From Orenia metallireducens (GTDB lineage Bacteria > Bacillota > Halanaerobiia > Halobacteroidales > Halobacteroidaceae), in the NCBI RefSeq assembly GCF_003001995.1, contig NZ_PVNB01000008.1, positions 1-64,000 on the forward strand: DNA of 64,000 nt, given 5' to 3'. Below the pieces are notes generated by a model. The model was not told the origin of the DNA. It did no database searches and was given only the letters and a program-made list of their open reading frames with translations. The stretch's first letter is position 1, and each line of letters opens with the position of its first letter. The position numbers were made by a program, and so were the translations under genes. Shown piece after piece: positions 1 through 64,000 of this stretch.

Positions 1-358
1 AAGCAAGTGAAAGACTTTTGTAGAGGCTTATTGCCTAGTAACTCGCTATCCATCTTGCTTGCTTAACTTTATTATAACAAACTTTTAGGTAAGAGGTAAC
101 TCGCCATTAGGCGAAACCTAATAATTTTGTCTACTTTTCAAAAGTAAAAGTGTCGCAATATTCCCATAAAAAGTCACTACTTATATTTAAACTTAGTTAG
201 CAGAACATATTAATAGAATACCATAATTCACTTTATTTTTCCATTTTTCTAGAGAATTTGAGGAGAATAAGTTAGCAAAGTAATATATTAAATAATAATA
301 TTTTTTAAAGAATACTCCATACTAATAATAGCTAAAGTAAAGAAAGGGGTAAAAACAT
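1..358. other. Gene-free start of the window with two hairpins
   Basis: No gene is visible here. Bases 1-64 can fold: AAGCAAG at 1-7 pairs with CTTGCTT at 54-60, with a smaller inner inverted repeat around 22-37. A second structure at about 83-165 is described separately as a member of the dispersed hairpin family. The rest, 166-358, is AT-rich upstream DNA of the gene that starts at 359, whose SD is GAAAGGGG. The window begins inside this intergenic region, so the gene to the left cannot be named. Confidence 0.5.
83..165. repeat. Heptamer hairpin element, copy 1
   Basis: The stem pairs TTAGGT (85-90) with ACCTAA (116-121) and TCGCC (101-105) with GGCGA (110-114). The left arm reads as 7-base units (AGGTAAG, AGGTAAC). 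The right edge at 146-165 ends in AAAGTGTCGCAATATTCCC, the same terminal sequence that closes the copies near 23.28 kb and 24.46 kb. The left edge is not clear, so the boundaries are approximate. Confidence 0.55.
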
Positions 359-799
359 ATGGCAACAGCAACTATCACAGGTAATGAATTAAAGGAAACA
401 ATTATTAACTTTTTAAAGAAGAAGGACACTGGGGCCTTAGCCACCTCTGGAATAGAAACAAGAGTAAGTCCAGTCAAATATTTTCTTGGTGAAGGCTTGG
501 ATATTTATATTCACAGTAATGGTGGTTCTAAGTTTAAGAACTTAGAGAAGAACAAAGAGGTCTGTTTATTAGTAAGTACAGAGTTCTATGGAGATTATGA
601 AACTATTAAAGGTGTCCAGATCTTTGGTCAAGCAGAGATTGGTCAAGAAGGTTCTAACCTCCATCATGAAGCAGAACAATACTGTCCCTTTGAGCATATG
701 GGTGATGAAGGTGGATATATCATTAAAATTAATGCTAAAAAGGCCATCTATAAAGATGCAGTAGATGGAAGCGGAGAAAAGAGTATTTGGAAAGCTTAA
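359..799 (+). CDS. Pyridoxamine 5'-phosphate oxidase-fold protein (PPOX superfamily)
   Basis: A cytosolic 146-residue protein of the FMN-binding split-barrel superfamily (general stress protein 26-like). These proteins bind FMN, F420 or haem, or act as small flavin reductases; the actual substrate is unknown here. The core spans about residues 8-100, with the pattern ATSG..TRVSPVKYFLGEGLDIYIHSNGGSKFKNL followed by strands carrying VCLLV and GVQIFGQAEI, typical of the fold. The length fits single-domain members. ATG has a good SD (GAAAGGGG). The gene stands alone and ends 11 bases before a strong terminator. It is not a proven PdxH, because PdxH signature residues are not evident. Confidence 0.75.
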   Translation: MATATITGNELKETIINFLKKKDTGALATSGIETRVSPVKYFLGEGLDIYIHSNGGSKFKNLEKNKEVCLLVSTEFYGDYETIKGVQIFGQAEIGQEGSNLHHEAEQYCPFEHMGDEGGYIIKINAKKAIYKDAVDGSGEKSIWKA

Positions 800-809
800 T
801 TACTAAAAG

Positions 810-838
810 CTGCTGACTAATTAGTCGGCAGTTTTTTT
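810..838 (+). terminator. Rho-independent terminator of the PPOX-fold gene
   Basis: A 9-bp stem (CTGCTGACT pairing with AGTCGGCAG, one G-T pair) with an AATT loop is followed by seven T residues. It begins 11 bases after the stop codon. Confidence 0.9.
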
Positions 839-1051
839 AGATGTTTATAAAGTTTCTGCTATATTATTGGAATTAATTGAAGTGGTAAGTGTTAATAATA
901 TTTTTTGAATCAATTAATTTTTGAATATTGTTCTATATTACAAAGGATTTTTTGATCTTTTAATTAAATACCTTTATAGAAGGTATTTGTCAAGTGTCAA
1001 TTTGATAATCTACAGAATCTATTGATTAGCAAGTAGGAGGGGTGATAATTG

Positions 1052-1333
1052 ATGGAATCTAAAGTAAGAAAGCATCTTTACATCAGTGGACACGTACAGG
1101 GAGTAGGCTTTCGTTGGTATACCAATCAACAGGCTAATAACTTAGGAATAACAGGTTGGGTTAAAAATCTTAATGATGGCAGAGTAGAGGCTGTGCTTGT
1201 AGGTGATAAGCTTAAGGTAAATAAGATGATAGATTTAATTAAGCAGGGCTCGCCTTTATCAGAGGTAGAGGATCTTGAGATAATAGATGAAGAATTTCAA
1301 GATGAGTTTAGTAAGTTTAAAGTAAAGTATTAA
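1052..1333 (+). CDS. acyP: Acylphosphatase
   Basis: A small cytosolic hydrolase of carboxyl-phosphate bonds (acyl phosphates such as 1,3-bisphosphoglycerate or carbamoyl phosphate). The 93-residue protein has the family signature GHVQGVGFRWYT at residues 13-24, with catalytic Arg21, and GWVKNLNDGRVEA at 35-47, with catalytic Asn39. The length is typical. An in-frame TTG lies at 1049, but the ATG at 1052 is preferred; AGGAGG at 1035-1040 serves either. It is a single gene between a terminator on the left and a 200-base spacer on the right. The fold is unmistakable; its physiological substrate cannot be read from sequence. Confidence 0.92.
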   Translation: MESKVRKHLYISGHVQGVGFRWYTNQQANNLGITGWVKNLNDGRVEAVLVGDKLKVNKMIDLIKQGSPLSEVEDLEIIDEEFQDEFSKFKVKY

Positions 1334-1535
1334 TTGGAGTATATTAGCTTGGGAATTAAAGCTGTGATATAAATTTTAAGAGGTTTAAAATTTAAAGGAT
1401 TAAAGATGGAGGTATTTTTTAACTTTTATAGAAATAATGTAAATTACAGTTCGATCATAAATATTATACTGTCTGCTTAGAAGAGTATAAGGTTATTAGA
1501 GGGTAGGCTAATTACAAGGGGGCCAAAGAGAGATA

Positions 1536-2144
1536 ATGTATAAAGAGAGTATAGGTGGGTCTTTTTCTCTTCAGTCAAGCAGGTATAATGTTAATAGTTA
1601 TCAGAGAGATATAGAATTGGTGCGTAAAAATTTAATAGATATTCTAGGCAATTTAGAGTTTAATTCGGTGCTTGATGTAGATTGTGGAAAAGGATCTTTA
1701 TTAGAGATTATTTCCAAGAATTATTCGGACGTATCGATTTCGGGGATAGATTCATCAGAAGATAAGCTCAAAGCTGCTAAAAGAAGATTGGGAGCTGATA
1801 GTGATTTAATCCTCTGTAATTCTGAAATATTACCTTGGGACCAATCCTCTTTTGATTTAGTCTTATGTGTTAATTCTTTTCAACATTATCGCCATCCTGA
1901 ACGGGTATTGGCAGAGATAAAGAGAGTCATTAAGCCAGAGGGGTATTTACTCATCACTGATGATTGGAAAGCAAGCCCTACTAGACAGTTGATGAATTTA
2001 TTATCTGTTTTATTTAAGAAGAAGATTAAGATATACTCTAAAAGTATGATAGAGAGCTTTTTAGATCAATATGGCTTTAAATTAATCAATTGGAAATTAC
2101 TGATCAAAGATGAATATATGCTGATTGCCCAATTACAAGGATAA
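1536..2144 (+). CDS. Class I SAM-dependent methyltransferase
   Basis: A 202-residue Rossmann-fold methyltransferase of the UbiE/Methyltransf_11 type. Motif I is VLDVDCGKGSLLEI at about 45-58; it is slightly unusual in having DVDCGKG rather than DxGCGxG. The post-I acidic residue is in GIDSSEDKL, motif II in FDLVLCVNSFQHY, and motif III in EIKRVIKPEGYLLITD. The methyl acceptor is unknown. ATG follows an AGAGAGAT spacer with GGGGG as the likely SD. The next gene (an acetyltransferase) begins 36 bases downstream and CorA 12 bases after that, so the three are probably one transcript without an obvious common function. Confidence 0.82.
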   Translation: MYKESIGGSFSLQSSRYNVNSYQRDIELVRKNLIDILGNLEFNSVLDVDCGKGSLLEIISKNYSDVSISGIDSSEDKLKAAKRRLGADSDLILCNSEILPWDQSSFDLVLCVNSFQHYRHPERVLAEIKRVIKPEGYLLITDDWKASPTRQLMNLLSVLFKKKIKIYSKSMIESFLDQYGFKLINWKLLIKDEYMLIAQLQG

Positions 2145-2180
2145 GTACATATTAGTGTTAAGGTCGGGAGGATATTAATT

Positions 2181-2726
2181 ATGTCAAGGATTTATGGTCA
2201 AAGAATTAGGTTAAGAGAATACCAGTCCTCTGATTTTGAAGATATCAGAGGATGGGTTATTAATCCTGAGATTACGGGATACTTATCTGATATCTTTCTT
2301 TATCCAAATTCTGAAAAGGATACAAGGGATTTCTTAAATAAGGCTATGAGTAATGAATGGACAGGTTTTGTCATTGCAGATATAGAGGATGGAGATTATA
2401 TTGGACAGATTGACTTTGTCAACTTGGATTTAAAGAATGGCTATGGTGTGTTAGGGCTAGTGATTGGTGATAATGAGAATTTAGGAAAGGGCTTAGGCTC
2501 TGAGGCTTTGGATTTAATTTTAGATTTTGCCTTTAATCAATTGCGGTTAAATAGAGTTGAGCTTGTCTGTTGGGAATATAATCACAGGGCTCAAAGGTCC
2601 TATGAGAAGGTTGGCTTTGTTAAAGAAGGTATTAGAAGACAGAAGAGATATAGAAATGGTAAATATCATGATGAAATCTGTTATGGTATTTTAAAAGACG
2701 AATGGCAGAGCAGGCAAGATAATTAG
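2181..2726 (+). CDS. GNAT-family N-acetyltransferase (RimJ/RimL/SpeG-like)
   Basis: A 181-residue cytosolic acetyl-CoA-dependent acetyltransferase of the Acetyltransf_3 branch. The N-terminal RIRLREYQSSDFEDIRGW is typical of RimL-like proteins. The acetyl-CoA pyrophosphate-binding loop is GKGLGSEAL at about 102-110, followed by the helix of motif A and the Y-E-K-x-GF motif B (SYEKVGFVKEGIRR). The C-terminus (YRNGKYHDEICYGILKDEW) matches the family. The acceptor could be a ribosomal protein N-terminus, a polyamine or an antibiotic; sequence does not decide. SD is GGGAGG. Confidence 0.82.
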   Translation: MSRIYGQRIRLREYQSSDFEDIRGWVINPEITGYLSDIFLYPNSEKDTRDFLNKAMSNEWTGFVIADIEDGDYIGQIDFVNLDLKNGYGVLGLVIGDNENLGKGLGSEALDLILDFAFNQLRLNRVELVCWEYNHRAQRSYEKVGFVKEGIRRQKRYRNGKYHDEICYGILKDEWQSRQDN

Positions 2727-2738
2727 GAGGGGCAATAA

Positions 2739-3806
2739 ATGGCTTATAGATTTAAAAAAAGTTCGATCAATAAGAGTGGATTACCTCCTGGAACTTTAGT
2801 TTATAGAGGGGAAGAACGGGAAGAAGAAGTTAAGATAACTATCTTTAACTATAATGGTTCTTATTATTTAGAGGAGAGGAAGGTTAGCCTTGAAGAGGCT
2901 TTAGCTTATAAGCAAAAAGATGGGATAAAGTGGATTAATATTGATGGATTACATAATATAGAGGTGATTAAGAGTTTAGGAGATGCTTTTAATATTCATT
3001 CCTTGGTCTTAGAGGATATACTTGATACAGATCATCGCCCTAAAGTCGATTGTTATGATGACTTTGTCTATTTTGTAATCAAATTATTCTCTTATGACTT
3101 TGAAGAAGAGGAGATAGATATAGAGCAGCTGAGTATTATCTTAGGAGAGGATTTTGTACTGACCTTTCAAGAAAAAGAAGGGGATGTCTTTGATAATATT
3201 AGAGAGAGGATTAGAAATCAGAATTCTCGTTTAAGAAGTTTAGGGGCTGATTACTTAGCATATGTCTTATTGGATGTGATAGTCGATAATTATTTTGTAG
3301 TATTAGATGAGATTGGGGAAGGCCTTTTTTTGATGGAAGAAGACTTATTACTTGATTCTTCTCAGGACATATTATCTGATATACAGCAGGTCAAACATGA
3401 GATGATCTTTCTAGAGAGATCAGTCTGGCCTCTTAAGGGTATCTTTAATAATCTACTTAAAGGTGATAATAAGTTATTTAAAGAGAGTACCATCCTCTAT
3501 CTAAAGGATGTTAATGACCATATTGAAAGGACAATTGATACAATTCAAAGTTTTAGAGATATTATCAATGGGATGATGGATACCTACTTATCAAATGTCA
3601 ATAATAGGATGAATGAGGTAATGCAAGTTTTAACGATTATCTCTACAATATTTATCCCGTTAACCTTTATAGCAGGAATTTATGGAATGAACTTTAAATA
3701 TATGCCAGAGCTTGAAAGTCAATTGGGATATCCAATTACGCTAATAGTAATGCTGGCTATTGTAATAGGGATGTTGTTTTATTTTAAAAAGAAGAAATGG
3801 CTGTAG
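2739..3806 (+). CDS. corA: Magnesium/cobalt transporter CorA
   Basis: An inner-membrane divalent cation channel, normally a homopentamer. The 355-residue protein has the large N-terminal cytosolic domain, the long stalk helix with many charged residues (about 200-290), two C-terminal membrane helices (about 293-313 and 329-349), and the hallmark YGMN at 315-318 followed by the acidic loop MPELE. The C-terminus is the usual basic cluster KKKKW. SD AGGAGG lies 12 bases after the acetyltransferase stop, indicating translational coupling. The usual substrate is Mg2+; transport of Co2+ or Ni2+ is possible and could be relevant with the cobalamin locus in the same window, but that link is speculation. 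Confidence 0.93.
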   Translation: MAYRFKKSSINKSGLPPGTLVYRGEEREEEVKITIFNYNGSYYLEERKVSLEEALAYKQKDGIKWINIDGLHNIEVIKSLGDAFNIHSLVLEDILDTDHRPKVDCYDDFVYFVIKLFSYDFEEEEIDIEQLSIILGEDFVLTFQEKEGDVFDNIRERIRNQNSRLRSLGADYLAYVLLDVIVDNYFVVLDEIGEGLFLMEEDLLLDSSQDILSDIQQVKHEMIFLERSVWPLKGIFNNLLKGDNKLFKESTILYLKDVNDHIERTIDTIQSFRDIINGMMDTYLSNVNNRMNEVMQVLTIISTIFIPLTFIAGIYGMNFKYMPELESQLGYPITLIVMLAIVIGMLFYFKKKKWL

Positions 3807-3946
3807 CTATCAAGCATTATAATAGAATTTACTAAAAGTAATGAGTAAGACTGGTGAGTAGAAATTGATAAGGACAAATAAACAAGTATGATATTGCTTT
3901 AATTACTTTGCTTTTTATCTATATTAATTACTAAGAGGTGATGCCT

Positions 3947-4132
3947 ATGAGTAATAAGATAGTCAAATATAAATGCGAAGTCTGTGGTTATGAATATAAT
4001 GAGAGTTTAGGCGATAAGCAGGGTAAGATTATGGGAGGAACTCCTTTTAAAGATTTGCCCCAGGGATGGAAGTGCCCAGTTTGCGGTGCTGATAAAGATA
4101 GATTTTTTGAGGTCATAGCTCCTAGTTTATAA
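3947..4132 (+). CDS. Rubredoxin
   Basis: A small iron-sulfur-free electron carrier with one Fe(Cys)4 site. The 61-residue protein has the two knuckles C10-x2-C13-G and C43-P-x-C46-G. The region between them is longer than in classic 52-residue rubredoxins but keeps G-x-P and LP-x-GWKCPVCG. Upstream in-frame GTG (3938) and ATG (3941) overlap the SD AAGAGG, so the ATG at 3947, about 8 bases past it, is the likely start. In anaerobes rubredoxins feed electrons to superoxide reductase, rubrerythrin or flavodiiron proteins; no such partner is adjacent. Confidence 0.93.
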   Translation: MSNKIVKYKCEVCGYEYNESLGDKQGKIMGGTPFKDLPQGWKCPVCGADKDRFFEVIAPSL

Positions 4133-4184
4133 AGGTTAAATATTTATAATGAAAATTGTTTAGACTAGATAATGGGGTGAGGTT

Positions 4185-4481
4185 ATGGCAAAGAAATTAA
4201 ACACTTTTAAAATGGTTATTAAGAATATAAGATTAGCAAGCAAGTATATTAGTGACCCAAAAGTACCTATATTAAAGAAGGCATTATTACTCTTTCCTCT
4301 AATCTACATTATATCTCCACTAGATTTAGTTCCAGAGATATTACTACCTTTCTTAGGGTGGTTAGATGATACAGCTATTGCATTAACTATCTGGAATTAT
4401 ATGTTCAATTTAATTAATAAATATGAGCAAAATAATGATAATGAATATACTTTAGATGATGATGAGTATAAGGTTGAATGA
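4185..4481 (+). CDS. YkvA-like DUF1232 small membrane protein
   Basis: A 98-residue protein with the DUF1232 signature at about 30-75: VPILKKALLLFPLIYIISPLDLVPEILLPFLGWLDD. The short hydrophobic stretches and the conserved P-D-x-x-P and LD-D pattern define the family. The function of the family is not established. The tail is acidic (NNDNEYTLDDDE). It lies 52 bases after rubredoxin with its own SD (GGGGTGAGG), and may be co-transcribed with it. Confidence 0.8.
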   Translation: MAKKLNTFKMVIKNIRLASKYISDPKVPILKKALLLFPLIYIISPLDLVPEILLPFLGWLDDTAIALTIWNYMFNLINKYEQNNDNEYTLDDDEYKVE

Positions 4482-5046
4482 TTATTGATTTTACTATAGA
4501 TAGGGTAAGTATGCTCTATATCTAGTTCTAATTGATTAATTTATTTAGAAGGCTAGGTGTTTATAGTAATCTATATGATTGAAGCAAGCGGTTTTTATTC
4601 AAAATTGCTCCCTTTTTATTGATTCTTCCTTCATTGTTAATTTTTCTCACAGTTTTTACTTGGTAGGCTCTACTCTTAGTTGTTTCCTTAATTTTAATTA
4701 TATTGATAAGCAAGTCTAGAATGAAATAAAAGACTAAAGATCAAAAGCTAAAGATTGGCAGCGAATTTACACGAATTTCACGCGCCCTTAAAGAAGCGGT
4801 TTTTGCTTTTTGAGGAAGTACTCTTGGGGTGAATTAAAGAGTAAAAGATTAATTAATGTTTTAAATCTTTTGGTTTTATTCGTGTAAATTAGAGAGAGTT
4901 GTTGCTGAAAGTTATCTTCTAAGGTTTTTGGTTAAGAAATAAAGGTATTAAATTAGTAGGATATTTAGGTTTCATTCTAGAGTTGTTTATCTATAGAGTA
5001 TAAAAAGCATGGATAATTTAGTGTTGAAAGTAAGGTAGGTGTTTAT
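4482..5046. other. 565-base gene-free interval with a long-range inverted repeat
   Basis: No credible gene was found. The 13-base sequence AATTTACACGAAT at 4764-4776 is repeated as its exact reverse complement at 4878-4890, 101 bases apart. Around the left copy the DNA is richer in G and C (GGCAGCG, CACGCGCCC) than its surroundings, which suggests the remnant of an inserted element. The last 50 bases carry the upstream region and SD (AAGGTAGG) of the Nudix gene. Confidence 0.5.
4764..4890. repeat. Interrupted inverted repeat, possible element remnant
   Basis: Perfect 13-base arms (4764-4776 and 4878-4890) flank about 100 bases that contain no reading frame. Both arms sit next to runs of related AATTT/TTAAATCTTTT text. 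It could be the ends of a small non-coding insertion, or a decayed insertion sequence. Neither target-site duplication nor a second copy is visible in this window. Confidence 0.4.
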
Positions 5047-5601
5047 ATGAAGAATTTTTGGGAAAAGAAGGATAGTAATTTAATATATCAACGAGGAATA
5101 GTTTCTTTTAAGGAAGAAATATGTTATCATAATAAGAAAAAGATTTCTCATCCCTTTTTTAAGATGGAGTTTTTAGATTGGGTCAATATAGTTCCTATTA
5201 CTCCTGAAAATGAGATTGTGTTTGTCAAACAATATCGTTTTGGAATCGATGATGTTACTCTAGAGGTTCCTGCAGGTACCTTAGATTCAGGAGAGAATGA
5301 CCCAGAAGCTGCTGCTAAACGAGAGTTATTAGAGGAGACTGGTTATGCTAGTCAACAGGTAATTTATTTGGGGAAGGTTGCTGTTAATCCTGCCATTCAG
5401 AATAATTATTGCCATTTTTATTTAGCAGAGGATGCTTCTTTAGTTGGAGAGCAGAATTTAGATTTAACAGAAGATATTGAGGTTGAGTTGATAAAGTTAG
5501 CAGATGTTGATAAGTTAATCTCTAACGGTTCTATTAATCATTCTCTAGCTGTTTTAGCCTTGTTGCATACTAAGGAATATCTAAAGAATAGAAATGATTA
5601 A
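5047..5601 (+). CDS. Nudix hydrolase, ADP-ribose pyrophosphatase-like
   Basis: A 184-residue cytosolic hydrolase of nucleoside diphosphate-linked compounds, closest in layout to NudF (ADP-ribose to AMP plus ribose 5-phosphate). The Nudix box runs from Gly77 to Tyr100 with REL-LEETGY at its end, and is preceded by the LEVPAG element of ADP-ribose pyrophosphatases. Between the first Glu and the REL there are 8 residues rather than the canonical 7, so the box is one residue longer than the textbook pattern. The C-terminal AVNPAIQNNYCHFYLAEDA fits the loop regions of the family. SD AAGGTAGG. Substrate is inferred from family only. Confidence 0.85.
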   Translation: MKNFWEKKDSNLIYQRGIVSFKEEICYHNKKKISHPFFKMEFLDWVNIVPITPENEIVFVKQYRFGIDDVTLEVPAGTLDSGENDPEAAAKRELLEETGYASQQVIYLGKVAVNPAIQNNYCHFYLAEDASLVGEQNLDLTEDIEVELIKLADVDKLISNGSINHSLAVLALLHTKEYLKNRND

Positions 5602-5692
5602 ATACATAAAGCCCCTTAAATTTTGACATGCTATAAACAAGTCAGCTAAATTATAAACTTAATAAGAAATAAGCTCAAGGGGGAATTTTGTA

Positions 5693-5824
5693 ATGGAGTT
5701 AGAGGTTAAACGTGCTAAATTAGATGGTCATGAACAGAGAAAGTTAGAGGATATGGAGATTGCATTAAATCTTGATAGAGATGATAATGATCAAATTAAG
5801 ATTTTGGCAGTGGAAGAAGAATAA
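5693..5824 (+). CDS. Small 43-residue protein of unknown function
   Basis: A short gene with a strong SD (AAGGGGGAA) 7-8 bases before ATG and a perfect terminator immediately after its stop. The product is 43 residues, highly charged, and ends in LAVEEE. It has no membrane segment or signal. Its central part aligns without gaps for about 27 residues to the small protein encoded at 63130-63261 (shared K-L, E, E, N, D, D, I positions), and the two have identical length. I do not recognise a known family. The RBS and terminator make it a real gene rather than chance. Confidence 0.7.
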   Translation: MELEVKRAKLDGHEQRKLEDMEIALNLDRDDNDQIKILAVEEE

Positions 5825-5850
5825 ATTGGGTCTTTAGACCCAATTTATTC
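5823..5850 (+). terminator. Terminator of the 43-residue protein gene
   Basis: A perfect 10-bp stem (AAATTGGGTC with GACCCAATTT) and a TTTA loop begin inside the stop codon of the small gene and run into ATTCTTTACTTT. Confidence 0.85.
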
Positions 5851-6166
5851 TTTACTTTAGTGTTAAGTACTTTATTATTGAAAATAGCTAGAGGTAAATT
5901 TATTATTTTTATCGTAAATATGGTTTTTAATACTAATTATTAATAGCTGTGCTAAAATTTTTCGAAAGATTAGTAATTATGCAGGGGAAATTGGACTTTA
6001 TCTAGAAATAATATAGGAAATATAGTTTTATATGAAAAAAATATTAAGAAGTTAGTATTATTTATATTAATTATCACTAAGATTGAGTGATTACTTGTAT
6101 AAGTTTTATTATAGATACTATATTATGAACCTTTAAATTAATTAAAAGATACGGGGGCAACTAATT
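5851..6166. other. Gene-free AT-rich upstream region of the diguanylate cyclase
   Basis: Very AT-rich DNA with no reading frame or clear palindrome. It presumably contains the promoter of the cyclase gene, but I could not pick a convincing -35/-10 pair. The SD of the next gene (ACGGGGG) is at about 6151. Confidence 0.4.
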
Positions 6167-8248
6167 ATGGGAGAGATAAATTTATTTGTTCAGGCTATTT
6201 TACAACTTTCTATCTTTATATCTATCACATATATTGTAATTAATCTAAGACCTCTTTCTAAGGGAATGATTACAAATATAAGTACTAAAGATAAGTTATT
6301 CTTTAATCTGATTATAATAGTAATTATAGTGGTGGGAACTTATCTTTTTAAAGGGTATAATATAGGGTTACATTATTTAGCTATCTTATTGATGGGAAGA
6401 ATTTTTGGTTCTCCTTATGGTCTTATAAATGGAGTTATAATGGCTATATTGAGTTATTATTTAAAAGCTAATCTCTATCCTCTGGGGTTAGAGAGTGTAT
6501 TATTAGGAATAGTTATAGATAAATATCATATAATAGGATTAGATAATATTGAAAGTAAATTAAAAAGATTAGTAATAAGTTTACTTTTAGCAACGGTTTT
6601 AATCTTTCAGGACAATTTTATCTTATCTTTATTCTTAAATACTATACTATTTTGGTCTATATTATCAGTTATAGATGTCCATCAACGGAGAATAAAGTTC
6701 ATCTGTAATAAAGAAAGAGAATTAAATGATATTAATCTAACTTGTAATAGTCTAAGTGGCTTACATGATATAAATAAAAAGCTCAGTTCTAAATTTACTT
6801 TAGAGGATACTTATGAAGCTTTAATTGAGATTGCTTGCCAAAAGTTAAATGTAAAAGTAGGAGGCTTATTAGCTCAATCTGAAGAGGAAGATTCTTATTT
6901 AGATCTTAAATCATTAAAGGGTTTAGATAAGGACTTATATAGAGAGTATTGGAAGCGGGTTAAGATTAAAAAAGGTGAAGAATATTTTGGTTACCACTTA
7001 ACTGAAGGGGATATAGTGATAATTAACTCTTTAGTTAAGGACAATCATTCTGATACGAAATTGTTTGTTGAAGATGGTTTTAATTCAATGTTATTAGCTC
7101 CAATCTTTGTTGAGGGTGAGCTTGCAGCTATTATCTTCTTCTTAGATCAGCAAGAGTCCTTCTTTAATAATTTTCATAAGGTTGCAATTAGAACAGTAGT
7201 GGAACAGTCACCTTTGGCCATTGAAAAAGCAGAGTTTTTTGAGAAGATGGAGAGAAATATGGCTGGTTTATCTACATTACAACGAACAAGCAATACCATT
7301 AACTCTACTTTAAATTTAGATAAGGTAATTGATCTAACTGTTGATGTTGTTTTGGGAACTATGGGGGTATCAATGGCAGGACTGTTCTTATTGGATAAGC
7401 ATGATGAAAAGCTAAAATTGGTTTCATCTATAGGAGTTCCAACCAATAAAGAGACTAAAAAGTTAATCAAATTAGCAGAAAAGACGGCTAGTAGTCTAAT
7501 TGAAAGTAATAGTGTCTTAATTACTGATAAAGTAAGTGAAGATATAAAGAATCAATTTGAAACTTTAAATTTAATATCTGCTGTCTGCATTCCATTAAAG
7601 GTAAGGGATAATATGCTTGGGGCGATTACTGCAGCACAGTTAGACTTTCCAAGAAACTTTAAAGAGGCAGATAAGAGTTTTTTAACTACCTTAGCAAATC
7701 AGATTGCTATTGCTATTGAGAATGCTACTATGTACAAACAGATGGAGGATTTGGCTACTAGAGATGGTTTGACTAAGTTATATAATCACAGTTATTTTCA
7801 GGATGCTTTAAGAGAAGAGATAGCCGAAGCTAAAGGCTCTAACTCTGATTTATCTTTGATGATGATGGATATTGATAACTTTAAAGAGTTTAATGATACT
7901 TATGGTCATCAAGTTGGTGATAGAGTATTAAAATGTTTAGCACGATTGTTGGAAGAAGAAGCAAGAGAGTTAGATATAGTTGCTAGATATGGTGGAGAGG
8001 AGTTTGCAATTATTCTACCTAAAACCGGTGGTGCTAGTGTATTGGCTATTGGAGAAAGATTAAATGATCTGGTTAGAAATATGATAGTCGAATATGATAA
8101 TCTAAGGTTAAAGGTGACTATCAGTATTGGAGCTGCTTGCTATCAAGCAGGATTATCGCAAAAAGAGCTGATTAGTGCTGCTGATACTGCCTTATATCAA
8201 GCTAAAAGAAGGGGGAAGGATCAAACCTGCTTAGCTGAATATGAATAG
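6167..8248 (+). CDS. Membrane diguanylate cyclase with two GAF domains and GGDEF
   Basis: A 693-residue signalling enzyme that should make cyclic di-GMP from two GTP. About residues 1-175 form five or six membrane helices with the GRIFGSPYGLINGVIM pattern of 5TM sensor modules. Two GAF domains follow (about 212-355 and 370-520), then a GGDEF domain (about 530-690). The active-site loop is GGEEF at 609-613 and the inhibitory I-site RELD is at 600-603, five residues upstream, so both catalysis and product inhibition look intact. There is no EAL domain. The signal bound by the membrane or GAF parts is unknown. The next gene starts about 40 bases downstream. Confidence 0.92.
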   Translation: MGEINLFVQAILQLSIFISITYIVINLRPLSKGMITNISTKDKLFFNLIIIVIIVVGTYLFKGYNIGLHYLAILLMGRIFGSPYGLINGVIMAILSYYLKANLYPLGLESVLLGIVIDKYHIIGLDNIESKLKRLVISLLLATVLIFQDNFILSLFLNTILFWSILSVIDVHQRRIKFICNKERELNDINLTCNSLSGLHDINKKLSSKFTLEDTYEALIEIACQKLNVKVGGLLAQSEEEDSYLDLKSLKGLDKDLYREYWKRVKIKKGEEYFGYHLTEGDIVIINSLVKDNHSDTKLFVEDGFNSMLLAPIFVEGELAAIIFFLDQQESFFNNFHKVAIRTVVEQSPLAIEKAEFFEKMERNMAGLSTLQRTSNTINSTLNLDKVIDLTVDVVLGTMGVSMAGLFLLDKHDEKLKLVSSIGVPTNKETKKLIKLAEKTASSLIESNSVLITDKVSEDIKNQFETLNLISAVCIPLKVRDNMLGAITAAQLDFPRNFKEADKSFLTTLANQIAIAIENATMYKQMEDLATRDGLTKLYNHSYFQDALREEIAEAKGSNSDLSLMMMDIDNFKEFNDTYGHQVGDRVLKCLARLLEEEARELDIVARYGGEEFAIILPKTGGASVLAIGERLNDLVRNMIVEYDNLRLKVTISIGAACYQAGLSQKELISAADTALYQAKRRGKDQTCLAEYE

Positions 8249-8289
8249 ATAAATTTTTAAGATAAAAAGAGAGATTAGAGGTGATAATA

Positions 8290-8850
8290 TTGAAGATCGG
8301 TGTAATTAGTGACATTCATGGTAGCTTAACTGCTTTTAAAAAAGCAATCAAATATTTAGATGAGGTTGATATGATTTTAGTGGCAGGTGATATCTTATAT
8401 CATGGTGCTAGAAACCCTTTACCAGAAGGATATGATACTAAGTCTTTAGTTGAGGAGATTAATCAATTTGAAGGAAATCTATTAGCTGTTAAGGGAAATG
8501 TAGATGCCTTGGTAGATGATTGGGTCTTACCTTATCCCTTGGCTGAATATGCAGTAGTTGATGATAATGGGCGTAGAATTGTTATTTATCATGGTTATCA
8601 GCATGAAAAGGAAGAGGATAGGGTTGCTTTTGCCAAAAGGTTTGGTGCTGACATCTTAATCTTTGGTCATACTCATCAACCAGTAGCTAAAGAAGTAGAT
8701 GGAGTGATATTATTAAATCCTGGCAGTGTATCTTTACCTAAACAAGAGCCTCAAATTCCTACCTTTGCAGTGATTGATGATAAGATTGATATAATCTCTT
8801 TGGAGGATGGAAAGAGGTTGATCGATTATATTGATTTAGAAAAAAGATAA
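8290..8850 (+). CDS. YfcE-like metallophosphoesterase
   Basis: A 186-residue calcineurin-like phosphodiesterase, cytosolic, two-metal. The metal-binding motifs are in order: SDIHG near the N-terminus, AGDILYHG, GNVDA (the GNH/D motif), IVIYHG and FGHTHQP. YfcE-type enzymes cleave phosphodiesters in vitro; the natural substrate is unknown. An in-frame GTG at 8281 lies within the SD (GAGGTGAT), so the TTG at 8290, which gives the family-typical start M-KIGVISDIHG, is chosen. It may be co-transcribed with the diguanylate cyclase upstream, with no clear functional link. Confidence 0.88.
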   Translation: MKIGVISDIHGSLTAFKKAIKYLDEVDMILVAGDILYHGARNPLPEGYDTKSLVEEINQFEGNLLAVKGNVDALVDDWVLPYPLAEYAVVDDNGRRIVIYHGYQHEKEEDRVAFAKRFGADILIFGHTHQPVAKEVDGVILLNPGSVSLPKQEPQIPTFAVIDDKIDIISLEDGKRLIDYIDLEKR

Positions 8851-8882
8851 AAGGCCAACATCAGTTGGTCTTTTATCTTTTT
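8841..8882. terminator. Bidirectional terminator between convergent genes
   Basis: A long stem (AGATAAAAGGCCAAC with GTTGGTCTTTTATCT, one G-T pair, ATCA loop) has A residues on one side and T residues on the other. It therefore serves both the phosphoesterase gene and the flavodoxin gene on the other strand. Confidence 0.9.
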
Positions 8883-9339
8883 ATTCTATTAGATTTTCGG
8901 CAAAGGCTATAGCATTGCTCAAATCTTCATCATTAGGTCTTTCTTTTTGGATGCCACCAATTAATTTTAATAGTCCATAGGTATCAAAGCCTCGACAGGA
9001 GAAGATTCCAATTAACTGATACTTTTTTTCTAATAATCTCTTCTTTAGTTCTTTGTTGAAGTTGTGAATGATAGGTAGTTCTCTTAAGCCACTGGTAGAG
9101 AAGATGAAGGCTTTTTTTCCTTTGACCTCTGGCAAGTCTTCTGCTAAGCTTAATAATTTATGGTGGTGTTTGCCAAAATATATTCCTGAACCAAAGCCGA
9201 TTAAGTCATATCTACCGATGATTTGAGGTGTGGCATCCCTAGTAGATAATATATCGGCATTAATAACGTCTGCCATTGTTCTAGCAATTTTTTCCGTATT
9301 GCCATGGTGAATTGATTTATAGACTATTAAGATTTTCAT
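8881..9339 (-). CDS. Flavodoxin-domain protein
   Basis: A 152-residue cytosolic FMN-binding electron carrier or quinone/flavin-dependent redox protein. The phosphate-binding loop is KSIHHGNTEKIARTMA near the N-terminus (a variant of T-x-TGNT), and the second FMN loop is FSTSGLRELP. The region GSGIYFGKHHHKLL is typical of the Flavodoxin_5/HemG-like group. Redox partners cannot be named. The SD GGGGGAC precedes the ATG. It is convergent with the phosphoesterase gene and shares its terminator. Confidence 0.85.
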   Translation of the reverse strand: MKILIVYKSIHHGNTEKIARTMADVINADILSTRDATPQIIGRYDLIGFGSGIYFGKHHHKLLSLAEDLPEVKGKKAFIFSTSGLRELPIIHNFNKELKKRLLEKKYQLIGIFSCRGFDTYGLLKLIGGIQKERPNDEDLSNAIAFAENLIE

Positions 9340-9622
9340 TACTTTAGTCCCCCTGATACTTATATTATTAACCCCTTTAAAATTGCATCAATAACTATAT
9401 TATATAAATTTTTGCTTTTAACAGCAAGGTATATTATTGATTTAATTTTTTATTTCAATTATTTGCTACTTTCAATTAAGATATTAATTTAGTGGCATAA
9501 GTCAAACTCTAAATAAATATTATATGAGTAGATAGTTTTTAATGGAAAATTATATAATTTAAGTTATTTTCAAGATGATAAGTTAGTCTATAAGTGTTAG
9601 TGATATAGAAACGGAGGAGAAT

Positions 9623-11656
9623 ATGATTAGAAAGAGAGGATTATTTTTAATATTAAGTTGTTCTTTTCTACTATTATTTTCGATTAATTCTAGGGTTAAA
9701 GCAAAACAGCAGAATCATAACCCAGTAATTAATGCTATTTATGCAAGTAAAGAGATCATTAGTAAAGGAGAATCTGTTGAGATTATCGTTGAAGCTGATG
9801 ATTTGGATAATGATCAATTGGACTATCAGTGGCTAGCTGAAGAGGGGCAGATTATTGGAACAGGAGAGCGGATTACTTACTTTCCACCAAAGCTTAAGGG
9901 AAGTTATAAGGTAACTGTGATTGTTAGTGATAAGTATGGGGAGAATGTATTAGCCACCAAAAGAATAGATGTAATGAATTTAGAGGTCTCTTTAGAATTA
10001 GAAAGGGAATTAATTCATCCTGGAGAGAGGATTGGAGTAACTGCAGATACTGGTAACTATACTGGGGATTTGAGCTATAGCTGGACAACTGGTTATGGAA
10101 GTATTGAGGGGCAAGGAAAGAAGGTTACTTATATTGCTCCAGATAAGGAAGGGCTATATAATATTAGGGTTAGTATAAGAGATAGGCAAGGTGTTGAGCT
10201 AAGAACTAGCATTACTGTTGAAGTTAGAAATTATTTACCTAAAGTCGTTAAAAAACTTGTAGCTAAGCCTAGATCTATTACTATTGATGATAAGCATAGG
10301 GTGGGCAAGGCAACTCTTAATATTAGTGCGATTGATTTTAATGATGATAAGTTAGCTTATGTGTGGTCTGCAGATGAAGGCAAGATTATTGGGCAAGGCG
10401 CAAGGGTTACTTATCTATCTCCTACCTACAGTACAACTGATAGTGTTGAGGTTAAAATCTCTGATAGTTATGGGGGAGAGGTTAGTCAGAGAATCGATAT
10501 TAATGTAATCAAGGTCTGGCAGAGAAGTTATGGTGGTATTGCTTATGATGCCTTTGAAGCAATAACTAATAGAGAGGATGGATACCTTGCAGTAGGCTAT
10601 ACAACTTCCTTTAATAAGGATTGGGTCTACCCCTCAGGTTATTTAGTGGGAATAGATGAAGATGGTAAGGAGCTCTTCTATAACTATGATTTTTTTGAGG
10701 GTAAAGAGGATTTATTCTTTAGTGTAGTAGCAAGTAATGATGGGAATTATTTATTGGGAGGATATAAGGGGAATAACAAAAATCTCAGTAATGATGGTTA
10801 CCTTGTTAAAATTGCTAAGAAGGATGGAAAGAAACTGGCTGAATATAAATTAGATAATTCTAAAAGTAATCAACAGATCTATCAGTTATATTCAATTGAT
10901 GATGGGGAGTATATAGCTGTTGGTTATAGTAGTAAGATAGGTAATGATGGGTATTTAGCAAAGTTGAATAATAATAATGATAAATTATTGGAATATACCT
11001 ATAATCATGATCCGAGTGGTAGTAATGATTATTTTAATGATGTTATAGCTAGTAATGATGGTGGATATTTATTAGTTGGTCATACTAGTCCCTTTGATAA
11101 TAGAGATGGCGATGGTCTACTAGTAAAGCTAGATAATAAAGTCAAGAAGGTTTTTGCATATACCTATGGGAAAGAAGGCTTAGATGAGAGATTTGAAAAG
11201 ATAATGCGAACTGAAGATGGAGGGTATTTATTGGTGGGTGCTAGAGGCGTTACTACAGACTGGCTTTATGATGGCTATATAGTCAAGGTCGATAGTCAAG
11301 GAGAGCTAATATTTTCTAATACTTATGGCAGCAAAAAAGGTGATGATGGGTTTAGAGCAGTAGCAGCAACTGATGATGGGGGATATCTCTTAGCTGGTTA
11401 TAGCAATTCTGCTAATAAGGGTGATTATGATGCTTATCTGGTCAAGATAGATAGCCAAGGTCATCAAGAATGGTCAAAGCTTTATGGTGGTATAGAGAAT
11501 GATGAATTTATGGACATTACTTTTAGTAATGATGGGGGGTATCTTTTAGTTGGTTATACAAACTCTTTTGCTAAAGGTGAGAGGGATGCTTATATTGTGA
11601 AGATTGATAAAGAAGGTAGAACAGGACCAGATCCAGATGAGATAGTGATAAGATGA
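9623..11656 (+). CDS. Secreted protein with three PKD/Ig-like domains and a seven-repeat beta-propeller
   Basis: A 677-residue exported protein. Residues 1-27 are a signal peptide (basic start, hydrophobic core, VKA end). About 35-297 hold three Ig/PKD-like repeats, each with D-L-x-Y-x-W and G-x-I-x-G-x-G-x-x-V-TY signatures. About 300-665 hold seven repeats centred on DGGYLLVGY or close variants (EDGYLAVGY, NDGNYLLGGY, DDGEYIAVGY and four DGGYL copies), roughly 45-55 residues apart. Seven such units suggest a closed seven-bladed propeller. There is no anchor motif, so it may be free or loosely bound at the surface. The ligand is unknown; carbohydrate or protein binding are both possible. SD GGAGGA. 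Monocistronic. Confidence 0.8.
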   Translation: MIRKRGLFLILSCSFLLLFSINSRVKAKQQNHNPVINAIYASKEIISKGESVEIIVEADDLDNDQLDYQWLAEEGQIIGTGERITYFPPKLKGSYKVTVIVSDKYGENVLATKRIDVMNLEVSLELERELIHPGERIGVTADTGNYTGDLSYSWTTGYGSIEGQGKKVTYIAPDKEGLYNIRVSIRDRQGVELRTSITVEVRNYLPKVVKKLVAKPRSITIDDKHRVGKATLNISAIDFNDDKLAYVWSADEGKIIGQGARVTYLSPTYSTTDSVEVKISDSYGGEVSQRIDINVIKVWQRSYGGIAYDAFEAITNREDGYLAVGYTTSFNKDWVYPSGYLVGIDEDGKELFYNYDFFEGKEDLFFSVVASNDGNYLLGGYKGNNKNLSNDGYLVKIAKKDGKKLAEYKLDNSKSNQQIYQLYSIDDGEYIAVGYSSKIGNDGYLAKLNNNNDKLLEYTYNHDPSGSNDYFNDVIASNDGGYLLVGHTSPFDNRDGDGLLVKLDNKVKKVFAYTYGKEGLDERFEKIMRTEDGGYLLVGARGVTTDWLYDGYIVKVDSQGELIFSNTYGSKKGDDGFRAVAATDDGGYLLAGYSNSANKGDYDAYLVKIDSQGHQEWSKLYGGIENDEFMDITFSNDGGYLLVGYTNSFAKGERDAYIVKIDKEGRTGPDPDEIVIR

Positions 11657-11689
11657 TTATTTGGCTAGTAGCCATTAACCATACTTATA

Positions 11690-11720
11690 AAACTGGGCGA
11701 TATATCGCCCAGTTTTTTTT
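11690..11720 (+). terminator. Terminator of the propeller protein gene
   Basis: A perfect 13-bp palindromic stem (AAACTGGGCGATA with TATCGCCCAGTTT) runs into a T tract. Confidence 0.92.
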
Positions 11721-11729
11721 GAGGTATAT

Positions 11730-12773
11730 TTAATTTTGATTTAATGTCTCTAGATGTTCTAAATAGGTTGAAATAGGAACTGTATTAGCAATTCCTGAAT
11801 TTTCCCCAATAATAAATATTTGAGAAGAATATAGTCCTGCTGAATAATAAGCATCAATATCTGTAGTTGCATTACCATAAGCTCTTTCAATATGGACCCC
11901 TTTATTGATAATTTTATTTAAATAATTTGTTTTATAAACATCATTTTCTTCAAAAGTATCTTCATTATATTTTGTATGAAGTATTCCAAAAGGAAATTCT
12001 TTTTCTATTAACCATTTTCGGCTTAAATCTGATCCCCAATAAGGTCTAGCGGTTAAATAAATAATATTATATCCTCTATCTACGTAATATTTAACAACAT
12101 CTTGTGCACCTGGATAAGCTTTCGATTGATAAAGCTCATCACATAATTCTGATGTAAATTCTTTAACAAACTCTATATCATTTAAAGTAAGGGTTCCATC
12201 TATATCAAAAACAACAAAATCTTCCCTATCCCTAATTATTTGAATATAGGAATCTGCAAAAGTTCCATCTCCTTCAACATACATTCTAACAATACTAATT
12301 CCTAAAGGTAGCCTCTTATCTTCTGGAATATTAAAATAAATTCTTCCATCATAATCAGTCTTTCTTCTACCATATTTTATCCATTGTGGATTTTCACTAG
12401 AAAAAGACCAAACATAAATTGATATCCACTCGCCTTCTAAATCTTTTCTACTTTTGCCATAATGAAATTTACCTTCAACTCTTTGAGACTCATATTGGCT
12501 AAATATTTTATCATATCCATTATGGTGAGGTGTGTGATTAACTAGAGGATAATTCCACCAGTTATTAAAAGTTTCAGTTGGCTTAGGAGGAGGAAAATTT
12601 CCAGGTTTTAAATTATAATAGTGTGTCTGATTTCTACTAGAATATGATTTTGACAAGGCTTCTTTTGTGCTTGCTGTTGAAGTTGATTGAAAAGCAAATG
12701 AAACAGAGGTATTAGCTAATACTAAACAACTTAAAATAAATAAAAACAATAATTTTTTCTTCAATAAATACAT
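11730..12773 (-). CDS. Exported HAD-superfamily protein with lipin/LNS2-like domain
   Basis: A 347-residue protein with a signal peptide (about 1-27) and a C-terminal LNS2-like HAD domain (about 185-320). The HAD nucleophile motif DIDGTLT is at 190-196, motif II/III elements follow (YNIIYLTARPYW), and the D-x-D-x-T catalytic residues seen in lipin phosphatidate phosphatases are intact. About 95-180 resembles the beta-rich segment that precedes LNS2 in PITP/Nir-type proteins. The reported frame begins with a GTG inside the SD (GGAGTG); the ATG at 12773 is preferred. An exported lipin-like phosphatase acting on phospholipid is a plausible role, but substrate and location are inferred. Confidence 0.7.
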   Translation of the reverse strand: MYLLKKKLLFLFILSCLVLANTSVSFAFQSTSTASTKEALSKSYSSRNQTHYYNLKPGNFPPPKPTETFNNWWNYPLVNHTPHHNGYDKIFSQYESQRVEGKFHYGKSRKDLEGEWISIYVWSFSSENPQWIKYGRRKTDYDGRIYFNIPEDKRLPLGISIVRMYVEGDGTFADSYIQIIRDREDFVVFDIDGTLTLNDIEFVKEFTSELCDELYQSKAYPGAQDVVKYYVDRGYNIIYLTARPYWGSDLSRKWLIEKEFPFGILHTKYNEDTFEENDVYKTNYLNKIINKGVHIERAYGNATTDIDAYYSAGLYSSQIFIIGENSGIANTVPISTYLEHLETLNQN

Positions 12774-12963
12774 ATATAACACTCCTTTTTTTATAGTTGT
12801 ATAATAATATTGTCCAATATTTGTTTTAAATTTAATTAAATTACAGGTTAATTTATTGTTAATTTTTTATGGAAAGTAGAATCAATTTTTATTACTACTA
12901 TGAAGATAAATAGTTAGGGTAATTTGAAAATAATTAATAAAACTTAAAGCTAATTAAAAAATC

Positions 12964-12992
12964 TTGACATTTGCTAGGGGGTATGTTATTAT
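12964..12992 (+). promoter_or_regulatory. Promoter of the NhaC/YuiF-like transporter gene
   Basis: TTGACA at 12964-12969, a 17-base spacer and TATTAT at 12987-12992. The spacer carries AGGGGGTAT (12976-12984), the same sequence as one half of the G/C-tract palindrome at 20217-20239, here without a partner. Confidence 0.75.
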
Positions 12993-13058
12993 TGCTTTAG
13001 CGAATTAAAGTAATGATATAGTAAAAAGATAAATAAATCAAGAGGAGTGTTTTTTTAA

Positions 13059-14375
13059 ATGAATCCAGTACTTATATCAGTCATAGTAATGATTGGGTTG
13101 AGTTTAGCCAATCTAAATGTAATTTTAGCGTTATTAGTAGCAGCAATTGTTGGGGGTTTAACTGGTGGTTTGGGCTTAAAAGAGACTATGTCTACCTTAA
13201 TTGGTGGCATGGGCGGAAATGCTGAAACTGCCTTAAGTTATATCTTACTTGGAGCTTTAGCAGTAGCAGTACAGCAGACAGGAATTGTAGCTTTAATCAG
13301 TAATAGTGAAGCTTTGAAGAGGATAATTGGTAATAAGAAGGGAGTATTTATCTTCTTATTAGCCATGTTTGCTAGTTTGTCTCAAAATTTGATTCCAGTA
13401 CATATTGCCTTTATTCCTATCTTAATCCCACCATTATTGGGGTTATTTAATAAGTTAAAGGTTGACCGTAGAGCAATAGCTTCAGCTCTAACCTTTGGTT
13501 TACAGGCACCTTATATGGCTATTCCAGCAGGTTTTGGTCTAATATTTCATGGTATTATCCGTGATGAGATGGCAGCTAATGGAATGGATGTTAGTTTAGG
13601 TCAGATTGCTAGTGTGTTATGGATACCGACATTGGGGATGCTATTTGGTTTGATAGTAGCCATCTGCTTTACCTATCGTAGTAAACGTGATTATGAACTT
13701 GATGCAGTTCAACAGACCCAATTAGAGGTAGCAGCTACTACAGAGAATAATATATCTTTTAATAAAAGTCATGTTTTTGCTTTAGTAGCAATGTTTACAG
13801 CCTTAGCTATTCAATTAGCTTATGGTTCTCTACCTTTAGGAGCTTTAGTTGGATTGATTATTATGACAGTAACAGGCAGTATTAAATGGAATGACTTACA
13901 TGATTTAATTGATGAAGGAATTAAGATGATGGGCTTTATTGCCTTTGTAATGTTAATTGCAGCAGGTTATGGAGATGTAATTAGAGCAACAGGTGGGGTA
14001 GATAGTATAGTCCAATCTGTTGTAGGTGGAATTGGAGGAAGCCAATTTATCGGTGGATTATTGATGTTGATCGTTGGTTTGGTAGTTACCATGGGGATTG
14101 GAACTTCTTTTGGTACTATCCCAATTATTGCAGCAATTTATGTACCATTAGCTCAAAGTTTAGGTTTTAGTCCTCTGGCAACAATTATCTTAGTTGGTAC
14201 AGCAGGTGCTTTAGGTGATGCAGGTTCTCCAGCTTCTGATAGTACTTTAGGACCATCTGCTGGATTAGATGCCGATGGTCAGCATGACCACATCTGGGAT
14301 ACGTGTGTACCGACCTTCTTACATTTTAATATTCCTTTGATCTTATTTGCTTGGATTGCAGCACTAGTAATCTAA
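13059..14375 (+). CDS. Na+/H+ antiporter-family membrane transporter (NhaC/YuiF-like)
   Basis: A 438-residue membrane protein with about 11-12 hydrophobic helices. Sequence features such as ASLSQNLIPVHIAFIPILIPPLL, GTSFGTIPIIAAIYVPLA and the GDAGSPASDSTLGPSAGLD segment near the C-terminus match the ion-transporter superfamily group that includes Bacillus YuiF (Na_H_antiport families). Members exchange Na+ for H+ or co-transport small organic solutes such as amino acids, so the exact substrate is open. A Na+-coupled role would fit a halophile. It has its own promoter and a shared terminator downstream. SD AGAGGAGTG. Confidence 0.8.
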   Translation: MNPVLISVIVMIGLSLANLNVILALLVAAIVGGLTGGLGLKETMSTLIGGMGGNAETALSYILLGALAVAVQQTGIVALISNSEALKRIIGNKKGVFIFLLAMFASLSQNLIPVHIAFIPILIPPLLGLFNKLKVDRRAIASALTFGLQAPYMAIPAGFGLIFHGIIRDEMAANGMDVSLGQIASVLWIPTLGMLFGLIVAICFTYRSKRDYELDAVQQTQLEVAATTENNISFNKSHVFALVAMFTALAIQLAYGSLPLGALVGLIIMTVTGSIKWNDLHDLIDEGIKMMGFIAFVMLIAAGYGDVIRATGGVDSIVQSVVGGIGGSQFIGGLLMLIVGLVVTMGIGTSFGTIPIIAAIYVPLAQSLGFSPLATIILVGTAGALGDAGSPASDSTLGPSAGLDADGQHDHIWDTCVPTFLHFNIPLILFAWIAALVI

Positions 14376-14389
14376 TCGTCTTTCATTTA

Positions 14390-14423
14390 AAAGAAGTAGC
14401 AGAAATTTCTGCTACTTCTTTTT
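14390..14423. terminator. Bidirectional terminator overlapping a stop codon
   Basis: A near-perfect stem (AAAGAAGTAGCAGAA with TTCTGCTACTTCTTT, AT loop) lies between the convergent transporter and DUF2238-type genes. The right arm overlaps the last codons and stop of the minus-strand gene, which ends at 14412. Confidence 0.88.
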
Positions 14424-14996
14424 ATATGTGTCCACTAAATTAAAATTACTAAGAAATAAATGCAAAGCTGCTATTATGGCACCAAATGAATCTGCAATAA
14501 GGTCTAGATTGGTATCTATTAATCCATTTTGATGCTTTGTACTTGAATTTATCAATATATCAAATAAAAATTCAATTATTTCAAAGATTGTTCCCAAAGC
14601 AATTCCCAGTGTAATTACAAAAATAACTCTATAACAATTTGATTTATAAGAATTAGGAAATATCTGTGATATTAATGAATAAGCAAATAAAGAAAAGGAG
14701 TAGGTGCCAAAGATATGTAATAAGATATCAAAAGAAGGTTTTGTCTTATAGAAATTAAAGTATCTTCCTAAAGTAGAATCAGTGAGCATAGTTATAATTA
14801 AAATAATTCTGATGTAATTATTTAATTCTAAATCATATTTAAGCTCTAAAAGAATATATATTATAAAGAGAGAAGTAGCAACGATTATACCTTCATATCT
14901 ATCTCTACCAGCTTTAATTAGCAGAAAAATAGTTAAAATTTGTATAACAATAAAGAATAAGATGGGAGTTAAGGTCATCTTTTTATGTTGATTCAA
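14412..14996 (-). CDS. Membrane protein, DUF2238/YjdF-like
   Basis: A 194-residue integral membrane protein with five or six helices. The D-x-x-L-H-x-x-GT and ExxEFxxD segments and the late DTNLDLIADSFGAIIAA segment agree with the YjdF/DUF2238 family, whose function is unknown. The C-terminal KKK is encoded by the terminator stem. There is only a weak SD (AGCGAGG), and the gene is single. The family call rests on pattern memory and is moderate. Confidence 0.6.
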   Translation of the reverse strand: MNQHKKMTLTPILFFIVIQILTIFLLIKAGRDRYEGIIVATSLFIIYILLELKYDLELNNYIRIILIITMLTDSTLGRYFNFYKTKPSFDILLHIFGTYSFSLFAYSLISQIFPNSYKSNCYRVIFVITLGIALGTIFEIIEFLFDILINSSTKHQNGLIDTNLDLIADSFGAIIAALHLFLSNFNLVDTYKKK

Positions 14997-15196
14997 ATTA
15001 AAACCTCGCTTTAACTATCTGAATTTAGATATTAGTAATCTAAATAATAGAAGTAAAGAAATTATCTTTCTTTGTATTAATAATATTGCCTTAATTTCAA
15101 TCCGTCATTCAAAAGTTTTAAGTAGGGCTATAGTTAATTTTGGATAAAAACTTTCAACTGGAGATTATACAATTAAGGAATTTTTAACTTAGAAGT

Positions 15197-15225
15197 TTGA
15201 CATAATTGGTATAAGTTGTTATAAT
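15197..15225 (+). promoter_or_regulatory. Consensus promoter of the peroxiredoxin gene
   Basis: TTGACA (15197-15202), a 17-base spacer and TATAAT (15220-15225): a full consensus sigma-A promoter about 65 bases before the start codon. Confidence 0.88.
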
Positions 15226-15289
15226 ATAGATAAACACTACTGATAACTATTAGCAATAAAGCTACATATATTTATAAGGGGGAATTAAA

Positions 15290-15754
15290 ATGGGTGAGGT
15301 AATTAAAGTTGGAACAGAGGTTGAAGATTATACCTTTAAGACTCAATATGATAAAGAGATTAAATTAAGTGACTTTAGGGGGAAGAAGGTGCTCTTATCC
15401 TTCCATCCTTTAGCATGGACTGGAATCTGTGCTAATCAGATGAGTGCTTTAGAGGAGAATTATGATAAGTTAAAAGAGCTCAATACAGTGCCTTTAGGGT
15501 TGAGCATAGATTCAATTTATACTAAAAAAGCTTGGGGGGATCATTTAGGGATAGAGAAGCTTTTGATGCCTGCTGACTTTTGGCCCCATGGAGACTTTGC
15601 TCAGAAGATGGGGATCTTTAGAGACGAGGATGGGTTCTCAGAGCGTGCTAATATTATCTTAGATGAAGAGGGTAAGGTTATCTTTACTAAGGTCTATGAG
15701 ATCGGGAATCTGCCTGATTTGAATGAGGTTCTTGATTTTCTTAAAGATAATTAA
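15290..15754 (+). CDS. Peroxiredoxin (AhpC/TSA family), single-cysteine
   Basis: A 154-residue thiol peroxidase that reduces hydrogen peroxide or alkyl hydroperoxides. The active-site motif P40-x3-T44-x2-C47 is present (HPLAWTGIC). Cys47 is the only cysteine, so the resolving thiol must come from a partner or a small thiol (1-Cys type). The FHPLAWTGICANQMSAL segment and the GLSIDS segment are typical of the AhpE/Prx-like group. It is expressed from a full consensus promoter and ends at a very strong terminator, suggesting high expression for oxygen defence in an anaerobe. SD AAGGGGGAA. Confidence 0.9.
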   Translation: MGEVIKVGTEVEDYTFKTQYDKEIKLSDFRGKKVLLSFHPLAWTGICANQMSALEENYDKLKELNTVPLGLSIDSIYTKKAWGDHLGIEKLLMPADFWPHGDFAQKMGIFRDEDGFSERANIILDEEGKVIFTKVYEIGNLPDLNEVLDFLKDN

Positions 15755-15764
15755 ATATTTCTGT

Positions 15765-15805
15765 AAAAAGAAGAACTGCTACCTAAGGTAGCAGTTCTTC
15801 TTTTT
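15765..15805 (+). terminator. Terminator of the peroxiredoxin gene
   Basis: A perfect stem (AAAAAGAAGAACTGCTACC with its reverse complement, TAA loop region) ends in TTTTT. Confidence 0.92.
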
Positions 15806-15844
15806 ATTATATCCTGTACTTAGTTAAAATTTAATCAATGGAGG

Positions 15845-16366
15845 TTATTCTATACTATCAAGTGGTAGTTTAAAGTAGGTTGAGATTATAACTATAGCTA
15901 TAAAGACAAATCCCCAGGCTACTAAAGGTCTTTTGTGGTGAATCCTTAGAATAGAAAAGGTAATTATATTAAAGACAAGAGAGTAGCCTAGATGCCATCC
16001 ATTATGATAAGAGATCGCTTGGCAAGGAATAGATATCAGCTCGATTAATGTGTAAAATAAGACCCATGTCAACATATAGATTATTTCTTTCTTTCCCTTA
16101 GGGAGATGGCTTAGATAGAGCAAGGTAGTACAGGGAAAGATAGTAAAGCTAACGGCTATAGAGATTAATGTATTATTAGGTAGAAGCCTTTCGATAATCG
16201 GTAACGGTTCAAATTTCCATAAAGGATAATTATAATAGAGCAGGTTATAAAGCAGGCTACAGATGATAAAAAAGAGGATAGAAGGGTAATATAAGCTCCA
16301 GTTTCTCCAATCACTCCATTTATAGGCACTATAGATAAAGATGATAAACAGAAGAATTCTAAACAT
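15845..16366 (-). CDS. CBO0543-family membrane protein
   Basis: A 173-residue protein with about five membrane helices. The pattern YLPKGKKEIIYML....W..FYTLIE....... YHNGW....S..FNIITF matches the CBO0543 group of clostridial and bacilli membrane proteins of unknown function; here the first motif reads SHLPKGKKE. It has an AGGCGGG-type SD before ATG and no operon partner. No function can be inferred. Confidence 0.7.
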   Translation of the reverse strand: MFRILLFIIFIYSAYKWSDWRNWSLYYPSILFFIICSLLYNLLYYNYPLWKFEPLPIIERLLPNNTLISIAVSFTIFPCTTLLYLSHLPKGKKEIIYMLTWVLFYTLIELISIPCQAISYHNGWHLGYSLVFNIITFSILRIHHKRPLVAWGFVFIAIVIISTYFKLPLDSIE

Positions 16367-16650
16367 AGTAATCCCGCCTAATCTAAATTAATTGTAATAC
16401 TGTTAGAGCAAACTCATTAATAAGATTTGCTAATTTCAAATTAATTATTGCATAATTTCAAAAAATAAATTAGAAAGAAGGAGTTTTGATAGCAAGGAAG
16501 AATTAAATAAAAGAGTCGTCTGACGTCTAATGATATTACATATTAATATTTATTAAAGATTAAGTTTAAAAATAGCTTGAATGAATTAAGCTATTGGTAG
16601 TAACTAAATAATTTTTTACTACTAAAAATCAATTGAGGGGGAATTAAATT

Positions 16651-17370
16651 ATGCCAATTCATGTAGAGGCTAAGGAAGGTCAAGTAGCAGATATTGTATT
16701 ATTACCAGGGAATCCAGAGCGTGCTAAGTATATGGCAGAAAAGTTCTTGGATGATCCACAACTATATACAGATTATCGTAAGATGTATGGATATACAGGA
16801 ACTTTTAATGGGGTAGAGGTATCCATTCAAACTACAGGTATGGGGGTACCATCTATCTCTATTGTTTTAGAAGAGCTTAAGATGCTAGGGGCTAAGACCT
16901 TGATTCGTGTAGGTACCTGTGGAGCTTTATCCAATGATTTAGAGGAGGCTGATGTGATAATTGCCCAGTCTACAGCTACCATTGGAACTACTATCAATCA
17001 GATAAGTCCAGATATTACTTTAGCACCACCAGCAGATTTTGAATTGATTAAAAACTTATATGAGAGTGCTGTTGAATTAGAGATGCCAGCACATGTAGGT
17101 CAGATTGCTACTTCTGATTATTTCTATGGTAAATCTTCAGATTATGGAGAAGATTTGAAACGCTTAGCAGAATTAGGGGTATTAGCTGTAGAGATGGAAA
17201 CGGCAGCTTTATATAATATTGCTGCTAAATATGGATTGAGAGCAGCTACTGTACTTACTGTATCAGACCATGTCTTTAAAAAGACTAGAGCAGATAAGTC
17301 TAAGATTAAAGAAGGTGTAGATAGAATGACCGAGATGGTCTTAGATACTGTAACTAAAATTTATGGATAA
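16651..17370 (+). CDS. deoD: Purine-nucleoside phosphorylase DeoD
   Basis: A cytosolic hexameric enzyme that phosphorolyses purine (deoxy)ribonucleosides to base and (deoxy)ribose 1-phosphate in purine salvage. The 239 residues match bacterial DeoD throughout: MPIHVEAKEGQ start, LPGNPERAKYMA phosphate loop, RVGTCGAL, EMETAALY and the catalytic Asp in TVSDHV. The length is typical. SD GAGGGGG. It is monocistronic with a strong terminator. Confidence 0.96.
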   Translation: MPIHVEAKEGQVADIVLLPGNPERAKYMAEKFLDDPQLYTDYRKMYGYTGTFNGVEVSIQTTGMGVPSISIVLEELKMLGAKTLIRVGTCGALSNDLEEADVIIAQSTATIGTTINQISPDITLAPPADFELIKNLYESAVELEMPAHVGQIATSDYFYGKSSDYGEDLKRLAELGVLAVEMETAALYNIAAKYGLRAATVLTVSDHVFKKTRADKSKIKEGVDRMTEMVLDTVTKIYG

Positions 17371-17378
17371 TTTCATAG

Positions 17379-17409
17379 TAAAACTCCCCTGCTAAGCAGG
17401 GGAGTTTTA
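17379..17409 (+). terminator. Terminator of deoD
   Basis: TAAAACTCCCCTGCT pairs with AGCAGGGGAGTTTTA around a single central A. The flanking A and T runs let it act in both directions, and the opposite-strand SIMPL gene ends 17 bases beyond. Confidence 0.9.
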
Positions 17410-17425
17410 GTGTTTAGAGACTAAG

Positions 17426-18157
17426 TCAGTTGACTTGATAGATTACCCTCAATTCAGTTTTAAAAGATTCCTCTGTGGCTTCTTTTATCCTCTCAAGATT
17501 AATCTCTTCTTGGTAGGTAGAGATATTACTTGGTTGAAGCTCCTTTAATTGATAAATCCCAACTAGCTTAAAAGAAGAGAGTTTTAAAAGGACATTTAAC
17601 TTAGCTGTGCTATTATTTAAGGCTTCTTGAAGTAGCTGATTTTGATATTTTAGAGGGTCTTTAAAGGTATAGTAAGCTCTATCAATTTTATAAGAGAAAT
17701 CATCAGGCTGATTATAAGTTACTCTGCTATTAACTGGATTGAGATCTTGAATATTATCTACTAGCTTATTTAAGTTGTCTATTAGATTATTATCTAATTT
17801 AATCTTTAAGTAAGTAGTACCTCTGTAAATCTCTTTAGAGAAGTGATTAGCCTTATCTAAATAGCTAACTATCTCAATTTCACCTTGGATGATCTCTATA
17901 TTATTAGAAAAGAGCTCTTGGAGTTTACTAGTTAACTTCTTTATTTCTTCTCTAAACTGATGATTTAGCCTTGATTTATTACTACCTTCACCATTTATCT
18001 CTAATCTGATTATAGCCTGGTCAGGTCTTAGAGTGATTTCAGCTGAGCCTATAGTGGAGATATTCTTAAAATCTGTTTCTGCTTCAAGAGATGGTGTTAT
18101 GATTAGGTTTAATAGGATTATTAATGTCAAAATTATAATTTTTTTAATCTGTCTCAC
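17426..18157 (-). CDS. Exported SIMPL-domain (DUF541) protein
   Basis: A 243-residue protein with a signal peptide (MRQIKKIIILTLIILLNLI...., cleavage near LEA) and a SIMPL domain over most of the mature part. The start of the domain ISTIGSAEITLRPDQAIIRLEI is characteristic (G-x-A-E-x-x-x-x-P-D-x-A). Members are periplasmic or surface proteins of poorly known function that form large oligomeric rings. The reading frame is clear. It is transcribed alone and converges with deoD. Confidence 0.82.
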   Translation of the reverse strand: MRQIKKIIILTLIILLNLIITPSLEAETDFKNISTIGSAEITLRPDQAIIRLEINGEGSNKSRLNHQFREEIKKLTSKLQELFSNNIEIIQGEIEIVSYLDKANHFSKEIYRGTTYLKIKLDNNLIDNLNKLVDNIQDLNPVNSRVTYNQPDDFSYKIDRAYYTFKDPLKYQNQLLQEALNNSTAKLNVLLKLSSFKLVGIYQLKELQPSNISTYQEEINLERIKEATEESFKTELRVIYQVN

Positions 18158-18280
18158 CTCACCTTCTGTAATTATACTTCTTGCTTAATTTTATTATAAT
18201 ATATTTAGCTGATAAAAGCCATTAGTTGCTTTAAATTAGGATTATAGACTTTGTTAGTAGAAAGCTGAGAGAATAGAATG

Positions 18281-18380
18281 ATAATGGGACATTTTAGCTA
18301 TTGGCTTCTAGCCGTTAGCTAAGAACTTATACAAGTGGCAAGTAGCCAGAAGCTAGCGGCTAAAATGTCTTAATATATCC
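18281..18380. repeat. Heptamer hairpin element, copy 2
   Basis: Perfect outer arms GACATTTTAGC (18288-18298) and GCTAAAATGTC (18359-18369). The arms consist of 7-base units (CTATTGG, CTTCTAG, CCGTTAG; then CCAGAAG, CTAGCGG, CTAAAAT), the same CTAnnAG type as the copies at 56.5 and 63.3 kb. The edges ATAATGGGACA and TGTCTTAATATATCC are diverged forms of the shared terminal repeat. The rest of the 18158-18476 gap shows nothing else except the SD of the next gene. Confidence 0.75.
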
Positions 18381-18476
18381 ATTAACCGATAATACATCAT
18401 ATATTTAAATTTAGTTATATACATTAAAGTTATTAAGTGAGGGATATTAATATTAAAAAGTGGAGGGAGAGAAGCT

Positions 18477-20159
18477 ATGACGACTAAAGTAGTAGTAATT
18501 GGTGCTGTAGCAGCTGGGGCAAGTGCAGCAACTAAGGCTAGAAGAGAGGGTGAGTATGCTGAGATTATTGTCTTTGAAAAAGGACCCTACGCCTCTTTTG
18601 CTAACTGTGGATTGCCATATTATGTAGGTGGGACTATTAAAGAGAGGAAGAATCTATTTCAGGTAAGTAATGAATACTTCCATAAACGCTTTAATATAGA
18701 TTTAAGGGTCAACCATGAAGTAATCAAGATTAATCGGGAAGAAAAATGTGTAGAGGTGATCGATCACCAGACTGGGGAGAGCTTTAAGGAAGCTTATGAC
18801 AAATTGATTGTAGCTGTTGGTGGAGAGGCTGTTAAACCACCGATAAAAGGAATTGATAGTAGAAAGATATTTAGTCTGTTAACCGTTCCAGATGCCGATA
18901 AGATTATGGAAGAGTTGAAGAATAAACCAGAAGATGCTGTAGTAGTAGGTGGTGGATACATAGGGGTTGAGATTGCTGAGGAGTTACAGCGCAGAGGGCT
19001 AAAGGTTACTTTAGTTGAGATGATGGATCAGATTATAGCTCCTTTAGATAAGGAGATGACGATGCCATTAGTCCAACATCTAGAAGAGAAAGGGATAGAG
19101 GTTATCTTAAATAATGGAGTGACAGAGTTTCAAGAAGAAGGAGATCTAATAAAGGTTATTCTACAGAGTCGAGATGAGATTGATGCAGATTTTTTAATCT
19201 TAGCTGCTGGAGTAAGGCCGAGATTAGAATTGGTTAAAGATGCAGGGCTTAGGGTCAGTGAAGTAGGAGTTGTTGTCAATGAATTTATGCAAACAAGTGA
19301 CCCAGATATCTATGCAGCAGGAGATATAGTTGAGAGTACTCATCTAGTTACTGGAGAGAAGGTTAGATTTGCTTTAGCTGGACCTGCTAATAAGCAAGGT
19401 AGAATTGCGGGAGCTCATGCTGTTGGGAATACTAAGAAGAAGTTCAAGGGGGTTTTAGGAACTAGTATTGTCAAGGTCTGTGATTTTACTGCTGCCAGCA
19501 CTGGGTTGAATGAGAAGGAGTGCCAAAAACATAAGATTAGCTATTATCCAGTCTATCTTAATAAAGGAAACCATGCTGGATATTACCCTGGGTCTGAAAT
19601 TTTAACAATCAAGCTACTTGTTGAAGAACAGACTGGCAAACTATTGGGAGCTCAGTGTATAGGTAGACAGGGTGTAGATAAGCAGATTGATGTCTTTGCC
19701 ACTGCTTTACAGGCCAAGATGACTGTAGAGGATTTAGAGGACTTAGATTTAGCTTATGCCCCACCTTATTCTTCGGCAAAGGGACCAGTAGTTATGAGTG
19801 GGATGATTGCATCTAATCATTTACGCTATGAAACTGATTTAATCAGCCCCCATGATTTAAAGCTGGCCTTAGAAGCTGGAAAAGATATTCAGTTACTAGA
19901 TGTTAGAACAGCTAGAGAGTATAAGCAAGGTTATATAGGTGAGGCTAAACATATTCCTCTTAATAGTCTAAGGGAGAGGATAGGAGAGCTAGATCCAGCT
20001 AAGTATACTGTTGTCTACTGTAGAAAGGGATATCGAGGCTATTTGGCTTATAAGATTCTAGTTGCCAATGGTTTTGATACTGTAGAGAACTTAACTGGTG
20101 GTATCTTAGCTTGGAACCTCTGCAGTGAAGAGAAGGAACTTTTAATTCAAAATCTATAA
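18477..20159 (+). CDS. CoA-disulfide reductase fused to rhodanese (CoADR-RHD)
   Basis: A 560-residue flavoprotein. The N-terminal half is an FAD/NAD(P)H-dependent disulfide reductase of the CoADR/Nox/Npsr group: FAD motif VVIGAVAAGASAA near residue 6, the single redox cysteine Cys44 in SFANCGLPYYVGG, and a second dinucleotide motif VVGGGYIGVE. The C-terminal 100 residues are a rhodanese domain with catalytic Cys515 in YCRKGYRG. Known fusions reduce CoA disulfide, CoA persulfide or polysulfide. Here the first glycine motif reads GAVAAG rather than GGVAGG. The following 4Fe-4S and rhodanese genes support a role in sulfane sulfur handling. SD GGAGGGAG. Confidence 0.9.
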   Translation: MTTKVVVIGAVAAGASAATKARREGEYAEIIVFEKGPYASFANCGLPYYVGGTIKERKNLFQVSNEYFHKRFNIDLRVNHEVIKINREEKCVEVIDHQTGESFKEAYDKLIVAVGGEAVKPPIKGIDSRKIFSLLTVPDADKIMEELKNKPEDAVVVGGGYIGVEIAEELQRRGLKVTLVEMMDQIIAPLDKEMTMPLVQHLEEKGIEVILNNGVTEFQEEGDLIKVILQSRDEIDADFLILAAGVRPRLELVKDAGLRVSEVGVVVNEFMQTSDPDIYAAGDIVESTHLVTGEKVRFALAGPANKQGRIAGAHAVGNTKKKFKGVLGTSIVKVCDFTAASTGLNEKECQKHKISYYPVYLNKGNHAGYYPGSEILTIKLLVEEQTGKLLGAQCIGRQGVDKQIDVFATALQAKMTVEDLEDLDLAYAPPYSSAKGPVVMSGMIASNHLRYETDLISPHDLKLALEAGKDIQLLDVRTAREYKQGYIGEAKHIPLNSLRERIGELDPAKYTVVYCRKGYRGYLAYKILVANGFDTVENLTGGILAWNLCSEEKELLIQNL

Positions 20160-20181
20160 TACTTAAGTTGTATTTATGGAC

Positions 20182-20210
20182 TTGACAAATTCCTCCCAAT
20201 AAGTTATATT
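20182..20210 (+). promoter_or_regulatory. Promoter of the 4Fe-4S membrane protein gene
   Basis: TTGACA (20182-20187), a 17-base spacer and TATATT (20205-20210). It lies just after the CoADR-rhodanese gene, with a G/C-tract palindrome directly downstream of the -10. Confidence 0.82.
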
Positions 20211-20216
20211 ATAACC

Positions 20217-20239
20217 ATACCCCCTACCTGAGGGGGTTA
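20217..20239 (+). promoter_or_regulatory. Probable operator of CsoR/CstR type
   Basis: ATACCCCCT and AGGGGGTTA face each other across ACCTG, starting 6 bases after the -10 box, so a bound protein would block the start of transcription. A tract of C residues facing a tract of G residues within AT-rich ends is the style of site used by the DUF156 family (CsoR, RcnR, FrmR, CstR). The sulfur-related neighbours favour a persulfide sensor of CstR type. No such regulator gene is in the window. Confidence 0.55.
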
Positions 20240-20344
20240 ATAAAAACCTTATATATCTCATTATCTAGATATATAAATATATAATTCATTTTAGCATAGG
20301 AAAATCAAAGTTATAATATTATTATCTTAAAGGGAGTGGGTAAG

Positions 20345-21010
20345 ATGAGACAGAAAGGTTTTTTAGGGTTTGTAGGAAAGATAAGTTGGACTGTGATTGT
20401 AGCTTTTTTAATATTGGGTTGGCATTATCCGATTATAGGTAGTGTGGCTTTAATTTGTATGATAGCACCACCACTTTTGGCAGTATTAAAGGGTGGTCGA
20501 GTCTGGTGTGGAACTGCCTGTCCTCGAGGGAGCTTTAATGATAATATCTTAGCTAAAGTCAGCCGGAGTGTAAATATTCCAAGAGTTTTTAGAACTGTAT
20601 TCTTTAGGGTAGCTTTTTTTATCTTTTTGGTTTATAATTTTATAGATGGAATAATTCAGGCTAAGGGGGACTTAATTAAGATTGGTTATGTATTTTATAA
20701 GATTATCTTTATCACCACTGCAATTACTATTTTATTAGGGATTATTTTTAATGAGAGGACTTGGTGTTCTTTCTGTCCAATGGGATCTCTATCAGCATTA
20801 ATTACTAAAGTTAAGCGTAGATTAAGAACAAGACCGAAGAGAATAGTTGTAGATAGAGATAAATGTGTAGATTGTAAACTCTGTGAGAAGGAATGTCCAA
20901 TGGGTTTAAAGCCGTATGACTTTACTGGTGATAATGATAAGGATTTAGATTGTATCCACTGCCAAGAGTGTGTTTATAAGTGTCCAGTAAATGCTTTAGA
21001 TTATAAATAA
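20345..21010 (+). CDS. Membrane 4Fe-4S ferredoxin-type protein (NapH/CcoG-like)
   Basis: A 221-residue membrane electron-transfer protein. There are about four hydrophobic helices; two cysteine motifs of the polyferredoxin type lie at membrane edges (WCGTACPRGSFND and WCSFCPMGSLSAL, the C-x3-CP pattern), and a C-terminal domain carries two 4Fe-4S clusters (CVDCKLCEKECPMG and CIHCQECVYKCP). This matches the NapH/NosR/YccM group that passes electrons across or along the membrane. The partner is unknown. GTG at 20336 overlaps the SD (GGGAG), so ATG 20345 is used. Its promoter, operator and neighbours suggest a link to sulfur redox chemistry. Confidence 0.82.
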   Translation: MRQKGFLGFVGKISWTVIVAFLILGWHYPIIGSVALICMIAPPLLAVLKGGRVWCGTACPRGSFNDNILAKVSRSVNIPRVFRTVFFRVAFFIFLVYNFIDGIIQAKGDLIKIGYVFYKIIFITTAITILLGIIFNERTWCSFCPMGSLSALITKVKRRLRTRPKRIVVDRDKCVDCKLCEKECPMGLKPYDFTGDNDKDLDCIHCQECVYKCPVNALDYK

Positions 21011-21063
21011 ATCACAATATATAAGAGTTAGACATATAAATTATTAAAGAGCTAATAATTTTT

Positions 21064-21093
21064 TTGACAGATAATATACTTTTTTGTTACAAT
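21064..21093 (+). promoter_or_regulatory. Promoter of the free rhodanese gene
   Basis: TTGACA (21064-21069), an 18-base spacer and TACAAT (21088-21093), about 80 bases before the TTG start. The G/C-tract operator found at 20217 is not repeated here. Confidence 0.75.
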
Positions 21094-21173
21094 AGCTAGT
21101 GATTAAGGTTATTTTATAATATCTTTAATCTTGGATATATTAATTAATAACTTGAAAGCAAGGAGTGATATAA

Positions 21174-21503
21174 TTGCCTTTTGATATTTTATTTGGTAGT
21201 GAAGTAAAGAAGATATCTCCTAAAGAGGTAGAGGAGAGGTTAAGAAAAGGTGATATACAGATTTTAGATGTAAGATCAGAGGAAGAATATAAACAAGGAC
21301 ATATTCCTAACTCTATTAATATCCCTTTAAGTGAATTAGAGAATAGATTAAATGAGCTAGATAGGAGCAAAGAGATAATTACTGTATGTGCTTCAGGCGT
21401 AAGAAGTGATAAGGCTGCTAGAAGATTAATGGAGATGAGATTTGATATTGTTAAGAATATGTCTGGTGGTATGATGGCTTGGGAGGGTAAGGTTGTTAAA
21501 TAA
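21174..21503 (+). CDS. Single-domain rhodanese-like sulfurtransferase
   Basis: A 109-residue rhodanese domain that carries sulfur as a cysteine persulfide. The conserved LDVRSEEEYKQGHIPNS region is present and the catalytic Cys72 is in the loop CASGVRS, followed by GGMMAW. It starts at TTG, supported by AAGGAGTGAT upstream. It resembles the rhodanese end of the CoADR fusion 1 kb upstream (LDVR..EYKQG.I, GG...AW), so the two may share sulfur substrates. A minus-strand frame over the same bases is a shadow. Confidence 0.9.
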   Translation: MPFDILFGSEVKKISPKEVEERLRKGDIQILDVRSEEEYKQGHIPNSINIPLSELENRLNELDRSKEIITVCASGVRSDKAARRLMEMRFDIVKNMSGGMMAWEGKVVK

Positions 21504-21512
21504 TTCAATCTT

Positions 21513-21550
21513 AACTAGAAGGAAGGTGGAATTCCACCTTCCTTCTAGTT
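21513..21550. terminator. 38-base perfect palindrome, bidirectional terminator
   Basis: AACTAGAAGGAAGGTGGAA is followed at once by its reverse complement. It lies between the convergent rhodanese and L,D-transpeptidase genes, and its end overlaps the stop codon of the latter (21549-21551). Confidence 0.88.
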
Positions 21551-22484
21551 ATTTTAGATTTAGAATATAGAGAGTGTTTTCATCAGCAATTAAATCATCT
21601 TCTAATCCATAGATGTACTTTAACTCCTTCATAGCTTCTTTGGTCTCTTTGCCAAAGCGTGCATCTGTATAACCTGCATTTAATCCATGTTTTCTTAAGG
21701 TTTCTTGTAAGAGTAACACATCTTTTCCTTTATCTCCATATTTAAGAGGAGATTCAATTTCAATAGGATCTCTTTGCCCAACCACTTTTACCCTAGTACC
21801 TATTTTGACCCAAGAGTATAAGATGTTCACATCATTGTTATACATTCTAATGCAACCATGGCTAGCATTGTAACCAATGGAGCTTGGTTTATCAGTACCA
21901 TGAATCCCATAATTCCCCCAAGGTACATTCAACTTCATCCATTTATCCCCAAAGGCACTTCCATCCCACATATCTAGCTTTTGAATGATTCGCCATTCAC
22001 CTACAGGTGATCTGCTAGACCATTTTCCTACAGCAACCTTAAAAGTATGATATTTGGAACCATCTGAATAAACCGTTAAAGTCTTATTTGTGGTATCAAC
22101 TAGAATAGATACCTCTCCTGGGGGAGGCATTATCTCATCTTCTGTTGTAGAAGTTTGATTGTTGAAATATTTGTTTAAACTGATCCAGAAATCTTTATCG
22201 ACTATACCATTACTATCCAAATTATTAGCATATTGAAACCTCTTAACTGCCAGATAAGTATCCCAATCATACAAAGAATTAAGTTCTCCTTGATAGAAGC
22301 CTAGGATTTTAAGCTCTAATTGTAATGCTCTAATATTATCATCTTGGATTGGCGGGTAATGTAGTGAGATTTTATGATAATCATAACAGCTACAGGTGTC
22401 ATCATCTTCTGTGGCATAAGTATTTAAGGGGAAGGTTAATAATAAAAGAATTAGCGATAATATAATAAGAATTTTAACCTTCAT
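21549..22484 (-). CDS. L,D-transpeptidase with two peptidoglycan-binding domains
   Basis: A 311-residue exported cell-wall enzyme that forms 3-3 cross-links or attaches to peptidoglycan stems. Residues 1-25 are a signal peptide; about 45-105 is a PG_binding_1 domain; about 124-236 is the YkuD catalytic domain with IHGTD and the active-site SHGCIRMY (Cys211); about 240-311 is a second PG-binding domain. The presence of a binding domain on both sides of the catalytic domain is less common than a single one. It is a single gene on the minus strand with SD AGGAGA. Confidence 0.93.
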   Translation of the reverse strand: MKVKILIILSLILLLLTFPLNTYATEDDDTCSCYDYHKISLHYPPIQDDNIRALQLELKILGFYQGELNSLYDWDTYLAVKRFQYANNLDSNGIVDKDFWISLNKYFNNQTSTTEDEIMPPPGEVSILVDTTNKTLTVYSDGSKYHTFKVAVGKWSSRSPVGEWRIIQKLDMWDGSAFGDKWMKLNVPWGNYGIHGTDKPSSIGYNASHGCIRMYNNDVNILYSWVKIGTRVKVVGQRDPIEIESPLKYGDKGKDVLLLQETLRKHGLNAGYTDARFGKETKEAMKELKYIYGLEDDLIADENTLYILNLK

Positions 22485-22676
22485 TTTTTCATCTCCTAAA
22501 ATGTATAAATTTTTAATTGTGAGACGAGCTAAGTATATAAGTCTAATATTATTATATACATCGAAGGCTTTTATTATAAAACTTAAATGATTAAAATTTA
22601 GTAGTTAGAAGTGATCTAAGATATAAACTGCTAGTGAATTGAAAAGAGTAGTTGATAAATCGTAGAAGTAGAGGAT

Positions 22677-22718
22677 AGGTGCTCAAAGAAATTAACAAGA
22701 TCCAATCTTTAAGCACCT
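22677..22718 (-). terminator. Possible terminator of the 121-residue membrane protein gene
   Basis: AGGTGCTCAAAGA and TCTTTAAGCACCT form a 12-of-13 bp stem 6 bases beyond the stop codon. No T tract follows on the minus strand, so the function as a terminator is uncertain. Confidence 0.45.
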
Positions 22719-22723
22719 AATTA

Positions 22724-23089
22724 TTAATTTTGTGAATTACCTTCAATCCTATTCCAGTGGAATAGATAGATAGGTATTACTAAGAGTAATAGTAGAATTG
22801 ATTTGGTTAAGCTTAAAACTATTCTTCTCTTTCTATTATACTCTTCTTGTGCTTTACGCTCTTCATTCTTCTCCTTAATCATCTCTTTTATCTCTTCTTT
22901 TGATAGCTCAGGAAAGTCCTTTTCGTATCGTAATTCTTTTTCTAGATAGACATCTGGTTCAATATATTGGTGTGGATAAATAATATCTACAATTGTATCA
23001 CCTAAAGAGACTATGGCAAAGATGAATAAGACTACACAGATTAAGCAGACTCCATAGAAGTATCCATTTCTAAAATTTAGTTCAGGCAT
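22724..23089 (-). CDS. Small two-helix membrane protein of unknown function
   Basis: A 121-residue protein with a membrane helix near 12-33, a charged, probably coiled-coil middle (about 50-85, rich in E, K and R) and a second helix near 88-110. I recognise no family. SD AAAGGAGG is strong, so it is a true gene. It stands between the L,D-transpeptidase and the M19 dipeptidase, all on the minus strand, but with gaps of about 240 and 260 bases, so a shared transcript is unlikely. Confidence 0.7.
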   Translation of the reverse strand: MPELNFRNGYFYGVCLICVVLFIFAIVSLGDTIVDIIYPHQYIEPDVYLEKELRYEKDFPELSKEEIKEMIKEKNEERKAQEEYNRKRRIVLSLTKSILLLLLVIPIYLFHWNRIEGNSQN

Positions 23090-23180
23090 CTGTTAACCTC
23101 CTTTCTTAATATTATCTTATAAGTTAAGCTAGGTAGATACAATAGCAATTATTAGGGATAAGAAAAAATGATATAATAGA

Positions 23181-23287
23181 TAGGTAATGCGATACTTTGT
23201 TTATAGGTAGACAGGTGGGTAGGAACTGCCTAACTACCTAAATTTCTAACTCCTAACCACCAAAGAAAAAGTGTCGCAATATACCTA
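23181..23287. repeat. Heptamer hairpin element, copy 3
   Basis: The left edge TAGGTAATGCGATACTTTG (23181-23199) is matched by the right edge AAAAAGTGTCGCAATATACCTA (ends 23287) in reverse complement. The inside is made of TAGG/CCTA-type 7-base units, for instance TTCTAAC and TCCTAAC on the right arm. The unit type agrees with the copy at 52.6 kb, while the edges agree with the copies at 1 kb and 24.4 kb. Confidence 0.8.
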
Positions 23288-23350
23288 TTAACTGTTACTA
23301 GATAGTTGAATTCAACTCTCATAATTGAGATGTTAAGCTTTGATATTAAT

Positions 23351-24295
23351 CTATTTCACCACCTCTTTAATCACCCGTTCAGCATTCTTATAGAATATCT
23401 TTTTAATTTCATCTTCACTAAACTTTGCTTTTTTAAGAGCAGAGTATAACATATCCATCTTAGCAATATTTTCAATCTCTAATTCACAATCGATCCCATC
23501 AAAATCAGAGCCTAAAGCAATGCTATCAATTCCACCAATCTGATGAATATGTTTGATGTGTTTGACGATATCAATAACTTTACTAATCTCTTTATCAGCT
23601 AAAAAATTTGAGGAGAAGTTGATTCCTATAATTCCGCCTTTATCAGCAAGAACTCTAATCATCTCATCATTTAGGTTTCTAGAATGGCCTTTTAGAGAAC
23701 GGCAGTTAGAGTGGGAGGCTATAAAGGGTTTAGTAGATAATTTAGCTACATCATAAAAGCCTTGGTCTGATAGATGAGAGACATCAATTAGCATACCTAG
23801 CTTATTCATCTCATAAACTACCTCTTTACCAAAGGAACTAAGCCCTTTAGAGCGATACTCTTCTTTTATATTTGGGTAACCTATAGCATTGGGATAATTC
23901 CAGGTAAGGGTAATTAAACGGACTCCTAGTCTATAAAAATTTCTTAGATTGGCTAAAGAGCCTTGCAAAGCTTCACCCTCTTCAATAGTTAGAAAAGCAG
24001 AGATCTTATTATCTGCTTTATTTTTGACCAATTCCTCATAGTTATGAGCAATTTTGATTCTATCTTGATTCTTTTTAAGTTCCTGATAGAATCTATCAAG
24101 CATTGCTAGGGTATGTTCAAGGGGATTAGTCTCTATCTCCTCTAAATCTAAAAAGAGGGCAAAAAATTGGGCTAGAGAACTGCTCTTCTCCAGTTTTTTT
24201 ATATCTACATGAAAGTTATTATCTGCCAAACTAGCTTTTTTATCCTCTGTAAAGATACGATAGATTGTATCACAATGTAAATCAATTAATTTCAC
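23351..24295 (-). CDS. Membrane dipeptidase (peptidase M19, renal dipeptidase family)
   Basis: A 314-residue zinc dipeptidase, despite the family name probably soluble. Zinc ligands are in order: DLHCDT near the N-terminus, TIEEGEAL, IDVSHLSD, ASHSNCRSLKGHSRNL, and the late GSDFDGID. Bacterial members hydrolyse various dipeptides including D-amino acid ones and are often used in cell-wall or peptide salvage. The length is normal. SD GGAGTGG before ATG. No partner genes are adjacent. Confidence 0.93.
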   Translation of the reverse strand: MKLIDLHCDTIYRIFTEDKKASLADNNFHVDIKKLEKSSSLAQFFALFLDLEEIETNPLEHTLAMLDRFYQELKKNQDRIKIAHNYEELVKNKADNKISAFLTIEEGEALQGSLANLRNFYRLGVRLITLTWNYPNAIGYPNIKEEYRSKGLSSFGKEVVYEMNKLGMLIDVSHLSDQGFYDVAKLSTKPFIASHSNCRSLKGHSRNLNDEMIRVLADKGGIIGINFSSNFLADKEISKVIDIVKHIKHIHQIGGIDSIALGSDFDGIDCELEIENIAKMDMLYSALKKAKFSEDEIKKIFYKNAERVIKEVVK

Positions 24296-24360
24296 TTAAA
24301 TCCACTCCTTATTTGTTCTAATATATTCATTAAACTTAGAATTAAATATGACATTATAGA

Positions 24361-24464
24361 GAGATATTAAGACAGTAACTAGTGATGAGTAATAAATGAC
24401 GAGAGGAGATTTTTACTCGTTACCCTTTACTTGTCACTGATTACTAAAGTGTCGCAATATCCCC
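24361..24464. repeat. Heptamer hairpin element, copy 4
   Basis: The right edge AAAGTGTCGCAATATCCCC (24446-24464) and the left edge GAGATATTAAGACAGTAA are an imperfect terminal inverted repeat. The left arm reads AGTAACT, AGTGATG, AGTAATA, AATGACG; the right arm reads CTCGTTA, CCCTTTA, CTTGTCA, CTGATTA, exact 7-base steps. It lies in the divergent gap between the M19 and GH13 genes (24296-24648), which otherwise shows only AT-rich DNA. Confidence 0.82.
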
Positions 24465-24648
24465 ATTTAGCTTAACTTTAGTCTTGGACTACTGTGATTA
24501 TCCTTAAATTATAACATTAATTTATTCATTTGAGTATATAGTTATTATCTTTTAGTCAATAATAAAGTAGTGAAGTTGACAGATCTCACAAACAATAATA
24601 CTGAAATTGACTATACATATTTTTAGAATTGAATTAAGGAGGGGTATG

Positions 24649-26892
24649 ATGAGAGTTAGTCTACGAATTCACTATGATAATAGTTATAATTTAGAAGAGC
24701 CTATACTATCGGTTTGGAAGGATGGGACTGGGAGAATGAGAAAGGAGATTAGAGCAAGTGGAAGTGATGAATATGGAGTCTACTATGATGTTACTTTAAA
24801 TAGATCTAGCTTTAACTTTAAATTTAAAGGCAAGAAGAATGGAGAGTTATTTTTAGAGGATGATCAGGCTAATCGTTTTTATAATGCAGGGTTAGGAGAT
24901 GAGATCTGGTGTAAGGCAGGTTGGCATAATATTTATAGAGTCAGACCCTTTAGACCTATTGGAGATATCAGAGAAGTTTATGAAGGGATTAAGGATTTAA
25001 TTCCACAAGAGAACTTCTATCTTCCTGATACCGATATCTCTGACTTGAGAACACCATCGATGTTAGGAGCCCATAAACTATTAGATGGATCAATTATATT
25101 TGGATTCTTTCACCCCAGAGCAGCTAAAGTCTATTTAGCTTCTAATATAAATGGGTTTACTGTTCCTGAGCACTGTCATGGTCAAAAATGTGAAGATCGA
25201 GAACGCTTTATTCCTATGGGCTTATACCGTGGTTACTATAATCAACCAAATATTTGGTGGGTTAGAATACTTGCTGAGGATATCAAGACGGGAATTGAGG
25301 ATATAGAGTATAAGTTTTATGTACAAGGAGGTATTGGCGGAGATGAAAGGTGGGTACATGATCCTTATACTAGAGTTTATAGTGATAATTATAAATTTGA
25401 TAACTGTATTATTGTTGACCCTACCCAATATAGATGGACAGATCAGTCATGGAAGACTCCTGATCTTAGTCAGTTAATCATCTATGAATTAAATGTATAT
25501 GGATTTACCGATGGCGATTCAGATATTTCTTTAGATGATCAGAGCACTTTTCGTGGTATCATCAAAAGAATCGAGGATGGATACTTTGATGAACTAGGGG
25601 TAACAGCTTTAGCCTTGATGCCTACCTCAGAGGCTTGGAGCCATTTTGGCTTGGGCTATGATCCTTGTAGTTTTATGTCAGTAGAGAAGGACTTTGGGGA
25701 GCCTGATGACTTTAGAAGATTGGTAGATACAGCCCATAATCATGGATTGGCGGTGATTATCGATCAGGTCTTTAATCATACTTCTAATCAATTTAATCCT
25801 TTATGGCAGTTAATTGATGATCGTAGTGATGCAGGTGGCTTTTATTTTTCAGGAAATACACAATGGGGAAACAAGCTAGCCACTGGCAAGGATGAAGTTG
25901 ATAATATGTTGATTGATGCTTGTAAATTATTCATCAAGGAGTATCATGTAGATGGTTTTAGATTTGATGCTACTCATACCAATTATTTAGATCATAAGCT
26001 TTTATATGAAATTCAGCATGAGATTAGAGATAAAGACTTTAAAGCTGATGCGATCTTGATAGCTGAAAATCTACCTAATCAATCTGATTTAAATTTTGAT
26101 GGATATAATGGCTATGCCCAATGGAGTGACTTTTTCCATGATAAGATTAAGGCTTTATTAAGAGAAGGAGTCTTTAGGGATTGGTGTGATAACAGTCCTG
26201 AAGGTATGGGAGATATATTCTATTTCTGCAAAAATCACTTTTCAGCACATACCAACAATGTAATTAATTATAGTGAAAGCCATGATGAAGAGAGTGTTAA
26301 ATATGAGATAGAAAGTAATAATATCTATGATTGTAATATCAAGGATAGAAAAGCCAGATTGGCAATGTTAAGCACTATAGTTGCGTTAGGGCAGCCGATG
26401 ATTTATATGGGCCAAGAGTTTGGAGTCAACAGAAGTTCTAATAATATCGATATCAATTTAATTAGCCCTGATCCTAATTGTCCTGATTATGATTATAATC
26501 CTTTTTATTACTGGACACAGAAGCTGATTAATTTAAGAAAAAAATATAGTGCTCTAAAGATATCTGGCTACAATCCAGTGGTAGAAGGAAAGTTTGATTG
26601 GGTTTTGGGACACTGGTTATCTAAGCGGGAAGGTCAAAACAGAAGGGTGATTGGCTGGAGGACAAAGCATCAAGCAGAAGAGATGTTAGTCTTACTTAAT
26701 TTTGAAGGTCATGACGTAGAGGTAGATTTGAATATTGGTTATTCTAGTAAATGGTTGAAGCTAGCTGATATAGAAGGAGTATATGATCAATTTACTGCAA
26801 TCCATTCCAATAACTTGATAGAGATGAGAGATGGTACTTTTAGTTCCTTTGTACTGCCATACTATAGTGGTTTTATTTATAAAAGGGTATAG
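24649..26892 (+). CDS. GH13 alpha-amylase-family glycoside hydrolase, branching-enzyme-like
   Basis: A 747-residue alpha-glucan-active enzyme. An N-terminal beta-rich part, including a CBM48-like segment with FGFFHPRAAKVYLASNINGF, precedes the (beta/alpha)8 barrel. The four GH13 regions are present: I DQVFNHTS, II FRFDATHT (nucleophile Asp), III AENLP (acid Glu), IV SESHDEES. Region IV (SHDE) and the overall layout are closer to branching enzymes and trehalohydrolases than to simple alpha-amylases. There is no signal peptide, so it is likely cytosolic, in storage-glucan or compatible-solute metabolism. A longer frame starts at 24607, but SD AAGGAGGGG points to ATG 24649. Confidence 0.85.
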   Translation: MRVSLRIHYDNSYNLEEPILSVWKDGTGRMRKEIRASGSDEYGVYYDVTLNRSSFNFKFKGKKNGELFLEDDQANRFYNAGLGDEIWCKAGWHNIYRVRPFRPIGDIREVYEGIKDLIPQENFYLPDTDISDLRTPSMLGAHKLLDGSIIFGFFHPRAAKVYLASNINGFTVPEHCHGQKCEDRERFIPMGLYRGYYNQPNIWWVRILAEDIKTGIEDIEYKFYVQGGIGGDERWVHDPYTRVYSDNYKFDNCIIVDPTQYRWTDQSWKTPDLSQLIIYELNVYGFTDGDSDISLDDQSTFRGIIKRIEDGYFDELGVTALALMPTSEAWSHFGLGYDPCSFMSVEKDFGEPDDFRRLVDTAHNHGLAVIIDQVFNHTSNQFNPLWQLIDDRSDAGGFYFSGNTQWGNKLATGKDEVDNMLIDACKLFIKEYHVDGFRFDATHTNYLDHKLLYEIQHEIRDKDFKADAILIAENLPNQSDLNFDGYNGYAQWSDFFHDKIKALLREGVFRDWCDNSPEGMGDIFYFCKNHFSAHTNNVINYSESHDEESVKYEIESNNIYDCNIKDRKARLAMLSTIVALGQPMIYMGQEFGVNRSSNNIDINLISPDPNCPDYDYNPFYYWTQKLINLRKKYSALKISGYNPVVEGKFDWVLGHWLSKREGQNRRVIGWRTKHQAEEMLVLLNFEGHDVEVDLNIGYSSKWLKLADIEGVYDQFTAIHSNNLIEMRDGTFSSFVLPYYSGFIYKRV

Positions 26893-26928
26893 AATAGAAA
26901 AGGGCTAGTTTTAGTCCTTTTTTATTCT
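26891..26928 (+). terminator. Terminator of the GH13 gene
   Basis: AGAATAGAAAAGGGCTA pairs imperfectly with TAGTCCTTTTTTATTCT. The T tract is inside the right arm. It begins at the stop codon. Confidence 0.8.
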
Positions 26929-27108
26929 ATAAAAATTCAATATTATCTAGTGCCTTACATATGTAACTAGAGTGGTACAATAAAATGATTTAGGAAAGTA
27001 AAGGTTATTTAAATAGAGGGATTTAATCTTTAATGTCAAAAATAAATAAAGAGGCTAACTGACTCAAATAGTATCAGTAAATAATTCATCATTGATAGGA
27101 GTGGAAAG

Positions 27109-28053
27109 ATGTTTATAGGAAGTTTTCTAAAATTGGTGGAGATTCAGACCAAAGTTGCCAGCCTAATTCCCTTCTTAATAGGGACATTATATACGTTATA
27201 TCGTTTTGATCACTTCAATTTAAAGAACTTTATCTTGATGTTAATCTCTTTAGTAGCAATTGATATGGCTACAACGGCTATTAATAACTTTATTGATTAT
27301 AAACAGGCTAATAAGACCCATGGCTATAATTATGAAAGCCATAATGCTATTGTCAAGGATAAACTCAAAGAGAGTACAGTTAAGGCTATAATATTAAGTT
27401 TATTAGCAATCGCAGTTTTCTTTGGCATTATTCTAGTTTTTAATACAAATTTGCTAGTGCTATTTCTAGGGGGAATCTCCTTTGGAGTAGGGGTTCTTTA
27501 TTCTTTTGGTCCTCTACCTATCTCTCGTACACCTTTAGGGGAGATATCCTCTGGATTCTTTATGGGCTTTGTAATAACCTTTATCTCAATTTATATCCAT
27601 CTTTTCGATCAGAATCTTGTTTCCTTATTTTATGAGGGTGGGATTTTGAGTATTAAGCTAAATCTTATGGAGTTAATTTATATCTGGTTGATTTCTATAC
27701 CTTTAGTATCTGGGATAGCTAATATCATGCTGGCTAATAATATCTGTGATATTGATGATGATTTAGAGAATAATCGCTATACTTTGCCAATCTATCTTGG
27801 TAAGAAGAGGTCATTACAGTTATTTAAAGTCCTCTATTATCTAGTTTATCTAGACCTAATTGTTCTTTTAGCTCTAAGGGTTATACCCATGACTTCATCA
27901 CTTACGTTTTTAACTTTGCTTCCTGTAAAGAGGAATATTGAATTATTTGTAGAGAAGCAGAGTAAGAAGGATACTTTTATCCTAGCAGTGAAAAACTTTG
28001 TGTTGATAAATTTTCTTCAAATATTGACTTTGACTTTATCGATAGTTATTTAA
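27109..28053 (+). CDS. UbiA-family prenyltransferase (MenA-like)
   Basis: A 314-residue integral membrane prenyltransferase with about eight helices. The two prenyl-diphosphate/Mg2+-binding motifs are NNFIDYKQANKT (N-x3-D) near residue 62 and NICDIDDDLENNR near 205. The layout and the first motif resemble 1,4-dihydroxy-2-naphthoate polyprenyltransferase MenA. No other menaquinone gene is near, so quinone, haem-type or lipid substrates remain possible. SD GGAGTGG. It has its own terminator. Confidence 0.85.
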   Translation: MFIGSFLKLVEIQTKVASLIPFLIGTLYTLYRFDHFNLKNFILMLISLVAIDMATTAINNFIDYKQANKTHGYNYESHNAIVKDKLKESTVKAIILSLLAIAVFFGIILVFNTNLLVLFLGGISFGVGVLYSFGPLPISRTPLGEISSGFFMGFVITFISIYIHLFDQNLVSLFYEGGILSIKLNLMELIYIWLISIPLVSGIANIMLANNICDIDDDLENNRYTLPIYLGKKRSLQLFKVLYYLVYLDLIVLLALRVIPMTSSLTFLTLLPVKRNIELFVEKQSKKDTFILAVKNFVLINFLQILTLTLSIVI

Positions 28054-28059
28054 AACATA

Positions 28060-28096
28060 AATAACCCACTACTAGTACTAGTAGTGGGTTATTTTA
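28060..28096 (+). terminator. Terminator of the UbiA-family gene
   Basis: A perfect 17+17-base palindrome (AATAACCCACTACTAGT and its reverse complement) ends in TTATTTT, 6 bases after the stop codon. Confidence 0.88.
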
Positions 28097-28450
28097 ATGT
28101 CTATTGATATAAATCTTATTCTTTTTATCAAATTTGTTTGTCATTTACTATATTAAATCAATTAAATTTTATGCTTTGTGCCAGTATAAGAACTGATACA
28201 ATATATCCATGAAAAAATACTTTGATATTTAAAGTTAACTAGGACAAGGGGTAAGTTTTAGAATTATGTAAGTAACATTGTTATCAAAAGATTGCTTATG
28301 TTTATTTTATCTGTTTATATTTCCTATAATTGTGATAATAATCAATAAAGGACAATGATAAATTATGTAGAAATCAACATATAATAGATGGTAAAAATCA
28401 TAAAATAATGAGTTTAAATAATTTTAACAAATAAAGGAGGAAAAGCCAAG
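28097..28450. other. 354-base gene-free upstream region of the chemoreceptor gene
   Basis: AT-rich DNA without reading frame or strong palindrome. The only clear element is the SD AAAGGAGG at about 28434. I could not choose a -35/-10 pair, and flagellar/chemotaxis genes often use other sigma factors. Confidence 0.4.
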
Positions 28451-30382
28451 ATGAACAAAATTAAAAGTAAGATAACATTATCGATTTTATTAACCTCATT
28501 AATTATTGCTTTATTGGTAGGGGGAGTAACTTTATTTAATAGTCGTGGAATATTAAAAGAGAAGGCTGAAGAGAAAGTAAGGGGTTTAACAAATATTTAT
28601 GGGATGAAATTGGATGAACAAATAGCAAAAACAGAAGAATTAGTAAAGCAGTTAGAGAATATAGTGGTACAGAATATCAACTTAGAGGAAGTAGCCAATA
28701 ATCCTGTTAAGATGGATGAGTTTGAAGATGAAATCAAAGATACATTTTTAGGAGCAGCAGAGGCTGCTGATGCAAAATCTGGTTGGATTATTTTTGATTC
28801 AAAAACAGTCCAAGGAGGTCATAGCCTCTCTTTTGTTCAAAAAGATGGGAGATTCATTAGAGCTGATGAGTATGATATCTATCAAACGGGACATAGCGAA
28901 GGAGATTGGTGGAAAAAAGCAGTTGAAAATGGTAAGAACAGTTCTGACCCCTACTTTTGGGAGCCATATGGTGGAACTATTGTCTCCTTTTCTAAAAGGG
29001 TAGAGAAGGATGGTAAGTTACTAGGAGTAATAGGTTCTGACTTTATGTTTGATGAGTTTAGAGAAAGTTATAAAAATAAGAAGATTTATGATTCAGGATA
29101 CCTTATAATTGTAAATAAAAATTTTGATTTCTTACTCCACCCTGAGTTTGAAGGTAAGAATTTCAAAGAAGTTAGTAATGGGCAATTAAAAGAAGTAGGA
29201 GAGCAGATAGAAAATAGTGATAAAAAGATGGGTACAATATATTATAGTTATGAAGGTAATGAAAAAGTGATGACCTATTATAAGCTATTAAATGGATGGA
29301 CATTGGTGGGTTCAATTCCAGTTAAAGAAATGTTTGCTTCATTACGGACAACCACTACATTAATTGTTTCTTTAACTATTATAGCTTTAATTTTTGCTAC
29401 CATTTTTGCTTTTTGGATTTCCAATAAATTATCAAATCCACTAGTAGAAGTGACTGAAAAATTTAATAAGATGGCTAAAGGAGACTTTACTAATACTATT
29501 AGTGAAGAGATTACAACTAGAAAAGATGAGATTGGAGATTTAGCTCGAGGGTTTAATAAAACTACTAAGAGTATAAGAGTGGTTATAAGTAGTATTTTAG
29601 ACTCTGTAGAGAATTTATCAGCCCATAGTGAAGAGTTATCTGCAGCTTCACAAGAAGGGCATGCAACTACCCAAGAGACAAATGAGCTAATTCGAGGTGT
29701 ATCCGCTAGTATTGAAGAGATTATAGATAGTACTCAACAAGTAAGTAGTTTTGCTGAAGAATCCACTAACCAAAGCCAAACTGGTAGAGAGAATATTGGG
29801 GAGACTATATTCAGTATAAAAGAGATTAATGATGTAGTTAAGCAAACAGTTTCGCTCATTAATGATTTGGACAATAATTCTGAAGAGATTGGTCAGATTA
29901 TTGCTCTGATTAATGATATAGCACAACAGACCAATTTATTAGCTTTAAATGCTGCTATTGAAGCTGCTAGGGCAGGAGAGCATGGGCAAGGTTTTGCAGT
30001 AGTGGCAGAAGAGATTAGAGAATTAGCTGAAGAGACTACTAAAGCAACTAAGAATATCTCTTCTCTAGTAAAGATCACTCAACAGAGGTCAGCAACTGGT
30101 CTAGAATCTATTAAACAGGTAGAGCTTAAAGCAGAACAGGGAGAAAAAATTGCTCAAAAGGCAGGAGAAATCTTTAATAAAATCAATAATACAACTGAAA
30201 AAACTTCAACTCAGATCCAACAGGTTGCTGCTTCAACTCAAGTGTTAGGAAAAAATAGTGAGCAGATAATACAATCTGCTGAGGATATAGCTACTATGTC
30301 TGATGAAATAACTAATTCATCTCTAGAGTTGACAAATATGGCTCAGAATTTGCAGAGTCTAGTTAGTAAATTTAAGGTTTAA
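28451..30382 (+). CDS. Methyl-accepting chemotaxis protein
   Basis: A 643-residue membrane chemoreceptor that would signal to CheA/CheW. There is a first membrane helix at about 8-28, a large extracytoplasmic sensor at about 30-295 of the dCache type ([22 protein letters not shown] and [12 protein letters not shown] are typical), a second helix at about 300-325, a HAMP linker at about 325-380 and the coiled-coil signalling domain at about 395-640. The hairpin tip reads [20 protein letters not shown], fully conserved. dCache receptors usually bind amino acids, carboxylates or amines; the ligand is unknown. No other chemotaxis gene is adjacent. SD AAAGGAGG. Confidence 0.93.
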
Positions 30383-30433
30383 AGATAAAAAACATCCTAC
30401 CTAATTTTGAAAGGCAGGATGTTTTTTATCTTT
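30381..30433. terminator. Bidirectional terminator, chemoreceptor and methionine operon
   Basis: A long stem (AAAGATAAAAAACATCCT with AGGATGTTTTTTATCTTT, inner CC/GG pairs) with A and T runs on the two sides lies between the convergent chemoreceptor gene and the last gene of the methionine operon. Confidence 0.9.
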
Positions 30434-31361
30434 ATTTAGCTTTCTTCTCAAAAGTATTTTTCACAAATTCTGCCAACTCGATTGAAGCTTCAATCTCAGC
30501 TTTGCGAATCGATAGACTTTCAATATTACAGCCGATTGGAATTCCTTTTTCTAAGGCATAATCCAATAGCTCTTTAAAGTTTTTCTTAGAGGAATTAAGA
30601 GACTGCTCTAAAATATCCTCAGAGTTAAGCAGATCATTTTCTAGCCATTTAGCTATATTTATGCCTAGCCATTTCATAAACTCTAAGGTCTTCTTTGAAC
30701 CACAAGGGGTAAAGGTGAAGATGATAGGAACCATTTCTAGATTATTCTCTTGACAATAATGATAATAGTCTGATAAGAAGTTCTTAGAGTAATCTAGGTT
30801 ATAGACTGCTTGTGATACGAAGAATTTGCAACCACTTTCTACCTTAGAAAGTACCCGTAGGTGTTCATCCTCAGATATACAATGGCGTTCAGGTATCGTT
30901 ACACCACCTAAAAGTAGCTTTGGATTTAATTTCTCTCTTAACTCATAAGCCTCTCTTAACTTTAAATTGACATCTTGCTTTTTTGAGGCAGCACCTACAA
31001 AGACAGAGAATCTATCTGTCTCAATATCTGATGTAAGCCATTTTGAAAATTGATCTTTGCTATATTTTCCTACACAACGATAGACGATTTTTGGTATTTT
31101 TAATTCATCTAGATAGTTGCTGCTATAGATAGCAGGGTCGACTGTTGGTAGAAAGGGAAAGGGTCTCTCCTCCTTGACTCTATCACTCTCATCTTGAATA
31201 TCATAAAGAACTAATCCATCTATCTTAAGGTCTTTAATTCGACTTATCTGCTTTTGTGAAATCTCTGCTATTTTATCACTACTATTCTTCTCCTTAGGTG
31301 GTGTTAGACCATATAGTATTATTCCTGATTCTTTATTTAGTATCTTATCTTTTAAACTCAT
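30432..31361 (-). CDS. metF: Methylenetetrahydrofolate reductase-like protein (MetF family)
   Basis: A 309-residue (beta/alpha)8 flavoprotein-like enzyme that would reduce 5,10-methylene-THF to the methyl-THF used by MetH. Family-like segments are GLTPPKEK at the start, LLGGVTIPERH (compare the AYPExH of MetF) and SGCKFFVSQAVYN (compare the ITQFFFD). It is the third gene of an operon whose product chain is methyl-THF to methionine, and context strongly supports the call. Similarity to classical MetF is moderate; it belongs to the divergent MTHFR-like branch, so a folate-handling or methyl-transfer accessory role is possible. It ends at a bidirectional terminator. Confidence 0.75.
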   Translation of the reverse strand: MSLKDKILNKESGIILYGLTPPKEKNSSDKIAEISQKQISRIKDLKIDGLVLYDIQDESDRVKEERPFPFLPTVDPAIYSSNYLDELKIPKIVYRCVGKYSKDQFSKWLTSDIETDRFSVFVGAASKKQDVNLKLREAYELREKLNPKLLLGGVTIPERHCISEDEHLRVLSKVESGCKFFVSQAVYNLDYSKNFLSDYYHYCQENNLEMVPIIFTFTPCGSKKTLEFMKWLGINIAKWLENDLLNSEDILEQSLNSSKKNFKELLDYALEKGIPIGCNIESLSIRKAEIEASIELAEFVKNTFEKKAK

Positions 31362-31385
31362 TATTCTCTTCTCCCTTCTCGATTT

Positions 31386-31429
31386 TAGTGTGAGTGTGAG
31401 AAAATAATCTTTTACTCACACTCACACTA
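31386..31429. repeat. Short hairpin element at the metH-metF junction, copy 8
   Basis: A perfect 15-base inverted repeat TAGTGTGAGTGTGAG (31386-31400) and CTCACACTCACACTA (31415-31429) with a 14-base loop. It ends one base from the metH stop codon (31430-31432). The unit type GTGTGA/GTGTGAG is the same as in copies at 59.7 and 63.1 kb. It lacks a T tract, so it is an RNA hairpin between two operon genes rather than a standard terminator. Confidence 0.85.
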
Positions 31430-33844
31430 CTAACTATTACTAACTAATTTTTTTGCGGTTTTAACTGCTTCAACAGCATTATCAGAATAATATGCACCAA
31501 TACTATCAGCATAATCCTCAGTCACTACAGCTCCACCGACCATGACTTTAATATTAGAATTGCTCTCTTTTAACTTAGCTGTAATCTCTTCCATTCTTGG
31601 CATGGTTGTAGTCATCAAAGCACTTAAACAGATGATGTCAGCTTTTTTAGCTAGGGCGGTGGAGATAATAGTTTCATTGGCGATATCCTTGCCCAAATCA
31701 ATTACTTCAAAGCCATTATTTTGGAGCATTATCTTAACGATATTCTTACCGATATCATGGACATCACCTTTAACTGTGGCCATAATGATTCTACCTTGAT
31801 TCTCCTTGCTTCCTTCTTTCTCCAAGATTGGTTTAAGGATAGCAAAGGAGTTCTGCATCGCTTCAGCACCAAGCATCAATTGTGGTAAGAAGTAGATCCC
31901 CTCATCATACTTATCACCAACCTCTTGAATTCCTGGAATTAAGGCTCGATTAATGATCTCTAAGGCAGAGTGATCATCTAATGCTTTTTTGATATTATCG
32001 CTAATATTGTCTTTATCACCAGTTAGTACCTGTTGTTGAATCTGAGTTAAAATATTCAACTCAACTTCTTTTTCTTCCTGTTTAGTATCTTTTTTTTCCT
32101 CAGCTTCTTTATTTTGACCGTAGGCTTTTAAATACCGCTGGCTAGATACGTCACGGTTGACTAGGATATCACTAGCCATCAGAGTAGCTTTCATCTCTTC
32201 AATAGTGGGGTCAAGAATAGGGGCATTTAATCCAGCTTGGATTGCCATTGCTAAAAAGGCTGTATTGACCTTCTTTCTATCAGGTAATCCAAAGGAGATA
32301 TTACTGACTCCTAATACAGTAGCAACCCCTAACTCTTCTTTGATTAGGCGGATTGCTTTAATCGTTTCTTGCACGCCTTCTTGTTGGGCACTAGCAGTCA
32401 AGGTTAGAGCATCTATTAGGATATTCTCCCGTTTAATCCCTAGTTCTAAAGCTCTTTCTACAATCTTACGGGCAACCTGTAAACGCCCCTCAGCAGTCTT
32501 AGGGATACCATCTTCGTCAAGGGTTAAGCCTAAGACACAAGCACCATACTTCTTAGCTAGAGGTAAGACACTATTTAGACTCTCTTCTTCACCATTAACC
32601 GAATTGATGAGGGGTTTTCCGACTACAGTCTGCAAAGCTGCTTCCAAAACTTCAGCATCGGTAGTATCTATACAGATTGGCAGATTAACGAGGTTTTGAA
32701 CTGTGGTAATAGCCTGTTTGATTGTAATTACCTGGTCAATTTTAGGAACTCCGACATTAACATCTAAGATATCAGCCCCTGCTTTGGCTTGAGCTGTTGC
32801 TTCTTGGGAGACTATATTCATCTTGCCTTCCTTCAGCTCAGCTGATAACTCTTTACGACCAGTTGGATTGATTCTCTCTCCAATGATACGGGTAGGTAGG
32901 TTATCAGCGATTACTACTGTCTTGCTTCTACTAGCCAGTTTAGTCTCAGCCTGATGATTTTTTGATTTTGGTTTTAACTTCTTAACCTGCTCGGCAACCA
33001 GTCTAATGTATTCAGGAGTGGAACCACAGCATCCACCGATAATATTTGCTCCTGCATCTACGAATTTCTTAAGGTAACTTGCCATCTCACTAGCTTTCAT
33101 TGGGAAGATAGTATTGTTATTCTCATCTAAGATAGGAAGCCCAGCATTTGGTTCTACTGAGAGGTAAGTGGAGGTGTTCTTACCTAAAGTTTCAATAATT
33201 TTTAGCAATCCTTCAGGACCCATACTGCAGTTGGCTCCGATAACCTCAACGCCAAGACCTTCCAGAACAGTGACAGCAGTTACTGGATCAGTTCCAGTCA
33301 TAGTCTTTAAGCTTTCTTCATAGGTTAAATGGCAGATAATAGGTAAGCTAGTATTTTCTTTAACAGCAATAACAGCTGCTCTAACTTCCTGTAAATCGGT
33401 CATGGTCTCAATGCTGATTACATCTACTCCAGCATCCTCCAGAATTTGTGCCTGTTCAGCAAAGATTTCATAAGCTTTTTGGAAGCTAAGGTCTCCTAAA
33501 GGTTCTAAAAGCTTTCCAGTAGGTCCCATTGAGGCAGCAATAATTGTATCTGAATTAGCAGCAGCTTTAGCCAATTCTACGGCTTTGCGGTTAATCACTT
33601 CAACCTCTTCACCTAAACCATATTCATCAAGCTTGATTCTACTGGCACCAAAGGTATTTGTTTGAATAATATCACTACCAGCTTCAACATAACTGCGATG
33701 AATTTCAGTTAGAATCTCTGGATGGGTCAAATTTAACTTCTCAGGGCATTCTCCTACCTCTAATCCTTTCTTATGTAACTCAGTTCCCATTGCACCATCT
33801 AATACTAAAACTTCATTCTTCAATCTCTTCAATAAACTACTCAT
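31430..33844 (-). CDS. metH: Cobalamin-dependent methionine synthase, short form lacking the reactivation domain
   Basis: An 804-residue cytosolic enzyme that transfers a methyl group from methyl-THF through cobalamin to homocysteine. Domains in order: homocysteine-binding barrel (about 1-290, zinc cysteines in GANCSMGPEG and GGCCGSTPEY), pterin-binding barrel (about 318-580, RIIGERINPTGRKEL) and B12-binding module (about 600-800, with DVHDIGKNIV, SALMTTT and GGAVV). E. coli MetH is about 1,227 residues; the missing C-terminal AdoMet-dependent reactivation domain is encoded by the gene immediately upstream. Regulated by the SAM-I riboswitch at the head of the operon. SD AAGGAGTAGTT. Confidence 0.95.
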   Translation of the reverse strand: MSSLLKRLKNEVLVLDGAMGTELHKKGLEVGECPEKLNLTHPEILTEIHRSYVEAGSDIIQTNTFGASRIKLDEYGLGEEVEVINRKAVELAKAAANSDTIIAASMGPTGKLLEPLGDLSFQKAYEIFAEQAQILEDAGVDVISIETMTDLQEVRAAVIAVKENTSLPIICHLTYEESLKTMTGTDPVTAVTVLEGLGVEVIGANCSMGPEGLLKIIETLGKNTSTYLSVEPNAGLPILDENNNTIFPMKASEMASYLKKFVDAGANIIGGCCGSTPEYIRLVAEQVKKLKPKSKNHQAETKLASRSKTVVIADNLPTRIIGERINPTGRKELSAELKEGKMNIVSQEATAQAKAGADILDVNVGVPKIDQVITIKQAITTVQNLVNLPICIDTTDAEVLEAALQTVVGKPLINSVNGEEESLNSVLPLAKKYGACVLGLTLDEDGIPKTAEGRLQVARKIVERALELGIKRENILIDALTLTASAQQEGVQETIKAIRLIKEELGVATVLGVSNISFGLPDRKKVNTAFLAMAIQAGLNAPILDPTIEEMKATLMASDILVNRDVSSQRYLKAYGQNKEAEEKKDTKQEEKEVELNILTQIQQQVLTGDKDNISDNIKKALDDHSALEIINRALIPGIQEVGDKYDEGIYFLPQLMLGAEAMQNSFAILKPILEKEGSKENQGRIIMATVKGDVHDIGKNIVKIMLQNNGFEVIDLGKDIANETIISTALAKKADIICLSALMTTTMPRMEEITAKLKESNSNIKVMVGGAVVTEDYADSIGAYYSDNAVEAVKTAKKLVSNS

Positions 33845-33866
33845 CTACTAACTACTCCTTTCTAGA

Positions 33867-34550
33867 TCAATTATAAACACAACTATCAAATTTACAAGAT
33901 GCACAGTGAAAATTACATCTTGCTCGATAAGAGTTTGCAACTCTACCAAGACCGATTATTGCCGTAATCGATTTTTCTGGTAGCAAGATATTACTTTTAG
34001 TAGTGGTGATACCCAATTCATTACTATTTAATAACTCCAAAATTTTAGGCTGTATATCCAGCTTTAAATCACCATAACCGGGACTAAAGCGCATAGTCAA
34101 GTGAGGTAGGTCATAACTTATAGCTTCTTCTTTTATAATTGTATTAAGCTCATTAGCAACCTCTTCAGCAGCAACAGAAGCAATAGCGTCTAAGGTAGTT
34201 GCCTTGGTAAACTCTCCTTGATTAAATAATTCTTTGACCTTGTCTTCTAGAGAGCTGCCAATAGTTACAGCCAATAAAGCAGCCTTATCTTGCCCCTCTA
34301 GCAGCTCAATGATATCCTTACTTTCAAAATTTAAAGCATTCTCTCCTAAAATTACCAAGTTATCTTCTTTATCAAGTTGAAGCTTATCGAGGATTAGATA
34401 AGCTCCCTTACAATCTATTAATGAATAAGAATATTCTATCAAAGAGTCTATCATCTCTTCAATCTGCTTGCTTGAGATGCTATTCTCTTTATAGCCTAAT
34501 CGTCCTTTTACTTCAGTTTTTGGTATCTTAATTGAAATATTTTCTATAAT
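33867..34550 (-). CDS. MetH reactivation-domain protein (AdoMet-binding), stand-alone
   Basis: A protein of about 227 residues matching the C-terminal activation domain of MetH, which binds S-adenosylmethionine and reductively methylates inactivated cob(II)alamin. The core RFSPGYGDLKLDIQPKI and the following IGITTTxSxxLLPEKSITAIIG segment are diagnostic. The C-terminal CNFHCASCKFDSCVY is an extra cysteine cluster. The first ATG in frame (34454) would cut off conserved N-terminal sequence (IPKTEVKGRLGYKENSIS) and has a poor SD. The open frame runs up to GGAGGG with ATT (34550) or ATA (34547) at the right spacing, so a near-cognate start is proposed. It precedes metH by 22 bases. Confidence 0.82.
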   Translation of the reverse strand: MIENISIKIPKTEVKGRLGYKENSISSKQIEEMIDSLIEYSYSLIDCKGAYLILDKLQLDKEDNLVILGENALNFESKDIIELLEGQDKAALLAVTIGSSLEDKVKELFNQGEFTKATTLDAIASVAAEEVANELNTIIKEEAISYDLPHLTMRFSPGYGDLKLDIQPKILELLNSNELGITTTKSNILLPEKSITAIIGLGRVANSYRARCNFHCASCKFDSCVYN

Positions 34551-34583
34551 AACTTCTCCCTCCTTTATAATAATTTAACCAAT

Positions 34584-34615
34584 AAAAAACCTCTTCATAA
34601 GAGAAGAGGTTTTTT
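34584..34615 (-). terminator. Expression-platform terminator of the SAM-I riboswitch
   Basis: AAAAAACCTCTTC and GAAGAGGTTTTTT form a strong stem followed by T residues on the minus strand. Part of it can instead pair with the end of the aptamer (CTCTTCTC region), giving the usual terminator/antiterminator switch. Confidence 0.88.
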
Positions 34616-34631
34616 AGTATATATAGCTCTT

Positions 34632-34738
34632 CTCTTATCTGCCAGAAGATATACTTCTGCAGGAATTGGCACCTTTCCCCCTTTAGGGGTGGTTGCCGGG
34701 CTTCATCGGGCCAGTCCCTCCACCTCTCTTGATAAGAG
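34632..34738 (-). promoter_or_regulatory. SAM-I (S-box) riboswitch
   Basis: Read on the minus strand, P1 is closed by CTCTTATC (34738-34731) and GATAAGAG (34639-34632). Between them are the conserved GAGGGACTGGCCCGATGAA, GCCCGGCAACC and AGGTGCCAATTCCTGC segments of the S-box aptamer. When SAM is bound, the terminator downstream forms and the methionine operon is switched off. A frame predicted across this region (34528-34791) is not a gene. Confidence 0.96.
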
Positions 34739-34813
34739 TTAGTATTTATTTTTAAAATAATATAGCTGATAGGTATTAGCTTTAAATGCATAAAGTGAAC
34801 TTATTTTTGAATA

Positions 34814-34842
34814 AGTATACCATTAAAATTGAGTTTTGTCAA
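34814..34842 (-). promoter_or_regulatory. Promoter of the methionine operon
   Basis: On the minus strand, TTGACA (34842-34837), a 17-base spacer and TATACT (34819-34814). This would start a leader about 70 bases ahead of the riboswitch. Confidence 0.85.
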
Positions 34843-35032
34843 AATAAAAATTATCTTTGAGATAGTTCATGATTATTAGTAATAACTATTGAGTATTAGT
34901 TTGATTTTATAAATTATATTTAATTTATATCAAGCTAGCCCAAGTTTAAGTCTTAACAGAGAATCTATTTATACTTAATCTTAACTCAACTTAATTTTAA
35001 TTATAATTATAATTAGAAGGTTTCTTCTTATA

Positions 35033-35215
35033 CTATTTTTTATATCTATTACTCTGTCTTTTCTCTCTTTTTAACTCACTGACTTCATCGTGAACGCTAT
35101 AGATTAAATGTTTTAAATCTTTGATTTTATTGGAGTATTTTCTGTTTATACTATCCATCCATAATGCTAAAGCCAAGATAGGTAGAACTATAATAAGAAT
35201 AAGAATATAATTCAT
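35033..35215 (-). CDS. Small single-helix membrane protein
   Basis: A 60-residue protein with one N-terminal membrane helix (about 2-20, MNYILILIIVLPILALALW) and a charged, probably helical cytoplasmic tail ending in KREKRQSNRYKK. A longer frame starts at 35254, but the SD GGGAGCGAT and the ATG at 35215 define the start. No family is recognised. It is separated from its neighbours by about 180 and 750 bases and presumably has its own promoter. Confidence 0.65.
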   Translation of the reverse strand: MNYILILIIVLPILALALWMDSINRKYSNKIKDLKHLIYSVHDEVSELKREKRQSNRYKK

Positions 35216-35962
35216 AATTATCGCTCCCTTCTTTAAAGTAATGAATAATGGCATAGCCCCACATATTTACAGTTTATTAATTTAGTAGAATAATTAGTAC
35301 TCACTAAGAGTTAGAATCTTTTAAAATTATAATTAGCTTACAAGTGATTAAATTAGTTAGTTGAATCCAAAAAACTTTTCAATTTTTATGAATAATAGTG
35401 AGTATTTGATTTTTTAGATATAGATTTTAAGGAGATTTTAATTTTTAACTAATTAAATTTTAATATTGGTGATTTATACTTTTATTAGGAAAATATAGAT
35501 GAATATCGGTGGTTTATTTAAGGGAATTTATGTTAAATTAAACATAATGCCAAGAAGAAATTGACATTATATCCCTAAGATGGTATAATTACAGGTGTTT
35601 ATTCTAAGTTTATAGATAACAATTTTACATAATTAAGCTGTTAAAAGGGAAATTTTATTTAAATATAATCAGCAATAGTACAGATAATTACAATTCTAAC
35701 TATCTTATTAAATAGCCCTTGAGATTTTTTGATTAATATAAAGATATCTTAAGTTTAATTTACATGGTATATTAGAGATTATTAACTAAAATTTGTTTTA
35801 ATTATGAGTACAGATCTGTACTCATAATTGATTTGTTTGTGAGTTTGGACATCTAGGTAGCAGTAAATTATTATTTGATGGTCAATCTAGATTATGTTAT
35901 GTAATTAGAACTTTAGAAGCTAATAAATACCTAAAATTATTATTTTATGTGGAGGTTATTTA
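35216..35962. other. 747-base gene-free region with an isolated palindrome
   Basis: The longest gene-free stretch in the window. It is very AT-rich with stop codons in all frames. Its one striking feature is the 30-base perfect palindrome at 35800-35829, described separately. A small RNA gene here cannot be excluded. Confidence 0.5.
35800..35829. promoter_or_regulatory. 30-base perfect palindrome of unknown role
   Basis: AATTATGAGTACAGA is directly followed by its reverse complement, with no loop. It is followed by GATTTGTTTGTG, not a good T tract, and no gene ends nearby. It could be a dimeric operator for the histidine-kinase gene that starts 134 bases downstream, or the end of an unrecognised small RNA. 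Confidence 0.5.
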
Positions 35963-37957
35963 ATGGGTACTATTGAAAGTAAAGATAGGTTAATTGGGGA
36001 TAAAGAGATAATAGAAGGAATGCTAGAATCAAGTCATGATGGTATTTTAGTTTTAAATCGAAAAAGAATTATCTATAAGAATGAACGTTTTGTAGAGATG
36101 TGTAATTTTCCTAAAGAGTTATGGGAAGAGCAAAATGTTTTGAATTTACTTAATCACATAAAGGATCAACTTATAAAGCCTGACGAGTCTATAGCTCAGC
36201 TGCAACGCATAAGTAAATCTTCTAATAAAGATATAGATTATCTTAATTTTAAAGATGGAAGAGTCTGGGAGATTGTCTTTTATCCATTGGTTATAGATGG
36301 AGAAGTAGAAGGGGAGGTTTGGAACTTTAGAGATATTAGCAATTTTGAGAGATTAAAAGCAGATTTGAAGATTAAAGAACAGGCTATAGAAAGCTCCTTA
36401 AATGGAGAAGTCTTCGTAAATATGGAAGGTAAGGTTGTATATGCTAATCAGCAGGCCTTAGATTGGTGGGGATATAATTCTGATGAAGTATTGGGTAAAG
36501 GTGGAGAGCAATTTTGGAGAGACACTGAGAACTTTAGAGAAGCAGTAAATAAATTAATTAAAGAAGGAAGTTGCTTTGGTGAAGGGATAGCTAAAAGGAA
36601 GGATGGATCTACCTTTGAAATCGAAGCCTTTAGTAATGTGATAAAAGATAAAGAAGGTAAACCAATAATTATTTCTTCTTCTATTATAGATATCTCCCAA
36701 AGAAAAGAAGTAGAGAGAGAGTTAAAAAAGAGCAAAGAGTTATATCAACATTTTATAAAATTATTACCAAATGGAGTCTTTTTACATAGAGATTGTAAAT
36801 GTTTGTATGCTAATCAAGAGGCTTTGAAGTTAATATCCTGTAGTAGTTTAGATCAAGTTATTGGAAGAGAACTTGAGGAGTTTTTTGATATTCATACTAA
36901 TTACCGCAGGAAGTTTGTAGAGAGGTTAAAGAGATTAGAGCAAGAAGATATCTCATTAGAACCTGTTGAATATAAAATTATTCTAAAAGATGGGACTGTA
37001 AGGGATATTGAGGCTTCCTCTTCATCACTTATATATGGTGGAGAAAGATATTTTACTACTATAGTACAGGATATAAGTGAACGTAAGGAGAATGAACGAT
37101 TACAGAGAAAGGTTATAGAGAAGCAGATAAAGTTAGAAGAAGCTAAGGAATATGATCGGTTAAAGACTGAATTTTTCTCTAATATCTCTCATGATTTTAA
37201 AACCCCTTTGAATATAATCTTAGGAACAGTAGAATTATTGATGAAGACCCACTTAAATCAAAAGCAATGTATTTATTATGATAAATTTGTTGATTATACT
37301 AATATAATGAAGCAAAATTGTTATAGATTACTAAGGTTGCTCAATAACCTATTGGATATTACTAAATTTGATATTGGAGTTGTTAATCTGAATTTAACGA
37401 ATAATAATATTGTTTATTTGGTTGAGGATATAGTTATGTCGGTAGTACCCTATGCAGAAGCTCAAGGTATAGAGTTATATTTTGATACCAATACAGAAGA
37501 GAGGATAATAGCTTGTGATCCCAACAAGATTGAAAGGGTTATTCTTAATCTGTTATCAAATTCATTTAAATCTACAGATGTTGGAGGTAAGATAACGGTA
37601 AAAGTTCTTGAGCAGGAAGATAGTATTCTAATATCAGTAAAAGATACAGGAATAGGTATACCAGAGAAGAAGTTAAAAAAGCTATTTGATAGATTTGAAC
37701 AGGCAGATTCTTATTTGAGTAATAAGGCTGAAGGTAGTGGGGTAGGTTTAGCTTTGGTTAAAACTATTATTGAAGCTCATAATGGTAAGATATCAGTAGC
37801 TAGCCAATATGGAGAGTGGACGGAATTTGAAATAGAGCTTCCAATAAGAGATATCTCTAAAGAAGATGTCTACTATAATAGTACTTATATTAAAGATAGT
37901 ATTATAGAAAGAGTTAATATTGAATTCTCTGATGTATATCAAAGTAATATTTGTTAA
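35963..37957 (+). CDS. PAS-domain sensor histidine kinase
   Basis: A 664-residue sensor kinase without membrane helices, so probably cytosolic. Three PAS domains lie at about 18-135, 140-255 and 260-385, with PAC-like ends (VWNFRDIS, ISSSIIDISQRKE, FTTIVQDISERKE). The HisKA phosphoacceptor is in FFSNISHDFKTPLN (about residue 415), and the HATPase has its N-box (NLLSNSFKST), G1 (DTGIGIPEKKL) and G2 (GSGVGLAL). No response regulator is adjacent (orphan kinase). The signal is unknown; PAS cofactors could sense redox or ligands. The next gene starts 115 bases downstream. Confidence 0.9.
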   Translation: MGTIESKDRLIGDKEIIEGMLESSHDGILVLNRKRIIYKNERFVEMCNFPKELWEEQNVLNLLNHIKDQLIKPDESIAQLQRISKSSNKDIDYLNFKDGRVWEIVFYPLVIDGEVEGEVWNFRDISNFERLKADLKIKEQAIESSLNGEVFVNMEGKVVYANQQALDWWGYNSDEVLGKGGEQFWRDTENFREAVNKLIKEGSCFGEGIAKRKDGSTFEIEAFSNVIKDKEGKPIIISSSIIDISQRKEVERELKKSKELYQHFIKLLPNGVFLHRDCKCLYANQEALKLISCSSLDQVIGRELEEFFDIHTNYRRKFVERLKRLEQEDISLEPVEYKIILKDGTVRDIEASSSSLIYGGERYFTTIVQDISERKENERLQRKVIEKQIKLEEAKEYDRLKTEFFSNISHDFKTPLNIILGTVELLMKTHLNQKQCIYYDKFVDYTNIMKQNCYRLLRLLNNLLDITKFDIGVVNLNLTNNNIVYLVEDIVMSVVPYAEAQGIELYFDTNTEERIIACDPNKIERVILNLLSNSFKSTDVGGKITVKVLEQEDSILISVKDTGIGIPEKKLKKLFDRFEQADSYLSNKAEGSGVGLALVKTIIEAHNGKISVASQYGEWTEFEIELPIRDISKEDVYYNSTYIKDSIIERVNIEFSDVYQSNIC

Positions 37958-38072
37958 AGGGTTATATCTTTTAGTTTTAATATATTATAATTTGATTTTT
38001 GAAGTAATCCTCATTATAATTAGGTTTAGAATGAATCTTAGAACTAATAAATTACATAAAGGAGTGCTGAGT

Positions 38073-39188
38073 ATGTTAGATCCTAGAATAAAAGAATTAG
38101 CCACTAATTTAATCAATTATTCTGTTGAATTAAAGAAAGGTGAGAAGATATTAATTGAAGTATTTGGAGCAGAAAATCCCCTTGCTCGCCAATTAGTAAA
38201 AGAAGCTTATGAAGTAGGAGCTCTTCCTTTTATAGAGGTTAATGATGAATTATTAAATAGAGAACTATTGATCAAAGCCAGTGCTGAACAATTAGAAGCC
38301 CAAGCTAGATACCATAAGATGAGAATGGAAGAGATGGATGCCTATATTGCTATTCGTTCTGCTGAAAATATTACTCAAAACTCTGATGTGCCCAGTGAGA
38401 ATATGCAGCTTTATATGGAGAAGTTTATTAAACCAATCCATGGTGAGATTAGAGTTCCAAATACAAAATGGTGTGTGTTAAGATATCCCAACCATTCCAT
38501 GGCTCAATCGGCAAGTATGAGTACTGAAGCCTTTGAGGACTTTTACTTTGATGTATGTACTCTAGATTATGCTAAGATGTCTGAAGCTATGGATAATTTA
38601 GTAGAGTTGATGGAGCAGACTGATAAGGTCAAAATAGTAGGAGAAGGAACAGATTTGACCTTCTCAATTAAGGATATTCCAGCAATTAAATGTGATGGTA
38701 AGTTGAATATTCCTGATGGTGAGGTCTTTAGTGCACCAGTAAAAGATTCAGTCAATGGGTTTTTAACCTATAACACACCTGCAGTCTATCAAGGCTTTAC
38801 ATATGAAAATATTAGACTAGAGTTTAAGGATGGTAAAATTATCAAGGCCACTGCCAATAATACTGAAAAGATCAATAAGGTCTTTGATACCGATGAGGGT
38901 GCTCGTTATATTGGTGAATTTGCTATTGGGGTCAATCCTTATATAGAGACTCCGATGAAGGATACTCTCTTTGATGAGAAGATTAAAGGTAGTTTCCACT
39001 TTACTCCAGGTAAATGTTATGATGAAGCCAGTAATGGCAATAAATCTTCTATTCATTGGGATTTAGTCTGTATTCAAAGGGCAGAGTATGGTGGAGGAGA
39101 GATTTATTTTGACGATAGATTGATTAGAAAGGATGGATTGTTTGTTATTCCAGAGTTGGAGTGCTTAAATCCTGATAATTTAAAGTAA
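38073..39188 (+). CDS. Aminopeptidase, peptidase M29 family
   Basis: A 371-residue metallo-aminopeptidase of the thermophilic aminopeptidase T/AmpS type. Family features: E-x-F-G-x-E, IRSAENITQNSDVP, EGTDLTFSI, PDGEVFSAPVKDSVNG, ANNTEKIN, FAIGVNPYIETPMKDTLFDEKIKGSFHF, SSIHWDLVCI. The metal ligands Glu, His and Asp are in these segments. Probably cytosolic peptide degradation. The open frame extends to 37920, overlapping the kinase gene, but the SD AAAGGAGTG and the ATG at 38073 give the standard start MLDPRIKELA. Confidence 0.93.
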   Translation: MLDPRIKELATNLINYSVELKKGEKILIEVFGAENPLARQLVKEAYEVGALPFIEVNDELLNRELLIKASAEQLEAQARYHKMRMEEMDAYIAIRSAENITQNSDVPSENMQLYMEKFIKPIHGEIRVPNTKWCVLRYPNHSMAQSASMSTEAFEDFYFDVCTLDYAKMSEAMDNLVELMEQTDKVKIVGEGTDLTFSIKDIPAIKCDGKLNIPDGEVFSAPVKDSVNGFLTYNTPAVYQGFTYENIRLEFKDGKIIKATANNTEKINKVFDTDEGARYIGEFAIGVNPYIETPMKDTLFDEKIKGSFHFTPGKCYDEASNGNKSSIHWDLVCIQRAEYGGGEIYFDDRLIRKDGLFVIPELECLNPDNLK

Positions 39189-39192
39189 GTTA

Positions 39193-39220
39193 AAGAAGTA
39201 GCCACTAGTGGCTACTTCTT
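39193..39220 (+). terminator. Terminator of the M29 aminopeptidase gene
   Basis: A perfect 14+14 palindrome (AAGAAGTAGCCACT with AGTGGCTACTTCTT), a few bases past the stop codon. Confidence 0.85.
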
Positions 39221-39286
39221 ATTGCTTTATAATATCGTTTTATAGGTATATTGTATTACTTCTCTAGAATCCTGGGTTAGAGATAT

Positions 39287-39568
39287 TTATACCATAGTTT
39301 CTTGCTTTTCTTTGAAATTCTCATATGCTGTAACACTCTCCTCGATTACACGCTCACTCTCTGGTGATTTAATAAATTCTGCATGAATTTCAGCAAATTT
39401 CTCCCTAAACTCCTTATTCTCCTTTAAAAAGTGAGTGGCGACCTCAGTCATTAATAAGAGCATCTCCAAGGTCTTATCATACTCTGCTGTATCGCCATCT
39501 TTCATCTCCTCAAGGCGTTGACTGACCATCCCAATAGACATTTCCTTTAATTTATTACCAAATATCAT
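39287..39568 (-). CDS. Small helical protein of unknown function
   Basis: A 93-residue acidic protein, rich in E, K and M, predicted to be mostly helical, without signal or membrane segment. It has a well placed SD (GGGAGTGATTAG). I recognise no family. It lies between the M29 gene and the amidase gene, alone on its strand. Confidence 0.65.
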   Translation of the reverse strand: MIFGNKLKEMSIGMVSQRLEEMKDGDTAEYDKTLEMLLLMTEVATHFLKENKEFREKFAEIHAEFIKSPESERVIEESVTAYENFKEKQETMV

Positions 39569-39786
39569 CTAATCACTCCCTAGCTTTTCTTTATCTCTAT
39601 TTTGTTAAAAGTAAGGAAAATCTATACTGCAATAATTTGGCTTAGCTATGAGTAGTTATAAATAAAAGGGTTTTATAGTTTAGAATAAAGATTAACTACC
39701 CCATGAACTATCACTTTAAGTATAATGATTGATTTATAAATTTTAAGTTATAGATTATAAACTGATACCTTTTTGGAGGGGATTGA

Positions 39787-40497
39787 ATGATTCTTCTATG
39801 TAATCAGAGGTTTTTAAAATTACTTTTAATTATGATCTTTTTAGCTTCATTATTTGGGAGTGTAACTAGCTATATCAATCGGGCTAGGCCTGTAAGTAAT
39901 CTAAATCAGATATCAGGGAAGGTAATTGTTATAGACCCAGGTCATGGTGGGGTTGATATTGGAGCATCATATGATAATATGGTAGAGAAGGAGATTAATT
40001 TAGATATAGCAAGAAGATTGAGAAGTTTACTCAGTACTAAAGGTGCAAAGGTAATTATGACCCGCTATCATGATACTGCCTTAGACCATAAGAATCAGGC
40101 TTATAAGAGTAGGCATATGAGGGATTTGAAAGCTAGAGTTGATATTATAAATAATAATAAAGCTGACTTATTTATCAGTATCCATGTTAATTCCTTTGCA
40201 GGTAAATTCAGAATCAGAGGACCAATTGTCTTTTATCAAAATAGCAAGAAGTCAAACCAGAGTTTAGCTAAGAAGATCCAGTATAGATTAAATCAAATTA
40301 GTTATCAAGGTGTAAAGCTTTTAGATAATTCAGTTAGAGTAGGCAATTATTATATTTTAAAGAATAGTAGAGTGGTAGGGGTATTGATAGAGGTAGGCTT
40401 TATTAATAAGAAGGTAGATAATTGGCTCTTAACTGAGAATAAGTTTAAGGATAAGCTAGTTTATGGGATTTATCAAGGAATTTTAGATTATTATTAG
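39787..40497 (+). CDS. N-acetylmuramoyl-L-alanine amidase (Amidase_3, CwlD-like)
   Basis: A 236-residue zinc amidase that cleaves the muramic acid-peptide bond in peptidoglycan. An N-terminal membrane helix or uncleaved signal (about 9-29) precedes the catalytic domain: DPGHGGVDIG (zinc His53), VEKEIN (zinc Glu67), SIHVNSF (zinc His133) and a late VLIEVGFINK with the catalytic Glu. There are no binding repeats. Size and layout match CwlD, which acts in spore cortex synthesis, so it may be sporulation-related; that is inferred. SD GGAGGGG. Confidence 0.9.
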   Translation: MILLCNQRFLKLLLIMIFLASLFGSVTSYINRARPVSNLNQISGKVIVIDPGHGGVDIGASYDNMVEKEINLDIARRLRSLLSTKGAKVIMTRYHDTALDHKNQAYKSRHMRDLKARVDIINNNKADLFISIHVNSFAGKFRIRGPIVFYQNSKKSNQSLAKKIQYRLNQISYQGVKLLDNSVRVGNYYILKNSRVVGVLIEVGFINKKVDNWLLTENKFKDKLVYGIYQGILDYY

Positions 40498-40510
40498 TGA
40501 ACTATAGATT

Positions 40511-40620
40511 TGGGTATAGTGCTACACTCTAGTAATCAGTGACGAGTGATGGGTAACGGAGTAGAAAATTTTTCTCGTCACTTGTTACTCATCACTCTTT
40601 ACTGTTTTAGTACCACTTTA
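40511..40620. repeat. Heptamer hairpin element, copy 6
   Basis: The left edge GGGTATAGTGCTACACTC is close to the left edge of copies at 56.5 and 63.3 kb. The arms are made of 7-base units: AGTAATC, AGTGACG, AGTGATG, GGTAACG on the left and CTCGTCA, CTTGTTA, CTCATCA, CTCTTTA on the right. The right edge (TAGTACCACTTTA) pairs only partly with the left. It fills most of the gap between the amidase and DUF3189 genes. Confidence 0.82.
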
Positions 40621-40734
40621 ATTTTAAATTCAAATAATCTAACTAAGATTAGAGACTAGAATAAATTAACACTATAGAGGTAAACTAAAAAAAGTAGATT
40701 ATAAAAAGTAGACTATAAAATTAGGAGGGAACTA

Positions 40735-41196
40735 ATGGATATTATCTATCATGATGTTGGTGGTACCCATTCAGTGGCAGTGGCATCAGCATTACATTTA
40801 AATAAATTACCTATGGATAGAACTCCAAATAAGAATGAAATACTTAATTTACCTACCTTTGATAAGCTTAAAACTAAGGATTTAGGTCATTTGATTTACC
40901 AAGGTAAAGATGAGTTTGGCAATCAAGTCTATACTTTAGGCTGTAAATATGCTGAAAAATTTGTTATCCCTGCAATTAAGGATACTTATGATCTATTAGG
41001 AGATCAAGAAGAGTTGATGTTAATTAAGACTAAATCGACTATTAACTTTACAATGAAGATAGGAGGCTATACCTCTCGTGCCTTAGGGTTAATGACTATT
41101 GGCAGACCAATTGTTACTCAAGGTGTTTTAAAGGCTTATCCTAAGATAGTTGAATTGGTCTCTGAAGTTAAGAGGGAATTGGAGGTTAAGAATTAA
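40735..41196 (+). CDS. DUF3189 family protein
   Basis: A 153-residue protein with the family start IIYHDVGGTHSVAVASALHL, LP-x-DRTPxxxEIxxLPxFD and GxDExGNQVYTLG, and the C-terminal GG-x-x-SR-x-LG segment. DUF3189 is a clostridial family often found near sporulation genes; its biochemical role is unknown to me. The GGTHS/A loop resembles a phosphate-binding turn, which is only a speculation. SD GGAGGG. It ends at a terminator shared with the FxsA gene. Confidence 0.82.
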   Translation: MDIIYHDVGGTHSVAVASALHLNKLPMDRTPNKNEILNLPTFDKLKTKDLGHLIYQGKDEFGNQVYTLGCKYAEKFVIPAIKDTYDLLGDQEELMLIKTKSTINFTMKIGGYTSRALGLMTIGRPIVTQGVLKAYPKIVELVSEVKRELEVKN

Positions 41197-41205
41197 ATTA
41201 CAAAT

Positions 41206-41253
41206 AAATAAGAGGTAGCAAATAGAATTGGGTCTATTTGCTACCTCTTATTT
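41206..41253. terminator. Bidirectional terminator between DUF3189 and FxsA genes
   Basis: A perfect 20-base stem (AAATAAGAGGTAGCAAATAG with its reverse complement) surrounds an 8-base loop. Both convergent genes end within a few bases. Confidence 0.92.
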
Positions 41254-41258
41254 ATTGA

Positions 41259-41702
41259 TTAATTAATATTATCTTCATCCTCAACAATATCAACAGTCTT
41301 CTCTTGTTGTTGATTAAAGGAGAAGAACTGTACTCTACCAGTTGTAAGTAGTTTACTGAACTTTCCTTTCATCAAAAACTTTACCTTCTTTCTAGTAAAA
41401 GGAATGATACAAGAAAATCCAGCAAAATCTGTTAATAAGCCAGGTGTAACTAACATAGCACTACCGATTAAGACCAACAAGCCATCGATTAAGCTATCGG
41501 CAGGCATCTTTCCTTCAGAGAGAGATTGGTTAATCTTCTTAATAACTGAAGTTCCTTGCTTTTTAGCCAATATAGCTCCGATAATTCCAGTAGTAGCTAT
41601 TAAAGAGATTGTATATAAAGTTCCAACATGATAGCTTAATCTGATTAATAGAGTCAACTCTATCAAAGGAATCACGGTAAAGATTAAAAGTAATTTAAAC
41701 AT
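41259..41702 (-). CDS. fxsA: FxsA family membrane protein
   Basis: A 147-residue membrane protein with the FxsA core: LLLIFTVIPLIELTLLIRLSYHVG, GIIGAILAKKQG, and the LIGSAMLVTPGLLTDFAGF segment. E. coli FxsA relieves phage T7 exclusion by the F plasmid; the function in other bacteria is unknown. The C-terminal tail is acidic (EKTVDIVEDEDN). SD GGAGGGAT before ATG. Confidence 0.9.
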   Translation of the reverse strand: MFKLLLIFTVIPLIELTLLIRLSYHVGTLYTISLIATTGIIGAILAKKQGTSVIKKINQSLSEGKMPADSLIDGLLVLIGSAMLVTPGLLTDFAGFSCIIPFTRKKVKFLMKGKFSKLLTTGRVQFFSFNQQQEKTVDIVEDEDNIN

Positions 41703-41953
41703 AAGTTATCCCTCCTATATTTAATCCTTATTAATAATATATTCTTTAGTTGCTCCGAGAGTTTATAGTAATATAATCCAATTTGTTAATAGGAATAAAT
41801 TAAGAATAGTGGAGGGAAATAAGGTGATTTGAAGAATAAATAGATTAAAGAAAGGATATTTGAAGGGGACTATAAAATTTTAGTAAAGTAACAGATTAAT
41901 CTATTAGTAAAAGTAGATCAAGATAGATTATATCTTATATTATTGGAGGGATT

Positions 41954-43723
41954 ATGTTAAATTTTAAGGACAGAGAGTGGTTACTATTAGGGCTTGGTAC
42001 TGGTATTATAACTGTACTTATCTTCTTAACCCCAATATTAGATGATTTAGAATTATTAAGCTATGATTATAGGTTATATATAAAGAGTTTGATCGAAGCT
42101 GAGTCTCAGGATGATATAGTAATTGTTGAGATAGATAAAGAGTCTTTAGAAGAGGTAGGAAAGTGGCCTTGGCCTCGGACTTATCACGCTAACTTAATAA
42201 AAGAGCTCAATCAAGCTGGGGCAAAGATAATAGGGTTTGATATTCTATTTGATTTTCCTAAAGAAAGAGATGAAGATAGAGCGTTGGCAAAGCAGTTATT
42301 AAAATCTAATAAGGTAGTATTACCTTATATTCTAGAGAATAAAGAGATTAGGCAATTAAGCTTATGGGGATTAATTAGAAGTAGGAAGCTTGAGAGTGGT
42401 GAGATAAGATATCCTATTGAAATCTTTAAAAATAAGGCAAGAGGATTTGGTTATTTAAATTTGACCCAAGATTCTGATGGTAAGGTCAGAAGGATAGACT
42501 TGATAAAAGAGGATCTAACTCCGTTTGCTATTAAGCTAGCTGAAGAATATAATCAAGATAAGAGAGATTTTTTAGCTAAAGAGCTGTTAATCAATTTCCA
42601 CCATAGTGATACTTACTTCCAAAGTATCTCCTTTATTAAAGTCTTAGAAGGGGATTATTCTGAAGATTTCTTTAAAGATAAATTGGTAGTGGTGGGGGCT
42701 ACAGAAAGGCTACTACGTGATTATTTGATAAACCCCTTCTCTTTTGTGAAAGGTTATCTGCCTGGGGTAGTGATTCAGGCTGAGATTATCGATAATTATT
42801 TAAAGGATTCCTTTATAGCTACTATCGATGATTGGCTGGTAGTGGGTTGTTTGGTTCTGTTTAGTTTGGTAACTGCTATTATCTATGGTAGGCTAATACC
42901 TATACAAGGTGTAAATATTCTGGTGTTATCTTTTATTTTTATGTCACTACTAGGAGTTTTATTTTTGATTAATTTCAATCTCTTTATTCCAATTACCCCT
43001 TTTATTTTGATAAGTATTTTGAATTTAGTTATTAGTAATCTTAGGGCTTATTGGCAGTCTGAAGCTAGAAAAAATCATTTACAATATACCTTCTCACGAT
43101 ATCTATCTAAGGATGTAATTGAAAAGGTAATCAATCTGCCTGAGAAGGACTATTTAATGGGGGAGCGCAGGGAGATTTCAGTTTTATTTATCGACTTAAG
43201 TGGCTTTACTAGCTTTAGTGAGGGAAAGAGCTCTGTTGAAGTAGTAGAGATATTGAATAAATATCTATCACTTATTATTGATGAGGTTCTCAAGTTTGGA
43301 GGTACTTTAGATAAATTCCTTGGTGATGGAGCTATGGTCTTTTTTGGTGCTCCAACAGATCAGTTGGATCATGCGGTCTGTGCTATTGAATTGGCTTTGA
43401 GCTTGCAAAGCAAGGTTGAAAATAATCAACAATTGCCCCTCCCAATCTCAATTGGGATTAATACAGGAAGGGCTATTGTAGGTAATATTGGTTCTACCAA
43501 AAGAAGTGACTATACTGCTATTGGTGACACAGTCAATACAGCAGCTAGGATTGAAGGGTTGGCTAAAGGAGGAGAGATTTTAATTGGAGAAGGAACTTAT
43601 CAACAGATTGAAGGTAAGTTTAAGGTAAAATTAAAGTCACAAGTTGTCTTGCGGGGAAAGATAAATAAAGAGAATATTTATGAGGTAATTAGGGAGGAGA
43701 GTTATTATGGAAAGGAGTTTTAG
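41954..43723 (+). CDS. CHASE2-domain adenylate cyclase (class III)
   Basis: A 589-residue membrane enzyme that should make cAMP. One helix (about 12-30), an extracytoplasmic CHASE2 sensor (about 32-275), three more helices (about 280-355) and a class III catalytic domain (about 390-585). Metal aspartates are in LFIDLSGFTSFSE and KFLGDGAMVFFG; the adenine-selecting Lys (DKFLGDG) and Asp (SDYTAIGD) and the transition-state Asn/Arg (VNTAARIE) are all there, so ATP is the expected substrate. It overlaps the FecR-domain gene by 17 bases and precedes a Crp-type regulator. SD TGGAGGG. Confidence 0.93.
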   Translation: MLNFKDREWLLLGLGTGIITVLIFLTPILDDLELLSYDYRLYIKSLIEAESQDDIVIVEIDKESLEEVGKWPWPRTYHANLIKELNQAGAKIIGFDILFDFPKERDEDRALAKQLLKSNKVVLPYILENKEIRQLSLWGLIRSRKLESGEIRYPIEIFKNKARGFGYLNLTQDSDGKVRRIDLIKEDLTPFAIKLAEEYNQDKRDFLAKELLINFHHSDTYFQSISFIKVLEGDYSEDFFKDKLVVVGATERLLRDYLINPFSFVKGYLPGVVIQAEIIDNYLKDSFIATIDDWLVVGCLVLFSLVTAIIYGRLIPIQGVNILVLSFIFMSLLGVLFLINFNLFIPITPFILISILNLVISNLRAYWQSEARKNHLQYTFSRYLSKDVIEKVINLPEKDYLMGERREISVLFIDLSGFTSFSEGKSSVEVVEILNKYLSLIIDEVLKFGGTLDKFLGDGAMVFFGAPTDQLDHAVCAIELALSLQSKVENNQQLPLPISIGINTGRAIVGNIGSTKRSDYTAIGDTVNTAARIEGLAKGGEILIGEGTYQQIEGKFKVKLKSQVVLRGKINKENIYEVIREESYYGKEF

Positions 43724-44561
43724 AGTTATTAGCTATGCTTTACTCTTTATTATCTTAGTAAGTACTTTGTTTTCATTAGAGGGTTCTGCTAATAATAATT
43801 TGAGATTAAGGAAGATTAAGGGAGAAGTCTATTATAAGAAGACTTTTTTAATCTTCTCTTCTGATTGGAGAAAGGTTGATAGTATAGCGGATGTAGAGGT
43901 TGGAGACCTAATTAAAACCTTAGAAGGTAGTAAAGCAGAGCTTATCTTTGGTGAAGATGCAAGGGTTTTAGTCAAAAGCAACTCCAAACTGAAGATAGTC
44001 AAGAATAGAGGAGGCAAGGTTGACTATAAGAAGGTTAAACTTAGCATAGGAGAGATTATAGTTAAGTTTATCAATGAGGGGATTAAGAAGAAGGAGTTTG
44101 AAGTAGATACCCCTTCGGCAGTAGCTGGAGTACGAGGAACACTATTTAGTGTTAAGGTTGGAAAAGATAAAGAGGTTGAGGTAGCTGTTAGAAAAGGAAG
44201 AGTAGAAGTTGGTAACTCTGCTGGAGAGGTAATGGTAGTTGCAGGAGAGTTGGCCCAGGTAAAGAGTAAGAGAGTTAAGGCAAAACTGAATAAACTTGGC
44301 TCAAAGGAGCAGAGTAAGTGGGATGAAGAGAAAAAGTGGTTAGAAAAGATAAATAAATGGAGCAAAGAGGTTAAAGCTAAAGAGCAAAAAGAGATTAAAG
44401 AAAAGGCTCAGGATAAAGTAACAGATAAGAGTAATTATGAAAATAAATCTAAAAATCAAGGTAATAATAAAGAAAAAGATAAAAATAAGGACAAAGGTAA
44501 AGATAAAAGCCGAGGTAGAAGCAGGGGTAAGAGTAAAAGTGGAGGCAGAAAAGATAGATAA
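43707..44561 (+). CDS. Exported FecR-domain protein with a basic low-complexity tail
   Basis: A 284-residue protein. A signal peptide or anchor (about 1-28) is followed by a FecR-like domain (about 33-185) with GDLIKTLEGSKAELIF and the hallmark VDTPSAVAGVRGTLFSV. The last 90 residues are dominated by K, E, D, N, then R, S and G, and are probably disordered; such a basic tail could bind the cell wall or other polyanions. FecR domains of this stand-alone kind are often encoded beside CHASE2 cyclases. The start overlaps the cyclase gene; SD AGGGAGGAG lies inside that gene. Minus-strand frames here are shadows. Confidence 0.85.
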   Translation: MERSFRVISYALLFIILVSTLFSLEGSANNNLRLRKIKGEVYYKKTFLIFSSDWRKVDSIADVEVGDLIKTLEGSKAELIFGEDARVLVKSNSKLKIVKNRGGKVDYKKVKLSIGEIIVKFINEGIKKKEFEVDTPSAVAGVRGTLFSVKVGKDKEVEVAVRKGRVEVGNSAGEVMVVAGELAQVKSKRVKAKLNKLGSKEQSKWDEEKKWLEKINKWSKEVKAKEQKEIKEKAQDKVTDKSNYENKSKNQGNNKEKDKNKDKGKDKSRGRSRGKSKSGGRKDR

Positions 44562-44572
44562 GGGGGATAAAG

Positions 44573-45226
44573 GTGCCAAAGAATTTTTTGAGAAATTTTA
44601 TTCTCTTTCAAGATATGAATGAGCAAGAGTTAGAGGAGTTAAGTAAGATAACTTATCAAAGGGTTTATGATAAGAATGAGATTATCTTCTTAGAAGGAGA
44701 GGTAGGTGATGCTGTTTATCTGATTTTAGATGGATTGATTAAAGTCTTTAGAACTGTTGAGAGTGGTAGAGAGAAGACTTTGGTCTTGTTGGGGCAGTGG
44801 GAATTTTTCGGTGAAATGGCTTTACTAGATAAGAGTCTTCGTTCAGCATCAATTCAGGCTATGAAAACATCACAGTTATTAGTGATAGATAGAGAGAAGT
44901 TCAATGGCTTGTTACTTAAATTTCCTCAGATTTCTCTAAAGATTATAGTAACTCTATCGAATAGATTAAGAGAAGCCAATAATCAGATTAAAGCACTTAC
45001 CTTTAAGAGTGTTAAAGAACGCCTTCATCTGGTCTTATTGGATTTGGCTGATAAGTATGGAGAGATAGCTGAGGAAGGGACAGTAATAACTAAGAAGATT
45101 ACCCATCAGGAGTTGGCTAATTTAGTAGGGACAACTAGAGAGACGATTACTAAGTTGTTAAATGAGTTGATAGAGAAAGGTATAATTATCGTTAAGCAGA
45201 GATATTTGATTTTAGTAGATAAATAG
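44573..45226 (+). CDS. Crp/Fnr-family transcription regulator
   Basis: A 217-residue cytosolic regulator with an N-terminal cyclic-nucleotide-binding domain (about 10-125) and a C-terminal winged helix (about 145-215, recognition region HQELANLVGTTRETITKLL). The phosphate-binding cassette GEMALLDKSLRSA keeps Gly80, Glu81, Arg90 and Ser91, the residues that hold cAMP in Crp. There are no Fnr-type cysteines at the N-terminus. Being the last gene of the cyclase operon, it is a good candidate for the receptor of the cAMP made by the cyclase. It starts at GTG with SD AAGGGGGAT. Confidence 0.9.
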   Translation: MPKNFLRNFILFQDMNEQELEELSKITYQRVYDKNEIIFLEGEVGDAVYLILDGLIKVFRTVESGREKTLVLLGQWEFFGEMALLDKSLRSASIQAMKTSQLLVIDREKFNGLLLKFPQISLKIIVTLSNRLREANNQIKALTFKSVKERLHLVLLDLADKYGEIAEEGTVITKKITHQELANLVGTTRETITKLLNELIEKGIIIVKQRYLILVDK

Positions 45227-45291
45227 TAATTCTGGGATGATAAGGTCTGATTGAGTTGTAAAATAGTTGTATAGCAGTTCAATAAAAGCAG

Positions 45292-45323
45292 CAAAAGAGA
45301 TGGCTTTAAAGCCATCTCTTTTG
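45292..45323 (+). terminator. Terminator of the cyclase-FecR-Crp operon
   Basis: A perfect 16+16 palindrome (CAAAAGAGATGGCTTT and its reverse complement) ends in TTTTG. Confidence 0.85.
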
Positions 45324-45371
45324 TATAACTTTACCATTTGTATAGTTCAATCCTACTTAATTGCTGAGAAC

Positions 45372-47042
45372 TTAAGAGTTAAGTAACTTATCAGCACGAT
45401 AATTAAGATATTCTTCTAAATTAGTATAACCGTCTTGATTTTGATCTGTAGAAGCATCTGATGAATCATTAAAATTAAGACCGTGGTTACTTTCCCAGCT
45501 ATCTGGCATACCGTCTTGATCAGTATCAGTAGGTGCTGTTGTTGACTCTAACTCTGGCCAACCACCTACCTCCTCCTGAGAATCAATGATATTACCAGTT
45601 CCATCTTTAACATCATTGATAATACGTATATCAACATCATCTCTAGGAAAAGCTCCAGCAGATGCTAAGACATTATCATAAGCTTCATCAGCACGTTCAA
45701 GTGTAACAGCAACATTACCAATTATGAATTTACTAGTCTGTTTGTATTCTGAGATAATAGCTGATTCACTTTGACCAAATAGGTTTTTAAAACTGTATTT
45801 TACTAAACTATATGGGTCAGATGGCTCATCTTCATCTAAAGAGTTACCAGCAAAATAGCCCTCAGCTTTAGCAGCTTGTTCATAGAAGATATAGGACTTA
45901 CTTGATGAGTCAGGCCCTGACTTAAAGTAGTTATTGATAAAATTATAATGACTTACTGAATCTTTATCAGCATTATAGGCACCATGTGAACCACCCCAGT
46001 TATAGATGACATTATTCTCAAAATCAGCATATAAACCAACTGAATCTTCTTGATAACTAAGATAATTGCCTGGTCTAGGGGTTCTATTATTATGATGTGC
46101 CCAAAGGTTATGATGGAAAGTATATTCTGCTCCTTGTTCTCCACGGACTAAAGAACCATAGCCATGTTCACCTTTATGATGATAGGAATTATTCAAACTT
46201 TGACTTATGATACTATACTGTATCGTTACATTATCACTTTCACTTACTGATAAAGTTTCGTCGATAGACCAACTTGCTGAAACATGATCTAAAATTACAT
46301 TTTCAGATTGATTAACCCAAAGTGAGTCGACCTCAGGTTTACTGTTTGTAGCATCTCCTAATCTAAAGCGCATAAATCTAATGATAACATTATTTGCATT
46401 TATTACAGTACCATAGTTGGCAACACAGATACCATCACCTGGAGCAGTCTGACCTGCAATGGTTAGATCGCCATTTTTAATATTTAATTGTGATTTTAAA
46501 TGGATAGTTCCTGAGACAGCAAAAACAATAGTTCTTGGATCATCACTTTGTTCGATTCCATATCTTAAACTACCTTCTCCACTATCATTTAAATTTGTTA
46601 CAACATAGACATCGCCACCTCTACCACCAATTGTATTGGCTCCAGCACCTTCAGCAGTAGGAAAAGCTAATGCAGAAATACTATCAAGACTATCAGAGAT
46701 TTCAAAAGTAATGCTCTTAGTTTCAACTACTATACCATCGCTATCTTTGACCTTAATAACTAAAGTATGTTCACCAATAGAGCTTATCTCAGTAGACTGC
46801 TCATAAGCAACACCATCTAAAGTAATTTGAATAAGATAATTATTATCAACGTTACCACTTAATGTAACCTTTGGGGTAACTGAATCAATATAAACAGCAC
46901 CACCTTTAACCCCTGCAACATTAATTGTAACTGAACTACTATCATTAGTAACATCACTACTACCATCACAAGCTGACAACAAAATTACAGCTATCAACAT
47001 AGTAAAAATCAATAAATAACTTTTCTGTTCTGTTAATTTCAT
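45372..47042 (-). CDS. Pectate lyase-like lipoprotein (PL1 type) with Ca-binding C-terminus
   Basis: A 556-residue surface lipoprotein; the lipobox is LLSAC at about 21-25. About 35-115 is an Ig-like domain. About 125-430 is a right-handed parallel beta-helix with GAGANTIGGRGGDVYVV, TIVFAVSGTI, LTIAGQTAPGDGI and DHVSASWSIDE, matching pectate lyases of the PL1 (PelB/PL1_2) group that cut polygalacturonate by beta-elimination. About 510-545 holds two D-x-D-x-DG calcium loops (DTDQDGMPD, STDQNQDGYTNLEEYL), as in thrombospondin-3 or dockerin-like tails. Its neighbours are a second lipoprotein and a pectinesterase. SD AAGGTGG. Confidence 0.85.
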   Translation of the reverse strand: MKLTEQKSYLLIFTMLIAVILLSACDGSSDVTNDSSSVTINVAGVKGGAVYIDSVTPKVTLSGNVDNNYLIQITLDGVAYEQSTEISSIGEHTLVIKVKDSDGIVVETKSITFEISDSLDSISALAFPTAEGAGANTIGGRGGDVYVVTNLNDSGEGSLRYGIEQSDDPRTIVFAVSGTIHLKSQLNIKNGDLTIAGQTAPGDGICVANYGTVINANNVIIRFMRFRLGDATNSKPEVDSLWVNQSENVILDHVSASWSIDETLSVSESDNVTIQYSIISQSLNNSYHHKGEHGYGSLVRGEQGAEYTFHHNLWAHHNNRTPRPGNYLSYQEDSVGLYADFENNVIYNWGGSHGAYNADKDSVSHYNFINNYFKSGPDSSSKSYIFYEQAAKAEGYFAGNSLDEDEPSDPYSLVKYSFKNLFGQSESAIISEYKQTSKFIIGNVAVTLERADEAYDNVLASAGAFPRDDVDIRIINDVKDGTGNIIDSQEEVGGWPELESTTAPTDTDQDGMPDSWESNHGLNFNDSSDASTDQNQDGYTNLEEYLNYRADKLLNS

Positions 47043-47424
47043 ATGTTTACCACCTTTTATTTAATGGTTATTTTAAATCCTCTAAATTGCTTAAATATTC
47101 CTACTAATAGATATAATAGATGTACCTGACTCTAAAGCCAGTTCTTTATCTTTAGATTATATAATTTTAAATTTGCTGCTAATTCTCATAGTTTAAAAAT
47201 AATAGGAAATCTTATTCCAAGGTCACAAACCTATATAGGTAGGTTTGTAAATTTTAACTGAAATTTTCATCTTTCTTAAGTGGAAGAGAGGGGAACTAAA
47301 ATTAAACTTATAATAATATTAAAGATATAAATTAAAAATCTTATAGATAACACCCCCACAGATAGAATGTGGGGGCAATAAGAAAAGATAAAGTACCTTT
47401 CTTTATAATATTATATTTAATCTC
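47043..47424. other. 382-base gap between two pectin-locus lipoprotein genes
   Basis: No gene. An inverted repeat ACAAACCTA (47225-47233) and TAGGTTTGT (47240-47248) lies upstream of the lyase gene and could be part of its regulation. CCCCCACA (47353-47360) and TGTGGGGG (47368-47375) form a GC-rich hairpin 50 bases after the stop of the next gene, listed separately. Confidence 0.5.
47353..47375 (-). terminator. Probable terminator of the Ig-like lipoprotein gene
   Basis: A GC-rich 8-bp stem with a 7-base loop, 50 bases past the stop codon on the minus strand. The following bases are TGTTATC, only weakly T-rich. Confidence 0.55.
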
Positions 47425-48426
47425 TTAATTTTCTAATGTAGAAAATATAACATCATCCATATATACTTGAGCATATTTATTAGAATAGAATATAAAGCTA
47501 CTTGGATTCTCTAAAGCACTAATATCAATTGTTAGAACTTCTTCATTATTTTGATAGATAGAGAAAGTACCATTTTTCCATTGATATACATAATGGTTCC
47601 AAACACTAGTTTTGTTAGTTAATTCAACTGTAGTAGTCTCACCTTCTGGAACAGTTTCACCATTAACTGTAAGGTCACTATCAACTGCAGCGTCAACTTG
47701 TGAACCGTGAAGATATATTCTAAAGAATCTATTACCACTAGAATCACGCATATCAAATTTTAAACGATATGCACCAACCTTAGCGTAAAAGTCTATCTGT
47801 CCTGAAGCCATTGCAGAGTCAACTTTATATCCTAACTGACCATTATCAATACCATCAGGTATACTAGTTTCTAGATCAGCCTCAGTAGGTGCTGGGGCGA
47901 TACTGATGACATTACCATCTCTATCGCTATCCTCAATAATAGCGTAAGTAGTAGCAGTAGTCCAATCACTAGTCACATCTCCATTGTCAAAGTTATCGGT
48001 AAAGACTTCTACAAATTGCGGAGCAGCAATATTAATAGTTGTTGAGGCTGTCAACTCATCATTTACGCTAGCAGTAAGTATAACATCACCTTCTGTATCA
48101 CCAACTGTTACAGTAACAGTTTGACCTGTAGTGTCACTTAGAGTTGCTAAATCAGTCTCATTACCATCTTCATCAGTTAGAGACCAAGTTATATCAGAAC
48201 CACTGATGCTTATATGTTCACCTTTTTGATCTAAACCTACAACAGTAAAGTTATCAGATGTATCACCAGGATTTAAGGTGACAGTATCTGACCCAGCATT
48301 GATTTGTATTGAAGTCAAAACTGGTGTATAATCACTACTTGAACTAGAATCATCATCATCACTGCAAGAAGTTAAGACAAAAGCCATCATAATAATTAAA
48401 GTAAAAATTGATAATTTTTTAAGCAT
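47425..48426 (-). CDS. Lipoprotein with Ig-like domain and probable carbohydrate-binding domain
   Basis: A 333-residue surface lipoprotein; the lipobox is LTSC at about 18-21, followed by a D/S-rich linker. About 33-135 is a BIG2-like Ig domain, and about 138-333 is a beta-sandwich of the LamG/DUF1080-like kind (FTDNFDNGDVTSDWTT ... WNHYVYQWKNGTFSIYQNNEEVL). There is no visible catalytic motif. Its Ig domain is clearly a relative of the one in the pectinesterase next door (shared DYTxVLT, DQKG, SI..SD..WS). A pectin-binding role is likely but inferred from neighbours. SD AAGGGGGAT. Confidence 0.7.
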   Translation of the reverse strand: MLKKLSIFTLIIMMAFVLTSCSDDDDSSSSSDYTPVLTSIQINAGSDTVTLNPGDTSDNFTVVGLDQKGEHISISGSDITWSLTDEDGNETDLATLSDTTGQTVTVTVGDTEGDVILTASVNDELTASTTINIAAPQFVEVFTDNFDNGDVTSDWTTATTYAIIEDSDRDGNVISIAPAPTEADLETSIPDGIDNGQLGYKVDSAMASGQIDFYAKVGAYRLKFDMRDSSGNRFFRIYLHGSQVDAAVDSDLTVNGETVPEGETTTVELTNKTSVWNHYVYQWKNGTFSIYQNNEEVLTIDISALENPSSFIFYSNKYAQVYMDDVIFSTLEN

Positions 48427-48636
48427 TTATATCCCCCTTGTATTATTAAGTTTATATTCCAAATACGGAATAATATTAGTTATAAAGTCTCGACCCTCCT
48501 TTCGCTTATTATTGTACAATCATATTTTAAGGTAATTTAGTTTAATATTTAATTATTAACACCAAATCATAATAATTAAATATATTAGATTTTATATAAA
48601 TTATTTTATCTTAATCTAAAAATAATCTGATTATCT

Positions 48637-49992
48637 TTAGAAGCTAGCATTTACCTGAGCTTCATAATCCCAGTCACCTAAGATAACGTGAGTTGCATAT
48701 TCATCAGCCTGTGTATCAGTTAACTGCTTACGCTTACCTGGATTAGCAGGATCTGCAACAGCACCAGTACCAATATTGTTATATTCTACCATGAGATCAC
48801 TTTCATAAAAATCAGGATAGCTTGAACTCATCTGTTTCCAACCATCTGCAGGTACTTCTGCATCAATGGCTGAATTTAAGATAGCTGTATTTGTTGAGAC
48901 ATCTGTATAACTGTCATAAGCATGCCAGTTTCTGCCCAAATAGGCTGCTGTGATACCATCATCAGCGGTGAAATTACAGTTATTAAAGACAAGGCCTTTC
49001 ATTGAAGCTGCAGTTGCAGGAGCAGTATAATAACCTGTACTGTTATCACGATAGACCATATGGATCTCACTATCCTCAAAGACAGCAGTACCAGCCCCAA
49101 AGATAAAGTCAACAGTTCCTTCTACATAAACATTTTTGTAGTAGTGACGGGCTTTGGTTAATAGATCATCAGAACTCCAATCATAACCACAGTTATCCAT
49201 TAAGGTATCTTGTCGTCCTATGACATTAATATCTTTAAAGGCTACTCGATCACCATTGACATATAATGCTATTGCTTGATGCTCATCATTGTCTTCTCTA
49301 GTATTATAACTATTTTCTATTGTCAAATTTTTAACTGTAACGTCAGAACCATTAATTATTAGGGTACCGGTTTTCTTCATATCTTGACCTTCTGTGCTTT
49401 GATTATAGTAGATAACAGTATTATCTGTACTCTGACCAATGATACGAATATATTGAGAACCTTCACCTATAGTATTTTGTTCATAATATTGGCCATCTTT
49501 TACATAAATAGTATACCAGTCATTAGCAGTTCCATTAGCATCACTAAGAGCATCTCCTAGTGTAGGATACTGATTGCCGTCTTGAGAAGTTAGACTAGAG
49601 TCTACGATAGCATCAGCATCAGGGACGAAATTAGATGCTGCTTCAACAGTTAGAGAGATGGACTTCTTAAAATCACCAGTCTGTGCTGTTAAAGTGACTG
49701 TACCTTCTGCAATAGCAGTTAGGTTAACAGAAAGTCCAGTAATTTTGTCTAGACTGCCAATGCTTTCATCGCTTATTGACCAGTCAGCTGAATCAATACT
49801 CATGGTATTACCCTTCTGGTCAACACCACTAACAGTAAATTGCTGAGTAATACCAACATAAAGTTCACTAGTGTTTGGACTTATTTTTAGATTAGTTAAA
49901 ACTGCAGTATAGTCAGAATCATCTGAACATGCTGCTAATGTTAAGCAAAGAGTTGCGATAAGTAACAATAAAATTAATTTTTTAGATTTGAT
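48637..49992 (-). CDS. Pectinesterase lipoprotein (CE8)
   Basis: A surface lipoprotein of about 451 residues; the lipobox is LAAC. A BIG2-like domain (about 30-118) precedes the right-handed beta-helix pectin methylesterase domain (about 125-450), with GRQDTLMDNCG (Gln, Asp), YVEGTVDFIFGAGTAVFE (catalytic Asp) and AYLGRNWHAY (Arg, Trp). It demethylates pectin for the lyase. The first standard start, TTG at 49968, leaves a signal peptide without basic residues. Upstream in the same frame lies IKSKKLILLL, headed by an ATC codon (49990-49992) 8 bases after AAGGAGG; this near-cognate start restores a normal signal peptide. Confidence 0.88.
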   Translation of the reverse strand: MKSKKLILLLLIATLCLTLAACSDDSDYTAVLTNLKISPNTSELYVGITQQFTVSGVDQKGNTMSIDSADWSISDESIGSLDKITGLSVNLTAIAEGTVTLTAQTGDFKKSISLTVEAASNFVPDADAIVDSSLTSQDGNQYPTLGDALSDANGTANDWYTIYVKDGQYYEQNTIGEGSQYIRIIGQSTDNTVIYYNQSTEGQDMKKTGTLIINGSDVTVKNLTIENSYNTREDNDEHQAIALYVNGDRVAFKDINVIGRQDTLMDNCGYDWSSDDLLTKARHYYKNVYVEGTVDFIFGAGTAVFEDSEIHMVYRDNSTGYYTAPATAASMKGLVFNNCNFTADDGITAAYLGRNWHAYDSYTDVSTNTAILNSAIDAEVPADGWKQMSSSYPDFYESDLMVEYNNIGTGAVADPANPGKRKQLTDTQADEYATHVILGDWDYEAQVNASF

Positions 49993-50147
49993 AACTTAAG
50001 CCTCCTTTTTAAATTAAAAAATTTTTAATAATGACCTCCTCCTGTAAAAGAATTTTTTAATACATCTTTCATTATATTTGATCAATTTAAAATTTTCTAA
50101 GCATATACTGTTAACTTTTAGAACATTCAACATATTCTGTTTTTTCT

Positions 50148-50177
50148 TTGACAGATAGCCATAAATTATTGTAAAAT
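50148..50177 (+). promoter_or_regulatory. Promoter of the AraC-type regulator gene
   Basis: TTGACA (50148-50153), an 18-base spacer and TAAAAT (50172-50177), about 75 bases before the start codon. The divergent pectinesterase promoter must lie in the same 260-base gap. Confidence 0.75.
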
Positions 50178-50251
50178 CACAGTAATAGAACAAATAAATT
50201 TATTGTAGAATACAGCTAAGAATTATCAAATTATATAGAAAGGAGGATTTT

Positions 50252-51094
50252 TTGAAAACTAAACTTGAATTTCTGAAAAAATCTTTTTTTGTAGAAAAAT
50301 CTAGAGTTAAGATTAATTATTCCATGTCAAGTATCCATTACCATAAAAGTTATGAGATATATTATTTGCAGAAGGGTAGTGTTAAGTACTTTATCAAGGA
50401 TAAGGTGTATAATGTAAAAAAAGGTGATCTTGTTTTAATAAATACCTATGATATACATAGAACAGTATATAGTGACTGTTCGGAAAATGATCGGATTGTT
50501 CTTTACTTTAATGATAATTTCATAAGAAATATTAAAAAATTAGAAAAAAATTATGATTTTTTATCAAAAATTCAGAGTAGTAATATACTCCGTCTCAATC
50601 CAAAACAACAGATTATTATTGAAAATATTCTGATTAAAATGCTAAAGGAGTATAATAGTAATGGTGAAGAGAAAGAATTATACTTAAAGATATTTCTCTC
50701 AGAACTATTAATGAGAATTAATAGATATAATAGAGAAAATAGATACATTGATAAAATCAATCCTATGCAGGAAAAGATTATGGAGGTAGTCACCTATATA
50801 AATAATAATTACAGTAAAAAACAAAGTATTTCATTTTTAGCTAAAAGGTTTTCCATCAGTGAATCATACCTAAGTCATCTATTTAAAGATGTAACAGGTT
50901 TTACAGTTATCAATTATATTAATACTGTTAGAATTAAGGAAGCTCAGAGGCTATTAATAAATACTAATAAAACAATTACAGAGATTGCTAATCAGGTTGG
51001 CTTTAATACAATTACTCATTTTGGACGTGTATTTAAGAAATCAATTAATACCTCACCTTCTAAATATAGAAAACTTAATCGTAAAAGAGGTTAG
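50252..51094 (+). CDS. AraC-family transcription regulator of the pectin locus
   Basis: A 280-residue regulator. An N-terminal cupin-like ligand domain (about 15-100, with SSIHYHKSYEIYYL and GDLVLINTYDIHR) and a C-terminal double helix-turn-helix (about 175-278, ISFLAKRFSISESYLSHLFK and ITEIANQVGFNTITHFGRVFK). It is divergent from the pectinesterase gene, so it most likely controls the three pectin lipoproteins in response to a galacturonate-derived ligand. TTG start with SD AAAGGAGGA. Its own promoter lies upstream, and the cobalamin promoter begins 10 bases after its stop. Confidence 0.88.
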   Translation: MKTKLEFLKKSFFVEKSRVKINYSMSSIHYHKSYEIYYLQKGSVKYFIKDKVYNVKKGDLVLINTYDIHRTVYSDCSENDRIVLYFNDNFIRNIKKLEKNYDFLSKIQSSNILRLNPKQQIIIENILIKMLKEYNSNGEEKELYLKIFLSELLMRINRYNRENRYIDKINPMQEKIMEVVTYINNNYSKKQSISFLAKRFSISESYLSHLFKDVTGFTVINYINTVRIKEAQRLLINTNKTITEIANQVGFNTITHFGRVFKKSINTSPSKYRKLNRKRG

Positions 51095-51104
51095 TAAAAG
51101 AGAG

Positions 51105-51133
51105 TTGACAATAGTTACTCTAATCAGTATAAT
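51105..51133 (+). promoter_or_regulatory. Consensus promoter of the cobalamin operon
   Basis: TTGACA (51105-51110), a 17-base spacer and TATAAT (51128-51133). It gives a leader of about 400 bases that contains the riboswitch and terminator. Confidence 0.9.
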
Positions 51134-51200
51134 TGAAAAGAAGAAGAAGTTATACATGTAGTACTAAAATTTTCTGAAGATAAATAAAATTGAATATAAA

Positions 51201-51368
51201 AGTTAGGTGCTTTTAGAGATATCTAAAGGAGAATAGGGAATCGGGTGAAAATCCTGAGCGGACCCGCCACTGTGACTAGAGATAATGGATTATAGTATAC
51301 CACTGAATTTTTTTGATTTGGGAAGGTATAGTCTAATTAGAGCTAGGAGTCAGGAGACCTGCCTAATT
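51201..51368 (+). promoter_or_regulatory. Cobalamin (B12) riboswitch
   Basis: The core elements are in order: AGTTAGGTGC with the P1 strand, GGGAATCGGGTGAAAATCC, the GC-rich C-loop, the B12 box GCCACTGTGA (box at 51266-51272) and the 3' AGTCAGGAGACCTGCCTAA closing segment. It controls the cobT-cbi operon by B12 level, with the terminator downstream as the switch. Confidence 0.97.
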
Positions 51369-51460
51369 TTTAAAGCTTACTTAAGCTTCGGGAGTAAAGA
51401 AAAGTAAGGAGATTGTTCTATAGGGATAGGTATATCTATATTTATATACATTTGTTTTTT

Positions 51461-51499
51461 AGCCCCCTTAATCTTCTTAAGAAGATTAAGGGGGCTTTT
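51461..51499 (+). terminator. Terminator in the riboswitch leader
   Basis: A perfect 18+18 palindrome (AGCCCCCTTAATCTTCTT and its reverse complement) followed by TTTA lies 40 bases before cobT. With B12 bound it would end transcription; an antiterminator is expected between 51370 and 51450. Confidence 0.9.
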
Positions 51500-51535
51500 A
51501 GTTTAAATCAACTTTAAATTATAAAGGAGATAAAG

Positions 51536-52576
51536 ATGAAAATATTAGAGAGAACTTTAAACGAGATTAAAGAGCTAGATCAGGCTAAGATTAGGGAGGC
51601 AAAGCAGAGGTTAGATACTTTGACTAAGCCTCAAGGGAGTTTAGGGAAATTAGAAAAGATAGCAGCTAAGTTAGCTGGAATAACTGGAGATGTATTTGCT
51701 CCAGTTGATTGTAAAGCTCATGTAGTAATGGCTGGAGACCATGGAGTAGTAGAAGAGGGTGTTAGTGCCTTTTCTCAAGAGGTAACGGTAGCCATGATTC
51801 ATAATTTCTTAAATCAAGGTGCTGCTATTAATGTCTTGGCTCAGCAGGTGGGAGCAGAGGTTATAGTGGTAGATGTAGGTGTTGCTCAAGAAGTAGGAGT
51901 AGAAGGCTTAGTGGTTAAGAAGATCAAGGCTGGAACTGATAATTTTACTCAAAAAGCAGCTATGACAGAAGCAGAGGCGATAGCCAGTATAGAGGTAGGA
52001 ATTGAGGTTGTAGAAGGGCTAGTTGATAGAGGGGTTAATTTAATTGGAACTGGTGAGATGGGCATTGGTAATACTACTTCTAGTAGTGCCATTATAGCGG
52101 CTTGCACTGGATTATCAGTAGATGATGTGGTTGGTTATGGGTCAGGGATTGATGATAAAGGTCTTGCTAGAAAGCAAGAGGTGATTAAGCAAGGATTAAA
52201 GTTAAACCAACCAGATAGCAATAATGGGATTGATATTTTAGCTAAAGTAGGTGGTTTAGAGATAGGAGCTATGGCAGGGATGATGTTAGCTGCTGCAGCT
52301 AAGAGAGTACCAGTTATAGTTGATGGAGTGATTTCTGGAGCCGCTGCTTTAATTGCCCAAAAGTTGGAGCCAAAGGTAGTAGGCTATTTAATCCCTTCTC
52401 ATAAGTCAGTAGAGCCAGCCCATATTAAGACCTATGAGACTTTAGGCTTAGAGCCTATGTTGGACTTGGATATGAGATTAGGAGAAGGGACAGGAGCGGT
52501 CTTAGCTATGAATTTAGTAGAAGCAGCCAGTAGAATTATTAAAGAGATGGCTACCTTTGAGGAGATAGGGCTGTAG
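51536..52576 (+). CDS. cobT: Nicotinate-nucleotide--dimethylbenzimidazole phosphoribosyltransferase
   Basis: A 346-residue cytosolic enzyme that makes alpha-ribazole phosphate, the precursor of the lower ligand of cobalamin, from nicotinate mononucleotide and a base. The sequence matches CobT throughout: TKPQGSLGKLE, MAGDHGVVEEGVSAFSQEV, TGEMGIGNTTSSSAI, GAMAGMMLAAA and the catalytic Glu in RLGEGTGAVLA. Length typical. It is the first gene after the cobalamin riboswitch. SD AAAGGAG. It is separated from cbiM by a heptamer hairpin. Confidence 0.96.
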   Translation: MKILERTLNEIKELDQAKIREAKQRLDTLTKPQGSLGKLEKIAAKLAGITGDVFAPVDCKAHVVMAGDHGVVEEGVSAFSQEVTVAMIHNFLNQGAAINVLAQQVGAEVIVVDVGVAQEVGVEGLVVKKIKAGTDNFTQKAAMTEAEAIASIEVGIEVVEGLVDRGVNLIGTGEMGIGNTTSSSAIIAACTGLSVDDVVGYGSGIDDKGLARKQEVIKQGLKLNQPDSNNGIDILAKVGGLEIGAMAGMMLAAAAKRVPVIVDGVISGAAALIAQKLEPKVVGYLIPSHKSVEPAHIKTYETLGLEPMLDLDMRLGEGTGAVLAMNLVEAASRIIKEMATFEEIGL

Positions 52577-52602
52577 TTGTAGTGAAACTTAATGGGGAGA
52601 TT

Positions 52603-52668
52603 GGGATATTTTGAGTGGTTAGGAGTTAGGGATTTAGGTAGTTTATAACTACCTAACACCTAATAAAC
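52603..52668. repeat. Heptamer hairpin element, copy 12
   Basis: The left arm reads TTAGGAG, TTAGGGA, TTTAGGT and the right arm ACTACCT, AACACCT in 7-base steps. It begins with GGGATATT, a diverged terminal repeat. It fills the cobT-cbiM junction and uses the same TAGG-type units as the copy at 23.2 kb. Confidence 0.75.
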
Positions 52669-52686
52669 GAAGTAAGGAGGATATTA

Positions 52687-53442
52687 ATGTTTAAGTTAAA
52701 AGGAAAGAAAAGTTTTGTGTTATTATCAACACTATTTATGACGTTATTGCCAAAGCAGGCTGAAGCTATGCATATTGCTGAAGGTTTTCTACCTATCAAA
52801 TGGGCAGGAATTTGGTGGGCAGTTGCGCTACCTTTTTTGGCTTTAGGAATTAGGCAGATTAAAGAGTTAGTTAAGGAGCAAGGAGCAGGTGTTAAGGTAT
52901 TATTAGCAGTGACAGGTGCTTTTGTCTTTGTTTTGTCATCACTTAAGTTGCCTTCGTTAACAGGGAGCTGTTCCCATCCAACGGGAATTGGATTGGGTGC
53001 TATCTTATTTGGGCCTTGGCCCATGGTGGTCTTAGGTTCTATTGTACTTCTTTTTCAAGCAATATTATTGGCCCATGGTGGTCTAACTACCTTAGGAGCT
53101 AATCTATTTTCAATGGCTATAGTAGGAGCTTTTGTAGCTTATGGAGTATATAGGTTGCTTAAGAGTATGGGAGCACCTCAGTGGTTAAGCGTATCCTTAG
53201 CTGCAACCTTAGGAGATTTGATGACTTATGTAACAACGGCTACACAATTGGCCTGGGCTTTTCCAAGTGGAGAAGGTGGAATTCTACTTTCATTAACTAA
53301 ATTCTTAAGTGTCTTTGCAGTAACTCAGCTTCCTTTGGCTATTACTGAGGGGCTATTAACAGTACTGGTCTTTAATCTAGTCCACCAATATAATGAAAAT
53401 GAATTAAGAGAGCTTGCAGTTATATCAAAGGGGAGGGAATGA
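52687..53442 (+). CDS. cbiM: Cobalt ECF transporter S-component CbiM
   Basis: The substrate-binding membrane subunit of the CbiMNQO cobalt importer. The 251-residue protein starts with a signal peptide ([17 protein letters not shown]...QAEA) whose removal exposes MHIAEGFLP; the new N-terminal Met-His pair coordinates Co2+ in this family. The remaining about 220 residues form six to seven helices with [17 protein letters not shown] and [14 protein letters not shown]. It is followed without a gap by cbiN, cbiQ and, after a hairpin, cbiO. SD AAGGAGG. Confidence 0.95.
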
Positions 53443-53444
53443 AC

Positions 53445-53747
53445 ATGAACTTAGCCCAAAAAAATTTAATGATAATATTCTTGATCTTAGTCATCACTAT
53501 TATTCCATTATTAGTAGTGCCTAATGCTGAATTTGGTGGTGCTGATGGAGCAGCAGAAGGGATTATTGCAGCGATCAATCCAGATTATCAACCTTGGTTT
53601 AATAATATTTGGGAGCCTCCTAGTGGAGAGATTGAGAGCTTACTGTTTGCTTTACAAGCTGCCTTAGGTGCAGGGATATTAGGTTATTATATTGGCTCTA
53701 AAAAAACTGAAGCTAAGTATAAAGGTAGATTGGAAGAAGGATGTTAA
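53445..53747 (+). CDS. cbiN: Cobalt transport protein CbiN
   Basis: The small accessory membrane subunit of the cobalt importer, with two helices (about 5-24 and 68-88) and a conserved loop that contacts CbiM. The 100-residue protein carries FGGADGAAEG and a late LQAALGAGILGYYIG. An ATG at 53439 overlaps the cbiM stop but is too close to the SD (GGGAGG); the ATG at 53445 is 8 bases from it and is preferred. The gene ends inside the cbiQ start. Confidence 0.93.
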   Translation: MNLAQKNLMIIFLILVITIIPLLVVPNAEFGGADGAAEGIIAAINPDYQPWFNNIWEPPSGEIESLLFALQAALGAGILGYYIGSKKTEAKYKGRLEEGC

Positions 53748-54505
53748 ATATTGATCAATATGCTTATTCTAATCAACTTAGTAAGATTCACCCCATGGAG
53801 AAGATATTATTTGCAATAGGAATTATGATAGTCTGTTTAGTAGCTAATTCAGTCTATATTTCCCTAGTTGTTATTTTGTTGATGGCTGGGGTAATAACTC
53901 TAGGTGCTAGAATATCTGTGAAGCTATTTATTAAATTATTGGCTATTCCAGTCTCTTTTTTATTGTTTAGTATCTTGGCAATTATTATTTCCATTACTAC
54001 AGATGAAAGTACTCTATTATGGTATGTAGCTTTTGGAAAGGTCAAGGTAGGTATTCAAAGTAGAAACTTGTTAGTGGGGATCAACTTATTCTTAAGGTCG
54101 TTAGCCACAGTATCTTGCTTATATTTTTTAGCTTTGACTACTCCTGCAGTGGAGATTATCAATATATTTAAAAAACTGAAATTACCCCAAATCTTTATAG
54201 AATTGATGATGCTGATGTATAGGCTGTTATTTATACTACTAGAAACAGCTAATCAGATTAGACTCTCTCAATTGTCTCGTTTAGGTTATACATCTTTTAG
54301 AAATTCCCTGTTCTCTTTAAGTAAATTGATTGCCCGTTTATTTATTAAAGCTTATTACCGTGCTAGAGAACTAGTAATAGCTTTGGAAGCTAGGGGATAT
54401 GATGGAGAGATTAGAGTATTAGTACGAGAGCATCAACTTTCTAAGAGGAATTTGATAGCTATTCTCTTAATTGAATTTCTTTTGATAATTGTTACGATAT
54501 ATTAA
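53741..54505 (+). CDS. cbiQ: Cobalt ECF transporter T-component CbiQ
   Basis: The 254-residue transmembrane coupling subunit, with about five helices. Coupling helices carry the A-R-G motifs: SRLGYTSFRN and ALEARGYDGE, which contact CbiO. It overlaps the end of cbiN by 7 bases, so the two are translationally coupled. A heptamer hairpin separates it from cbiO. Confidence 0.93.
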   Translation: MLNIDQYAYSNQLSKIHPMEKILFAIGIMIVCLVANSVYISLVVILLMAGVITLGARISVKLFIKLLAIPVSFLLFSILAIIISITTDESTLLWYVAFGKVKVGIQSRNLLVGINLFLRSLATVSCLYFLALTTPAVEIINIFKKLKLPQIFIELMMLMYRLLFILLETANQIRLSQLSRLGYTSFRNSLFSLSKLIARLFIKAYYRARELVIALEARGYDGEIRVLVREHQLSKRNLIAILLIEFLLIIVTIY

Positions 54506-54508
54506 TAT

Positions 54509-54660
54509 AGTTAACGGTGCACAGTGGTTTACACGGAAGGTTCTACTAATGAACCTGTAGGGATTGTTGACAGTTAAAAACCTTATAATCTATTACTCTA
54601 TAAAGTTTTTTAGGGTTAATATCCTTGAACTTAACTGTACACTGTACACTGTCAACTAGA
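54509..54660. repeat. Hairpin element at the cbiQ-cbiO junction, copy 7
   Basis: The right arm (AACTGTA, CACTGTA, CACTGTC, AACTAG) and the left arm (AGTTAAC, GGTGCAC, AGTGGTT) are 7-base-unit sequences that pair imperfectly over about 25 bases. The middle contains GTTGACAGTTAAAAACC. It ends within 5 bases of the cbiO SD. Confidence 0.7.
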
Positions 54661-54677
54661 TACAGGAGGTGGTCTTA

Positions 54678-55511
54678 CTGTCTGAAATAATACTTGAAGC
54701 TAAAAATCTTAATTTTATTTATCCTGATGGAACTAAGGCTTTAAATGATTTATCTATTAAGATACCTAAAGGTAAGAAGCTAGCACTATTAGGACCCAAT
54801 GGAGCAGGAAAGTCTACTCTTTTTTTTCACTTTAACGGGATTTTGCAGCCTAAAGATGGTGAGCTTAGCTTTGCTGGAAAGAAAATTAGTTATAAGAGAA
54901 GGGAGTTGAAGAAGCTAAGAAAGAATGTGGGGATTGTCTTTCAAGATCCAGATAGACAATTATTTTCGGCAAGTGTCTTAGAAGAAATCTCCTTTGGACC
55001 CTTTAACTTGGGTTTGTCCGAAAGTGAGGTAAAAAATAGGGTAGATGAGGCCATGAGTACTCTTGGAATTAGTGATTTAAAGGACAGACCTACCCATTTA
55101 TTGAGCTATGGCCAGAAGAAAAGAGTATCGATTGCTAGTATTTTGGCAATGAAGCCCAAGGTGATTATCTTTGACGAACCGACAGTCTGGTTGGACCCTA
55201 GGCAGGCAGAAGAGATGATTGTATTTTTTAATCAACTACAGCAGAAGGGGATAACAGTTATTATCTCAACACATAATGTTGATTTAGCTTATTCTTGGGC
55301 TGATTATATCTATGTTATGAAGGCTGGGAAGTTGATTGGTGAGGGAATAGTAGAAGAGGTATTTCAAGACGAATTACTTATGTCAGAAGCTAGTCTAGTT
55401 CAACCTTGGCTAGTAGAAGTATATCAAGGCCTAAAGCAGAAGGGTTTGGTCAAAGATGGAAGTTATATTCCTAGAAATAAGAAAGAATTTTTAGAATTAA
55501 TAGATAGTTAG
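54678..55511 (+). CDS. cbiO: Cobalt ECF transporter ATPase CbiO
   Basis: The cytosolic ATPase of the cobalt importer, about 277 residues: Walker A GPNGAGKST, Q-loop FQDPDRQLF, signature LSYGQKKR (the Y variant is common in CbiO), Walker B VIIFDEPT and H-loop STHNVD. A GTG at 54669 overlaps the SD (AGGAGG), so it cannot serve with that SD. The frame codon 8 bases past the SD is CTG (54678), which gives the family-typical start MSEIILEAKNLNFIYPDG; a CTG start is proposed. It follows a hairpin element. Confidence 0.92.
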   Translation: MSEIILEAKNLNFIYPDGTKALNDLSIKIPKGKKLALLGPNGAGKSTLFFHFNGILQPKDGELSFAGKKISYKRRELKKLRKNVGIVFQDPDRQLFSASVLEEISFGPFNLGLSESEVKNRVDEAMSTLGISDLKDRPTHLLSYGQKKRVSIASILAMKPKVIIFDEPTVWLDPRQAEEMIVFFNQLQQKGITVIISTHNVDLAYSWADYIYVMKAGKLIGEGIVEEVFQDELLMSEASLVQPWLVEVYQGLKQKGLVKDGSYIPRNKKEFLELIDS

Positions 55512-55526
55512 AGGAGGAGATTAAAA

Positions 55527-55892
55527 ATGAAAACAGGTGTAATTATCTTAGGTCATGGAAGTAGAACAGTAGAGGCAAACCAGGTCTTTGATAGTATAGT
55601 AGAGATGGTTAAGGAAGAGATAGATTATGAGATAGTAGAGAAGGCATCAATGGAGTTGGCTAAACCAAGCTTGGCTCAAAGTATAGAGAAGGTCGTTAAA
55701 GCTGGGGTTAAGAAGGTAATAGTAGTTCCTTTATTCTTATTTCCTGGTATACATATTCAAGAGGATATTCCTAAACTAATTAAGCTAGAGCAGAAGAAGT
55801 ATCCAGAGGTTGAGTTTATCTTTGGTAGAAATATTGGTGCTGACCAGAAGATAGCGGAGCTAATGGTAGAACGGGTAAAGGAAGTAGGATGA
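55527..55892 (+). CDS. cbiX: Sirohydrochlorin cobaltochelatase CbiX, small form
   Basis: A 121-residue cytosolic chelatase that inserts Co2+ into sirohydrochlorin, the entry step of the anaerobic route. It has one half of the ferrochelatase fold, with metal-site histidines in LGHGSR near residue 10 and PLFLFPGIHIQEDIP near 74. Short CbiX proteins act as homodimers. SD AGGAGGAG, 15 bases after cbiO. Confidence 0.94.
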   Translation: MKTGVIILGHGSRTVEANQVFDSIVEMVKEEIDYEIVEKASMELAKPSLAQSIEKVVKAGVKKVIVVPLFLFPGIHIQEDIPKLIKLEQKKYPEVEFIFGRNIGADQKIAELMVERVKEVG

Positions 55893-55896
55893 GCTT

Positions 55897-56514
55897 ATGG
55901 ATTTTAATAAAGACCCTAAAGGGATTGAAGTCAGAAGTATGGAGATTATCACTGAAGAGGTGGGAGACTTAGGTCAAAGTCCTCAAGAGGATAAAGTAAT
56001 TAAACGAGTAATTCATGCTACAGCCGATTTGGAGTTTGCCAAGTTAGTAGTGATTTCTAAGGGAGCAATTGAAGCTGGTTTGGCAGCCCTTAAATCAGGT
56101 GCTAATATCGTGACAGATGTAAATATGCTCAAGTCAGGGATTACTAAAGGTAAGAGCAGGGAATTAAATATTAAGGTGGATTGTTTTATTAGCAATCAGG
56201 AGATTGCCACAGAAGCTAAGAAGCTGGGGATAACAAGGTCAATGATGTCTATGAGAAGAGCAGCTCAAGATAAAGATAATAAGGTTTTTGCCATTGGCAA
56301 TGCCCCTACAGCTCTCTTTGAATTGATTAAATTGGTTAAGGAAGGAAAGGCAGAACCAGAGTTAATTATTGGAACTCCCGTTGGCTTTGTAGGAGCTAAG
56401 GAGTCTAAAGAGGAGCTAGAAAAGTTGGATATCCCTTACATTACTGTTAGAGGAAGAAAAGGTGGAAGTCCAGTAGCAGCATCGATTGTTAATGCGTTGC
56501 TTTATATGTGTTAA
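55897..56514 (+). CDS. cbiC: Cobalt-precorrin-8 methylmutase CbiC
   Basis: A 205-residue enzyme that moves the C-11 methyl group to C-12, yielding cobyrinate. It contains DPKGIEVRSMEIITEE, the catalytic His in VIHATADLEF, GANIVTDVNML and GTPVGFVGAKESKE. It begins four bases after the cbiX stop. The following 213-base gap before cbiD is filled by a hairpin element, the only break in this part of the operon. Confidence 0.95.
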   Translation: MDFNKDPKGIEVRSMEIITEEVGDLGQSPQEDKVIKRVIHATADLEFAKLVVISKGAIEAGLAALKSGANIVTDVNMLKSGITKGKSRELNIKVDCFISNQEIATEAKKLGITRSMMSMRRAAQDKDNKVFAIGNAPTALFELIKLVKEGKAEPELIIGTPVGFVGAKESKEELEKLDIPYITVRGRKGGSPVAASIVNALLYMC

Positions 56515-56525
56515 TGGGGTTATAT

Positions 56526-56651
56526 GGGTATAGTGCGACACTTTGGTCGCTGGCTAATAGTTACTAGCCCATAGCTTCTAGCTATTAAATTTATAATTTC
56601 TTAGCTAACCGCTAGAAGCTAGTAGCCAGAAGCTAAACTGTCCCAATATCC
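56526..56651. repeat. Heptamer hairpin element, long form, copy 5
   Basis: Left edge GGGTATAGTGCGACACTTT; right edge AAACTGTCCCAATATCC, its imperfect reverse complement. The arms are exact 7-base units: CTAATAG, TTACTAG, CCCATAG, CTTCTAG, CTATTAA, then after a 16-base loop CTAACCG, CTAGAAG, CTAGTAG, CCAGAAG, CTAAACT. The first 35 bases are identical to the shorter copy at 63334, which looks like this element with about 58 inner bases removed. Confidence 0.9.
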
Positions 56652-56727
56652 TTCTATTATCTAAATCTCAGTATAAGTTTAAATATATACTCTAAGCACA
56701 AAGTTATGAGTATGGGATGGTGTTATT

Positions 56728-57816
56728 ATGGTATTTGATTCCTACGTAGTCAAAAATGGAAAAAAATTAAGAAGAGGATATACAACAGGGAGTACGGCTA
56801 CAGCAGCAGCTAAGGCAGCTACTTATGTTCTCTTTACTGGTAAGAGAATAGCTAGAGTAAAGATAGATACACCAGCAGGAATTGAATTAGATTTAGAGGT
56901 AGATATCTTGGAGATAAAAGAGGGGTATGTAGTTGCTTCAGTCTTAAAAGATGGTGGCGATGACCCCGATGCTACTGATGGGATTGAGATAATTGCTAAG
57001 GTGGAAGAGATTGAGTCGGGAATTGAATTACTGGGAGGAAAGGGCGTTGGTCAAGTTACCAAACCTGGTTTAGCAGTAGAAGTGGGAGAGCCTGCTATCA
57101 ATCCTGTACCTAGAAAGATGTTAAAAACTGAGATTAACAAAGTTTTACCTGCTGATAAAGGAGTAAGGGTTACTATTGAAGTGCCTGAAGGTGAAGAGAT
57201 AGCTAAAAAGACCTTCAATCCCAAGTTAGGAATTATAGGTGGAATCTCTATTTTGGGAACGACAGGGATTGTAGAACCCATGTCTGAGAAGGCTTATTGC
57301 GATTCTTTAGCTATCAATATCAGTCAGGCTGTAGCCTTAGGAGAAGAAGAACTGGTTTTAGTCTTTGGCAACTATGGAAAGAGAATGGCAATAGATTTAG
57401 GTTTTAGAGAAGAGCAGATTATTAGAATGAGTAACTTTGTAGGCTTTATGCTCAAAGAGTGTGTAGCTAGAGGGGTTAAGAAGATTATTCTGCTGGGGCA
57501 TATTGGCAAGCTAGTCAAGGTAGGGGCTGGAATCTTCAATACCCATAGCCATCTAGCTGATGCTAGATTAGAGACCATTGCTGCTTATACTGCTTCTATA
57601 GGAGGAAGAGAAGAGTTAATCAATCAAATCTTAACTGCCAATACTGCTGAAGAGACTATAGAGATAATCAAAGAAGCTGGATTTGAAGAGGTTTTTAATC
57701 TATTAGCAAAAAGAGTAAGTATTAGGGCAGAGGAGCATGTTGATGGAGAATTAGAGGTCAAGTCTCTTTTATTTTCGATGCAAGGAGAAATATTGGGGAG
57801 ATATGGAGGTTGGTGA
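56728..57816 (+). CDS. cbiD: Cobalt-precorrin-5B C1-methyltransferase CbiD
   Basis: A 362-residue enzyme that uses SAM to methylate C-1 during ring contraction. Marks of CbiD: LRRGYTTGSTATAAAKAA at the start, DGGDDPDATDG, VTKPGLAVEVGEPAINPVPR, GISILGTTGIVEPMS and the late GHIGKLVKVGAGIFNTHS. It starts from ATG at the end of a hairpin-containing gap with SD GGATGGTG. It overlaps the cbiE upstream region. Confidence 0.96.
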   Translation: MVFDSYVVKNGKKLRRGYTTGSTATAAAKAATYVLFTGKRIARVKIDTPAGIELDLEVDILEIKEGYVVASVLKDGGDDPDATDGIEIIAKVEEIESGIELLGGKGVGQVTKPGLAVEVGEPAINPVPRKMLKTEINKVLPADKGVRVTIEVPEGEEIAKKTFNPKLGIIGGISILGTTGIVEPMSEKAYCDSLAINISQAVALGEEELVLVFGNYGKRMAIDLGFREEQIIRMSNFVGFMLKECVARGVKKIILLGHIGKLVKVGAGIFNTHSHLADARLETIAAYTASIGGREELINQILTANTAEETIEIIKEAGFEEVFNLLAKRVSIRAEEHVDGELEVKSLLFSMQGEILGRYGGW

Positions 57817-57820
57817 TCTA

Positions 57821-58447
57821 GTGAACAAGATACATATCTTAGGGATAGGCCCTGGAAGTAGAGATTATCTATTACCAATTACAGAGAGGGTTGTCAGTGA
57901 GGCTAATGTTATTATTGGTGGAAGCAGGGCTTTGGAGTTATTTAAGAAGTATAAGCAGGAGAAGATACTAATTACTGTAGATTTAGCAAAAATTAAAGAT
58001 TATATTAAAGAAAATTACCAAACTAAGAAGATAGCAGTCTTAGTTTCAGGAGATCCGGGACTATATAGCATCTTGAATTATCTCAAAAGATTCTTCTCTA
58101 AGAGTGAGCTGGAGGTCATCCCAGGAATTAGTGCGATGCAGTTAGCCTTTGCTAAGGCAAAATTGATTTGGCAGGATGCTTATATTACTAGTTTGCATGG
58201 GAACAGGGATAAGAAAGCTTTATTAGAGCTGGTTTCTACTAAGGATAAAGTAGCCTTCTTTACCGATAATAAATTTCCTCCTAACGAGATTGCTGAGTTT
58301 TTAGTGGAGAATGGAGTAAAGAATAAGATTGGAATTGTAGTAGAGAATTTATCTTACGAATCAGAAAGGATAGTAGAGGCTTCTTTAGAGGAGTTAAGTA
58401 AGCAAAAATTTGCTAAATTAACAGTGATGGTGATTTATAATGGATAA
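57821..58447 (+). CDS. cbiE: Cobalt-precorrin-7 C5-methyltransferase CbiE
   Basis: A 208-residue tetrapyrrole methyltransferase acting at C-5. The SAM-binding start KIHILGIGPGSRDYLLP and the loop VSGDPGLYSIL are family hallmarks, with VIPGISAMQLAFAK following. A longer frame starts at ATG 57803 inside cbiD, but the GTG at 57821, ten bases past GGAGG, gives the usual N-terminus. It overlaps cbiT by 8 bases; in many bacteria the two are fused as CobL. Confidence 0.93.
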   Translation: MNKIHILGIGPGSRDYLLPITERVVSEANVIIGGSRALELFKKYKQEKILITVDLAKIKDYIKENYQTKKIAVLVSGDPGLYSILNYLKRFFSKSELEVIPGISAMQLAFAKAKLIWQDAYITSLHGNRDKKALLELVSTKDKVAFFTDNKFPPNEIAEFLVENGVKNKIGIVVENLSYESERIVEASLEELSKQKFAKLTVMVIYNG

Positions 58448-59027
58448 CTGGAATTATAGAACTGTAGGGATTCCTGATAGTGAGTTTATTCGTGGTGAAA
58501 TTCCTATGACCAAAGAAGAGGTCAGAACTATTAGCCTGTCTAAGCTCCGCTTAAAAGATGATAGTATTGTCTATGATATTGGTGCTGGAACAGGGTCATT
58601 GACAATAGAGAGTGCTTTATTAGCCTCCAAGGGAAGGGTCTACGCAATTGAACGAGAAACAGAGGGGGTTGACTTAATTAAGAGTAATGCTGCCAAGTTT
58701 CAAGTAAGTAATCTAGAAGTAATACAGGGTTCTGCTCCTAAAGCTTTGTTGGATTTACCTGAAGTTGATCGGGTCTTTATTGGAGGTAGTGGAGGAAAGT
58801 TGGAGGAGATTTTAGATGTGATAGATAAGAAGCTAAAAGCAAAAGGTAGAATAGTAATTAATGCAATCACCTTAAATACCTTGAATTCTTCTATTAAGAA
58901 GTTAGAGGAGTTAGCTTATGATTTTGAAATCTGTAATATTGCAGTAACTAGAACACGACAGGTAGGAGATTATCAGATGCTACAAGGCTTGAATCCAGTA
59001 TATATTATTAGTGGTGAGAAAGGATGA
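58440..59027 (+). CDS. cbiT: Cobalt-precorrin-6B C15-methyltransferase (decarboxylating) CbiT
   Basis: A 195-residue Rossmann-type methyltransferase that methylates C-15 and decarboxylates the C-12 acetate. Motif I is VYDIGAGTGSLTIESA, with EFIRGEIPMTKEEVR at the N-terminus and VFIGGSGGKLEEIL later, all typical of CbiT. It overlaps the end of cbiE and its stop lies 4 bases before cbiL, indicating tight coupling. Confidence 0.94.
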   Translation: MDNWNYRTVGIPDSEFIRGEIPMTKEEVRTISLSKLRLKDDSIVYDIGAGTGSLTIESALLASKGRVYAIERETEGVDLIKSNAAKFQVSNLEVIQGSAPKALLDLPEVDRVFIGGSGGKLEEILDVIDKKLKAKGRIVINAITLNTLNSSIKKLEELAYDFEICNIAVTRTRQVGDYQMLQGLNPVYIISGEKG

Positions 59028-59031
59028 TTTG

Positions 59032-59763
59032 ATGGCTGGAAGATTATATGGATTAGGGATTGGACCAGGAGACCCAGAGTTATTGACTTTAAAGGCAAAA
59101 CGAATCTTAGAAGAGGTTGATTTAATCTGTACTCCTCAATCTAGCAAAGATAAGAGAAGTGTGGCTCTAAATATAGTAGAAGAGGTAGTAGATTGTCAAG
59201 GGAGGGTGAAGTATCTACTCTTTCCCATGACCAATGATAGAGCAAAATTAAGGCTAGCTTGGGATAGGGCAGCAGAAGAGATTATAGAGTTATTAGAATC
59301 TGGTCAGGATGTAGCCTTTATTACTTTAGGTGATCCTTTATTATATAGCACTTATATCTATATCTTAGAGAGGGTTAGAGAAAAAGAGTTTGAAGTTGAA
59401 ACAGTACCTGGTATTACCTCAATAAATGCTTGTTCTGCTAGATTGAATCTGCCTTTAGCTGAAGGAAAAGAGAAGGTCATGATTATCCCTACTGCTTATG
59501 ACTGTGATGACTTAGCAGAGATATTAACTAGCTATGAGAATGTAGTGTTGATGAAGGTCTCTAAAAATTATGAGGAGATAGTCAGGATGTTGGAGAAGTT
59601 AGATTTAGTAGAGAATGGGGTCTTTATCAGTCGCTGTGGGCAAGATGGAGAGTTCATTACTAGAGATTTGAGGTCATTGATTGGTGAAAAGATAGATTAT
59701 TTATCGATGATTATAGTTAAGAGAAAATATAGTGTGAGTGTGAGTAAAAAATTATTTTTTTAA
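59032..59763 (+). CDS. cbiL: Cobalt-precorrin-2 C20-methyltransferase CbiL
   Basis: A 243-residue tetrapyrrole methyltransferase acting at C-20. The SAM loop GLGIGPGDPELLTLKA, the TLGDPLLYSTY loop and ETVPGITSINACSARL are diagnostic. ATG 59032 (SD AAGGA) is chosen over an upstream GTG. The family fold ends near YLSMIIVKRK; the last 11 residues (YSVSVSKKLFF) are encoded by the left arm and loop of a hairpin element, so this tail is probably not native to the enzyme. Confidence 0.94.
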   Translation: MAGRLYGLGIGPGDPELLTLKAKRILEEVDLICTPQSSKDKRSVALNIVEEVVDCQGRVKYLLFPMTNDRAKLRLAWDRAAEEIIELLESGQDVAFITLGDPLLYSTYIYILERVREKEFEVETVPGITSINACSARLNLPLAEGKEKVMIIPTAYDCDDLAEILTSYENVVLMKVSKNYEEIVRMLEKLDLVENGVFISRCGQDGEFITRDLRSLIGEKIDYLSMIIVKRKYSVSVSKKLFF

Positions 59764-59790
59764 TCTTCTGACCTTACTCACACGCACACT
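59731..59790. repeat. Hairpin element overlapping the 3' end of cbiL, copy 9
   Basis: AGTGTGAGTGTGAGTAA (59731-59747) and TTACTCACACGCACACT (59774-59790) pair with a single mismatch. The left arm is inside the cbiL reading frame and supplies its last codons; the stop is in the loop. Same GTGTGAG unit type as copies at 31.4 and 63.1 kb. Confidence 0.88.
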
Positions 59791-59826
59791 AATCACTCAT
59801 ACTTGAACAAAAGGAGGGAAGCTAAT

Positions 59827-60579
59827 ATGAAGGTTTATTTTATTGGAGCGGGAGCAGGAGACCCAGACTTATTGACTATTAAAGGTATGAAGGTTTTGGA
59901 AAAAGCAGAGGTAGTTATCTATGCTGGTTCTTTGGTCAATCCTGCCATCTTAGATTATGCTCCTCAAGCAGAGGTCTATAATAGTGCTACCATGAACTTA
60001 GAAGAAGTCTTAACTACTATAGAAAAAGCGGTTAAAGCTGAAAAGATAGTAGCTAGAGTCCATACAGGAGACCCTAGTCTTTATGGAGCTATACAGGAGC
60101 AGATAGATTATTTGAAAAAGCAAGGGATAGAGTATGAGATTATCCCAGGGGTTAGCTCCTTTTTAGCAGCAGCGGCAGCTATGGAGCGGGAGTTTACCTT
60201 ACCTAGTGTTGCTCAATCATTGATTATTACTAGGTTAGAAGGTAGAACCCCTGTTCCTGCCAGAGAGAGCTTAGAGAAGTTAGCCCAGCACCAAACCTCG
60301 ATGGCTATCTTCTTAAGTGTACATATGATCGGAGATGTGGTAGAAAGATTAAGTAAAGCATATCCAATTAGTACCCCCATTGCTGTGGTTCAAAAGGCTT
60401 CTTGGTCTGACCAAAGAATAGTCAAAGGGACTTTAGAGAATATAGCAGCTAAGGTTAAGGAAGCTGAGATTAAGAAGACTGCAATGATCTTAGTAGGCGA
60501 GTTTTTGGATAGTGATTATGATAAATCAAAGCTATATGATAAGAACTTTAGCCATGAATTTAGAAAGGCAGAAAATTAA
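59827..60579 (+). CDS. cbiF: Cobalt-precorrin-4 C11-methyltransferase CbiF
   Basis: A 250-residue tetrapyrrole methyltransferase acting at C-11. KVYFIGAGAGDPDLLTIKG at the start, ARVHTGDPSLYGAIQEQ in the middle and EFTLPSVAQSLIITRLEGRTPVP are specific to CbiF/CobM. An upstream TTG (59803) extends the frame, but SD AAAGGAGGG places the start at ATG 59827. It ends in a 1-base overlap with cbiG (ATG shares the A of TAA). Confidence 0.95.
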   Translation: MKVYFIGAGAGDPDLLTIKGMKVLEKAEVVIYAGSLVNPAILDYAPQAEVYNSATMNLEEVLTTIEKAVKAEKIVARVHTGDPSLYGAIQEQIDYLKKQGIEYEIIPGVSSFLAAAAAMEREFTLPSVAQSLIITRLEGRTPVPARESLEKLAQHQTSMAIFLSVHMIGDVVERLSKAYPISTPIAVVQKASWSDQRIVKGTLENIAAKVKEAEIKKTAMILVGEFLDSDYDKSKLYDKNFSHEFRKAEN

Positions 60580-61610
60580 TGAAGTTAGCTATTATTGCTT
60601 TGACTGAATCGGGAAGGACTTTAGCTAAGAGCTTAGGAGAGAAATTAGAAGAAGCTGAAATTTATTTACCAGTTAAATTGGCTGAAGGTGAGGATATACA
60701 TAGTTTTGATACAACTTTAAGGGAGTTAGTGGCTAAGCTGTTTGAAGAATATGATGCTTTAGTCTTTATTATGGCACTAGGAATTGTAGTTAGGGTAATA
60801 GCACCTTACTTAGCTGATAAGAGAAGGGATCCAGCTGTGGTAACCATTGATGAGACTGGGCAGAATGTAATCAGTACCCTGTCAGGGCACCTGGGGGGAG
60901 CTAATGGATTGACAGAGAAGATTGCAACTTTAATTGGAGCAAACCCTGTGATTAGCACAGCAACTGATTGTCATGGTAAGTTGGCAATTGATTTACTTGC
61001 TCAGAGATTGGATTGTGAGATTATTCCTTTTGAAAATCTAAAATTAGCCAATTCAGCAATAGTCAATGACAAGACTTTAAATATCTTTACAGATTATCAC
61101 TTAGAGCTAGATGAAGATGAGAATATTAATTTATATCCTTTAAAGGAGCTAGGGCAGAGGGAAGGTTTCCCTGTAATTATTACAAATAAAGCTATTGATT
61201 TCTCAGCAGAATATCTACAATTAGTTCCCAAGAATATCATTTTAGGTATTGGCTGTAGAAAGGGTATTAGTGTAACAGAGATAGAAGATGCTATCTCATA
61301 TGCTTTAGAGAAGTTGCAGCTAAGAAGAGAGAGTATCAAGGCTTTAGCTACTGTTGATTTAAAAAAGAAGGAAATAGGAATTGTAGAGGCTGCTAATAGC
61401 TTAGAGGTTCCTTTAAATATTATCAGTAGAGCAGAGATTAAAAGGGTAGACTTTGAATATACAAGTTCTGAATTTGTAAAAGAGAAGATAGGAGTTGGTG
61501 GTGTATGCGAACCAGTAGCAGTCTTAAGTGCAAAGAATTCTCAGTTACTCCTACCCAAGACGATCAAAGGAAGGGTAACAGTAGCGGTGGTAGAGGAAAG
61601 CTTTATGTAG
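60579..61610 (+). CDS. cbiG: Cobalt-precorrin-5A hydrolase CbiG
   Basis: A 343-residue enzyme that opens the delta-lactone of cobalt-precorrin-5A, releasing acetaldehyde. N-terminal and central parts carry EYDALVFIMALGIVVRVIAP, KRRDPAVVTIDETGQ and SGHLGGAN; the C-terminal domain carries ILGIGCRKG and GVCEPVAVLSA. Length typical. The next gene's open frame begins 106 bases before its stop, in a different frame. Confidence 0.94.
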   Translation: MKLAIIALTESGRTLAKSLGEKLEEAEIYLPVKLAEGEDIHSFDTTLRELVAKLFEEYDALVFIMALGIVVRVIAPYLADKRRDPAVVTIDETGQNVISTLSGHLGGANGLTEKIATLIGANPVISTATDCHGKLAIDLLAQRLDCEIIPFENLKLANSAIVNDKTLNIFTDYHLELDEDENINLYPLKELGQREGFPVIITNKAIDFSAEYLQLVPKNIILGIGCRKGISVTEIEDAISYALEKLQLRRESIKALATVDLKKKEIGIVEAANSLEVPLNIISRAEIKRVDFEYTSSEFVKEKIGVGGVCEPVAVLSAKNSQLLLPKTIKGRVTVAVVEESFM

Positions 61611-62323
61611 TGGGAATCGGTCCAGGGGATATCGAGTATATGAGTCTGAAAGCCTATCGAGTCTTGCAACAAGTAGATGTAGTGGTTGGTTATCAGACTT
61701 ATATTAAACTATTAGAAGAGATATTGACTGAAGAACAACAGGTAATAAGTAATGGTATGACCAAGGAGGTAGAGCGTTGCCGACAAGCAATTAATTTGGC
61801 TTTAGAAGGTGAAGAGGTGGCAATTGTCAGTAGTGGAGACCCTGGAGTCTATGGTATGGCTGGGTTGATTTTAGAGTTAGTAAAAGAAAATCCTAAGCTA
61901 GAAGTGGAGATAATCCCAGGAATTACAGCAGCTAATGCAGCAGCTTCATCACTAGGAGCACCTTTAATGCATGATTATGCTGTAATCAGCTTAAGTGATT
62001 TGATGACACCTTGGGAAGTGATAGAGAAGAGATTAGAGAAGGCAGCCGAGGGCGATTTTATAGTTGCTCTTTATAACCCTAAAAGTAAGAAGAGAATTAA
62101 GCAGGTTGAAATAGCTAGGAATATCTTCTTAGAGAATAGGAGTGCTGATACTCCTGTAGGTATCGTGCGTAAGGCTAAACGGGGGGATGAGGAGTTGATT
62201 GTTACTACTTTAGCAGAGATGTTAGAACATAAAATTGATATGCTAACTACGGTGATTATAGGAAATTCCCAGACCCTTAAGCAAGGTGATTTAATGGTAA
62301 CACCTCGTGGTTATCAGCTATGA
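61505..62323 (+). CDS. cbiH: Cobalt-factor III C17-methyltransferase CbiH
   Basis: A tetrapyrrole methyltransferase that methylates C-17 and contracts the ring. KLYVVGIGPGDIEYMSLKA, VSSGDPGVYGMAGL and IPGITAANAAASSLGAPLMHDYA are specific to CbiH/CobJ. The family start would be at KLYVVGIGPG (about 61598), but no ATG, GTG or TTG is there; the only standard in-frame start is ATG 61505, inside cbiG, adding about 32 residues unlike the family. GGAG lies 10 bases before it. The true start is therefore unsure. It overlaps cbiJ at ATGA. Confidence 0.92.
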   Translation: MRTSSSLKCKEFSVTPTQDDQRKGNSSGGRGKLYVVGIGPGDIEYMSLKAYRVLQQVDVVVGYQTYIKLLEEILTEEQQVISNGMTKEVERCRQAINLALEGEEVAIVSSGDPGVYGMAGLILELVKENPKLEVEIIPGITAANAAASSLGAPLMHDYAVISLSDLMTPWEVIEKRLEKAAEGDFIVALYNPKSKKRIKQVEIARNIFLENRSADTPVGIVRKAKRGDEELIVTTLAEMLEHKIDMLTTVIIGNSQTLKQGDLMVTPRGYQL

Positions 62324-63069
62324 TTTTGGTTTTGGCTGGAACTAAAGAGAGTCGAGAGATAATTGACCGGTTACAAGAGATAAATCAGCCTCTATTAGCT
62401 TCGGTGGTAACAGATTATGGCTATCAACTCTTAGTAGAATCAGGGGTTGAAGTAATTCAAGAAAAATTATGCTCAGAGAAGATGAAGGCATTAGCTAAAG
62501 AAAAGAAGATTAGTATGATTATTGATACAACTCATCCCTTTGCTCAAGAGGTCTCTTTGACTGCAATTAAGGTTACTCAGAGCTTAGGGATAGAGTATTT
62601 ACGTTTTGAAAGGGAAAGTCTAGAATTTGCTAATAATGAATTGCTCATCAAGGTTGATAGTTATGAAGAGGCTGCTAAACAAGCTAAAGAGTTTAATAGA
62701 ATCCTGTTAACTATTGGGAGTAGAAGGCTCCATTATTTTGTAGAGGAGTTAGAGAACTGGCAGGAGAGGTTAGTGGCAAGGGTACTACCTAATTGGAGGT
62801 TTATTAAGGAAGCTAATGAGTTAGGGTTTATCCCTAGAAATTTGATTGGGATGCAGGGACCCTTTACTAAGGAGTTAAATCAAAGGTTATTAGAGGATTA
62901 TCAGATTGATGTGCTAGTAACAAAAGCAAGTGGAAGGGTAGGAGGATTGAATACTAAGTTGGAGGCTGCTTTAGACTTAGGAGTCAAGGTGATTTTGATA
63001 ACTAGACCAGCTATCGAATATCCAAGGGTAGTGAGTGATTATCAGAGTTTAATGGAGACATTCAGATAG
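62320..63069 (+). CDS. cbiJ: Cobalt-precorrin-6A reductase CbiJ
   Basis: A 249-residue NAD(P)H-dependent reductase of the CobK/CbiJ family. It contains LAGTKESREI, the TDYGYQL segment, IDTTHPFAQEVS, GSRRLHYF, RVLPNW and GMQGPFTKELN, and a late TKASGRVGGLNTKLEAA, all typical. The start overlaps the cbiH stop (ATGA). Its own stop codon TAG (63067-63069) is the first part of a hairpin element. Confidence 0.94.
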   Translation: MILVLAGTKESREIIDRLQEINQPLLASVVTDYGYQLLVESGVEVIQEKLCSEKMKALAKEKKISMIIDTTHPFAQEVSLTAIKVTQSLGIEYLRFERESLEFANNELLIKVDSYEEAAKQAKEFNRILLTIGSRRLHYFVEELENWQERLVARVLPNWRFIKEANELGFIPRNLIGMQGPFTKELNQRLLEDYQIDVLVTKASGRVGGLNTKLEAALDLGVKVILITRPAIEYPRVVSDYQSLMETFR

Positions 63070-63133
63070 TGTGAGTGATTAGTGGGAGTGTGAGAAAAAG
63101 CTAATAAAAGACTCACCCCCACACTTACACTAT
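63066..63133. repeat. Hairpin element between two stop codons, copy 10
   Basis: ATAGTGT at 63066 and ACACTAT at 63127 are the ends; the left arm reads GTGTGAGTG...GTGGGAGTGTGAG and the right CTCACCCCCACACTTACAC. The TAG inside each end is the stop codon of a gene: cbiJ on the plus strand and the 43-residue gene on the minus strand. Confidence 0.85.
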
Positions 63134-63261
63134 TTCTTATTATAAGCCAATAAGATAACTTCTTTATCTGGGTGATCTTGATTGATCTTATCTTCAATCT
63201 TCTTAATCTCTGCCAACTCTGTTTGACTCAATTTAGAGAATTGATAATTTTCCATAGACAT
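63130..63261 (-). CDS. Small 43-residue protein inside the cobalamin locus, antisense orientation
   Basis: Starts at ATG 63261 behind a textbook SD (AGGAGGTGATAAT). The product is 43 residues, charged, helical in the middle (SQTELAEIKKIEDKIN) and ends in VILLAYNKK. It aligns without gaps for about 27 residues to the small protein at 5693-5824. A longer frame up to 63396 crosses a hairpin element and has no independent support. No known family is recognised. It points against the cbi operon, so it must have its own promoter, perhaps within or before 63300-63400. Confidence 0.75.
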   Translation of the reverse strand: MSMENYQFSKLSQTELAEIKKIEDKINQDHPDKEVILLAYNKK

Positions 63262-63333
63262 ATTATCACCTCCTGTATTATCAGCATGGCTCTTTATTAG
63301 TGGATTTATACAGATTAGCTGATGATGCTTAAT

Positions 63334-63401
63334 GGGTATAGTGCGACACTTTGGTCGCTGGCTAATAGCTACTAGCCAGAAGCTAAACTGTCCCAATATT
63401 C
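63334..63401. repeat. Heptamer hairpin element, short form, copy 11
   Basis: The first 35 bases are identical to the long copy at 56526, and the right end CCAGAAG, CTAAACT, GTCCCAATAT is the same too. In between it has only CTAATAG, CTACTAG. It lies between the small minus-strand gene and cobU. Confidence 0.9.
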
Positions 63402-63451
63402 ATTCTTCTACTAATATAAGAGGGTTATATCATCACAAAGGAGAGGTTCAA

Positions 63452-64000
63452 TTGAGCAGATTAATTTTAGTTTTAGGTGGAGCCAGAAGTGGTAAGAGTA
63501 GCTTTGCTGAAGAGATTGTGACTAAGCTTGGAGGATTAGATGTTACTTATCTTGCTACTTCAGAAGTTAGAGACCAAGAGATGGCAGATAGAGTAGCACA
63601 TCATCAAAATTCTAGACCGGCAGAATGGACTACTATTGAGGAGTCCAGGTATATAAGTGATGTTTTAGGTGATTTGAATGAGGGGGCAGTAGTCTTATTA
63701 GATTGTTTAACTTTATTGATTTCAAATCTATTATTAGATGATGAAGAATTTGGAGAAGGAGACTATGGTTTTAATAGAATGGATAAAGAAGAAGAGATTA
63801 TTGTTGAAGTTAAGAGGATTATTGGAGAAGCCAAAGAGAGAAATTTAACTTTAGTAGTTGTTTCTAATGAAGTTGGTCAAGGCTTAGTTCCAACTTATAA
63901 ATTAGGTAGGGTTTATCGGGATATTGTTGGTCAAGTCAATCAATTAGTGGCAAGTGAAGCTGATGAGGTCTATATTACTTATGCAGGAATACCAGTAGAG
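63452..64000 (+). CDS. cobU: Adenosylcobinamide kinase/phosphate guanylyltransferase, cut by window end
   Basis: The first 183 codons of a bifunctional enzyme that phosphorylates adenosylcobinamide and transfers GMP to it. P-loop LGGARSGKSSFAE, LATSEVRDQEM and RVAHHQNSRPAEW are typical of CobU/CobP; VLLDCLTLLISNLL and SNEVGQGLVP also match. An insert (LDDEEFGEGDYGFNRMDKEEE) lengthens the middle loop. TTG start with SD AAAGGAGAGG. The frame is open to the last base, and only a few residues (about five to fifteen by family length) should be missing. Confidence 0.94.
   Translation, partial: MSRLILVLGGARSGKSSFAEEIVTKLGGLDVTYLATSEVRDQEMADRVAHHQNSRPAEWTTIEESRYISDVLGDLNEGAVVLLDCLTLLISNLLLDDEEFGEGDYGFNRMDKEEEIIVEVKRIIGEAKERNLTLVVVSNEVGQGLVPTYKLGRVYRDIVGQVNQLVASEADEVYITYAGIPVE

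Follow-up and report, generated by a model that had tools for sequence, protein, structure and literature searches.

Regulatory question at the locus

The window, that is, the whole stretch of 64,000 nucleotides of Orenia metallireducens DNA analyzed here, carries a C-tract/G-tract palindrome directly behind the promoter of a gene for a membrane iron-sulfur protein, which raises the questions of which regulator reads this element and whether the sulfur-transfer genes on both sides belong to the same response. The features considered are the following:

18477 to 20159, plus strand: CoA-disulfide-reductase/rhodanese fusion (CoADR-rhodanese), the upstream neighbor, for which no operator of its own was found
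20182 to 20187, plus strand: -35 hexamer TTGACA, read from the sequence and kept in all aligned relatives
20205 to 20210, plus strand: -10 hexamer TATATT, with a 17-bp spacer to the -35 hexamer, read from the sequence, its position being kept in relatives
20217 to 20239, plus strand: palindrome ATACCCCCT-ACCTG-AGGGGGTTA, the predicted operator, over the expected transcription start, read from the sequence and found upstream of homologues, with the same element before the trxA-regulator operon
20345 to 21010, plus strand: 221-aa NapH-like membrane 4Fe-4S protein, the probable target gene, with two CX3CP motifs (PF12801, Fer4_5) and two C-terminal 4Fe-4S motifs
21064 to 21093, plus strand: promoter-like TTGACA-18-TACAAT before the rhodanese gene, without a palindrome, read from the sequence
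21174 to 21503, plus strand: single-domain rhodanese, the downstream neighbor

A promoter-coupled palindrome of the DUF156 operator type

The promoter and the palindrome had been described in a first-pass annotation of this DNA, and the hexamers, the 17-bp spacer and the 6-base gap were all found to be exact in the sequence. The full palindrome, ATACCCCCTACCTGAGGGGGTTA, with CCCCC...GGGGG tracts at 20220-20236, begins 6 bases past the -10 hexamer, so that the expected transcription start coincides with its left edge, and it lies about 105 bp upstream of the gene for the 4Fe-4S protein. Even with 3 mismatches allowed, it is the sole match in the window (0.03 expected in shuffled sequence), and its core, ACCCCCT-N5-AGGGGGT, has a single exact occurrence in the 4.1-Mb genome. 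It has been reported that DUF156 operators are pseudo-palindromes with a run of at least four C and at least four G located at a promoter (PMC10318464), and the window palindrome shows each of these properties. A terminator reading was ruled out by the absence of a U-run 3' of the hairpin.

The genome contains 28 palindromes of the form ACCCC-N0-16-GGGGT, and among the 26 examined (L008 and L009 were left out) only two stand directly behind a promoter, namely the window site and a site (G000:C15:69713) before an operon composed of trxA and a CstR-like regulator gene, where TTGACA-18-TATAAT is followed by AGACCCCTTGGGGAGGGGTAAAA. Two weak candidate sites (C1:190557 and C31:24514) were discarded, with no plausible gene behind them.

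The genome (G000) encodes four DUF156 proteins, three of which are of the CsoR type (Tyr-Cys, His, Cys pattern), while the fourth carries CstR-type residues and is encoded behind trxA (G000:C15:69032-69307); the search for a DUF156 gene with CstR or CsoR cysteines proposed in the first-pass annotation was thus successful, and the cognate candidate has the same element before its own operon. In this regulator the first of the two sensing cysteines follows Asp (Asp-Cys) rather than Tyr, Asn replaces the CsoR His, as in CstR, and the second site is a CxC motif (NLCDC). Among PDB entries it matches 7mq1 best, with DC...NLCDC aligned to DC...NLTEC, and PMC9774590 cites the companion entry 7MQ2 as CstR. 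In the sister family, the CsoR His position is occupied by His or Tyr instead of Asn. In the free tree the CstR-like protein falls outside the CstR group, but a joint clade with the CstRs is not rejected when a Lactiplantibacillus protein is included (p-AU 0.61), the value dropping to 0.04 when it is left out. Judging from its residues and targets, the regulator would work like CstR, and it is a candidate member of the CstR group. The family otherwise has CxC, and in the regulator of one relative (G003, L079) Phe takes the place of the second CstR-type Cys, with the Cys two residues earlier retained.

Altogether, the palindrome is probably the operator of a thiol-type DUF156 repressor, most likely the CstR-like protein encoded behind trxA, and we infer both its binding and its inducer (persulfide). 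The DUF156-type operator of the first-pass annotation is supported by a CstR-like candidate in the same genome and by the recurrence of the element before the trxA operon and before sulfur and thiol-redox genes.

Conservation and recurrence in the order of the host

The palindrome is present behind the promoter of 4Fe-4S homologues in G001, G002, G003, G009 and G011, and also of the more remote homologues of G008 and G010, at about 4-12 bp from the -10 hexamer and with variable spacer and loop. The retention of the arms against this variation in promoter spacer and loop indicates that the element is under constraint. Within 200 bp upstream, the palindrome was found at 8 of the 10 homologues recovered by protein search and at none of the 160 windows taken elsewhere in these loci, a contrast for which the binomial P is only indicative, the sequences being related. 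The site is absent at the homologue in G005 and at one G004 copy and present at further copies in G004, G006 and G012.

The order promoter, palindrome, trxA and regulator gene is kept in eight genomes (G000-G007). Moreover, a promoter-coupled search of 14 genomes, in which the genes behind each site were read, placed the long element not only before trxA but also before clusters of small-ferredoxin, trxA and rhodanese genes (G008, G010 and G012), a cluster that encodes a YgaP-like membrane protein (G008) and Hdr-looking iron-sulfur operons (G008 and G012), and a thioredoxin-rhodanese fusion (G006, L155 387-1079) lies behind an operator of the long class. A few promoter-coupled matches were off the sulfur theme (an alcohol dehydrogenase in G010 and a LuxR/MalT-like gene). 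The expectation that the palindrome would recur before sulfur or metal genes was therefore borne out across the order by trxA, rhodanese, thioredoxin-rhodanese and ferredoxin genes. Additionally, C/G palindromes were observed behind the promoters of rex and of the adjacent Hdr-looking iron-sulfur operon (L140 and L149, in G008 and G012).

The system outside the order

In other classes of Bacillota, a short canonical DUF156 operator was found at 9 of 20 4Fe-4S homologues, compared with 4 of 337 background windows, although two of these nine are near-identical relatives with a weaker site. In the two genomes checked (G060 and the genome of L035), a short operator is followed by a DUF156 gene and then by trxA. 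Outside the order, then, the short form stands at both the 4Fe-4S gene and the regulator operon, and inside it the long form does so; this parallel shift is the strongest evidence for control of the gene by the thioredoxin-linked DUF156 protein.

Pairs of DUF156 and thioredoxin genes are widespread in Bacillota (L196, L197, L199, L206, L219, L221, L227, L228 and L171), also on a Lactiplantibacillus plasmid. The residue at the CsoR His position varies among the regulators of these pairs, and the inducer of several regulators outside the order is less certain because they have His at this position.

Alternative explanations for the palindrome

CsoR is known to bind C/G-tract palindromes, and with three CsoR-type proteins in the genome one of them could bind the window site in response to copper, the 4Fe-4S protein then taking part in copper defense. 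Derepression by copper had been put forward as an alternative in the first-pass annotation, and the only DUF156 protein of G060 has CsoR-type residues, with a short operator at the 4Fe-4S homologue of that genome. The CsoR copper operators resemble the window site in belonging to the same protein family and in being C-tract/G-tract palindromes just behind a promoter, but they differ in length and in the genes behind them. In the host and its relatives, the palindromes of copA and copZ-csoR are ATACCCC-N1-3-GGGGTAT-like, span 11 from outer C to outer G in 5 of 5 cases and never take the long form; further copper sites of the host genome, at two copA genes and at the C15 csoR operon, are likewise short. 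In contrast, the sulfur-class sites (n = 27) span 12-21, mostly 14-17 (Mann-Whitney P = 0.0004 against the copper class), a strong pattern rather than a blind test, given that the sites were already known when they were classed by their downstream gene. With a span of 17, the window site belongs to the long class and not to the short palindromes of the copper type, and it is the long form that precedes thioredoxin, rhodanese and CstR-like operons. Copper control is thus unlikely, given the separate and shorter palindrome class at copper genes in these genomes.

It is also conceivable that the palindrome acts as RNA, in the form of a 5'-terminal hairpin that stabilizes the mRNA or tunes translation or attenuation, considering that transcription would begin at its left edge and that the RNA of five sites folds at -8 to -14 kcal/mol. 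However, any palindromic operator at +1 yields such a hairpin, and the window hairpin is not followed by a U-run. The C-tract is the left arm and the G-tract the right arm at every site, including those found from protein homology alone, with swapped pairs absent. Closely similar palindromes at copper genes are, moreover, known DUF156 operator types, and we regard an RNA role as very improbable. Besides CstR, persulfide-sensing families include BigR/SqrR, FisR and MarR types, and the window site is longer than known CstR sites, so that a thiol or metal sensor from outside DUF156 might be considered. Against such a sensor, the element precedes the operon of the DUF156 gene itself in eight genomes, and in two genomes outside the order the 4Fe-4S gene and the DUF156-trxA operon each have a short DUF156-type operator, which leaves this as the least probable of the alternatives.

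Comparison with known CstR systems and proposed mechanism

The predicted thiol-type DUF156 system is similar to the known CstR regulons (the Staphylococcus cst operon, the Enterococcus faecalis cst-like operon with CoAPR and Bacillus licheniformis YrkD) in its DUF156 repressor with two sensing cysteines and without the CsoR-type His, in the C/G palindrome at the promoter, and in having sulfur-transfer or persulfide-handling genes and the operon of the repressor itself as targets. It differs in that the targets in O. metallireducens are thioredoxin and a NapH-like iron-sulfur protein and in that a further Cys (CxC) is present in the regulator. The operators differ as well, since the window site reads ATACC-N13-GGTTA, whereas the staphylococcal CstR sites, taken from the cst intergenic regions of plasmid records, read ATACC-N6-GGTAT; the window site is thus longer and lacks the CstR spacing, which is shared by the sulfane-sulfur sensor ScCsoR of S. 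coelicolor (PMC7533328). Besides, E. faecalis CstR controls a CoADR-rhodanese (PMC9405070), while the CoADR-rhodanese of the window is without an operator. What appears to be new here is the longer operator of this order compared with staphylococcal CstR sites, the extra Cys of the regulator and the uncharacterized NapH-like target. No description of such a regulon was found in the literature searched, which missed most subscription papers.

In the resting state, the repressor would sit over the expected transcription start and block the gene of the 4Fe-4S membrane protein. Sulfane sulfur (persulfide or polysulfide) or general thiol stress would then modify or cross-link the repressor cysteines and cause its release; in CstR, the cysteines are linked by a per- or polysulfide (PMC9774590). 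Release would allow the joint production of thioredoxin, additional repressor and the NapH-like electron carrier and, in relatives, also of rhodanese, the thioredoxin-rhodanese fusion and small ferredoxins, products that would help to reduce persulfides and disulfides. A role of the NapH-like protein as electron carrier for this reduction is plausible because of its two CX3CP membrane motifs and two 4Fe-4S motifs.

Taken together, the element and the CstR-like regulator point to a small sulfur-stress regulon. More tentatively, a thioredoxin-linked branch of DUF156, widespread in Bacillota, might sense sulfane sulfur or disulfide stress and control a NapH-like protein supplying thioredoxin and rhodanese proteins with electrons, an undescribed membrane-coupled route of persulfide reduction for which this order would use a three-cysteine sensor and an operator about half a helical turn longer; we see this broader reading as possible but somewhat doubtful. 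Such a system would give an uncharacterized family of membrane iron-sulfur proteins a regulatory context in thiol or sulfane-sulfur stress, and would represent a CstR-like regulon of strict anaerobes that is based on thioredoxin instead of sulfide oxidation. It would also offer a case for studying site choice in the CsoR family, with paralogous repressors in one genome whose operators are seemingly distinguished mainly by spacing.

The 4Fe-4S protein and its neighbors

The 221-aa protein resembles the NapH/MauN-type ferredoxin membrane proteins (TIGR02163) in its CX3CP motifs, which sit in the membrane part, and in its two C-terminal 4Fe-4S motifs, but it is shorter and scores only 49.8 bits against TIGR02163, far under the cut-off of 213. 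No Nap genes were present among the neighbors read around the 4Fe-4S gene. The matches of a PDB profile search were essentially limited to ferredoxin-type stretches, and the predicted structure is poor (mean pLDDT 53).

The first-pass annotation had the 4Fe-4S protein working with the flanking CoADR-rhodanese and rhodanese, a proposal that was not supported: no palindrome occurs upstream of either gene, so that operator control of both was rejected, and the CoADR-rhodanese was seen to adjoin the 4Fe-4S gene within the genus only. In G002 and G005, a gene for a thioredoxin-like CSACQ protein directly follows the 4Fe-4S gene (L160, reverse complement, 6132-6494; L164, 6446-6805), and the window has no such gene at this place. 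Upstream of the CoADR-rhodanese, the minus strand of the window carries a gene for a probably secreted protein (17426-18157), and similar genes precede CoADR in G001 and G002.
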